Assembly: GCA_016868665.1 (NCBI GenBank)
Contig: VGGK01000019.1
Location: 1 to 36,908 of the forward strand
Direction: 5' to 3'
From: Chlorobiota bacterium
GTDB lineage: Bacteria > Bacteroidota > Chlorobiia > Chlorobiales > Chlorobiaceae
Length of the DNA: 36,908 bases
The first letter of the stretch is position 1. Each line of letters opens with the position of its first letter. Shown here in pieces: positions 1 to 36,908 of this stretch. The position numbers were made by a program, and so were the translations under genes. The notes under the pieces are model-generated. The model saw only the letters and a program-made list of their open reading frames with translations, had not been told where the DNA came from and did not search any database.

Positions 1-1037
1 TTCAGCCGGTTGTTGATTTTATCCGGCAGGCAGCAAACGATCCGGATGTGCTCTCGATCAAACAGACGCTTTACAGGGTCGGCAGCAACTCTCCGATCGT
101 CAAAGCGCTCATGAATGCCGTGGAGCATGGCAAGCAGGTTGCCGTACTTGTAGAACTGAAGGCGAGATTCGACGAGGAAAACAACATCGTCTGGGCAAGG
201 GCGCTCGAAGACGTCGGAGCACATGTGATTTACGGACTTCCCGGCCTGAAAACCCATGCCAAGCTCACCATGATCGTGCGCAGGGAGCATCATAAGCTGA
301 AAAGGTACCTGCACCTCGGCACCGGAAACTATAATCCTGCAACCGGGAAAATATATACGGACTACAGTCTGTTTACGGTAAATGAGCGTCTTGCGAGCGA
401 AGTTGCGGAACTCTTCAACGCGTTGACAGGCTACTCGAAGTACACCGATTACATGAAATTGCTTGTTTCGCCCATCAATACCCGAAAAAAGATTATCGCC
501 AAAATTGAACGGGAGGTGGAGCAGCATCGCAAGAGCGGCAAAGGACGCATCATCATGAAAATGAATTCGCTTGTCGACGACAAGACCATCAGGGCTCTCT
601 ATCGCGCGTCCGGCGAAGGGGTTAAAATTGACCTTATCGTACGCGGCATCTGCTGCCTGAAACCGGGTATTCCCGGGGTCAGCGAGAACATCCGCGTGAC
701 AAGCATCATCGGGCGGTTTCTCGAACACAGCCGTGCTTACTATTTTGCCAATGGCGGCAACTGTGAACTCTATCTGGGCAGTGCCGATATCATGCCGAGA
801 AATCTCGATCATCGGGTGGAGACGCTTTTTCCCGTGCTCGACAGGGAGATAATACGTACGGTCAAGTCCGATCTCGAACTGATGTTGCTCGATAACACCA
901 AGTCGTGGCTTATGCAACCCGACGGGATATACCGGAAAAACTGTTGCGAAGGTTCGGAAATTAACAGCCAAAGTATTTTTTTAAATCAGTCGGCAAGACG
1001 GAAATTTTCAAACAAATTCAATCAGGACGAGTTATGA
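1..1037 (+). CDS. ppk: Polyphosphate kinase 1, C-terminal part (5' end outside window)
   Basis: PPK1 reversibly transfers the gamma-phosphate of ATP onto polyphosphate chains. The reading frame is open from base 3 with no start in view, so this is the last ~345 codons of a protein usually near 700 residues. Visible family motifs are [11 protein letters not shown] at the left edge, GLKTHAKL with the histidine that becomes phosphorylated (His435 in E. coli numbering), and [10 protein letters not shown] with the second essential histidine, followed by YTDYSLFT. The C-terminal C2 domain contains the [19 protein letters not shown] stretch. The stop overlaps the rpiB start (ATGA at 1034-1037), so the two are probably translationally coupled. 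The last ~35 residues are poorly conserved and polar. The family assignment is secure; only the N-terminal and head domains are missing, because of the window edge. Confidence 0.95.
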
Positions 1038-1468
1038 AGATTGCGGTAGGAAGCGATCATGCAGGTTATGAACTTAAAACCTTCGTTGTCGAGTGGCTTC
1101 AGCAAAACGGTCACGATGCTGTCGATATGGGTCCGTTCAGCGAAGAATCGGTCGATTATCCCGATTATGCCCGGAAAGTCGCGCATAGCGTGGCTGAGGG
1201 TTCATGCGAACAGGGCATACTGCTCTGCGGTACAGGAATCGGCGTTTCCATTTCCGCCAACAAGGTAAAAGGCATCAGGGCCGCGCTTGCCTGCAGGCCC
1301 GAATTCGCTACGCTTGCGCGAGAGCACAACAACGCAAACATCATATGCTTTTCCGCCAGGTTCAGTGATCGGGAAACAATTGCCGAAAGCCTTGAAAACT
1401 GGTTTGCCGCCAGTTTCGAAGGTGGACGCCACGAGCGCCGGGTGGGAAAAATCGAACCATGCTGCTGA
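1034..1468 (+). CDS. rpiB: Ribose 5-phosphate isomerase B
   Basis: RpiB interconverts ribose 5-phosphate and ribulose 5-phosphate in the cytoplasmic pentose phosphate network. The 144-residue length is normal for the RpiB/LacAB family. The N-terminal [10 protein letters not shown] motif holds the substrate-binding Asp-His pair. The catalytic cysteine is Cys65 in [16 protein letters not shown], and His98 in [14 protein letters not shown] matches the conserved ring-opening/phosphate-binding histidine. The gene overlaps ppk upstream by 4 bases and the CBS-domain gene downstream by 10 bases, so the three form one transcription unit. I see no separate promoter. Confidence 0.95.
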
Positions 1469-2154
1469 ACAGGTACATAGAGCAGTTTTCCCTGCATGAG
1501 TATCCGGTTTTTACCCTCGAAGACAGGTTTGGAACCGTTTTGGATCTTCTCGGTGCGCAGGGGCGCAGTTGCGCTCCTGTGCTCGATGGAGGTAAGCCTG
1601 TCGGTCTCGTCACGCTTGCCGGACTCCTCGCGCATAGCGGCAGCAGAGCCGATGCCGGCTTGCTGCCGCTTTCATCGGTTCCTCATTCCCCGCTGACAAC
1701 CGCAGGTCTGCACGAACATCTTCTCGATGTCTACAGCAAGGCCGCTTCCGCCCGGGGCGAAATTCTTGCTGTTGTCGATCATGACGGTTATTTCAGCGCC
1801 GTGATCGAGAAAAACCGGCTTGCACGGGAAGTCGCCGCGCTTTTTCATCTGGGTTCCGGGGAGTGCGCAACGATCGAAATCGAAGTGCCGTCCTCGGGTA
1901 TCAGGCTTTCTGAAATACTCGACGTATTCGAAAAAAACGATGCCCGCATTCCGGCTTTCGGAACCGCCCCTTCCCGAATTGAAAGTGAAAGCACTATCAT
2001 CTGTTTCAGGGTACAGACCCACGATCTGTACCGCCTGGTAGCCAACCTTGGCAAGTACGGCTACAATGTGCGCTATGCCTCTCCGACAGCCGGTTCGGCC
2101 GAAGACGAACTGCGCGAAAAAGCCCTCGAATTCATCCGGTTCATGGATATGTAG
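1459..2154 (+). CDS. CBS-domain protein with C-terminal ACT-like region
   Basis: A 231-residue soluble protein. Residues ~1-125 look like a CBS pair: a first repeat with APVLDGGKPVGLVTLAGLL and a second with ILAVVDHDGYFSAVIEKNRLAREV. Residues ~130-205 (ATIEIEVPSSGIRLSEIL... and TIICFRVQTHDLYRLVANLGKYGYNV) have the alternating pattern of an ACT fold, giving an AcuB-like layout. CBS pairs usually bind adenine nucleotides and ACT domains often bind amino acids, so a small-ligand sensor is likely; the target is unknown. It begins inside rpiB (10-base overlap) and ends 23 bases before the convergent S24 repressor gene. No catalytic motif is visible. Confidence 0.8.
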   Translation: MLLNRYIEQFSLHEYPVFTLEDRFGTVLDLLGAQGRSCAPVLDGGKPVGLVTLAGLLAHSGSRADAGLLPLSSVPHSPLTTAGLHEHLLDVYSKAASARGEILAVVDHDGYFSAVIEKNRLAREVAALFHLGSGECATIEIEVPSSGIRLSEILDVFEKNDARIPAFGTAPSRIESESTIICFRVQTHDLYRLVANLGKYGYNVRYASPTAGSAEDELREKALEFIRFMDM

Positions 2155-2177
2155 GATCCAACCGGCAATGATGCCGT

Positions 2178-2894
2178 TCAGTAACTTCTCAGTGCGGCAA
2201 CAACAACTCCGTGAATCCTGAAATCCGAGTGTGCAGTAATCGGAATAGGACGGTAGGCAGGGTTTTCGGGCAGCAGAGTAACTGCTCCGCCTTTTTCGAT
2301 ACTGAGCGTTTTCACGGTCATTTCGCCATTGATGCTTGCTATCACGACCTGACGGTCCTTGGCTGTCTGTTTGGCTTCGACTACGAGTGTATCGCCAGGC
2401 ATGATGCCGATACCGGTCATGCTTTCGCCGTTTACCTTCAGCGCAAAGAGCTGTTTTTTGCCCTGTATCCAGGATGCGGGGATATCGATATGCTCTTCAA
2501 TTTCGCTGCTGACCGGATCGGGATAGCCTGCGGCAACGGCTTCGAGATAAAGGGGAACAGCGGCAGTGGATTTCTTCTGCAGCAGGTCTGTCTGCATAAA
2601 TTTTCCGATCTCGGATTCAAGTCGGAGCAAACGGTATTCAATGCTTCCGGTTCCGGATTTTTCTGCGGTCTTTTGCAGCATATTGCCGCTCCCGGTCATC
2701 AGCCATTCGGAATCGACGCCGAATTCGCTGCATAAAGAGTAAAGCGCACAGGCTTTCAGTTCCCCCTTGCCGTGCTCGATTTCCGACACTCTGTTGCCGG
2801 AAAGCCCAATTTTTCTTCCGAAATCCCGCTGGTTCAATCCGGCATGGCGGCGGGCTATCCTGAGCCTTTGACCGAACGATGAAGTTTCCTGCAT
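2178..2894 (-). CDS. LexA/CI-like transcriptional repressor (XRE HTH plus S24 autopeptidase)
   Basis: A 238-residue repressor. Residues 8-65 form an XRE/Cro-type helix-turn-helix (RLRIARRHAGLNQRDFGRKI then LSGNRVSEIE). Residues ~118-236 form an S24 peptidase domain like those of LexA and lambda CI. The Ala-Gly scissile bond is seen at 122-123 (EAVAAGYP). The catalytic dyad is Ser158 (VNGESMTGIGIMPGD) and Lys195 (EMTVKTL), so RecA-stimulated self-cleavage is plausible. The XRE rather than LexA-type winged helix makes it closer to phage CI or HdiR-like regulators than to true LexA. Two TTCG-N6-CGAA sites lie just upstream and suggest autoregulation. It is convergent with the CBS gene and divergent from the amidohydrolase gene. 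No phage genes are visible around it, so it may be a chromosomal stress regulator. Confidence 0.9.
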   Translation of the reverse strand: MQETSSFGQRLRIARRHAGLNQRDFGRKIGLSGNRVSEIEHGKGELKACALYSLCSEFGVDSEWLMTGSGNMLQKTAEKSGTGSIEYRLLRLESEIGKFMQTDLLQKKSTAAVPLYLEAVAAGYPDPVSSEIEEHIDIPASWIQGKKQLFALKVNGESMTGIGIMPGDTLVVEAKQTAKDRQVVIASINGEMTVKTLSIEKGGAVTLLPENPAYRPIPITAHSDFRIHGVVVAALRSY

Positions 2895-2922
2895 AATCTC
2901 TCCGGTTGGTCTTATAATAATA

Positions 2923-2966
2923 TTCGATTAATCGAAATAATAGCCAATATATTTCGGAATGCCGAA
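2923..2966. promoter_or_regulatory. Paired TTCG-N6-CGAA palindromes, putative operator of the S24 repressor
   Basis: Two 14-base sites share outer halves: TTCGATTAATCGAA at 2923-2936 (perfect palindrome) and TTCGGAATGCCGAA at 2953-2966 (inverted repeat with a four-base centre). Their starts are exactly 30 bases apart, about three helical turns, and both lie within 75 bases upstream of the repressor start. This layout fits cooperative binding by two repressor dimers in the divergent intergenic region. The binding partner is inferred from position only. Confidence 0.55.
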
Positions 2967-3112
2967 TATTTTTAGCTGAAATAAAGCGGTGACAGCCCGA
3001 TTTTCATTTAGCAGGATATTTTGTACTTTGTCTGAGTGCCTGTTCCTTCCGCCCGGATGCATGCAAATTCCTTTCAGTCTCTCTGCATTACCTATTTAAG
3101 AAGGTTGTACTT

Positions 3113-4336
3113 ATGTTTGAACGAAGAGATAATCCTCTTGCTTCGCGTATTCGGGAAAAAGCAGAATACATTTATCCTGAAATCGTTGATCTTCGCAGAG
3201 CCATTCATGCCCATCCCGAACTTTCCTACGAGGAGTTTCAGACTACTGCAAGTATCGTGAACTACCTGAGAACCATCGGCATCGAACCTGAACCGCCGTT
3301 TCTTGAAACAGGCGTGACGGCTATCATAAAAGGAGGCGGTACGGCCGGCGTCGGCAGGCGGCGTTCTCTTCTCGCTCTCAGGGCTGATATCGATGCGCTT
3401 CCGGTAAACGAGGAGAACAGTCATGCTTTCTGCTCGCGGGAGCCAGGCAAGATGCATGCCTGCGGTCACGATATGCATACGGCAATGTTGCTTGGTGCGG
3501 CAAAAATACTTTTGATGTTTCGTTCGGAACTTAATGGCGACGTGCTGCTGATCTTTCAGCCTGCCGAAGAAAAAGCTCCCGGCGGCGCCAGACCGCTTAT
3601 CGAGGCGGGGATTTTCGAGCGCTTCAAGCCTCAGGCGATTTTCGGGCAGCACTGTTTTCCGAGTGTGGAAGCCGGAACGGTGGCTCTTTCTGGCGGCAGT
3701 TTCATGGCAGCGACGGACGAGCTCTATATTACCGTCAACGGCCGTGGAGGTCATGCTTCCGCACCGCATAAGGCGGCAGATCCTGTTCTTGCCGCAGCGC
3801 ATATCATAACGGCGGTTCAGCATCTTGTGAGCCGCGTTGCGCCGCCGCATGAACCTGCCGTGGTTTCCATAGCCTCGATTCACGGCGGAAACGCACCGAA
3901 CGTTATCCCTTCAGCCGTTACCATGTCAGGCACCATGCGCACCATGAACGAGTCCCTGCGCAGCCGGCTGAAAGAGCGGCTGCTCGAAACGGTTACGAGT
4001 ACGGCTAAGGCTCTGGGAGTAAGTGCGGCACTTGAAATAAGGACAGGATACCCGGCGCTTATCAACGATCCGGCCATGACCGATGAGGCGGAGGGTTACT
4101 GCATCGAGTTTCTTGGCAAGCAGAATGTAAAGCAGAGCGAGCCGCTGATGACCGCGGAGGATTTTGCATATTACCTTCAGCAGATACCCGGGACCTTCTG
4201 GCAGATCGGAACGGGTGACGGTCAGGCGGAACAGCGGGGGAACACCCTGCACTCCTCAACTTTCGATCCCGACGAGAACGTGCTTGCGACGGGGGCCGGA
4301 CTGCTGGCTTATACGGCGCTGCGTTTTTTTATGTGA
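3113..4336 (+). CDS. M20D-family metal-dependent amidohydrolase / aminoacylase
   Basis: A 407-residue member of the M20D peptidase family, whose members (hippurate hydrolase, IAA-amino acid hydrolase, N-acyl-L-amino acid amidohydrolase) remove acyl groups from amino acids. Metal-site motifs are present: IHAHPELSYEE, LRADIDALPV, MHACGHDMHT with Cys117 and His119, the catalytic glutamate region QPAEEKAPGGA (Glu152/153) and His180 in FGQHCFP. The lid (dimerisation) domain follows from ~200 with GRGGHASAPHKAADP, and the C-terminal part has MTAEDFAYYLQQIPG. No signal peptide is visible, so it is cytoplasmic. The start is preceded by AAGAAGG at a good distance. The substrate cannot be told from sequence; deacylation of an amino acid is the family expectation. 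Confidence 0.88.
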   Translation: MFERRDNPLASRIREKAEYIYPEIVDLRRAIHAHPELSYEEFQTTASIVNYLRTIGIEPEPPFLETGVTAIIKGGGTAGVGRRRSLLALRADIDALPVNEENSHAFCSREPGKMHACGHDMHTAMLLGAAKILLMFRSELNGDVLLIFQPAEEKAPGGARPLIEAGIFERFKPQAIFGQHCFPSVEAGTVALSGGSFMAATDELYITVNGRGGHASAPHKAADPVLAAAHIITAVQHLVSRVAPPHEPAVVSIASIHGGNAPNVIPSAVTMSGTMRTMNESLRSRLKERLLETVTSTAKALGVSAALEIRTGYPALINDPAMTDEAEGYCIEFLGKQNVKQSEPLMTAEDFAYYLQQIPGTFWQIGTGDGQAEQRGNTLHSSTFDPDENVLATGAGLLAYTALRFFM

Positions 4337-4394
4337 TTTTAACACATCACCCCCACTGGCCGGGAAATCAATGTGTATATGATATAACGGCACA

Positions 4395-4413
4395 GCGCTC
4401 CGGGGAGGAGCGC
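4395..4413. terminator. Hairpin between convergent amidohydrolase and fba genes
   Basis: A 7-bp perfect stem (4395-4401 with 4407-4413) with a five-base loop lies between the two convergent stop codons. There is no U-run on either strand, so it is at best a weak terminator or an RNA-end stabiliser. Confidence 0.35.
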
Positions 4414-4449
4414 CATGTTGAGATGTGTTCGTGACGAATCTGCGATCAA

Positions 4450-5424
4450 TCAAGCCTTGCCGTTCGATCCCAGCACGTTCATGATCTTGTGGATGTAGAG
4501 CTTTTTCAGTGCATCGCGGGCCGGGCCGAGATATTTCCTTGGATCGAACTCTTCGGGTTTTTCGTCAAGCACTTTGCGTATGGCTGCGGTCATGGCAAGA
4601 CGTCCGTCAGAGTCTATATTGATTTTGCAGACCGCAGATCCGGCTGCAAGGCGAAGCTGATCTTCGCTGATGCCGATGGCATCCTTGAGTTTTCCGCCGT
4701 GCGCATTGATGGTTTCCACCAGGTCCTGGGGTACGGATGATGCGCCGTGCAGCACAATGGGAAATCCGGGAATACGGCGTTCTATTTCGGCAAGAATGTC
4801 AAGCCGTATTTTCGGATCTTCGCCGGGTTTGAACTTGAAAGCCCCGTGCGACGTTCCTATTGATATTGCCAGGCTGTCGACGCCGGTTTTGGATACGAAG
4901 TCCTCGACCTCTTCAGGCTGGGTATAGGTGTGGTGAGCAGAAGACACTTCGTCTTCGATGCCAGCGAGCACGCCGAGTTCCCCTTCGACGGTTACCTCGA
5001 ACTGATGGGCGTAATCGACAACTTTCCTTGTCAGTGCGACGTTCTCTTCATAGGGAAGGTGAGAACCGTCGATCATGACCGAGGAAAAGCCTGAAGCGAT
5101 ACAGTCGCAGCAGAGTTCGAAACTGTCACCGTGGTCGAGGTGCAGCACTACCGGCACCGGCGTACCGAGTTCGGCTGCAAATTCAACGGCTCCACGGGCC
5201 AGATGCTTGAGCAGCGTTGCGTTTGCATAGCTTCTTGCTCCTTTTGAAACCTGAAGGATGACCGGCGAAGCAGTTTCCGCACAGGCCATGATGATAGCCT
5301 GGAGCTGCTCGAGGTTGTTGAAGTTATATGCAGGGATGGCGTAACCGCCTTTAACCGCTTTGGCAAAAAGATCGCGACTGTTGACGAGTCCAAGTTCTTT
5401 ATAGCTTACGGGCATCTTTTCCAT
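4450..5424 (-). CDS. fba: Class II fructose-1,6-bisphosphate aldolase
   Basis: Catalyses the reversible condensation of dihydroxyacetone phosphate and glyceraldehyde 3-phosphate. In an rTCA autotroph its main flow is gluconeogenic. The 324-residue length fits the class II family. Zinc and catalytic motifs are visible: HLDHGDSFE with Asp97 and His98, VEGELGVLAGIEDE, the second zinc histidine in SIGTSHGAFKF and the third in VLHGASSVP, followed by a phosphate-binding region. It is monocistronic, convergent with the amidohydrolase and divergent from the protease gene ctp. The start is uncertain between residue 1 and Met4, since neither has a convincing Shine-Dalgarno sequence. Confidence 0.95.
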   Translation of the reverse strand: MEKMPVSYKELGLVNSRDLFAKAVKGGYAIPAYNFNNLEQLQAIIMACAETASPVILQVSKGARSYANATLLKHLARGAVEFAAELGTPVPVVLHLDHGDSFELCCDCIASGFSSVMIDGSHLPYEENVALTRKVVDYAHQFEVTVEGELGVLAGIEDEVSSAHHTYTQPEEVEDFVSKTGVDSLAISIGTSHGAFKFKPGEDPKIRLDILAEIERRIPGFPIVLHGASSVPQDLVETINAHGGKLKDAIGISEDQLRLAAGSAVCKINIDSDGRLAMTAAIRKVLDEKPEEFDPRKYLGPARDALKKLYIHKIMNVLGSNGKA

Positions 5425-5562
5425 AGGAAGGTTTTGCTTAATTGTTATTTTTCGTCGGAATATTTTCCAGGCATCAGAAGAAATTATGCGGTTTACTGTC
5501 TTTTAATATAATATAATTGTCAACTCATTCAAGAACACTCAAGCTTATCCGTCGCCCATACC
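5425..5562. promoter_or_regulatory. Divergent AT-rich promoter region between fba and ctp
   Basis: This 138-base gap must hold both promoters. On the minus strand a perfect TTGACA hexamer (complement of 5518-5523) points toward fba, but no good -10 stands at standard spacing. On the plus strand two overlapping TATAAT-like hexamers lie within 5507-5518, toward ctp, with only a poor -35 match (TTTACT at 5492-5497). I cannot assign a transcription start. Confidence 0.35.
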
Positions 5563-7656
5563 ATGGATTATCGTACTCCGGCCATCCTGAAAAAAGGTCT
5601 GATCGTCGTTATTGTTTCAATCGGCTGTTCGGCTTCAGCCATAGGCAAAAACACGAAACCCGTCGTACCGGCGGTTGCCGTTGTACAGCTTAAGCCGACG
5701 TCGAATCAGCAGACTGCAGGCAAGTACGTCGCGCAGTACCTGATGAGAAACCACTTTCGCAAGGTTTCGGTCAACGATTCTCTTTCCCAGCAGATATTCA
5801 GGAGATATCTCGATCATCTGGACGGAAGTAAAAGCTATTTTCTTGCAAACGAAGTCGAATCTCTTCGGAGGAGTTACGGGAACCGTCTCGATAACGAATT
5901 TCTTGAAGGGAAATCCAATGCCGGATTTGCCATTTACAATCTTTTCCTGAAAAGGGCAAAGGAAAAAATGCAGTTCATGAAATCCGCGGCCGGAACCGCA
6001 AGGTTCGATTTTACCGTGTCCGAGTCGCTCGATCTCGACAGAAAGAACGCCCCATGGCCTGCTGACCGTAAACAGTTGCAGGCTCTCTGGATGAAAGAGC
6101 TGAAGTACCAGTGGCTGAACATGAAATATTCTGAAGACGGCGATAAATCCATTCGTGCCGAGCTGTCGAAAATGTATGCCAACCGCCTGAAGCTGCTTAA
6201 CCAGCAGAAGCCGGATGATGCCTTCCAGGCTTACATGTTTGCGGTCACCACCTCTTTCGATCCGCATACCAATTATTTTTCTCCCGACGAGTTCGAGAAT
6301 TTCCAGATAGATCTCAGTCGTTCGCTCGAGGGGATAGGGGCGAAACTGCAGATGGAGAGCGAGTATACCGTCGTCAATGAAATCATACCCGGCGGCCCTG
6401 CATCCAGAAGCAATCTCCTGAAGAAATCCGACCGGATTATCGGCGTCGGGCAGGGACAGACGGGAGAGATCGTCGATGTGAGAGGATGGAGAATCAACGA
6501 TGTGGTGAAACTTATCAGAGGTCGGAAGGGAAGCGTTGTGAGGCTGCAGATCTATCCCGCGAGTCAGGCAGGAAGAGGACCGGCTAAAATCATCCGGCTT
6601 GTACGTGATAAGGTGGATCTTCAGGAGCAGGCTGCTCGAAAAAGCGTCATAGAGCTCGACAGCAGAAAAATCGGGGTGATCAGCATTCCGTCTTTTTATC
6701 TCGATTTCGAGGGCCAGAAGCTCAACGTCAATAATTACAACAGCACAACCAGAGACGTATCGAAAATCCTCAGCGAACTGAACAGCGCCGGAGTGGATGG
6801 TCTGATCATAGATCTGCGTGATAACGGCGGAGGGTCGCTCGAAGAGGCGGTAAACGTCACCGGCCTGTTCATTTCAGGAGGTCCTGTCGTACAGATCAGC
6901 AACTCGTCGGGCGGAAAGATGGTGTTGCGCGATGAAGATAAAAGGGTGCTGTATAACGGACCTGTTGCGGTGCTGGTCAATCGGTACAGTGCGTCTGCTT
7001 CGGAAATTTTCGCTGCTGCGATTCAGGATTACGGAAGGGGGGTTGTTATCGGTGAAAGAACGTTTGGTAAGGGCACTGTGCAGAGTATCGTTAAATTGAA
7101 TCGTCCATTCAGCATTCTTTCCAAACAGACAGCTCTCGGTCAGCTGAAATTGACGGTAGCGAAATTTTACCGAATATCAGGCGGCAGCACCCAGAACAGG
7201 GGAGTTACTCCGGATATAGCAATACCCTCACTGATCGATACGGCATCTATCGGCGAGGATACATACCCGAGCAGTCTTCCATGGAGTACCGTTTCGAAAA
7301 CGTTCTATCGTCCTGTCGACGCCGTTTCCGGGGAAGATATTGAACAACTCAGGAAGAGCTATGATCTCTCCTTCCAACAGGGGCTCAGCAGCAGGGAATA
7401 CCTCCAGGACGTTGGCATCCTGAACCGGATCAGAAAAAGAAAAACGGTGTCTCTGAATGAAGCGGCTTACAAGGCAGAAAGCAATGAGCTTAAGCGAATC
7501 GAAAAACGGTGGACGACTGAAGAGGATTCCGTCAGGGACAGCAGCAAGGACTTTATGCTGAACCGGTCTGCCGAAATCATGAATAGCTTCATAGGCATAA
7601 AAAAACAAAGCCAGGCCGGAGCGCCTGCCCGAAGGCAGATTTCAATGAAACGGTAA
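5563..7656 (+). CDS. prc: Prc/Tsp-type carboxy-terminal processing protease (S41A)
   Basis: A 697-residue periplasmic tail-specific protease that degrades proteins with exposed hydrophobic C-termini and trims envelope proteins. Residues ~10-28 form an export signal (GLIVVIVSIGCSASA). A lipoprotein cleavage at the Cys of SIGC is possible, a Sec cleavage after ASA equally so. An N-terminal helical region (~40-240) precedes a PDZ domain (~245-350: LEGIGAKLQ..., IIPGGPASRSNLLKKSDRIIGV). The S41 catalytic core has Ser478 in SASASEIFAAA and Lys503 in FGKGTVQS. The 25-residue spacing of this Ser/Lys pair equals that of E. coli Prc (Ser430/Lys455). A C-terminal helical domain with charged tail follows. 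It is monocistronic with a strong terminator. Confidence 0.93.
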   Translation: MDYRTPAILKKGLIVVIVSIGCSASAIGKNTKPVVPAVAVVQLKPTSNQQTAGKYVAQYLMRNHFRKVSVNDSLSQQIFRRYLDHLDGSKSYFLANEVESLRRSYGNRLDNEFLEGKSNAGFAIYNLFLKRAKEKMQFMKSAAGTARFDFTVSESLDLDRKNAPWPADRKQLQALWMKELKYQWLNMKYSEDGDKSIRAELSKMYANRLKLLNQQKPDDAFQAYMFAVTTSFDPHTNYFSPDEFENFQIDLSRSLEGIGAKLQMESEYTVVNEIIPGGPASRSNLLKKSDRIIGVGQGQTGEIVDVRGWRINDVVKLIRGRKGSVVRLQIYPASQAGRGPAKIIRLVRDKVDLQEQAARKSVIELDSRKIGVISIPSFYLDFEGQKLNVNNYNSTTRDVSKILSELNSAGVDGLIIDLRDNGGGSLEEAVNVTGLFISGGPVVQISNSSGGKMVLRDEDKRVLYNGPVAVLVNRYSASASEIFAAAIQDYGRGVVIGERTFGKGTVQSIVKLNRPFSILSKQTALGQLKLTVAKFYRISGGSTQNRGVTPDIAIPSLIDTASIGEDTYPSSLPWSTVSKTFYRPVDAVSGEDIEQLRKSYDLSFQQGLSSREYLQDVGILNRIRKRKTVSLNEAAYKAESNELKRIEKRWTTEEDSVRDSSKDFMLNRSAEIMNSFIGIKKQSQAGAPARRQISMKR

Positions 7657-7669
7657 ATCGAAGCCGTGC

Positions 7670-7708
7670 AAAGCAAAAAAGCGGAAAGTTTTTCCGCTTT
7701 TTTGCTTT
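7670..7708. terminator. Bidirectional intrinsic terminator between prc and argH
   Basis: An 18-bp perfect stem (7670-7687 pairing with 7691-7708) with a three-base loop. The stem has A-runs on the left and T-runs on the right, so it gives a GC-core hairpin followed by U-rich sequence on both strands. It serves the two convergent genes. Confidence 0.9.
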
Positions 7709-7725
7709 ACGTCTGATACCTGTTT

Positions 7726-9108
7726 TCAGATCAGGAATTTCGCCTCGGCTATCTGTCGTTCGACGGAAAGAAAGGAACAGCTGCCATGGGTCTGTTTTGC
7801 CTTTATGCTCGCTTCGGGTTTAAGGGCATCATAGATATCGCTGTCGAACAGCTCAGAAAAGGTTTTGTACTCGTCGAGAGAGATTTTCGGTAGCGTCTTG
7901 CCTGTGGCGATGGAGAATGTGACGATTTTTCCGGTTACGCGGTGGGCATCCCTGAAAGGGAGCTGTTTTCTTACCAGGTATTCGGCAATTTCCGTTGCGA
8001 GGCTGAGATCTTCGGTAGTAAGTTTTGCGAGGCGCTCTTCCCTGAGCGTGGTATGATCGAGCAGCTTCGTGAAAATGGTAACGCTGTCGATGGTTGATTC
8101 CGCGCTGTCGAAGAGCGGAGGCTTGTCCTCCTGCATGTCGCGATTGTAGGAGAGCGGCAGTCCTTTCATAATGGTGAGCATGGTGATGAGGCTGCCATAC
8201 ACCCTTCCGGTTTTCCCTCTGACCAGTTCGGCGATATCCGCGTTCTTCTTCTGCGGCATGAGCGACGAACCGGTTGCGAAAGCGTCGCTGATTTCAAGGT
8301 AACCGAACTCGTAGGAACTCCAGAGAATGAGGTCTTCGGAAAAGCGCGACAGGTGCATCATGATCATGGAGCAGGCTGAGATGAACTCTATGATAATGTC
8401 GCGGTCGCTGACGGCGTCGATGCTGTTTGAAAAAACATCGTCGAAATCGAGCAGCTCTGCGCTTCTTTTCGGATTGAGGGGGAGCGTGCTGCCGGCAAAT
8501 GCCGCAGCGCCGAGCGGAGAGATATTCACCCGTTTGAGCAGATCCTGAAGACGCTGGCGATCGCGGCGGAACATGTTGAAGTATGCAAGGTAGTAGTGTC
8601 CGGCTGATATAGGCTGGGCTCGCTGCAGATGGGTATAGCCGAAAATGATGGTTTCTCTGTAGGTTTCGGCCTTCGAAACCAGTGTCTGCTGCATCGTTTT
8701 CAAAGCCGCATCAAGAGCGCGGATCTGCCGTCGGAGATAGAGCCGCGTATCGGTTGCCACCTGGTCATTTCGGCTTCTTCCCGAATGGATCTTGCCTGCG
8801 GTCGCGCCTATTTTCTCTTTGAGGCGGTTTTCGATAACCGTGTGAATATCTTCGTCTTCCCAGTGCGGTACCAGCTGACCCGATTCGAGCTCAGTTTCGA
8901 TCTCCTGCAATCCCCGGATAATCAGCTCCGCTTCATCCCTGTCGATAATGCCTTCTTCGGCAAGCATGGTGACGTGGGCCGTGGAACCCTGTATGTCCTC
9001 TTTGTAAAGTGCCTTGTCAACATGGACGGATGATGAGAATCGCAGTGCGTCACGGTCGAACGGTTCTGAGAAGCGGCTCTGCCAGAGAAGTTCTTTCTTG
9101 TTGCTCAT
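7726..9108 (-). CDS. argH: Argininosuccinate lyase
   Basis: Cleaves argininosuccinate to arginine and fumarate, the last step of arginine synthesis. The 460-residue length is typical of the homotetrameric fumarase/aspartase superfamily. Conserved regions are [18 protein letters not shown] (C1), the [12 protein letters not shown] stretch with the general-acid/base histidine (C2), and the mobile signature loop [12 protein letters not shown] at ~283-294 with the catalytic serine (C3). It is the last gene of the arg cluster on this strand, 104 bases downstream of argG, with a hairpin in the gap that may lower read-through. Confidence 0.97.
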
Positions 9109-9165
9109 GAATGCGGTCGTGTGGTTTGCAAGATGCTGTGTATCAGTGGGATTGGTTGCGGCAAA

Positions 9166-9198
9166 ACCGCATGGGCTCCTGTATGGAGCCCATGCGGT
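9166..9198 (-). terminator. Hairpin in the argG-argH gap (terminator or attenuator)
   Basis: A 14-bp perfect stem (9166-9179 with 9185-9198) and a five-base loop. On the minus strand the stem is followed by four T residues, then GCC. The U-run is short, so it looks like a partial terminator that could reduce argH expression relative to argG, or an RNA processing/stabilising element. Confidence 0.65.
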
Positions 9199-9212
9199 AC
9201 CGTTATGACGGA

Positions 9213-10415
9213 TCAGAGGCCGGGATTGACCTGGCTGAAGGTTTTCATGCCGAGGCCGTACAGATGAATGAACCCTGCAGCTGCCTTGTGGTTGAATGTA
9301 TCAGCTTCGGTGTAGGTTGCAAGCTCCTCGTTGTAGAGCGAGTTCGGCGAGTTTCTGCCGAGCAGCGATACACCTCCCTTGTAGAGTTTCAGGCGAACCA
9401 CGCCGGTCACCGGTTTCTGGGTTTCGTCGACGAAGGCGTCGAGGGCCTTGCGCATCGGCGAGAACCATGTGCCGTTATAGATGATGTTGGCGTAGTCCTG
9501 GCTTATGTTTTTCTTGTACTGGAATACCGTCTTTTCGAGCGTCAGGCGTTCGAGTTCGCGGTGTGCGAAGTGCAGGATTATTGCTGCCGGCGCCTCGTAG
9601 ATTTCGCGCGATTTGATGCCGACCACGCGGTTCTCGATCATGTCGAGACGTCCGATGCCGTTGGCCGCGCCGATTTGATTGAGTCTCTGGATCATGTCGA
9701 GTCCGCTCATGCGCTCTCCGTCAAGCGCAACCGGGATTCCTTCTGCAAATTCGATCTCAACCGATGCAGGGGTATCCGGCGCTTTTTCGGGAGATGTGGT
9801 GATCTGGTAGGCATCCTCGGGAGGCGTCACCATGGGATCTTCGAGCACGCCGCATTCGATGCTGATGCCCCAGATGTTCTCGTCGATCGAATATGGGCTT
9901 TTCTTCGTGGCCGATACAGGTATGTTGTGTTCGAGAGCGTAGGCGATCTCGGCTTCGCGCGAGGTGAACTCCCATTCGCGCAGCGGGGCGAGAATTTTCA
10001 GGTGGGGAGCGAGTGCAGCGAATGTCACTTCGAAACGCACCTGATCGTTTCCTTTTCCGGTACAGCCGTGGGCCAGCATGGTGCAGTCCTCTTCGAGGGC
10101 GGCATCGACAAGCGCTTTGGCAAGCAGAGGTCTGCCAAGGGCGGTTGCCAGGGGATAGACATCCTCATAGAGAGCTCCGGCTTTCAGGGCACGCCAGATA
10201 TATTCTTCAACGAAGGTTTTCCGAAGATCGACGAACCTGAAGGCTGAGGCTCCGGTCGAGAGCGCTTTGGATTCGAGGTTTTCGATCTCTTTGGTCTGAC
10301 CGAGGTTGCCGGTTACGGCAACGATCTCTGCGTCGTATTTGTCTTTAAGCCATTTGATCATCACGGAGGTGTCAAGTCCTCCGGAGTAGGCGATGGCGAT
10401 TTTTTCCTTGCTCAT
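9213..10415 (-). CDS. argG: Argininosuccinate synthase
   Basis: Joins citrulline and aspartate using ATP to give argininosuccinate. The 400-residue length matches the bacterial type I enzyme. The N-type ATP pyrophosphatase loop [15 protein letters not shown] is at residues 9-23. [14 protein letters not shown], which binds aspartate and citrulline, and [11 protein letters not shown] are both present. Cytoplasmic homotetramer by family. It lies 18 bases after argR, in the operon argCJBFRG(H). Confidence 0.97.
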
Positions 10416-10433
10416 ATCTCAGCGTATTGGTTA

Positions 10434-10880
10434 TCAGTTTTTGGAAAGATTCTCCTGAATATAGGATATCACCTGCGAAATCTGCGATACCGAAGAGGGG
10501 ATGACAATCACCGTATCGTCACCGGCAATGGTGCCGAGGATCATGGGGTTTTTCAGCTGGTCAATGAACGATCCCACGCCATGGGCCCTGCCGGTAAGGG
10601 TTCTGACAATGATTGTGGTTTCGTTCGAGTGCAGGGAAAGCACCTCCATGCCTACAAGTCCCTTGATGATGTTGCCGGTATTCTCTTCCGGCAGCATCAG
10701 CCGATACCCTTTCAGCCCTCTCGTGCGCACGAGACCGAGCTCCGAACAGTCCCGCGAGAGCGTTGCCTGTGCCACCTTGATGCCGTTGTCTTCAAGCAGA
10801 AGCATAAGATCGTGCTGATTGCCGACCTCGCAGCGGTTGAGCAGCTCCCTGATTTTCATCTGTCGTGCCTGTTTCTGCAT
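10434..10880 (-). CDS. argR: Arginine repressor
   Basis: ArgR is an arginine-responsive hexameric repressor that binds ARG boxes. The 148-residue length is normal. The N-terminal winged helix (~8-65) contains KVAQATLSRDCSELGLVRTRG, matching the ArgR recognition helix (ATLSRD). The C-terminal oligomerisation/effector domain has LVGMEVLSLHSNETTIIVRT and ends with GTIAGDDTVIVI, whose GDD motif contacts L-arginine. It is encoded inside the operon it should control (9 bases after argF, 18 before argG), so it is autoregulated if the ARG box upstream of argC is functional. Met8 is an alternative start. Confidence 0.95.
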   Translation of the reverse strand: MQKQARQMKIRELLNRCEVGNQHDLMLLLEDNGIKVAQATLSRDCSELGLVRTRGLKGYRLMLPEENTGNIIKGLVGMEVLSLHSNETTIIVRTLTGRAHGVGSFIDQLKNPMILGTIAGDDTVIVIPSSVSQISQVISYIQENLSKN

Positions 10881-10889
10881 CTCTTTCGA

Positions 10890-11909
10890 TCAGGCTTTGA
10901 TTTTTTTAGCCGCATTGAGCAGTCTGTGGGTCAGATGGAATTTCCGGTACTCCTCATGGTTGAGCAGTTTGACCAGAAGAGCTTTCTGCACATGCAGCCG
11001 GTTTTCGGCTTCGTCGATTACGACGGATTGCGGCCCGTCCATCACTTCGGCGGTTATTTCCTCTCCGCGATGAGCGGGCATACAGTGCATGACGACTGCA
11101 GTGGATTTTGCCAGATCGAGCAGGCGGCTGTTGATCTGATAGGGCGCGAATATCCTGAGCCGCTCGTTCCGCTCTTCTTCCTGTCCCATACTGGTCCAGA
11201 CGTCGGTATAGAGCACATCGGCACCAGTTGCTGCCTCTTCTGGATCATGCAGGATTTCGATGCGGCTTATGCCGGCAGCACGGGCGGTTTCGAGCAGACC
11301 GTTGTCGGGCATGTACCCTTCCGGACAGGCCAGCACGAAATGGAAGGGAAGAATACCGGCCAGTTCGATCCAGGAATTTGCAACGTTATTGCCGTCGCCG
11401 ACGAACACCACCTTGACGCCATCATGCCATAGTCCTTTTTCGTAGAGCGTAAAGGCGTCGGCAAGCACCTGGCAGGGATGCGAAAGATCGGTCAGCGCGT
11501 TGATGACCGGAATGGACGCGTTTGAGGCGATTCCCTCGATGACGCTGTGCTCATGCAGCCTCGCGACGATAGCGTCGTTGTATCGGGAGAGCAGGCGGGC
11601 AATATCTTCGACGGATTCTCTCGATCCCACTCCGATCGATTTGCCGTCAAGATTGATGGAGTAACCGCCAAGCTCATGAATGCCGAGCTCGAACGATACC
11701 CGCGTGCGAAGCGAGGGTTTGTTGAAAATCATGGCTACCGTCCTGTCTTTCAGCGGCAGGAAAGGATTATCGCCCGAACGCTCTTTTCGTTTCTTTTTTA
11801 TATGGAGTGAGTAATCGAACAATTCGATTATTTTTGCAGCATCGAGGCGGGAAAAACCGAGGAAATCGCGTTTTCCGGCGTGAGCCTGTTTCAGCACCTG
11901 TTCTTCCAT
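10890..11909 (-). CDS. argF: Ornithine carbamoyltransferase (variant SLRTR carbamoyl-phosphate loop)
   Basis: Transfers carbamoyl phosphate to ornithine to give citrulline. The length is 339 residues. The carbamoyl-phosphate loop reads SLRTR (66-70) in FNKPSLRTRVSFELG, where classical OTCs have STRTR. The acetylornithine enzymes also lack the Thr here. Ornithine-side motifs point to a true OTC: the SMG loop in DVWTSMGQEEE, the catalytic-cysteine motif HCMPAHRGEE, and DLSHPCQVLAD. Genetic context agrees, because argJ removes the acetyl group before this step. It lies 21 bases after argB and 9 before argR. Substrate assignment is inferred from motifs and context. Confidence 0.9.
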   Translation of the reverse strand: MEEQVLKQAHAGKRDFLGFSRLDAAKIIELFDYSLHIKKKRKERSGDNPFLPLKDRTVAMIFNKPSLRTRVSFELGIHELGGYSINLDGKSIGVGSRESVEDIARLLSRYNDAIVARLHEHSVIEGIASNASIPVINALTDLSHPCQVLADAFTLYEKGLWHDGVKVVFVGDGNNVANSWIELAGILPFHFVLACPEGYMPDNGLLETARAAGISRIEILHDPEEAATGADVLYTDVWTSMGQEEERNERLRIFAPYQINSRLLDLAKSTAVVMHCMPAHRGEEITAEVMDGPQSVVIDEAENRLHVQKALLVKLLNHEEYRKFHLTHRLLNAAKKIKA

Positions 11910-11930
11910 AAGGGATCGGCTGTTTTCTTG

Positions 11931-12827
11931 TTAATTGTTGTTCTGTTCGGCGATGAACTGCGTTCCCACTCCTTCGTGCGTGAATATTTCAAGCAGGAGC
12001 GAGTGCGTGAATTTGCCGTCGATCAGATGAATTTTTCCTGCGCCTCCATCGAGAGTTTTGAATGCGGAAAGCACTTTCGGTATCATGCCTCCGGAAATGA
12101 TGCCCTGTTCGATAAAATCCGCAGCTTCGGCTTTACAGAGAGTTTTCAGGATTTTATCGCCTACCTGGATTCCCTCAACGTCGCTGACATAGATAAGCTT
12201 TTCGGCTTTAAGCGCTATGGCTATGCTGCTTGCCGCATCGTCCGCGTTAATGTTGTATATATTGCCGTCAGCGTCGAAGCCGACCGGTGCGATAACCGGA
12301 ATGAGACCCGCTTTGCAGAGCAGATCGATATAGGCGGTATCGATATGTTCGACATCGCCGACAAGACCGAGTTTTTCGGCATTCGGACCCGGAACTGCAC
12401 GAATGGTATCGGCATCGAATCCGCTTACCCCGACAGCCTTACCGCCGTGTTCGCTCAGCAGCCTGACGATATCCTGATTGACTTTGCCGGCCAGCGTCAT
12501 CTGAACCACGGAGATCATCTCCCGGTCGGTGATCCGCTTTCCATGCACGAACTGCGAGACAAGTCCGAGCTTTTCGGCAGTACGTGTTATGGCGTCGCCT
12601 CCGCCGTGAACCAGCACAACGTTGATGCCGACCTTTCTCAAAAGGGTTACGTTCTGGGCGAAACTGTTTTTGAGCAGTTCGTCTTTCATGGCCGAACCGC
12701 CGTACTTGATCACAAATGTTTTTCCCTCGAACTGTCTGATATAAGGCAGCGCTTCGATAAGCACCTGTCCGATAGCGGCCTCGGGGGCCTTTCTTGCCGA
12801 AGTCAGTTCACTGCACAAAGCGTTCAT
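11931..12827 (-). CDS. argB: N-acetylglutamate kinase, arginine-sensitive type
   Basis: Phosphorylates N-acetyl-L-glutamate, the usual feedback-controlled step where ornithine acetylation is cyclic. The 298-residue amino acid kinase has the glycine-rich loops [10 protein letters not shown] and [10 protein letters not shown]. Two traits mark the arginine-inhibited hexameric class: an N-terminal helical extension of about 25 residues before the first strand, and the C-terminal signature [15 protein letters not shown], which fits the H-[AS]-x3-E-[IL]-[FL]-T-x2-G-x-G-T pattern of arginine-sensitive enzymes. It lies between argJ (53-base gap) and argF (21-base gap). Confidence 0.96.
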
Positions 12828-12880
12828 TCTCGATCTGGTATGGTTTAAACTTGTTATACAAAGATAAGTTCTTTATTGCT

Positions 12881-14176
12881 TCAGCTCCTGTAGCTGCCGT
12901 TGATCTCGATATACTCCTTGCTCAGATCGCAGGTCCATACTGTCGCCGCACCGGGGCCGTTTCCAAGAGAGACTGTTATCGTATAAGCCGGTTTTTTCAG
13001 GATAAGCGCCGCATCCTCCTCGGAAAAAACAGCATTGAATCCTTTTGCAAGGATTGGAAGATCGTCGAAACGGATTTCTATCTCTTCCTGGCTGAAGACC
13101 GCTCCGGAACGTCCGGCTGCAGCAATGATTCTTCCCCAGTTGGCATCTTCGCCGTGCAAGGCAGTTTTGACGAGCGGAGAGTTCGCTATAGTGCTTGCCG
13201 CAAGCCGGGCATCCGCTTCCGAGAGGGCGCCCTCGACCTTGATGCCGACCAGCTTGGTGGCGCCTTCGCCATCCACCACAATGAGTTTTGCAAGAAATGT
13301 CATGATCACCTCCAGTGCCTCGGCAAACAGGGCTTCATCCTCGCTTCCTTCTTCGACAACCGGCCCGATACCGCTTGCAAGAATAGAAACCATATCGTTG
13401 GTACTGGTATCTCCATCTACAGTGATGGCATTGAAGCTGCAGCTGTTGGCACTGGAGAGCAGTCGCTGAAGCAGATCGGGCGAAACCGACGCATCGGTTG
13501 CAAGAAATGCAAGCATGGTTGCCATATTCGGGCAGATCATGCCGGATCCTTTCGCAATGCCGCTTATTCTGGCGGTTCCTCCGGAAAGGCGGACATCGAT
13601 TGCGAGGTATTTGGGAAAGGTATCGGTGGTCATGATGGCTTCCGCGGCGTCGAAACAGGAGTTCGAAGCAAGCGCCTTCGGAAGTTGCTGCATGGCATCA
13701 AGAATCTTCCGCATGGGAAGCGGCTGTCCGATGACTCCGGTCGAGGCCACCAAGACCTGTTCGGGATCGATGCCGAACAGGCCGGCCGTTTCGGCAGCCA
13801 TGGCCGCAGCATCGGCTTCGCCCGCAGGCCCGGTTGCGGCGTTGGCATTTCCGCTGTTGCAGATCACGGCCCGCATGTAGCCGCCGTTCTGCATAAGATG
13901 TCGTTTCGACAGAAGCACAGGCGCTGCGCAGCAGCGGTTAGTGGTAAATACGGCTGCTGCAGCCGACGGGCGTTCCGATAGCAGCAGCATGATATCTCTT
14001 TTGTCGTACCTGATCGCCGCCGATATGCCGGCCGCATGAAATCCGTTCGGCCAGAATTCCGAGTTGTCATTCCCGGGAACAGAGAGCGGAGTCACATGCC
14101 CGGGCCATGCTGTAGCCTGGGATAGGCTTTCTATGGAGTCGTATGCTTTCTTAATGTTAAGGTTCACCGCCGTCAT
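12881..14176 (-). CDS. argJ: Ornithine acetyltransferase / N-acetylglutamate synthase
   Basis: Moves the acetyl group from N-acetylornithine to glutamate, closing the cyclic pathway. Bifunctional members also use acetyl-CoA. The 431-residue precursor is expected to self-cleave before the nucleophilic Thr220, in ICPNMATMLAFLATD, to give alpha and beta chains. An oxyanion-forming STGVIG motif is at 145-150. It lies 17 bases after argC. ArgA is not needed if this enzyme is bifunctional, but sequence alone does not separate the mono- and bifunctional forms. Confidence 0.95.
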   Translation of the reverse strand: MTAVNLNIKKAYDSIESLSQATAWPGHVTPLSVPGNDNSEFWPNGFHAAGISAAIRYDKRDIMLLLSERPSAAAAVFTTNRCCAAPVLLSKRHLMQNGGYMRAVICNSGNANAATGPAGEADAAAMAAETAGLFGIDPEQVLVASTGVIGQPLPMRKILDAMQQLPKALASNSCFDAAEAIMTTDTFPKYLAIDVRLSGGTARISGIAKGSGMICPNMATMLAFLATDASVSPDLLQRLLSSANSCSFNAITVDGDTSTNDMVSILASGIGPVVEEGSEDEALFAEALEVIMTFLAKLIVVDGEGATKLVGIKVEGALSEADARLAASTIANSPLVKTALHGEDANWGRIIAAAGRSGAVFSQEEIEIRFDDLPILAKGFNAVFSEEDAALILKKPAYTITVSLGNGPGAATVWTCDLSKEYIEINGSYRS

Positions 14177-14193
14177 TGCTTATACTGTTGTAA

Positions 14194-15228
14194 TCAGAGG
14201 AGTAATCCGAGAGTTTCATCGAAGCCGAGCATGATATTCATATTCTGAACTGCCTGACCCGCAGCGCCTTTCAGCAGGTTGTCAATAGCGCTGATAATCA
14301 CAAGCGGCCCGTTATCGGATCTATGAGCGATATGTATATCGCAGTAGTTCGTCATCGCGACATGGCGAACTTCAGTCATGCTCGAACGAACCCTGACGAA
14401 CGGAGCTCCGTCATAAAAGCTGCTGTAGAGTTCAGATGGCGAACAGTCTCTGAAATTCCCGTCGAAGGCAACGGTGAGCACCGAATAAATCCCTCGCGTA
14501 AACGGCCCTATCATCGGAGCGAACGTGAAGTCGAAAGAGGGATTCGAAGCCGATGTGCCGAGAGCCTGCATGATTTCGGGCGTATGCTGATGCTGGCCGA
14601 CTTTGTAGGCCCGCATATTTTCGCTCATTTCGGAAAACGACAGCTCGGTCTTGCTGGTTCTTCCGGCTCCGGAGATGCCCGAAACCGCAGTGCAGCTGAC
14701 GCTTCTGACCTTTGCAGGAGAATTCTCATCGAGAAAGAGCGGGGCAAGTCCGAGAATGATGCTTGTCGCATAGCAGCCGGGATTGCTGACTGCTTTCGAA
14801 TTGATGATTTCGTCCCGACCGAGTTCCGGCAGGGCATAAGTCATCCATGCGTCCGCCGGCTTTATCTGTTTGTAGAATCGTTCGTGTTCATCCGGGTTTT
14901 TCAGCCGGAAATCTCCGGACAGATCGATAACCAGTTTTCCTGCGTCTGTAAGAGCGGGAACGAGGTTCAGTGCCTCGCCGTGCGGAAGTGCAAGGAAATA
15001 GATGTCGCTTCCGGTTTCGCCCTCATAGCGCAGAAACTCCTTGTCGCAAGGAACAGACGGATAAAGATCGGAAAAAATTTTTCCAGCCTGGGAAAAAGCG
15101 TACAGCGTATCGAGCTCCACTGCCGGATGGCGAAGTAAAAGCCGGACAAGCTCAGCGCCGGAGTATCCGGATGCCCCGATAACCGAAATCGACAGCCGTT
15201 TCGCGTCGGACATATATCTTTGGTTCAT
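14194..15228 (-). CDS. argC: N-acetyl-gamma-glutamyl-phosphate reductase
   Basis: NADPH-dependent reduction of N-acetylglutamyl phosphate to the semialdehyde. The 344 residues include a Rossmann glycine motif [20 protein letters not shown] at 16-35. The catalytic Cys152 lies in [10 protein letters not shown], and the C-terminal HQHTPEI motif and dimerisation region follow. It is the first gene of the arg operon. Start choice: the ATG at 15228 or the in-frame Met6 (15213); both are weakly supported by upstream purines, and conservation begins after Met6. Confidence 0.95.
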
Positions 15229-15271
15229 GGCCCTTTATGACGATGAATGAAAATTCCGGGTAAAATCTGCG

Positions 15272-15300
15272 ATGATATGCTTTTTTTTCGATATTGTAAA
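15272..15300 (-). promoter_or_regulatory. Candidate sigma70-type promoter for the arg operon
   Basis: On the minus strand a TTTACA -35 (complement of 15295-15300) and a TATCAT -10 (complement of 15272-15277) are separated by exactly 17 bases. This predicts a transcript start near 15265 and a short leader before argC at 15228. The spacer has a run of eight A residues. Confidence 0.55.
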
Positions 15301-15349
15301 GTAAATCAATCAGAAAAACAGGATATGTAATTCGATCAGTAATTATTTC

Positions 15350-15367
15350 TCTGAATATATATTCAAT
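15350..15367. promoter_or_regulatory. ARG box (ArgR operator), perfect consensus match
   Basis: TCTGAATATATATTCAAT fits the ARG-box consensus WNTGAATWWWWATTCANW at every position, with a 14-base perfect palindrome TGAATATATATTCA at 15352-15365. It lies in the divergent gap between argC and the lipoprotein gene. Its centre is about 60 bases upstream of the best arg -35 and about 45 bases upstream of the predicted start of the divergent transcript. I see no good second box at the usual three-base spacing. Confidence 0.8.
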
Positions 15368-15388
15368 AAAGTGGATATACTACGCATT

Positions 15389-15397
15389 TGCTATAAA
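15389..15397 (+). promoter_or_regulatory. Extended -10 element for the lipoprotein-GGDEF-Lol operon
   Basis: TGCTATAAA at 15389-15397 has the TGn extension of an extended -10 promoter, without a good -35. A start near 15404 gives a leader of about 48 bases to the ATG at 15452. Confidence 0.4.
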
Positions 15398-15451
15398 ATA
15401 TCGAGAGCTGTGCGTAATTTTTCACATCCATGTAACAGAATTGCTGCGGTT

Positions 15452-16408
15452 ATGGAAACGACAAAGGGAAAACGCCGTTATCGTCAGGGCCGGACGAGGC
15501 GTCATCGATCATTTTTAGGCGGCGGATCGATGTTCATGGCCGCGATACTGCTCATGCTTCTTTCGACTGGCTGCGATAAACAAACCGGATCCTTGACGGA
15601 AGCTCCAACGGCAACCGCCGGTAATATGATCCTTGGTGTTGAAAGTCCCCTCCGGGAGGTCGCTCAGGATCAGGCGGAGATATTTCAGGCGCACTATCCT
15701 GATGCGAACGTCGTTGTCAGTACAGTGGTTCCCGAAGATATGCTCCCTGCTCTCCTGAAAAAAGAGTCCGGAGGCTTGCTTATAGGAGGTTCACTGACGC
15801 ATATCGAGGACTCGCTGCTGACCCTTCCGGCCTATAGGGCTCGAAAAGAACCGGTCGCTCGTGACGCGATAATCTGTATCGTGAACAGCAACAGCCGGGT
15901 GACTGCGCTTTCTGTCGGCACCCTCGCGAAAATGCTTTCAGGAAAGACGACTTCCGGCGAGTACGGCAGACCGCTTCTTGCCGACAGGAATTACAGGTTT
16001 CTCATAACGCTCCGGGATCTGCTGCATACCGGAAATGCGGAGCTGCATGCGATGCTGGAGCGTTCGGACAGTCTTGTTGTCGCCAGAACCGCCCGCGAGG
16101 ACGGAACTGTCGGCCTGCTCTTTCTTTCTTCATATAAAACGCTGAATCTGCCTGCAAGCATCCGCGAACAGGTGCGCATCGTTCCGGTTTCATCGGCCGA
16201 GGACGGTTCTCCGGCGGTGCGTCCTGCACAACATCAGGTTTATGACGGCTCCTATCCTCTTGCAACAATCGTACACTATATCTACATTCCGGGCAATCCT
16301 CTTGCAACAGGCTTTGGATCATGGCTTTCAAAGGAAGGACAGAAGGGGTTTGAGCGGAGCAGCCTCGCCCCTTTCAGGCAGATCCCGAGAACCATAATCC
16401 TGAAATAA
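15452..16408 (+). CDS. PstS-like periplasmic substrate-binding lipoprotein
   Basis: From the ATG at 15452 this is a 318-residue protein with an arginine-rich N-region, a hydrophobic segment (~27-39) and a lipobox LLSTGC with Cys41, so it is a membrane-anchored lipoprotein. An upstream GTG at 15371 is in frame but falls before the predicted transcript start. The mature part resembles phosphate-binding PBP domains (PstS type): DAIICIVNSNSRVTALSVGTLAKMLSGKTT corresponds to the hinge segment, and a late YPLATIVHYIYIPGNPLATGFGSWLSKEGQKG segment corresponds to the C-terminal lobe. No transporter genes are nearby. It is followed four bases later by a membrane diguanylate cyclase, which suggests sensing rather than uptake. 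The ligand is unknown. Confidence 0.75.
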   Translation: METTKGKRRYRQGRTRRHRSFLGGGSMFMAAILLMLLSTGCDKQTGSLTEAPTATAGNMILGVESPLREVAQDQAEIFQAHYPDANVVVSTVVPEDMLPALLKKESGGLLIGGSLTHIEDSLLTLPAYRARKEPVARDAIICIVNSNSRVTALSVGTLAKMLSGKTTSGEYGRPLLADRNYRFLITLRDLLHTGNAELHAMLERSDSLVVARTAREDGTVGLLFLSSYKTLNLPASIREQVRIVPVSSAEDGSPAVRPAQHQVYDGSYPLATIVHYIYIPGNPLATGFGSWLSKEGQKGFERSSLAPFRQIPRTIILK

Positions 16409-16412
16409 CCGA

Positions 16413-17642
16413 ATGAACAGTACAACTGAGACGATCAAGCCGTCCAGGCTGCAGCGCATAACTCTGGCCGGGACGGCATTCCTTCTTGTTGTGGGTGCCG
16501 TTACAGGCGGATTCGTGCTCCATAGAAACGCACTTGTCGAAACATTGCGTCACAAGCAGGCGCTTTATGCCGATCTTGCGGCATTGAGGGGAAAAGCCGG
16601 AGCCGGAAGTGATGCCGACTCCACGGTCATTGAGTTCATGCTCGATAAAGTCATCGAAAGCGCAGTTGAGGCAGAGGAACCCGGAATTGCAGGCTCGCTT
16701 GCACAGAAGCGTAATATTCTGAAAAATGCTTCCACTTCTGATCGTGAAATTTTTCTTCTCGCGCTTGACAGAGCAGTACAGAAGTCAGATAGCGAGTTTC
16801 GTTCGGCTCTCGACGACTGCACACGCGCAAGTAATCAGTTCGTCACAGTTATTTCCCTGCTTTTCTTAATTCTGTTTCTGATCGTCAGGAAGGAAATCCA
16901 TCGTAATTATATTATGACCCTGATTCCATTAGAAAGACTGTCTCAAAAAATAAGCACTATGAACCGGAGCATTCCGGAAAGCGTTCGCGATACCGCCGAA
17001 GCCATCAGGAACGATCTGGCCATTGCTCCGCACTCCTCTGAAATTTCCCGCCTTACTGGTACGCTTGCAGATTTTTGTGCTGAAATAGAAGCGAAAAACA
17101 AAAAGCTCGACGAGCTTTTTATTCGGGACGAGAAAACAAATCTGTATAATTATCGGCATTTCAAGGAGCATCTGATCATGGAAATCGAACGTTCAAAGCG
17201 GGCGGATGATCAGGTTTCGATAGCCATGATCGATCTCGATCATTTCAAGCGGTACAATGACGAACATGGCCATATAGCCGGAGACCGGGTACTGGAGCAG
17301 CTGGCAGGAATCATTGCCGAACAGTGTCGGTCATCCGACATGCCCTCCCGGTTCGGGGGAGAAGAGTTTGCTGTGCTCTTTCCGCAGACAGGAACTGAAA
17401 CCGCCATGCGGATTTCCGAGCGGCTCAGGCAGGTTATCTGCGCCGAGCCTTTTTCACATGAAAAACACCAGCCGGAAGGTCGTCTGACGGTCAGCATCGG
17501 GATCGCATCGTTTCCTGCGGATGCGAAGGACTGGTATACCCTGATCAATAATGCGGACCGAGCGCTCTACCATGCCAAATCGAGCGGCAGAAACCGGGTT
17601 TGCTCATTCTCATCCATCAGCAGTAAGGAGGAGACGCCATGA
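16413..17642 (+). CDS. Membrane-bound diguanylate cyclase (GGDEF)
   Basis: A 409-residue protein expected to make cyclic di-GMP from two GTP. Membrane segments lie at ~16-37 and ~143-159, enclosing a periplasmic, mostly helical domain of about 105 residues with no recognisable sensor fold. A short cytoplasmic linker leads to a GGDEF domain from ~235. The active-site loop is RFGGEEF (GGEEF at 315-319). The metal-binding MIDLDHFKRYND motif and a complete inhibitory I-site (RSSD, 306-309, five residues before the loop) are present, so it should be active and product-inhibited. The start lies four bases after the lipoprotein stop, and its stop overlaps the next gene by ATGA. The periplasmic domain may take input from the lipoprotein. 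Confidence 0.9.
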   Translation: MNSTTETIKPSRLQRITLAGTAFLLVVGAVTGGFVLHRNALVETLRHKQALYADLAALRGKAGAGSDADSTVIEFMLDKVIESAVEAEEPGIAGSLAQKRNILKNASTSDREIFLLALDRAVQKSDSEFRSALDDCTRASNQFVTVISLLFLILFLIVRKEIHRNYIMTLIPLERLSQKISTMNRSIPESVRDTAEAIRNDLAIAPHSSEISRLTGTLADFCAEIEAKNKKLDELFIRDEKTNLYNYRHFKEHLIMEIERSKRADDQVSIAMIDLDHFKRYNDEHGHIAGDRVLEQLAGIIAEQCRSSDMPSRFGGEEFAVLFPQTGTETAMRISERLRQVICAEPFSHEKHQPEGRLTVSIGIASFPADAKDWYTLINNADRALYHAKSSGRNRVCSFSSISSKEETP

Positions 17643-18913
17643 GCCCATTGCTCTATATCGCCAGGCGATTCGCGTTCAGGGATCGGAAAAGCTCCAGACC
17701 GGCATTTATCGTAGTTGCATCGATTACGGGCATAGCTGTCGGTACGGCTGCCCTGATTCTTACGCTCTCGATAGTCAAGGGATTCGCATCGAGCGTTGAA
17801 AACAAGCTTATCAGTTTCACCTCTCACATCCAGGTTCGTCAGGCCGACGACCGGGTTTTTGCGGCAAGCCGTTATGATCGGAGGCTGATGGCCGGAACCG
17901 GGGGCGTGGTGTCCGTCTCTCCTTTTTTTGAAAAAAGCATCATGGTGCAGGGTCGCAGGAGAGCCGAAGGCGAAGGAGCGGCAATAAGGCCCGCTTTGCT
18001 CAAGGGAATAGCTGCCGATCAGCAGGAATTCTTCCTGTTGCGGTACGGTTCTCATCAAAGAGAAGGCGAGGCAGGGGATAACGGCAAGGACGGCCTGATG
18101 TCGCTTTTTCTCGGCAAATCGATGGCCGAAGCTCTTGGCGTTCAGAAAGGGGACAAAGTACTGCTTGCCGGAGTTGATTCTTCGGGGGAAAGGGAAGGGA
18201 TCGGAAAAGGAGATATCATGGCTGTGCTCTCTTCGCTCGAACTCGAAACGGGCAGGGTTGCCGGCATTTACGAAACCGGGCTTCAGGATGGATTCGACGA
18301 TGTGGTTATACTCGGACGTCTCGATGAACTGCAGCAGAGGTTTGGTCCCGGCATGCTCAGCGGCTACGATATTAACGTTGACGACATCGACCGTATTGAA
18401 TTCATAGCACAGGAGCTGGGGGCTAAACTTGAGTTTCCCTATTATACCTATACGGTTTTCGAGCGATATGCCAATCTGTTCGAGTGGCTGAAACTGCAGA
18501 AAAACATCACTCCGCTCCTGATCATTACCATTACGCTCGTAGCCGTGTTCAACATCATGTCCACCCTGCTGGTGCTCGTTATCGAAAAAACAAAAGAGAT
18601 CGGCATGCTGGTCGCTCTCGGTCTCGAACCTGGAAAAATCAGCCGTATCTTTCTTGGCCAGTCACTCCTGATCGCACTTGCCGGCATCGGTGCAGGATCA
18701 CTCATCGCTCTTGCGCTTACCCTTTTCGAACAGCGTTTTCATCTGATAAGGCTTCCTGAAAAAAGTTATTTCATCAGTTATGTTCCGTTGATGATCGATC
18801 CCTTCGATTATCTTGTTGTCGGCATCGCCGTTCTTGTGCTGACCATGTTGTTTGCGTTCATACCCGCCCGTATCGCATCATCGCTTAACCCGGGTACGGC
18901 ATTGACCACCTGA
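17639..18913 (+). CDS. LolC/LolE-type ABC permease (first copy)
   Basis: A 424-residue inner-membrane protein of the lipoprotein-releasing LolC/E family. An N-terminal membrane helix (~22-45: FIVVASITGIAVGTAALILTLSIVKGF) is followed by a large periplasmic MacB-like domain (~46-270). Three C-terminal helices form an FtsX domain (~290-420), with the cytoplasmic coupling region KEIGMLVALGLEPGKISRIFLGQS. A strong AAGGAGG ribosome site precedes the start, which overlaps the cyclase stop. No LolD ATPase is adjacent, so it must be encoded elsewhere. Together with the next gene it should extract lipoproteins from the inner membrane for outer-membrane sorting. Confidence 0.88.
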   Translation: MSPLLYIARRFAFRDRKSSRPAFIVVASITGIAVGTAALILTLSIVKGFASSVENKLISFTSHIQVRQADDRVFAASRYDRRLMAGTGGVVSVSPFFEKSIMVQGRRRAEGEGAAIRPALLKGIAADQQEFFLLRYGSHQREGEAGDNGKDGLMSLFLGKSMAEALGVQKGDKVLLAGVDSSGEREGIGKGDIMAVLSSLELETGRVAGIYETGLQDGFDDVVILGRLDELQQRFGPGMLSGYDINVDDIDRIEFIAQELGAKLEFPYYTYTVFERYANLFEWLKLQKNITPLLIITITLVAVFNIMSTLLVLVIEKTKEIGMLVALGLEPGKISRIFLGQSLLIALAGIGAGSLIALALTLFEQRFHLIRLPEKSYFISYVPLMIDPFDYLVVGIAVLVLTMLFAFIPARIASSLNPGTALTT

Positions 18914-18928
18914 CAGAAACCCGATAGT

Positions 18929-20182
18929 ATGAATACTGCTTTTTGGATAGCGCGCCGGTTCAGTTTTGCCCGCAAGCGGTTCAGGATCATCAATGTCATA
19001 TCCGCCATCAGCCTTGCTGGCATAATCATCGGCGTCAGTACGCTGCTTGTTGTCATGAGCGTTCTGAACGGTTTTCAGAAGCTTGCCTTCGACATGTTCA
19101 CAACGATCGAGGGAAACGTACAGCTGGTCTCGAGAAACGGAGGAACAATTCCTTATAACGACGCTCTTCTGAAAAGTATAGCCGCTCTGGACGGCGTTGC
19201 CTCCGCGGAACCGTTTCTGGAAGGGAATGCGATCATCTCGGGCGCCAGAAAAAGCGAACTGATCGTCATAAAAGGCATGAGCGATAATGCCCATATGGAA
19301 CTGATGCGTACGACAGGCGCTCTTCGGCCTTACTTCTCTCCCGAGGGCGTTGCCGCGGGTGAGCTTCTGTCGGGACGCATGCAGCTCGCTCCCTTCAGCG
19401 AGGTTAAGGTTTTCAGCCCGGAACTGATAGGAGCAGGCCTTGAACTGCTTTCGGAACCCTTTTTGCTTTCTGCCCTTGAAATACCTCGAACGACAGTATA
19501 CTCGACATTTTCTCTGCAGAGAATATTCGACGACCGGTATGTGCTCGCATCGAATGAATTCGTTCGACGCGTGCTGCTGACCGGCAAAGATCGCTGTACC
19601 GGCATCGATATCCGGGGGAAAAAGGGCATATCAGCATCGGGACTGCGCCAGAGCCTCGATACATGGCTTGCATCCGACGGCAGCCGCGAAGACGCTTACA
19701 TGCTTAGGCCTCTTGAAAGCAAGTACCATGATATCTTTGCCGTAATGGAACTTGAGAAATGGGCGAGTTTCAGCATTCTTATGCTTGTTGTGCTGGTTGC
19801 AGCCCTGAGCCTGACCGGCTCCCTTGCCATGACAGCCATCGACAAGCAGAAGGAGTTGTTTTATCTCCGGTGTCTCGGCCTGGAAAAGCCGCAGTTTATC
19901 GCTCTTTTCATGATTCAGGGCGGCATGACCGGTGTTGCCGGAACGGCGACAGGATCATTGATAGCATGGGTAATCTGTCGGCTGCAGGAATTGTACGGAC
20001 TGGTTGAGCTGCCATCAAAGAGCGCATTTATTATCGATGCGTATCCCGTCAGTATGGAGACAGGAGATTTTCTTGTAGTGGGCTTTACAGCCATAGCGCT
20101 TACGTTGCTTGTAAGCCTGTATCCTGCAGGAAAAGCCGCATCGATAGCCATGAGCCATTCTCTCGATACCAAGACAAACTGA
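18929..20182 (+). CDS. LolC/LolE-type ABC permease (second copy)
   Basis: A 417-residue paralogue of the preceding permease with the same plan: N-terminal helix (~23-47), periplasmic MacB-like domain, and three C-terminal helices with the FtsX coupling segment [27 protein letters not shown]. It starts 15 bases after the first copy, giving a LolC-LolE heterodimer pair. Which copy is LolC and which LolE cannot be decided by eye. It ends ten bases before the convergent rubredoxin gene, and I see no clear terminator. Confidence 0.88.
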
Positions 20183-20191
20183 ACCAGGCTC

Positions 20192-20356
20192 TCAGGCCAT
20201 GGGTTCAAAAGCCGCGAGCGGTTCGTTACAGACCGGACAGCGCCATTCCGGCGGCAGCAGAGCAAATGCTGTTCCAGGCGTCACCCGGCTGTCGGGATCG
20301 CCTTCAGCCGGATCGTACACATGCCCGCATTCTCTGCATCTCCAATATTCATGCAT
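20192..20356 (-). CDS. Rubredoxin-like small iron protein
   Basis: A 54-residue protein with both iron knuckles of rubredoxin: CRECGHVYDP at 7-16 and CPVCNEP at 40-46. The rubredoxin stretch GDPDSRVTPGTAFALLPPEW joins them. Four cysteines (7, 10, 40, 43) would bind one iron as an electron carrier; in green sulfur bacteria rubredoxins serve pyruvate:ferredoxin oxidoreductase and oxidative-stress reductases. Two departures from the usual pattern: the second knuckle is CPVCN rather than CPxCG, and the loop before PGT reads DSRV. It lies 13 bases after the GNAT gene on the same strand and is probably co-transcribed with it. Confidence 0.9.
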   Translation of the reverse strand: MHEYWRCRECGHVYDPAEGDPDSRVTPGTAFALLPPEWRCPVCNEPLAAFEPMA

Positions 20357-20369
20357 GGTGTTATTCTTT

Positions 20370-20822
20370 TCAGATCTGTTTTCTCATTACGGTCATAGAT
20401 GATCGCCTGAAGCCGGATCGGGAGTAGAACTCCTGCGCGCGACTGTTGTCGTGATCGGTCAGCAGGGTGATTCTGGCCAGTCCCTGCTTTTCGGCAAAAG
20501 AAATGGCGTGGCTGATGAGCATGGACCCGATACCCTCCCCTCTGAAAGCCGGATCGACAATCATGTCTTCAAGCAGAGCGACTTTACGACCAAGAAAGGT
20601 GCTGACGGTAAAGAGCAGCAGCACCATGCCCTGAATGGTGCCGTCTACTGTACAGACGAACACTCGTCCAACGTCCGGGTTGCTGACAATCATCTCTATA
20701 CCGCGTCGCTGGGCCGAAGCGTCCGGCCGGAATTCCACTTCCTGAGAAAAAAGGGTGCCGAGCAATTCGGCACATCTCATGCTGTCTGCCGGGGCGGCAG
20801 TTCTGACTACAACATCAAGCAT
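20370..20822 (-). CDS. GNAT-family N-acetyltransferase
   Basis: A 150-residue acetyl-CoA-dependent N-acetyltransferase of unknown substrate. The acetyl-CoA loop is VDPAFRGEGIGSMLISHA (the R-x-x-G-x-G pattern), followed by a C-terminal NSRAQEFYSRSGFRRSS motif typical of the family. The frame stays open to a GTG at 20978, but the extra 52 residues are of low complexity and family similarity begins at MLDVVVRTAAPAD, so the ATG at 20822 is preferred, although no clear ribosome site precedes it. The gene is divergent from the lipocalin and upstream of rubredoxin. Confidence 0.85.
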   Translation of the reverse strand: MLDVVVRTAAPADSMRCAELLGTLFSQEVEFRPDASAQRRGIEMIVSNPDVGRVFVCTVDGTIQGMVLLLFTVSTFLGRKVALLEDMIVDPAFRGEGIGSMLISHAISFAEKQGLARITLLTDHDNSRAQEFYSRSGFRRSSMTVMRKQI

Positions 20823-20992
20823 GGGAGAATATGGTTTGTTTATTTTTTTCAGGAGATAATTTAACAATCGGGAAGATCGAGGCAAGGAGGATATCGTCGC
20901 ACTCTCTTGCTGAAAGGGTTGAACGTATCGACGGACTTGCCGGTTATTACAGAAAAAGAGAGCTCTCTTTTCAACCACTTTGAAATAAATCC

Positions 20993-21472
20993 ATGATATC
21001 CCTCTTCAATCCAAAAAGAAAAGCTGGAATGCCGCCGCGTACCGTTGAACAGGTCGATGTGGCCCGTTATTGCGGCACATGGTATGAAATCTCTTCGATT
21101 CCTTCAAAAAGACAACGCAATTGCACAAAAACGAAAGCTGAATATACCCTTTCAGGTCCGGGATCGGTAAAGGTTAGAAACTCCTGCGTTCGAAAGGGGA
21201 GAACGGTATCGGTTGCCGCTACGGCATCTCCGCTTGAGGGAAGCGGAAATGCTCATCTGAAGGTCAGGTTTTTCAGGCTTTTCAGCGCGGATTATCTGGT
21301 TATAGATCTGGCTGACGATTATTCCTGGGCTGTTGTTTCGAACCGTTCAGGTTCCGCGCTCTGGATCCTTTCCAGGACGCCGTATATGCATGAGGGGCTT
21401 TATGAAACGATTCTCGACAGGTTGCGCGAACGCGGCATCGACAGTTCGAGGCTGATGAAAACCATGCAATGA
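20993..21472 (+). CDS. Lipocalin family protein (Blc-like)
   Basis: A 159-residue lipocalin resembling bacterial Blc and apolipoprotein D. The first lipocalin motif is [12 protein letters not shown] (26-37). The second and third are [18 protein letters not shown] and [11 protein letters not shown]. These proteins bind hydrophobic ligands in an eight-stranded barrel. Unlike E. coli Blc there is no signal peptide or lipobox, so it appears cytoplasmic unless the start is wrong; Met13 would be even shorter. The start lacks a clear ribosome site. Confidence 0.87.
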
Positions 21473-21532
21473 ACGCAGTAACCGAAAAGGGTTGCGTTTC
21501 ATTGTTTTAAAATACGTGCGTTTGGGTTATAC

Positions 21533-21620
21533 TTGTCGCTTGTAAGGAGAGACGAGTTTGCTGAAGTTGTTTCAGCGCGACAAACGGCTCCAGGAATCAC
21601 AGACTTTTCAAGGCACCTGA
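21533..21620 (+). promoter_or_regulatory. Structured upstream region of the GDT1-type transporter gene
   Basis: TTGTCGC (21533-21539) can pair with GCGACAA (21577-21583), which stacks directly on a GCTGAA/TTCAGC hairpin (21560-21576) and leaves a 20-base purine-rich bulge. A competing fold pairs GTTTG (21556-21560) with CAAAC (21581-21585). A further small hairpin TTTCA/TGAAA touches the start codon with AAGG in its loop. It does not match the yybP-ykoY manganese riboswitch pattern by eye. Caveat: a TATACT -10-like hexamer at 21528-21533 could place the start near 21540, leaving the outer left arm untranscribed. Confidence 0.35.
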
Positions 21621-21621
21621 A

Positions 21622-22266
21622 ATGGATGCATTCTGGCTTTCGCTTGTCATGATTTTTCTGGCGGAACTTGGCGACAAGACGCAGCTCGTCGCCCTCACGC
21701 TCGCCACCTGCTATAAGACGAAAACTGTGCTCTGGGGGATTTTCTGGGCAACGCTTGCCGTACATGTTTTTTCAGCTGCTATAGGATGGTTCATCGGCGA
21801 CCGGCTGCCTTCCGACTGGATAGGTTTCATTGCCGGCATCGCATTCATTATTTTCGGTCTGTGGACGCTCCGTGGCGATCATCTCGAAGAGGGAGAAGAT
21901 AGCTGTAAAAGAACCGTTCATCCCTTCTGGCTGGTCTTTACGACTTTTTTTATGGCCGAACTCGGCGATAAAACCATGCTTTCGACAATAACTCTTGCTA
22001 CAACCAATGCATTCCTGCCGGTCTGGATCGGTTCGACCATCGGTATGGTGCTTTCTGACGGGCTTGCCATCGTTGCAGGCAAAATGCTCGGAAAGCGTTT
22101 ACCAGAAAAAGCCATACAGATCGGTGCGGCAATGGTATTCTTTATTTTCGGCGGTTACAGCATGTACCAGGGAGGAGCCGCATTTTCGCTCCAGATCTGG
22201 GGTCTGGCGATTCTGTCGCTGATCGTTGCCGCAGGGTTCTTTTTACGGAAACCGGCAGTCAGGTAA
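21622..22266 (+). CDS. GDT1/TMEM165 (UPF0016) family Mn2+/Ca2+ transporter
   Basis: A 214-residue membrane protein with six predicted helices in two homologous halves. Each half has the family motif E-x-G-D-K-T: ELGDKTQ at 15-21 and ELGDKTM at 113-119. These acidic motifs bind the cation. Family members (MneA of Vibrio, Mnx of cyanobacteria, yeast Gdt1) export manganese or exchange calcium for protons, so export of Mn2+ from the cytoplasm is likely. It is a single gene with a long leader and is convergent with the HerA-like ATPase gene. A transporter of this family is often under metal-responsive RNA or protein control. Confidence 0.88.
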
Positions 22267-22298
22267 AAACCTATCCGGGCGGCAGGCATTCGCCGCTT

Positions 22299-24854
22299 CT
22301 ACGCTCTTGTTTCCGCCCTGTATGCCGGCAGAGCGATCGTTTCCGTGCTGTTTGTTTCGCAGAGAGCCACTTTCCAGAAAGGCAGCCAGCCGAGCGCAAC
22401 GAAATGAAGAGCGACATCGCTTCTTCGAGGCGCAAGTTCTTCGATGACGATCTGCGCTTCGGGATGTTCCCATTTCATGGTAATATCGCGGACAATCGCT
22501 TTCATTTCGGCGTTGATTTTTTCCTGCTCTTCTTCGAGCAATTCCAGGGATTCACGAGATTCCTCGATATCGGCTTTGGCATTTGCGGTCATTCTTCTTC
22601 GGCTGATGGCGCTGCCGATACCCCTGGTACTTTTTCTGCCCAGGAAAAAACCAAGCACGGTTTCTCCGAGGCCAGCAAGCTCGCTGGCTTTACGGCTCTG
22701 GTGCTCGGCTTCGTCTTTAGCAAGATCCCGCTCCTCCTTTCGTATTTTTTCCGACAGGCGTTCCAGCTGTGCTTCGATTTTCTTTTCGAGCGCATCGACC
22801 TCCCGGTCACGCGCTTCTCTGGCTGCCTGCTGGAGCCGTATTGCGAAATTGCGCTCGCTTTCTCCGGTCTTGCGGAAAAGACCCGTATCCGGATGAACCG
22901 AGAGCCTCAGCCTTGCGTGATAATAGATCCAGTCTGCAAGCGGCTGGCCGAAAGATGCTATCTTTTTTGCGGTGCTTGCGTTTTCGGGGAGCTGCGCAAA
23001 AAGAGCGTCCGGTTCCTGAGCTTTATCGGTAAGGCTTTCCTCCTCAATTTCCAATGCCTCGCTTTTCTCCCATGACGCAGCGCCGGAACCGGCGGGATTG
23101 CAGACAAGCAGCAAGCGCCGGTTTTCGATGATGCCGCGTTTTCGTTCGGAAAACATGACCGACGCAGAACCGATAATCGCAGGCTCATAAACCAGACGTT
23201 GAGCGGCAACGGCAGGCAGTACTTTTCCCGTTTGTTTGTTATAAAGTTCAATGGCGGTTCGGCCATCGATGCCGATTGGCACGAACACCTGTTTCATCGA
23301 GGGATCGAGTCCCGGGGGAATTGCGGTGAACCCAAAGGGCAGATCGGTTTCCGCGTGTACCGGCAGATGTTCCGGGATCTTTTCGGCAACCCGGGAAGCG
23401 GCTTTCGCAGGCGGGAAAGGAACGGGTTCCGCCGCAACTTTGCGCGGCGCCATGAGCTTTCTGATCTGCGGCCTGGTCAGCGGTCCGGAAAGAAAACTCA
23501 TGGCCCAGCGGGTCTGAAAAACCACAGGGCGATCATCGTGGACATTGTGCATGAGAAAAACCCTGTTGCCAAGCCGGCTGATAATGCTGTCGTAGTCGAC
23601 CGATCCTTCCGATCCGCCGGCTTCAGCAATGGCGCTTTTCAAGCCTTCGAGCACGCGCTGCTTGTCGCGTTCAGCCTGCAGCTTGCCGATGAACCAGGTG
23701 CCGGTGTTGGTAAGTCCTTTGTAGTCGAGATCAACCGGGTTCTGTGTGACCAGCACGCATCCAAGCCCGAACGCCCTGGCCTGTTTGAGCAGCGTCAGGA
23801 GTGGACGTTTTGAAGACGGTTCCGCTACCGGCGGAAGATAGCCGAAAACCTCGTCGAAATAAAGAAGAGCCCTGAGACTCGACGTACCGGACTGGGCACG
23901 GGTCCAGGTCAGCACGTTCTCGAGCAGCAGTGTGACAAAGAACATCCGTTCGCTTTCAGGAAGATGGGCGAGGTAAAAAATGCTGTGACGAGGTTTTCCT
24001 TCGGTCGTATAGAGCATACGGTCGATGTCGAGCGGGTCGCCTGTCAGCCAGCTCTGAAAAGACGGCGCGGCTATCAGGTTGTTGAAAGCTATGGCAAGCT
24101 CGAAACGCTCTTTTTCAGGGTAGAATGTATTCACGTCGAACACGCCGACCTGCCGCATGGGCGGAGTCTGAATGCAGGTTATCAGGGCGGCGAGGTCGAG
24201 ATCCTGCTGCTGCTTCCAGAAATACTCGAAAATACCCGCAAGAAGGATTGCTTCACGGCTTCTTGCCGGATCGGCCTTGATGCCGGCAAGTCCGAGGAGC
24301 GCGCTGACCGTGCCGCTGATCCGTTCGCGTATGGTTTCAGCATGTTCTTCGAAGTCGAGACGGGGAGCGGCAAGGCTGCCGAGAATGCTCACCGGTATGC
24401 CGGAATCGGAACCCGGCGTGTATATCGTATAATCGACGGCTTCGGGAAGCCGGCTGATCCGTTCGGGAGAAATTCCCCATTCGGCAAGACCGTTTTTCCA
24501 GAGCTCGGCCGTAGAGGCAGCAAGTTCGCCGATCGTTTTATCTTTGCGCCTCGCGTCGTCTTCATTGATCCATGGCAGAAAATCGTCCGGGAGAAGATCG
24601 GGAAACTGCAGAAGCAGATTGGTCATATCGCCTTTTGGATCGATCAGGATCACTGGAACGCGATCGATTGCGGCTTCTTCGAGCAGTCCGATGCACAGCC
24701 CGGTTTTTCCGCTGCCGGTCATACCGACGCAGACCGCATGGGTGGTAAGATCGCGGGCATCATAGTGCACTGGTTTTTCAAGGCGCTGTCCAGTCGACAG
24801 ATCATATTCCGCGCCGAGGTAGAATGAGCCGAGTTTTTCTTCCGGAGCCTGCAT
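22299..24854 (-). CDS. HerA/FtsK-superfamily ATPase with C-terminal coiled coil
   Basis: An 851-residue protein from the ATG at 24854. The Walker A motif is GMTGSGKT at ~44-51, after a short beta-rich cap. The Walker B motif is LLYFDEVFG, with Asp-Glu at ~334-335, followed by a TQNP sensor and an arginine-rich segment, the order seen in HerA/DUF87 ATPases. Residues ~470-660 form a variable domain. Residues ~670-720 and ~756-786 are strongly charged heptad-rich helices on either side of a glycine-rich stretch. HerA hexamers translocate DNA or remodel it with NurA nuclease, but no nuclease is adjacent, so the substrate is unknown. The frame runs upstream to 25106, but that part lies antisense to the divergent ABC gene and is not family-like. 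Confidence 0.8.
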   Translation of the reverse strand: MQAPEEKLGSFYLGAEYDLSTGQRLEKPVHYDARDLTTHAVCVGMTGSGKTGLCIGLLEEAAIDRVPVILIDPKGDMTNLLLQFPDLLPDDFLPWINEDDARRKDKTIGELAASTAELWKNGLAEWGISPERISRLPEAVDYTIYTPGSDSGIPVSILGSLAAPRLDFEEHAETIRERISGTVSALLGLAGIKADPARSREAILLAGIFEYFWKQQQDLDLAALITCIQTPPMRQVGVFDVNTFYPEKERFELAIAFNNLIAAPSFQSWLTGDPLDIDRMLYTTEGKPRHSIFYLAHLPESERMFFVTLLLENVLTWTRAQSGTSSLRALLYFDEVFGYLPPVAEPSSKRPLLTLLKQARAFGLGCVLVTQNPVDLDYKGLTNTGTWFIGKLQAERDKQRVLEGLKSAIAEAGGSEGSVDYDSIISRLGNRVFLMHNVHDDRPVVFQTRWAMSFLSGPLTRPQIRKLMAPRKVAAEPVPFPPAKAASRVAEKIPEHLPVHAETDLPFGFTAIPPGLDPSMKQVFVPIGIDGRTAIELYNKQTGKVLPAVAAQRLVYEPAIIGSASVMFSERKRGIIENRRLLLVCNPAGSGAASWEKSEALEIEEESLTDKAQEPDALFAQLPENASTAKKIASFGQPLADWIYYHARLRLSVHPDTGLFRKTGESERNFAIRLQQAAREARDREVDALEKKIEAQLERLSEKIRKEERDLAKDEAEHQSRKASELAGLGETVLGFFLGRKSTRGIGSAISRRRMTANAKADIEESRESLELLEEEQEKINAEMKAIVRDITMKWEHPEAQIVIEELAPRRSDVALHFVALGWLPFWKVALCETNSTETIALPAYRAETRA

Positions 24855-24929
24855 GCCGTATATGGTGTTTTGCTGAGAAGGATGTATTTTCTTAATAAAC
24901 GAATAGTTAGTGACCTTTTCAAGGACACC

Positions 24930-25604
24930 ATGATACCGCTTCTCGAAATACGCAATCTTGATTACTTCTGGCCTTCGGCAGAAATACCGGTATTCGATCG
25001 TCTCGACATGACGGTAAGCGAAGGCGCGTTCATTCTTGTCAGGGGAGCTTCCGGCTCCGGCAAGTCCACCCTTCTTCGCCTGATATGCCGCCTCAACCAG
25101 CCGCAAAGCGGCACGATTTTTTTCAGAGGCCGGAATATCGCATCGATTCTTCCGTCCGTTCTGCGTTCAATGATCAGCTATGTCGCCCAGATACCGCAGA
25201 TGGTCGATGCGACGGTGGCAGAAAACCTCCTGCTTCCGTTTTCGTTTTCCGCAAACAGCAGTAAAACCGTCCCGGAAGAACAGGAACTCGCTCGCATGCT
25301 CGGCGATTTCTACCTCGATACGGTTTCGCTCAGCCAATCTGCTCTGAAGCTTTCGACTGGTCAGAAACAACGACTCGCCATCATGCGGGCCATTCTGCAG
25401 CATCCCGAGCTGTTGCTTCTCGATGAACCAACCTCGGCTCTCGATCCTGAAAGCGCAGCAATGGTGTTTTCCATCATGGAACATCTGAACAGAGAGCAGA
25501 AGATGACGATAATGTGTGTCACGCACAGCGATTACCGGCCTGCGACCCTGGCGGCGCAGACCTTCAGGATCGAGAACCGGCAACTTATACTCAATGCTCC
25601 ATGA
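24930..25604 (+). CDS. fetA: FetA-type ABC exporter ATPase
   Basis: A 224-residue ATP-binding subunit resembling E. coli FetA (YbbL), which with FetB exports iron or protects against peroxide-linked iron stress. Walker A is GASGSGKSTLLRLI at ~36-49. The signature is LSTGQKQRLAIMRA, where LSTGQ replaces the common LSGGQ. Walker B and D-loop are LLLLDEPTSALD, with the H-loop in CVTHSDY. The ATG at 24930 has an AAGGA ribosome site six bases upstream; an in-frame TTG further upstream has none. The stop overlaps the permease start (ATGA). The divergent neighbour is the HerA-like ATPase gene. Confidence 0.85.
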   Translation: MIPLLEIRNLDYFWPSAEIPVFDRLDMTVSEGAFILVRGASGSGKSTLLRLICRLNQPQSGTIFFRGRNIASILPSVLRSMISYVAQIPQMVDATVAENLLLPFSFSANSSKTVPEEQELARMLGDFYLDTVSLSQSALKLSTGQKQRLAIMRAILQHPELLLLDEPTSALDPESAAMVFSIMEHLNREQKMTIMCVTHSDYRPATLAAQTFRIENRQLILNAP

Positions 25605-26389
25605 ATAGCGGCATCATCGATATATCGGCAGGAAATCTGCTTCTTGCATTTATCTTTATCTTTATAGCCCAGGCAAGTTCCTTCATCTACCATCTCGGGC
25701 TCAATCGCGATATCACTGTCGGTGCGCTGCGCACCTTTGCGCAGCTTTTTCTCATGGGGTATGTGCTCACCTTCATTCTCGGCTCCGAAAGCCTGTTTCT
25801 GACTGTTGCGGTATTTGCTGTTATGGTGATATCGGCAATGTTCATCGTCAGGGGAAGAGTAAAGGAAAAGCAGGTATCGTATTTCATGCCGACCTTTCTC
25901 ACCATGCTCGTCACCTATTTTGCAACCGCGGTGTTCGTTTCGGGCCTGATAGTCGGCACCACACCCTGGTGGGAACCCCGGTATTTCATTCCCACGGCAG
26001 GAATGGTCATAGGCAACTCCATGTCGGCAATCGCCATCGCGCTCGAACGGCTGTTCCGCGACCTTCGCCAGCAGCGCGAATTGGTGGAAATGAAGCTCTC
26101 ACTCGGAGCCAACTACCGCGAAGCCAGCGAAGAGGTATTCAGGAACGCGGTAAGTGCTGGAATGATTCCATCGATCAATGCAATGATGGGCGTCGGTCTC
26201 GTCTTTATTCCCGGCATGATGTCCGGCCAGATCCTGTCCGGAACCGATCCGCTTATTGCCATCCGTTACCAGATTGTCGTCATGTTCATGCTGGTAGGTT
26301 CGACGGCGATAACCTCGATCATCGTTATGCTGATCGTGCGGAAACGGTGTTTCGGCAGCGGGGAAGAGGTGCTCCTAACGCCCCGGTGA
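25601..26389 (+). CDS. fetB: FetB-type ABC exporter permease (UPF0014)
   Basis: A 262-residue membrane protein with about seven hydrophobic helices, matching the UPF0014/FetB (YbbM) family in length and order. Visible conserved parts are RTFAQLFLMGYVLTFI, the MVIGNSMSAIAIALERL segment, LGANYREASEEVFRNAV and the MGVGLVFIPGMMSGQILSGTDP loop. It acts with the upstream ATPase as an exporter. The frame extends upstream to 25514 inside fetA, but the ATG at 25601, which overlaps the fetA stop, gives the family-like N-terminus. Its 3' end overlaps the convergent lgt gene by 15 bases. Confidence 0.87.
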   Translation: MNSGIIDISAGNLLLAFIFIFIAQASSFIYHLGLNRDITVGALRTFAQLFLMGYVLTFILGSESLFLTVAVFAVMVISAMFIVRGRVKEKQVSYFMPTFLTMLVTYFATAVFVSGLIVGTTPWWEPRYFIPTAGMVIGNSMSAIAIALERLFRDLRQQRELVEMKLSLGANYREASEEVFRNAVSAGMIPSINAMMGVGLVFIPGMMSGQILSGTDPLIAIRYQIVVMFMLVGSTAITSIIVMLIVRKRCFGSGEEVLLTPR

Positions 26390-27220
26390 GGTTTTTTTCT
26401 TCAGGAGCAATATGGCTGCACCGGCAAGCATCATGGCAAAACAGAGCACCTGACCCATCGAAAGATTCAGGAACACGAAACCGAGATGCGCATCGGGTTC
26501 GCGGAAATATTCAATAAAATAACGAACGAACCCGTATCCGAACAGGTAGAGTCCGGAAAGGAATCCTGGATATGGCGATTTTTTCCGCAGTGCCCAGAGC
26601 AGGAGAAACAGAACGATACCCTCGAAAAACGCTTCGTAAAGCTGTGATGGATGGCGAAGCTCAAGTGTTTGAGCCATTGGAAAATACATTCCGACCGCCG
26701 CATCGGTTACTCGTCCGTAAAGTTCTCCGTTAATGAAATTACCTATACGTCCGAAGGTGTAGCCAAGGGGCAGGGCAGGAATGAAGAGATCGAAAGACTC
26801 GAAAAATCCTTTTTTCTGTGAACGACAGAAAAACCACATTGCCAGCACAACCCCGATAACGCCGCCATGATAGGACATTCCCGTTATTCCCGCAAAACTG
26901 CACCCTGCTGACGTAGACGCCCAGGGCAGCAGGGTGCCCAGCGGATCTGAAAAAAAACCTTCGAGACCGTAGAACAGAATATAGCCAAGCCGCCCTCCAA
27001 GCACCACGCCAACCATTGCCCAGGTCAGCGCATCGCCGGCAAAGGCTCGCGTAAAACCGGTTTTTTCGGTCTTCAGACGGTATAGCGTCAGCAGGTAGAC
27101 CACAGCGAATGCCACTATGTACATCGTTCCGTACCATCGGACGGCAAATCCTCCGACCGAAAAGATAACCGGATCCATTTGTGCAGGCAGATTCTGCCAC
27201 CAATAAAGAAAATCGTTCAT
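26375..27220 (-). CDS. lgt: Phosphatidylglycerol--prolipoprotein diacylglyceryl transferase
   Basis: Lgt attaches diacylglycerol to the lipobox cysteine of prolipoproteins, the first step of lipoprotein maturation in the inner membrane. The 281 residues include about seven membrane helices. The Lgt signature GRIGNFINGELYGR is at 157-170, with the essential histidine region MSYHGGVIG (His118), and RWYG near the N-terminus. Functionally it connects to the two Lol permeases and the lipoprotein in this window. It is monocistronic, convergent with fetB and divergent from aclB. Confidence 0.96.
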   Translation of the reverse strand: MNDFLYWWQNLPAQMDPVIFSVGGFAVRWYGTMYIVAFAVVYLLTLYRLKTEKTGFTRAFAGDALTWAMVGVVLGGRLGYILFYGLEGFFSDPLGTLLPWASTSAGCSFAGITGMSYHGGVIGVVLAMWFFCRSQKKGFFESFDLFIPALPLGYTFGRIGNFINGELYGRVTDAAVGMYFPMAQTLELRHPSQLYEAFFEGIVLFLLLWALRKKSPYPGFLSGLYLFGYGFVRYFIEYFREPDAHLGFVFLNLSMGQVLCFAMMLAGAAILLLKKKTSPGR

Positions 27221-27270
27221 ATGGGCCTTTTTTTAGGAGATTAACACGTTAACAATTATAAACTATTGGA

Positions 27271-27298
27271 TTGTATTGAAATATAGTTAACTTAAAAT
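27271..27298 (+). promoter_or_regulatory. Candidate promoter of aclBA with flanking GTTAAC repeats
   Basis: TTGTAT (27271-27276) and TAAAAT (27293-27298) are 16 bases apart, upstream of a 56-base leader. GTTAAC occurs at 27248-27253 and 27286-27291, and AACTAT/ATAGTT (27261-27266, 27283-27288) form an inverted repeat, so a regulator could bind across the promoter. Confidence 0.4.
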
Positions 27299-27354
27299 CT
27301 TGCACATTTCCTTGTTTATTTCAGTTACCCAAAACATACAAACAAATCAATAGT

Positions 27355-28551
27355 ATGGCTAAGATACTTGAAGGGCCGGCTATGAAGCTTTTTAACAAGT
27401 GGGGCATCCCCGTGCCTAACTATGTGGTTATCATGGACCCGAACCGGCTTGAACAACTTGGTGAAGCTAATAAATGGCTGAGAGAATCAAAACTGGTTGT
27501 CAAAGCTCATGAGGCTATCGGCGGACGTTTTAAACTTGGCCTTGTCAAGCTCGGCCTGAACCTTGAGGAAGCTGTCGCAGCTTCTCGCGAAATGATCGGC
27601 CGCGAAATAGGCACTGCGGTCATCCGCCAGGTGATCGTTGCGGAAATGCTCGATCACGATGAAGAATATTATGTCTGCATCAACGGCAATCGCGACGGCG
27701 CCGAAGTACTGCTTTCCAACAAGGGCGGCATTGATATCGAGGATAACTGGGATAGCGTCCGCAGGCTGTTCATTCCAATCGATGAAAATCCGAGCATCGA
27801 ACGCCTGACGGAATTCGCCAACGAAGCCGGTTTCAGCGGCGAAATTGCCGAAAGGGTAGGGAAAATCGTTTCCCGTCTCGTGCTCTGCTTCGATAACGAA
27901 GACGCGCAGTCCATCGAAATCAATCCGCTTGTCATTCGCAAGAGCGACATGCGATTTGCCGCACTCGACGCGGTGATGAACCTCGATTACGATGCGCGGT
28001 TCCGGCATGCCGACTGGGATTTCAAACCAGTATCCGAAATCGGCCGCCCCTTCACCGAAGCTGAACAGCAGATCATGGAAATCGACGGACGCATCAAGGG
28101 TTCCGTCAAGTTTGTCGAGGTACCCGGCGGAGAAATCGCCCTGCTGACGGCAGGCGGCGGCGCTTCTGTTTTCTACTCGGATGCTGTTGTTGCCCGCGGA
28201 GGCACCATCGCCAACTATGCCGAATATTCCGGTGATCCGCCGGACTGGGCCGTTGAAGCGCTCACTGAAACCATCTGCAGTCTGCCGAATATCAAGCATA
28301 TCATCGTAGGCGGCGCCATAGCGAATTTTACCGACGTCAAGGCGACTTTCAGCGGCATCATCAACGGGTTACGTGAAAGCAAGTCGAAAGGCCTTCTCGA
28401 GAATGTTAAAATATGGGTCAGACGTGGCGGTCCGAACGAAAATCAGGGTCTTGCCGCCATCAGAAAACTTTATGACGAAGGCTTCGACATCCATGTGTAC
28501 GACCGCAGTATGCCGATGACGGATATTGTCGACCTTGCGCTGAACTCTTGA
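27355..28551 (+). CDS. aclB: ATP-citrate lyase, small subunit
   Basis: ATP-citrate lyase converts citrate, ATP and CoA into acetyl-CoA, oxaloacetate, ADP and phosphate; it is the key citrate-cleaving enzyme of the reductive TCA cycle. This 398-residue subunit corresponds to the succinyl-CoA synthetase beta-like (ATP-grasp) part. It begins with MAKILEGPAMKLFNKWGIPVPNY, and SIEINPLVIRKSDMRFAALDAVMNLD holds the metal-binding glutamate-asparagine region. The C-terminal half carries EIALLTAGGGASVFYSDAVV and the IVGGAIANFTDVKATF segment. The length and the following aclA are as in Chlorobium. The gap to aclA is 62 bases. Confidence 0.97.
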   Translation: MAKILEGPAMKLFNKWGIPVPNYVVIMDPNRLEQLGEANKWLRESKLVVKAHEAIGGRFKLGLVKLGLNLEEAVAASREMIGREIGTAVIRQVIVAEMLDHDEEYYVCINGNRDGAEVLLSNKGGIDIEDNWDSVRRLFIPIDENPSIERLTEFANEAGFSGEIAERVGKIVSRLVLCFDNEDAQSIEINPLVIRKSDMRFAALDAVMNLDYDARFRHADWDFKPVSEIGRPFTEAEQQIMEIDGRIKGSVKFVEVPGGEIALLTAGGGASVFYSDAVVARGGTIANYAEYSGDPPDWAVEALTETICSLPNIKHIIVGGAIANFTDVKATFSGIINGLRESKSKGLLENVKIWVRRGGPNENQGLAAIRKLYDEGFDIHVYDRSMPMTDIVDLALNS

Positions 28552-28613
28552 AGGACAATACCATTAACGACCAATTATAAAGGAACTTATAACTTTTTAA
28601 TCAGGAAAGAATC

Positions 28614-30446
28614 GTGAGTATATTAGCAAACAGGGATACACGGGTAGTGATCATCGGCGGCGTCGCCGGCCTGAATGCCGCAAGAAGGATGGCCCAGTTC
28701 GACTTTCTGGTCAACAGGCCCCTGACGGTGCAGGCATTCGTATATCCTCCCGAAGAAGGGCAGCAGAAAGAGATCTACCGCGGCGGTGAGCTGAAAAACG
28801 TGCCAGTCTATTCGTCGCTCGAAGAGGCTCTTGCCGAAAATCCGGGCATCAACACCGCGCTCATCTACATCGGTGCGAACCGGGCATACACTGCGGCCAA
28901 GGAAGCGCTTGAAGCATCCAGCATCAAGCTGGTCTCCATGATCACCGAAGGCGTACCTGAAAAGGATGCCAAGAGACTGCGCAAACTGGCCCATGCACAT
29001 GGCAAGCTTTTCAACGGCCCATCGTCCATCGGCATCATGTCGGCAGGGGAGTGCCGTCTCGGCGTTATCGGCGGCGAGTTCAAAAACCTGAAACTCTGCA
29101 ACCTCTACCGTTCGGGATCATTCGGTGTCATCACAAAATCCGGCGGACTTTCAAATGAAGCCATGTGGCTTTGTGCCCAGAACGGCAATGGCGTTACGAC
29201 TGCTGTTGCAATCGGCGGCGATGCCTATCCTGGTACCGATTTCGTCACCTACCTTGAAATGTTCGAAAACGATCCTGAAACCAAGGCTGTCGTTATCGTA
29301 GGCGAAGTTGGCGGTACCCTCGAAGAGGAAGCTGCCGAATGGCTTGCCGCAAAACCCCGTCGCATCAGGCTGATCGCCACCATCGGCGGAACCTGCCAGG
29401 AAGTGCTGCCTCAGGGCATGAAATTCGGCCATGCCGGCGCAAAAGAAGGCAAAAAAGGCCTTGGCTCGGCACGCTCGAAAATGAATGCGCTGCGCGAAGC
29501 CGGTGCTCTTGTGCCTGAGACATTTGGCGGACTTTCAAAATGCATCAAGCAGGTCTACGAAGAACTGCTTGCCGACGGCTCCATCCAGCCGGAACCCGAA
29601 ATCGACGAGGCGCTGCTGCCCGAACTGCCGCCAAAGGTACAGGAAGTCATGAAGCAGGGTGAAGTGATCGTTGAACCGCTTATCCGCACAACCATTTCCG
29701 ACGATCGCGGCGAAGAACCTCGTTATGTCGGTTACGCAGCTTCGGAACTCTGCGAGAAAGGCTATGGCATCGAAGATGTCGTCAGCCTGCTCTGGAATAA
29801 AAAGCTTCCAACGCGCGAAGAGTCGGAAATCATCAAACGCATCATCATGATCTCCGCCGATCACGGCCCGGCGGTATCCGGCGCATTCGGAGCAATCATC
29901 GGTGCATGCGCAGGCATCGATATGCCGCAGGCGGTATCGGCAGGCATGACCATGATCGGTCCGCGTTTCGGCGGAGCTGTCACCAATGCCGGCAAATACT
30001 TCAAATACGGCGTCAAGGAGTTTCCGAACGATATTCCCGGATTTCTTGCCTGGATGAAGCAGAACGTCGGCCCGGTTCCCGGTATCGGCCACAGGGTGAA
30101 GAGCCTGAAAAACCCCGACAAACGCGTTAAATATCTCGTTGATTACGTGAAAAACCACACCTCACTGCATACGCCATGTCTCGACTATGCGCTTGAAGTG
30201 GAAAAGATCACGACGTCGAAGAAAGACAACCTGATCCTCAACGTGGACGGAACCATGGGCTGTATTCTCGTCGATCTGGACTTCCCGGAACAGTCGCTCA
30301 ACGGCTTCTTCGTTCTGGCGCGTACGATCGGCATGATCGGGCACTGGATCGATCAGAACAGCCAGTCCGCAAAGCTTATCAGACTTTACGACTACCTGAT
30401 CAACTATGCCGTAAAGGAAGAGCGCGAAGTTCCTGAAAAAAAATAA
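28614..30446 (+). CDS. aclA: ATP-citrate lyase, large subunit
   Basis: A 610-residue catalytic subunit made of a succinyl-CoA synthetase alpha-like part (1 to ~330) and a citrate synthase-like part (~350-600). The phosphorylated histidine is His273 in KFGHAGAKEGKKGLGSARSK. The citryl-CoA lyase part shows GPAVSGAFGAIIGACAGIDM, FGGAVTNAGKYF, the catalytic histidine in PGIGHRVKS and the aspartate in LNVDGTMGCILVDL. The start is GTG with an AGGAAAG site at proper distance. It acts with AclB as a hetero-oligomer, producing acetyl-CoA for pyruvate synthesis. A strong terminator follows. Confidence 0.97.
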   Translation: MSILANRDTRVVIIGGVAGLNAARRMAQFDFLVNRPLTVQAFVYPPEEGQQKEIYRGGELKNVPVYSSLEEALAENPGINTALIYIGANRAYTAAKEALEASSIKLVSMITEGVPEKDAKRLRKLAHAHGKLFNGPSSIGIMSAGECRLGVIGGEFKNLKLCNLYRSGSFGVITKSGGLSNEAMWLCAQNGNGVTTAVAIGGDAYPGTDFVTYLEMFENDPETKAVVIVGEVGGTLEEEAAEWLAAKPRRIRLIATIGGTCQEVLPQGMKFGHAGAKEGKKGLGSARSKMNALREAGALVPETFGGLSKCIKQVYEELLADGSIQPEPEIDEALLPELPPKVQEVMKQGEVIVEPLIRTTISDDRGEEPRYVGYAASELCEKGYGIEDVVSLLWNKKLPTREESEIIKRIIMISADHGPAVSGAFGAIIGACAGIDMPQAVSAGMTMIGPRFGGAVTNAGKYFKYGVKEFPNDIPGFLAWMKQNVGPVPGIGHRVKSLKNPDKRVKYLVDYVKNHTSLHTPCLDYALEVEKITTSKKDNLILNVDGTMGCILVDLDFPEQSLNGFFVLARTIGMIGHWIDQNSQSAKLIRLYDYLINYAVKEEREVPEKK

Positions 30447-30477
30447 GCCTCAACCCGGACAGAGGAACAGCATTCGG

Positions 30478-30513
30478 AAAAGAGCGGGAACAGTATCTCC
30501 CGCTCTTTTTTTT
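30478..30513 (+). terminator. Intrinsic terminator of aclBA
   Basis: AAAAGAGCGGGA (30478-30489) pairs perfectly with TCCCGCTCTTTT (30498-30509) around an eight-base loop. The T-run starts in the right arm and continues to 30513. Confidence 0.92.
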
Positions 30514-30530
30514 ATTATCCGTATTTGTTG

Positions 30531-30589
30531 TATAATATAAATTATGTAAAGTAATATCTGTTCGAGACATTAACTTACTTTACATAATT
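30531..30589. repeat. 15-bp perfect inverted repeat on a TATAAT-like element
   Basis: AATTATGTAAAGTAA (30540-30554) and its exact reverse complement TTACTTTACATAATT (30575-30589) are separated by 20 bases. A TATAAT hexamer at 30531-30536 precedes the left arm by three bases, so a plus-strand transcript would start inside the repeat. Downstream only a 22-codon frame (30596-30664) exists on that strand, antisense to the end of the next gene. It may be the operator of a lost gene, a recombination or transposon-end remnant, or an AT-rich terminator stem for the minus-strand gene at 30627. Confidence 0.7.
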
Positions 30590-30626
30590 GAGGTTATGGC
30601 ACAAGAAAAGAACGGGTTAACTATCC

Positions 30627-30911
30627 CTATTGCGCACGCGATGTGCCCGTTATTTTTACAATAACCGGATAATTTCCCAGATTATGTGGAATTAAAGCCA
30701 GTGTTCGTTCATTTTCTTTGGCAAGACCGACAACGATAACCTGATTTTCTTTCTCGTCCAGACCTATTCCGACCGACACAACGTCGGGCAGGGCAAGCAG
30801 TTCCGGTTCGCTCGCACGCTTCACCTCGCTGATGGTCTTCATATTCATATTTTTTGAGCAATTGGGCATAATCGGTAACAAACATAACGGCATAATCCGC
30901 AATATCTTCAC
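30627..30911 (-). CDS. Small protein resembling the N-terminal domain of the adjacent serine protease
   Basis: An open frame of 94 residues starting at a GTG that overlaps the protease stop (GTGA at 30908-30911), or about 70 residues if an internal ATG (Met22 or Met24) is used. No ribosome site is clear, so translational coupling is likely. Residues ~36-92 align by eye with residues ~17-82 of the protease: PELLALPDVVSVGIGLDE against ESLMSRKNVVATGIGYKT, then LIPHNLGNYPVIVKITGTSRA against LLPKTVDGISTDVVATGRIRA. It is thus a free-standing copy of that alpha/beta domain. A possible role is inhibitor, chaperone or substrate adaptor of the protease; this is inference. Confidence 0.7.
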   Translation of the reverse strand: MKILRIMPLCLLPIMPNCSKNMNMKTISEVKRASEPELLALPDVVSVGIGLDEKENQVIVVGLAKENERTLALIPHNLGNYPVIVKITGTSRAQ

Positions 30912-31906
30912 AATGTTACACCAAGAAGGCTGAACACGTTCTGGATGCGATTGATCACCGTGGTTTCGTCACTGCCGGCGAAAAGCAGCCCCACAAGGTG
31001 GTTCGAGTTGTCAAGCACAGCCGAACCGCTGTCGCCGCCCTGGCTCATGGCTCCGGCAATCAGCTGATCGTGGAACCGGGCAACACGACCGGCCCCATAG
31101 CTTACGTTGACCGTGACATCGATCTGCTGGATTTCCCCTGTGGTCAAACCTGTCGTTCTGCCGCTTTTCTTCACTGCCATGCCCAGAGTCCCTTCCGCCG
31201 TGTCGGCAATAGATCCGAATCCGTGAATATCGTTCTGCAGATCTGCCGGGTTGATCGGCCGGGCAAGCGCGGCATCGACAAGATTGTCTGCACCTTGCAC
31301 ATGTACAGCCTGCAGGCGAGTGTCGCTACCGGTTACCGAAGCAAGAAAGTTGCATACATCGGCAATCGAATTCGCTACCGGACAGCTGCTCGACGAGCCC
31401 GAATAGGTTATGGGTACAAATTCAGCAAGCTCGGCTATTTTGTCGGCAGGATTCAATCCGCCGTCATAGGGACCCGGCTGGAGAATTGCATCCCCGACAG
31501 AAGCATCGTTACTGTTGGCCAGCACATGATTGTTCGAAAGGATGAAGAGCTCCCCGTTCCTGTGTACCAGACATCCGAGCGTACCGGCCGTAATTTCGAA
31601 ATGCCCGATGCTCACCCCGCCAGGTGCGGGCCGGAATCTTCCTGTCGGTGGCTGGAACGCCCGGATCCTGCCAGTCGCCACAACATCGGTAGAAATGCCG
31701 TCAACCGTTTTCGGCAGCAGATCACTGCTGGTCAGCCTCGACACAGGCTCTTTTCGTTCCACCGAACAGATAATGCTCAATTCTCCGGTCTTTTTCCCCG
31801 ACGCGGTTTTGTAACCGATGCCGGTAGCAACCACGTTCTTTCGGCTCATAAGCGATTCTCGAACGGAACCGAGCAGCGGAATAATAGAGGAGATAACGGT
31901 GTCCAT
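30908..31906 (-). CDS. Trypsin-like (S1-type) serine protease without signal peptide
   Basis: A 332-residue protein from the ATG at 31906, which has an AGGAG site seven bases upstream; a longer frame to 31960 lacks one. Residues ~15-85 form a small alpha/beta domain (KNVVATGIGYK). The chymotrypsin-fold catalytic triad is visible: His in FILSNNHVLANSN, Asp in NLVDAALARP, and Ser in SQGGDSGSAVLD. KKSGRTTGLTTGEI and GDAILQPGPYDGG are features shared with NAL1-like bacterial proteases. There is no hydrophobic leader, so it looks cytoplasmic or exported by a non-Sec route. Its substrate is unknown. It is coupled to the downstream small gene. Confidence 0.82.
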   Translation of the reverse strand: MDTVISSIIPLLGSVRESLMSRKNVVATGIGYKTASGKKTGELSIICSVERKEPVSRLTSSDLLPKTVDGISTDVVATGRIRAFQPPTGRFRPAPGGVSIGHFEITAGTLGCLVHRNGELFILSNNHVLANSNDASVGDAILQPGPYDGGLNPADKIAELAEFVPITYSGSSSSCPVANSIADVCNFLASVTGSDTRLQAVHVQGADNLVDAALARPINPADLQNDIHGFGSIADTAEGTLGMAVKKSGRTTGLTTGEIQQIDVTVNVSYGAGRVARFHDQLIAGAMSQGGDSGSAVLDNSNHLVGLLFAGSDETTVINRIQNVFSLLGVTL

Positions 31907-32067
31907 GAGCACTCCTTTTTTCAGGGATTGAAAGGAAGCGGTTAAGCTGATTGCTTTCATAAAAATACAAAAAGACCCGTATGTTTTTCATGAAAAGAAT
32001 GGGACATTAACCGGAAACACACAGTACCTCTGCACGTTAAGTCCAAAAGTACACATGCTATAAGCAG

Positions 32068-32104
32068 GAAACCCTTCCCGTTGTTCAGAACAAGGAAGGG
32101 TTTC
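32068..32104. terminator. Hairpin downstream of the M4 protease gene
   Basis: GAAACCCTTCC (32068-32078) pairs with GGAAGGGTTTC (32094-32104), extended by an inner TTGTT/AACAA stem after a two-base bulge. The U-tract is short on both strands. It lies 14 bases past the metalloprotease stop and separates it from the serine protease gene. Confidence 0.6.
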
Positions 32105-32118
32105 TCTTGCAAGGGTAT

Positions 32119-34836
32119 TCAGCGTTTCGACTCACCGATACAATACGCACAATTGTCAAACCCCTCCTGATGCGCATGAATAAGTGTTCTGAAGCCAACC
32201 ATGTTGCCTCTGGATGTTTTTTCTATCCATTTGCACCCTTTTTTATGAATTTCCCGGGTATTTTTGTTGCCGATAAATTCAAAATCTCCAGAAGCACAAA
32301 CATTGAGCACATGCGTGACCATTCCGGTCAAACGACCATTGATGGTTTGTGAAACAGCGATTTCATATGAACAGCTGGCTTGCTCTGGCGCTTTAACATA
32401 CAAGTGTATGGCCGTCTCTTCGATATCATCGAATGCGACATTCCTGATAGCACAGAGATTTCCGGCCGTTAACTTATAGTATGCGTATCGCGTGTTTGAT
32501 CGGTCAAACTGCATGCCTATCATCTGACAACCTTCGCAAAGCTGACGCAAAACACGAATCCAGCATGGAGTCCCGATGGGTAGTTGTTCAATATTGAATT
32601 CTAAATCGGCAAACTCCCCTGCCCCCCCTCTTCTTGCAATGAACGACAACTCAGTGAGCCCCATAGGCAGTACATCTACAACGCTGATATTTTTCCATGC
32701 ATAATTATTGCTTTCGGAAATGAATTTGTTGAAAAGAGCTCCTGTTGTAATAAGCGATTTGTCCGGTGCTGGATCCAGAGGATCATCGAGTTCCGCAACG
32801 ATGCAAAAATGCCCAAGGGGTGGAATATCCGCCGAGTGCCAGACAATTTCTGCTATTGTCACAACACCGGGACTCACGCTTGGCAGGTATGCTGAACCGA
32901 TAGTATGCCAGCTCGAAGGTGCAGAAAACGTACTCGGATCTGACCAATGCAGGTTGATTGTAACGCTTCCGGCCGCAATGCCGCGATTCTGGAGACGGAT
33001 ATAGACATAATTGTCCTGACCCTGTTCTACATTTTCAGCTAAATCATCCTTCGTCATATCCCCCAGTACCGAGGCCGGATCGACAACCTGTGCGGTTCGG
33101 GTAATGATATCAGGACTTCTCCAAAGGGTTCCGATGGAAGGCGTCGTACCACTATCACTCAAACTGTCGCGCACATATATATCAGGACCGATACCTACTG
33201 CCGTAAAGGCGTTCTTGATCGAATCAAGAATCTGCAGATATGCAGTGTCAGTGGAATAGAGCGATTGTGCAGCATTCAATGCGGCTTCACGGCATTCGAG
33301 GAATGTTGCGCTGTTATTGCCGAGCAATCCTGCCGACTGGACATGAAACATGATTTTTTCCACGATATGACGGCCAAGTGCTGTAACTGAAATGCCGCTG
33401 GCGGGATGGGTTCCTCCATAGATCATAAAGTACGCGGCATAGAGCATAGGCCCGCAAGCTTCATGCGGGTCCTGACCATTGAAGTAGCCGGTGCTCATGG
33501 TATCAAGGGAAGCACTGACATGATTGGGTATTCTTGCCAGTGCACCGGGATCGGAAGGATTGCTCATTCTCCTCAGACAGTCTCCCGGAAATCCCGGAGT
33601 CGTGCACTCTTCGCCAATATCGCTGTCGTCACTATCGATGAAAGCGGCAAAAATGTCCGAAAAAGCTTCGTTAAGCCCTCCTGACTCATTGAAATAATCA
33701 AGGTTTGAGGTATGATCGGTGACCGCATGAGTAAATTCATGCGCAACAACATCTTTTGCCGTCAGATAGTCAAAGGTTGAATTATCTCCGTCGCCAAAAT
33801 AAAATTTCTTTTGTGAAGGGTAATAGTAAGCGTTATTGTAGTCGATCCCGAGATGAACGCCGCAATAGACTGTCGATCCCGCATTATCGTAACTGTTCCA
33901 GTTATGAACAGTTCTGTAATAATCAACAGTTTCGCCTATATATCGGTGAACATCGACTTCAGCTCCCTGATGACTTTTTCTTGGAGTAGTCGATGCATTA
34001 TTCCAGTTGTCGTCACTGTCTTCACTGACATTGCCGGCACCAGCATTCCCGCTTGCTGAGCCGTCAAGATCACAGGTTCGCAGTTCAGGGCCTCCTGAAG
34101 AGGTTCTTGTTGAATCGATAAGCTTGAATGTTGTGCCGGAAACGGTGCTGTTGAGCAAACCGCTTCCAGAATAATAACCCGAACCGATATACCTCAAATC
34201 ATTATAGCTGAAGACCACCTTGCCGTTTTTTGCGTCAACATAGTAACGCATTAATCTCGAATGCTCCCTGTCATCTATGGAAATATCCCATGCCAGATGA
34301 AAAGAACCATCATGACGGATAATGGTGAGTGTCGGGGTATGGCTGCTGTCAGCTTTTCCTTCACCAGCGGCATTGAGGGCCTTTTTCAGCGCTGCATCAG
34401 CATTGATCTTTGGTTCTGTATCAAGATCAATGTCGGGGACATATTTGTTAGCAATCCTGTTAACTGTCTTGTCAGCAGCAAACTGCACTCGTATGGTTCC
34501 GCCGCTGACAGGTATCCCCTTGTGTTTCTGCTGCATCGCAACGCAAATATTTCCAGCAGAATCGGAAACTTTGTTAATCAGGGCAAGATCACGTTTTGGA
34601 TCATCCATGCGGAAAAGAGAGCGGTTTTCCTCAAGAAACTCCAGAGCAGCCTGTTCGACAACTTTCTGCGATATGCCCCGAAACGGTTCAGCGAGTTTTC
34701 CGGTCATCAGTGCCGGAGCATTGAGAGCGTCGTCCCACCGAATTTTCAGCTCGGGATCTTTCTGTCGTAATGCGCCAAGATCGCGTTCCTGAGCAAAAGA
34801 CGGCTTCGATGGCGGGGTTGTTTTCTGCTTAGACAT
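32119..34836 (-). CDS. Thermolysin-family (M4) metalloprotease with C-terminal His/Cys cluster
   Basis: A 905-residue protein; the ATG at 34836 has AGGAGA at good spacing, while the ATG six bases upstream is too close to it. Residues ~30-210 form an FTP/PepSY-type propeptide. The M4 core spans ~215-550: zinc motif HEFTH at 366-370, third ligand Glu390 in GGLNEAFSD, and a proton-donor histidine candidate His458 in DPHEACG, where the usual H-x-N-S-G-I is altered. A beta-rich region (~570-705) looks like a CARDB/Ig-type module and is followed by another beta region. The last ~45 residues carry a possible metal site with His864, Cys868, Cys896 and Cys899. No signal peptide is visible, unusual for M4 enzymes, although protealysin-like enzymes also lack one. 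Confidence 0.85.
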   Translation of the reverse strand: MSKQKTTPPSKPSFAQERDLGALRQKDPELKIRWDDALNAPALMTGKLAEPFRGISQKVVEQAALEFLEENRSLFRMDDPKRDLALINKVSDSAGNICVAMQQKHKGIPVSGGTIRVQFAADKTVNRIANKYVPDIDLDTEPKINADAALKKALNAAGEGKADSSHTPTLTIIRHDGSFHLAWDISIDDREHSRLMRYYVDAKNGKVVFSYNDLRYIGSGYYSGSGLLNSTVSGTTFKLIDSTRTSSGGPELRTCDLDGSASGNAGAGNVSEDSDDNWNNASTTPRKSHQGAEVDVHRYIGETVDYYRTVHNWNSYDNAGSTVYCGVHLGIDYNNAYYYPSQKKFYFGDGDNSTFDYLTAKDVVAHEFTHAVTDHTSNLDYFNESGGLNEAFSDIFAAFIDSDDSDIGEECTTPGFPGDCLRRMSNPSDPGALARIPNHVSASLDTMSTGYFNGQDPHEACGPMLYAAYFMIYGGTHPASGISVTALGRHIVEKIMFHVQSAGLLGNNSATFLECREAALNAAQSLYSTDTAYLQILDSIKNAFTAVGIGPDIYVRDSLSDSGTTPSIGTLWRSPDIITRTAQVVDPASVLGDMTKDDLAENVEQGQDNYVYIRLQNRGIAAGSVTINLHWSDPSTFSAPSSWHTIGSAYLPSVSPGVVTIAEIVWHSADIPPLGHFCIVAELDDPLDPAPDKSLITTGALFNKFISESNNYAWKNISVVDVLPMGLTELSFIARRGGAGEFADLEFNIEQLPIGTPCWIRVLRQLCEGCQMIGMQFDRSNTRYAYYKLTAGNLCAIRNVAFDDIEETAIHLYVKAPEQASCSYEIAVSQTINGRLTGMVTHVLNVCASGDFEFIGNKNTREIHKKGCKWIEKTSRGNMVGFRTLIHAHQEGFDNCAYCIGESKR

Positions 34837-34842
34837 GATCAT

Positions 34843-35198
34843 TCTCCTGTTTTATTGATAAAGTGGATATGCAGTGATCATCCGCTGAAAATAAGTCGGA
34901 GAGTACCGGCGGCGCATTATCAGAAAAGCTCTGCAACCTGGATGACAAGGTTGCTCAGACGAACAGACCAGATACTCTCTCAGATAGAAAAAGAACTGAT
35001 AAAGAGCTCATTGAATACTGTGTTGGTTCGAGGGAAATGGGGTTCTTCTGTGTTGTCTGTAATATAAATATCTTTATTAATAAAAGACACAAAAAACAGT
35101 CCATTAAACTAATGATGATGCCGGCCGGATACCACCCTCTCAGCCTTTACATGAGTTCTGATGCGTTCATTTGTCAGACACTAAATCAGGAAAACACA
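34843..35198. other. Gene-free stretch with a foldable leader upstream of the M4 gene
   Basis: No convincing gene on either strand; short frames here have no ribosome sites or recognisable content. A possible minus-strand leader structure exists: GAGAGTA (34899-34905) can pair with TACTCTC (34973-34979), enclosing a GCAACC/GGTTGC hairpin (34933-34938, 34949-34954). The rest shows nothing I can name. Confidence 0.35.
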
Positions 35199-35234
35199 AA
35201 GCGCCCGAAAGATATACTGTTCTGTCGGGCGCTT
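35199..35234 (-). terminator. Terminator of aqpZ
   Basis: AAGCGCCCGA (35199-35208) pairs with TCGGGCGCTT (35225-35234) around a 16-base loop. Read on the minus strand it is followed by TGTGTTTTCC, a T-rich tail. Confidence 0.75.
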
Positions 35235-35285
35235 GCCTTATGAAAAACCACACTAAATGTCCATTAATCCGCCGGGCAGATCTGT

Positions 35286-35975
35286 TCATTCCTCTGTGCT
35301 GCCGATAAACCGGTATATTATGGCCCCCAGAACTCCACCGACAATAGGCGCTACCCAGAACAGCCAGAGCTGTTCGAGAGCCCATCCGCCAGCAAAAACC
35401 GCAACGCCGGTGCTGCGTGCCGGATTGACCGAAGTATTGGTAACGGGAATGCTGATCAGGTGAATAAGAGTGAGACAGAGGCCGATGGCAACCGGAGCAA
35501 GGCCTTTGGGTGCCCGCTCGTCGGTTGCACCGAGAATAACGATAAGAAACATCATGGTCATCACTACTTCGGCAACGAGAGCGGCAAGAAAGGAATAACC
35601 ACCAGGCGAATGCTCGCCGAACCCGTTTGAAGCAAATCCTCCGGCAAGAGAGAATTCTGCTTTTCCGCTGGCAATCATGTAAAGCACGCCGCCCGCAACG
35701 ATTGCTCCCGCAACCTGCGCTACAATGTACTGGGCGAGATCCTTTGCTTCAAAACGCCCACCTGCCCACAGACCGATGGAAACCGCCGGATTGAGGTGAC
35801 AACCCGAAATATGCCCGATCGCGTAGGCCATGGTAAGAACGGTAAGACCGAATGCAAGCGAAACGCCAAGCAGGCCTATACCTACATCCGGAAACGCGGC
35901 GGCAAGCACGGCGCTCCCGCAACCGCCAAGCACAAGCCAGAACGTACCGATAAACTCTGCGACATATTTTTTCAT
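35286..35975 (-). CDS. aqpZ: Aquaporin Z water channel
   Basis: A 229-residue inner-membrane water channel with six helices and the two NPA half-helices: [16 protein letters not shown] (NPA at 62-64) and VNPARSTG (NPA at 184-186). The aromatic/arginine filter positions read Phe42, His172, Thr181 and Arg187, identical to the water-selective set of E. coli AqpZ, so glycerol transport is unlikely. The ATG at 35975 is preceded by AAGGAGAA; the frame upstream of it is not family-like. Monocistronic, with a terminator downstream. A possible promoter is TTGTTG-15-TATAAA on the minus strand (complement of 36031-36057). Confidence 0.96.
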
Positions 35976-36311
35976 ATGAAGTTCTCCTTTGCCGCCGGAT
36001 GTATATTTCCACGTCCAATTCAAATATGCCTTTATATCACATCCACCGCACCAACAAGGCACCGATTCGTGTAAACCATTATAAATTCCTGGCACCTCTC
36101 CCTGTTCAATCTGATCTTCCTGTCCGGTCTCCTTCCCGCATGCCTTGCAGACTGGTTGTGAATTATAAGCGCATTATTGAAAGAGAATCGAAATTATTTC
36201 CGGTGCGTGATTTAACGTTAAACATATCACATATGTACTTGCACTGTAAAATATAGTGAAATCCTTATAGCCCTCAAATTTTCACATTGTTCTGATGAAC
36301 ATCTTTTCAAA
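35976..36311. other. Intergenic region upstream of aqpZ
   Basis: About 335 bases without a supportable gene. It holds the weak aqpZ promoter candidate near 36031-36057 and ends at the terminator of the next minus-strand unit. Nothing else stands out. Confidence 0.5.
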
Positions 36312-36344
36312 AAGCGGAATGCCCTGTTCAAGGGCATTCCGCTT
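36312..36344 (-). terminator. Intrinsic terminator of the small secreted protein unit
   Basis: A 13-bp perfect stem, 36312-36324 with 36332-36344, and a seven-base loop. On the minus strand the right arm runs into TTTTT (CGCTTTTTGAAAAG). Confidence 0.88.
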
Positions 36345-36390
36345 CATATAACTGTTCTGGAAAACATATTGCCAGAGATAGTAACACGGC

Positions 36391-36726
36391 TCAGGGACAA
36401 GTGAAGACAACGTTGATCCATGCCGAAGCAGCTCCGTCCTGAAGGTTTGGAATAACCCTGTAACTGCCTGCCGGAAGAGTAAATCCTCTTGCTTCACCAT
36501 TAGAATTGAAATTCATGACCAATTCTCCGGTACCTTTCTCAATCCAGAATCCGCTTGCTCCCTGACCGTTGACATTCGTGATCGTTCCTGTTGCAGGCAA
36601 TGAAAACAGCTGGCCGTTTATTTTTGCATTCTGGCCGGGGTATCCCCTGCTTTGGCTGCCGTTACCTGTAGCAGTCGTTGCAGCCAATGATACCGCAGCT
36701 GCGAAAATAACGGTCATCAAAGTCAC
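36391..36726 (-). CDS. Small secreted protein of unknown function
   Basis: A 111-residue frame from a GTG at 36726, with GAGG nine bases upstream overlapping the stop of the preceding gene; an ATG at 36717 is the alternative start. Residues ~4-20 (MTVIFAAAVSLAATTA) form a Sec signal peptide with probable cleavage near ATTA. The mature ~90 residues are rich in Gly, Asn and Ser with alternating hydrophobics, suggesting a beta fold, and include GFWIEKGTGELVMNFNSNG and FTLPAGSYRVIPN. The protein ends in INVVFTCP with its single cysteine. I do not recognise the family. It is probably co-transcribed with the partial upstream gene and has its own terminator. Confidence 0.65.
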   Translation of the reverse strand: MTLMTVIFAAAVSLAATTATGNGSQSRGYPGQNAKINGQLFSLPATGTITNVNGQGASGFWIEKGTGELVMNFNSNGEARGFTLPAGSYRVIPNLQDGAASAWINVVFTCP

Positions 36727-36737
36727 CGTGTTTTGCC

Positions 36738-36908
36738 TCAGTTGGAAATGGAGAAATTGTCCTGTTGAGTTAGCGAGTTAATGTTAGCTGCAGTTGTCAA
36801 AATCTGGTGGCAATCGAGACGCTGTCTCATGTCCAGTCTTTTTTGTTTTCGTTCCGCTCTGGCGGCCTCAAGTTTTTGATCGCGTTCTTTGAAAATCTGT
36901 CTGTCACG
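36738..36908 (-). CDS. C-terminal part of a charged, helical protein (start outside window)
   Basis: The minus-strand frame is open from the window edge to a TGA at 36738-36740, giving 56 residues. The first ~32 are dominated by Lys, Arg, Glu and Gln (FKERDQKLEAARAERKQKR), a pattern of a long charged helix or coiled coil. The rest is polar and low in hydrophobics. The stop lies 11 bases before the GTG of the small secreted protein, and the GAGG ribosome site of that gene overlaps the stop, which supports both frames as real and co-expressed. The function is unknown. Confidence 0.6.
   Translation of the reverse strand, partial: RDRQIFKERDQKLEAARAERKQKRLDMRQRLDCHQILTTAANINSLTQQDNFSISN

Follow-up and report, generated by a model that had tools for sequence, protein, structure and literature searches.

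Plant NAL1 proteases control leaf shape and flowering. We know of no free-standing partner of the N-terminal domain for any NAL1 protein, and no work on the function of that domain was found among openly accessible papers. Small proteins that act on a protease encoded beside them have been described for other enzymes. In Streptococcus pyogenes, the gene directly downstream of that for SpeB encodes a small product, Spi, which has been likened to a pro-domain and inhibits the protease; SpeB is a cysteine protease, unlike the enzyme considered here. Emfourin, encoded in the protealysin operon, binds its protease 1:1 and blocks the region of the active site; to our knowledge, a likeness between emfourin and any domain of protealysin has not been described. 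The pro region of alpha-lytic protease, which belongs to the same chain as the enzyme, also inhibits it in trans. The same pro region speeds folding about 10^9-fold, and the junction between pro region and protease lies across the active site (PMC2829044).

Here we describe a locus in which a serine protease is encoded together with a small protein related to its own N-terminal domain. The locus lies in a stretch of 36,908 nucleotides from a Chlorobiota bacterium (contig VGGK01000019.1), and this whole stretch is referred to below as the window.

The gene pair and the protease

The features of the locus are listed in Table 1. A preliminary description of the window had the small gene overlapping the stop codon of the protease gene by the letters GTGA, and this is borne out, with both open reading frames found on the minus strand where that description placed them. 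The same −4 overlap is seen in many relatives. The sequence AAGGAG precedes the protease ATG at 31906. When contigs were scanned with the protease, the nearest records came from Chlorobiaceae, Chlorobaculum and Chlorobium.

Table 1. Positions of the two genes and of their parts in the window
Feature	Position	Strand	Basis
Protease CDS, NAL1-like trypsin-fold serine protease, 332 aa	30908..31906	-	Without signal peptide; Trypsin_2 and Trypsin matches
Tethered N-terminal domain, protease residues 1-85	31652..31906	-	HHalign match to small protein; NAL1_N in 40/41 members
Junction, protease residues 86-108, conserved RPAPGGVSIGH (putative processing site or hinge)	31583..31651	-	pLDDT <50; invariant residues
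Catalytic domain, protease residues 109-332	30911..31582	-	H127 31526-31528, D211 31274-31276, S293 31028-31030
GTGA overlap of the protease stop codon (TGA) with the small-gene start codon (GTG)	30908..30911	-	Direct reading
Small partner CDS, 94 aa, GTG start	30627..30911	-	Adjoins protease in 43/43 cellular loci; frame kept in 9 Chlorobia
Predicted lipoprotein-type signal peptide, small-protein residues 1-18 (VKILRIMPLCLLPIMPNC)	30858..30911	-	Pattern kept in 9 Chlorobia and 3 proteobacterial relatives
Pro-domain-like domain, small-protein residues 24-94	30630..30842	-	AlphaFold pLDDT 91; likeness in Foldseek to the pro region of alpha-lytic protease

Just upstream of the pair, at 32119-34842 on the minus strand, is a gene for a thermolysin-like M4 metalloprotease of 907 amino acids with FTP, PepSY and M4 domains and no obvious signal peptide. 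It was considered as a third member of the system and rejected, as it is present only in the closest relative (L020).

The window protease scores above the Pfam cut-offs for Trypsin_2 and Trypsin. It remains under the curated cut-offs of both NAL1_N (18 bits against a cut-off of 27) and Nal1_C; NAL1_N is matched by 40 of 41 family members, with a best E of 4.6e-7. The best Foldseek match of the protease model (pLDDT 82) is rice NARROW LEAF 1, with which the whole model aligns at E 2e-14, and the streptogrisins and alpha-lytic protease, of family S1E, come next. The triad H127/D211/S293 is intact in the window protease, and a His-Asp-Ser triad is kept across 120 homologues from cells and viruses, bar one gap. 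Residues 2-77 are predicted to form an alpha-beta-beta-beta arrangement with a short helical turn ahead of the last strand. The junction that follows the N-terminal domain is modelled with pLDDT below 50, yet R92, P93, G96, G97, S99 and H102 are invariant among 41 sequences, and we propose residues 86-108 as a candidate processing site or hinge. Inspection of 41 close homologues of the protease found a signal peptide in none of them.

Occurrence of the pair in cells and viruses

The sample used for recurrence was obtained by scanning genome contigs with the protease alone, which yielded 43 cellular relatives, nearly all of 54–90% identity, from Chlorobiota, Bacteroidota, Balneolota, Calditrichota, KSB1, Spirochaetota, Pseudomonadota, Thermodesulfobacteriota and a deltaproteobacterial bin. 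Each of the 43 loci has the small gene adjacent to the protease gene, directly downstream in 42 and, in a member of the Balneolaceae (L045), just upstream and divergent. The neighbourhood survey that had been proposed as a check on the pairing thus finds the pair recurring across phyla. Among 394 Bacteroidota genomes the small gene lies beside 11 of 11 assessable close homologues, with two more homologues at contig ends. More distant proteases on Rhizobium and Rubrobacter plasmids (36–38% identity) have a small-family gene alongside, divergent in Rhizobium, as does a distant group of Bacteroidota. No small gene was found next to some of the remaining distant proteases from cells, among them L104, L106, L112 and L114. 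Genes common to the neighbourhoods of the pair were sought as well, and none recurs beyond close relatives.

Several of these loci have features of their own. One Bacteroidota locus (L111, G200) carries tandem lipoprotein-type proteases at 772-1926 and 2252-3397 followed by one small gene, and in its group both partners have export signals. On two Rhizobium plasmids (L176:1312-4861 and L189:289-3870) the protease gene is next to those of a radical SAM protein and a peptide-modification protein with an HEXXH motif, a context that suggests a link to a modified-peptide system. A homologue in Tsukamurella (L175:3890-5788) is located inside a protein annotated as a DNA/RNA non-specific endonuclease, and by annotation homologues in Streptomyces and Rhizobium are likewise found within such proteins, an arrangement that recalls the NucA-peptidase conflict systems of Kaur et al. 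2020.

Homologues of the protease also occur in viruses. IMG/VR contains 54 of them, with identities up to 57%, and a phage collection adds a huge phage and the Aeropyrum coil-shaped virus. In all, 55 virus homologues were searched for a small gene nearby, and no convincing one was found even with an extended profile and with filters off. Scans of whole records (35 from IMG/VR and two named ones; such records may be fragments) gave no match in 7 of the 37, and in the other 30 the sole match was the N-terminal domain of the protease itself. One open reading frame resembling the small domain weakly (L168:5720-6109, E 0.002), about 1 kb downstream of the protease on a 473-kb phage contig, is possibly an exception. 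The comparison holds at matched identity: between 50 and 57%, the partner is found in cells and not in viruses. The virus homologues keep the catalytic triad, and the N-terminal domain is recognisable in most of them. In the virus loci checked for context, genes for terminase, tail sheath, clamp loader and UvsX are nearby; for several of these loci such neighbours led us to reject the explanation that the homologues are mislabelled bacterial DNA. A quick tree of the proteases, whose long branches are unsure, puts the 41 close paired proteases together with one virus (L121) inside and other viruses just outside. The putative serine protease of the Aeropyrum coil-shaped virus (L177:2974-3954) is 34% identical to the window protease and has no partner gene beside it.

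As no convincing partner accompanies the phage homologues, the protease can occur on its own, and since the virus proteases have an intact triad, the small protein does not seem to be needed for folding. The contrast between cells, with a partner in all 43 loci, and viruses, with no convincing partner in 55, is a clear hint that the small protein works for the cell rather than for the folding of the enzyme.

The small protein and the tethered domain

Searches of the small protein against Pfam, NCBIfam, PADLOC and PDB sequences gave nothing above chance, no pro-domain family matched it by sequence, and neither Trypco1 nor Trypco2 matched any of 43 small-family members at E values up to 1. An annotated relative in Rubrobacter is listed as a hypothetical protein. 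The small gene is thus outside every named family in the libraries searched.

The relationship with the protease was examined with family profiles. HHalign comparison of 43 small proteins with 41 protease N-termini gave a probability of 98.2%, an E of 5.6e-14 and a score of 70.2 over 72 columns, compared with scores of 17.0 for the best of 60 column-shuffled controls and 11.2 for the reversed control. The profile-profile comparison recommended in the preliminary description is therefore significant, and the alignment made there by eye, which paired IPHNLGNYPVIVKITG with LLPKTVDGISTDVVATG, had the correct register. The similarity runs end to end, from one end of the small domain to the other and over protease residues 5-85. 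The HMM of the small protein on its own recovers the N-terminal domain of the protease in the window genome and its relatives at E between 1e-4 and 6e-13. Pairwise BLASTP of the small protein against the protease gave no alignment, so that the homology is visible only with family profiles. The AlphaFold model of the small protein (pLDDT 91) has a predicted alpha-beta-beta-alpha-beta order, in agreement with the fold of the protease N-terminal domain. We conclude that the small protein is confirmed as a free-standing homologue of that domain.

A joint tree of the two kinds of domain, built from a short alignment, contains a split (support 0.993) that sets 51 of 51 small domains, together with only five tethered domains, apart from the rest. 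Because the split separates the small domains from nearly all tethered ones, we regard the small family as old, and a recent duplication in the window genome was rejected. The earlier characterisation of the small protein as a copy of the protease's own N-terminal domain is thus right as to homology, which the profiles support, but not as to a recent copy. The five tethered domains that group with the small ones all belong to Bacteroidota (L074-L078), and profile scores agree with their placement. As far as can be told from these sequences, a domain of the small type is in the tethered position at least once, and two kinds of domain can therefore fill the same position. These five proteases may be considered the best sequence evidence, short as the alignment is, that both kinds occupy one and the same site of the catalytic domain.

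The location of the small protein differs among clades. In nine Chlorobia and three proteobacteria it starts at or near the overlap, with charged residues first, then a hydrophobic stretch and a Cys. A gammaproteobacterial sequence also has a signal peptide, but no lipobox. Twelve of the 13 members of this clade pass a permissive lipoprotein pattern. The residue at position −1 is Asn, which is not canonical, in the window and most Chlorobia; the proteobacterial sequences (LFAC, FAAC, VVAC) look canonical. Across the nine Chlorobia the signal segment shows no frameshifts and mild constraint, and constraint on the domain is strong. The domain is preceded by an in-frame ATG at 30842, and an ATG or GTG is found at this place throughout the signal-peptide clade (13 of 13); no clear ribosome site was detected for the ATG in the window. 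Use of the second start could possibly supply an additional, cytoplasmic form of the small protein.

The window clade appears odd in combining a protease without a predicted export signal with a small protein for which export is predicted. The preliminary description supposed a signal-less protease that has to be restrained in the cytoplasm. The protease is indeed without a signal, but the small protein of this clade has one of the lipobox type, so that restraint in the cytoplasm cannot simply be concluded for this organism. In Calditrichota, Bacteroidales and Spirochaetes neither partner has a signal. In the Bacteroidota L074-L078 both partners have export signals, those of the proteases being of lipoprotein type and those of the small proteins likewise, except for the plain-looking signal peptide of L075.

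Possible roles and known systems

When the model of the small protein was compared with 350,542 chains by Foldseek, the pro region of alpha-lytic protease accounted for five of the top 31. The matches have probabilities of 0.91–0.99, TM values up to 0.58 and E values of 0.06–0.17, which are not significant alone; we give them weight nonetheless, because the S1E enzymes rank closest to the protease after NAL1. This weak likeness in fold to an inhibitory pro region favours an inhibitor over the activator and the adaptor that the preliminary description also put forward. We therefore tentatively view the two genes as a protease-regulator pair in which the small protein is a trans-acting, pro-domain-like inhibitor, a reading to which we give slightly less than an even chance and for which both binding and inhibition are inferred.

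It is possible that the tethered N-terminal domain covers the catalytic domain in the manner of the pro region in the S1E proteases (alpha-lytic protease and streptogrisins). The small protein would then dock in trans at the same site once the enzyme's own domain has shifted away or been removed by cleavage, and the docked protein would inhibit the enzyme and protect the producing cell. There are lineages in which protease and small protein both look cytoplasmic. In Chlorobia and their relatives the small protein might guard the envelope against protease freed by lysis or by another route, or the second start might provide small protein in the cytoplasm. Besides the E values of the fold matches and the lack of any pro-domain family among the sequence matches, it counts against the inhibitor that the partners of the window clade appear from their sequences to be in different compartments and that some distant cellular proteases have no adjacent partner.

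Competition between homologous domains for one site could also work in the opposite direction. The small protein could displace an autoinhibitory tethered domain, leave the active site free and so switch the enzyme on, and the single coupled operon fits an obligatory activator. We find this unlikely, as the virus proteases keep the triad and have no convincing activator gene; an activator would therefore leave them permanently off or dependent on a host factor.

A similarly doubtful proposal is an adaptor or second subunit: by pairing with the N-terminal domain, in the way of domains in oligomers, the small protein would determine assembly, choice of substrate or, in its lipoprotein forms, location at the membrane. 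The same predicted fold of small protein and tethered domain, the several chains held in each of the plant NAL1 structure entries and the predicted membrane anchoring in one clade are all consistent with it. However, phages manage without the small protein, and in the window clade protease and anchor are predicted to be in separate compartments.

The likeness in fold to the alpha-lytic pro region, which accelerates folding about 10^9-fold (PMC2829044), raises the question of whether the small protein folds the protease in trans. All close enzymes already have a tethered domain and the phage homologues lack a free one, which makes control a likelier function than folding alone; with the small protein moreover predicted to be exported in the window clade, we regard a folding role as improbable.

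Release of the protease against other cells, with the small protein shielding the producer and its kin (at the envelope in some clades), would suit the signal-less enzyme and envelope-targeted partner of the window clade and the distant homologues within proteins annotated as DNA/RNA non-specific endonucleases, and the same idea has been put forward for protealysin and emfourin, but we consider it very unlikely, given that no gene family recurs by the pair beyond close relatives, so that no delivery system is seen, and that signals are absent from both proteins in many phyla and present in both in one group.

With these findings, two hypothetical genes become a testable protease-regulator pair present in at least seven phyla, and NAL1-like proteases gain a partner family. 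The Bacteroidota group with the small-type tethered domain represents a natural domain-swap experiment. It is further conceivable, although improbable, that the small proteins are a family of trans-acting pro-domains confined to cells, with host copies of the enzyme braked and phage enzymes unbraked. If so, a host small protein might bind and block the proteases of incoming phages, or phage proteases may have evolved to escape it.

The preliminary description knew of no named system with this layout, but precedents exist in protealysin-emfourin and in the trypsin-like peptidases accompanied by Trypco proteins, to which SpeB-Spi can be added. Protealysin of Serratia proteamaculans resembles the window enzyme in lacking a signal and in having the gene of a small protein (emfourin, M4in) next in its operon, but it is a metalloprotease. 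Trypco1 and Trypco2 are encoded by small genes neighbouring bacterial trypsin-like peptidases in conflict systems; the small protein of the window matches neither Pfam model, and no MoxR, vWA or STAND genes were noticed near it. SPRING is a separate protein that displaces the inhibitory pro-domain of site-one protease, although there the enzyme is of the subtilisin type, resides in the animal Golgi and is activated. In alpha-lytic protease, too, a related catalytic domain is preceded by a domain of like fold, but that pro region is in the same chain and about twice as long, whereas the window has a separate gene besides the tethered domain. Plant NAL1, the best structural match of the protease, shares with it the combination of an N-terminal domain and a trypsin-fold catalytic domain and differs in that the window protease is under both NAL1 family cut-offs. 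A detached, pro-domain-like regulator for NAL1-like serine proteases would therefore have known functional precedents, with a small family outside those named in the libraries searched.
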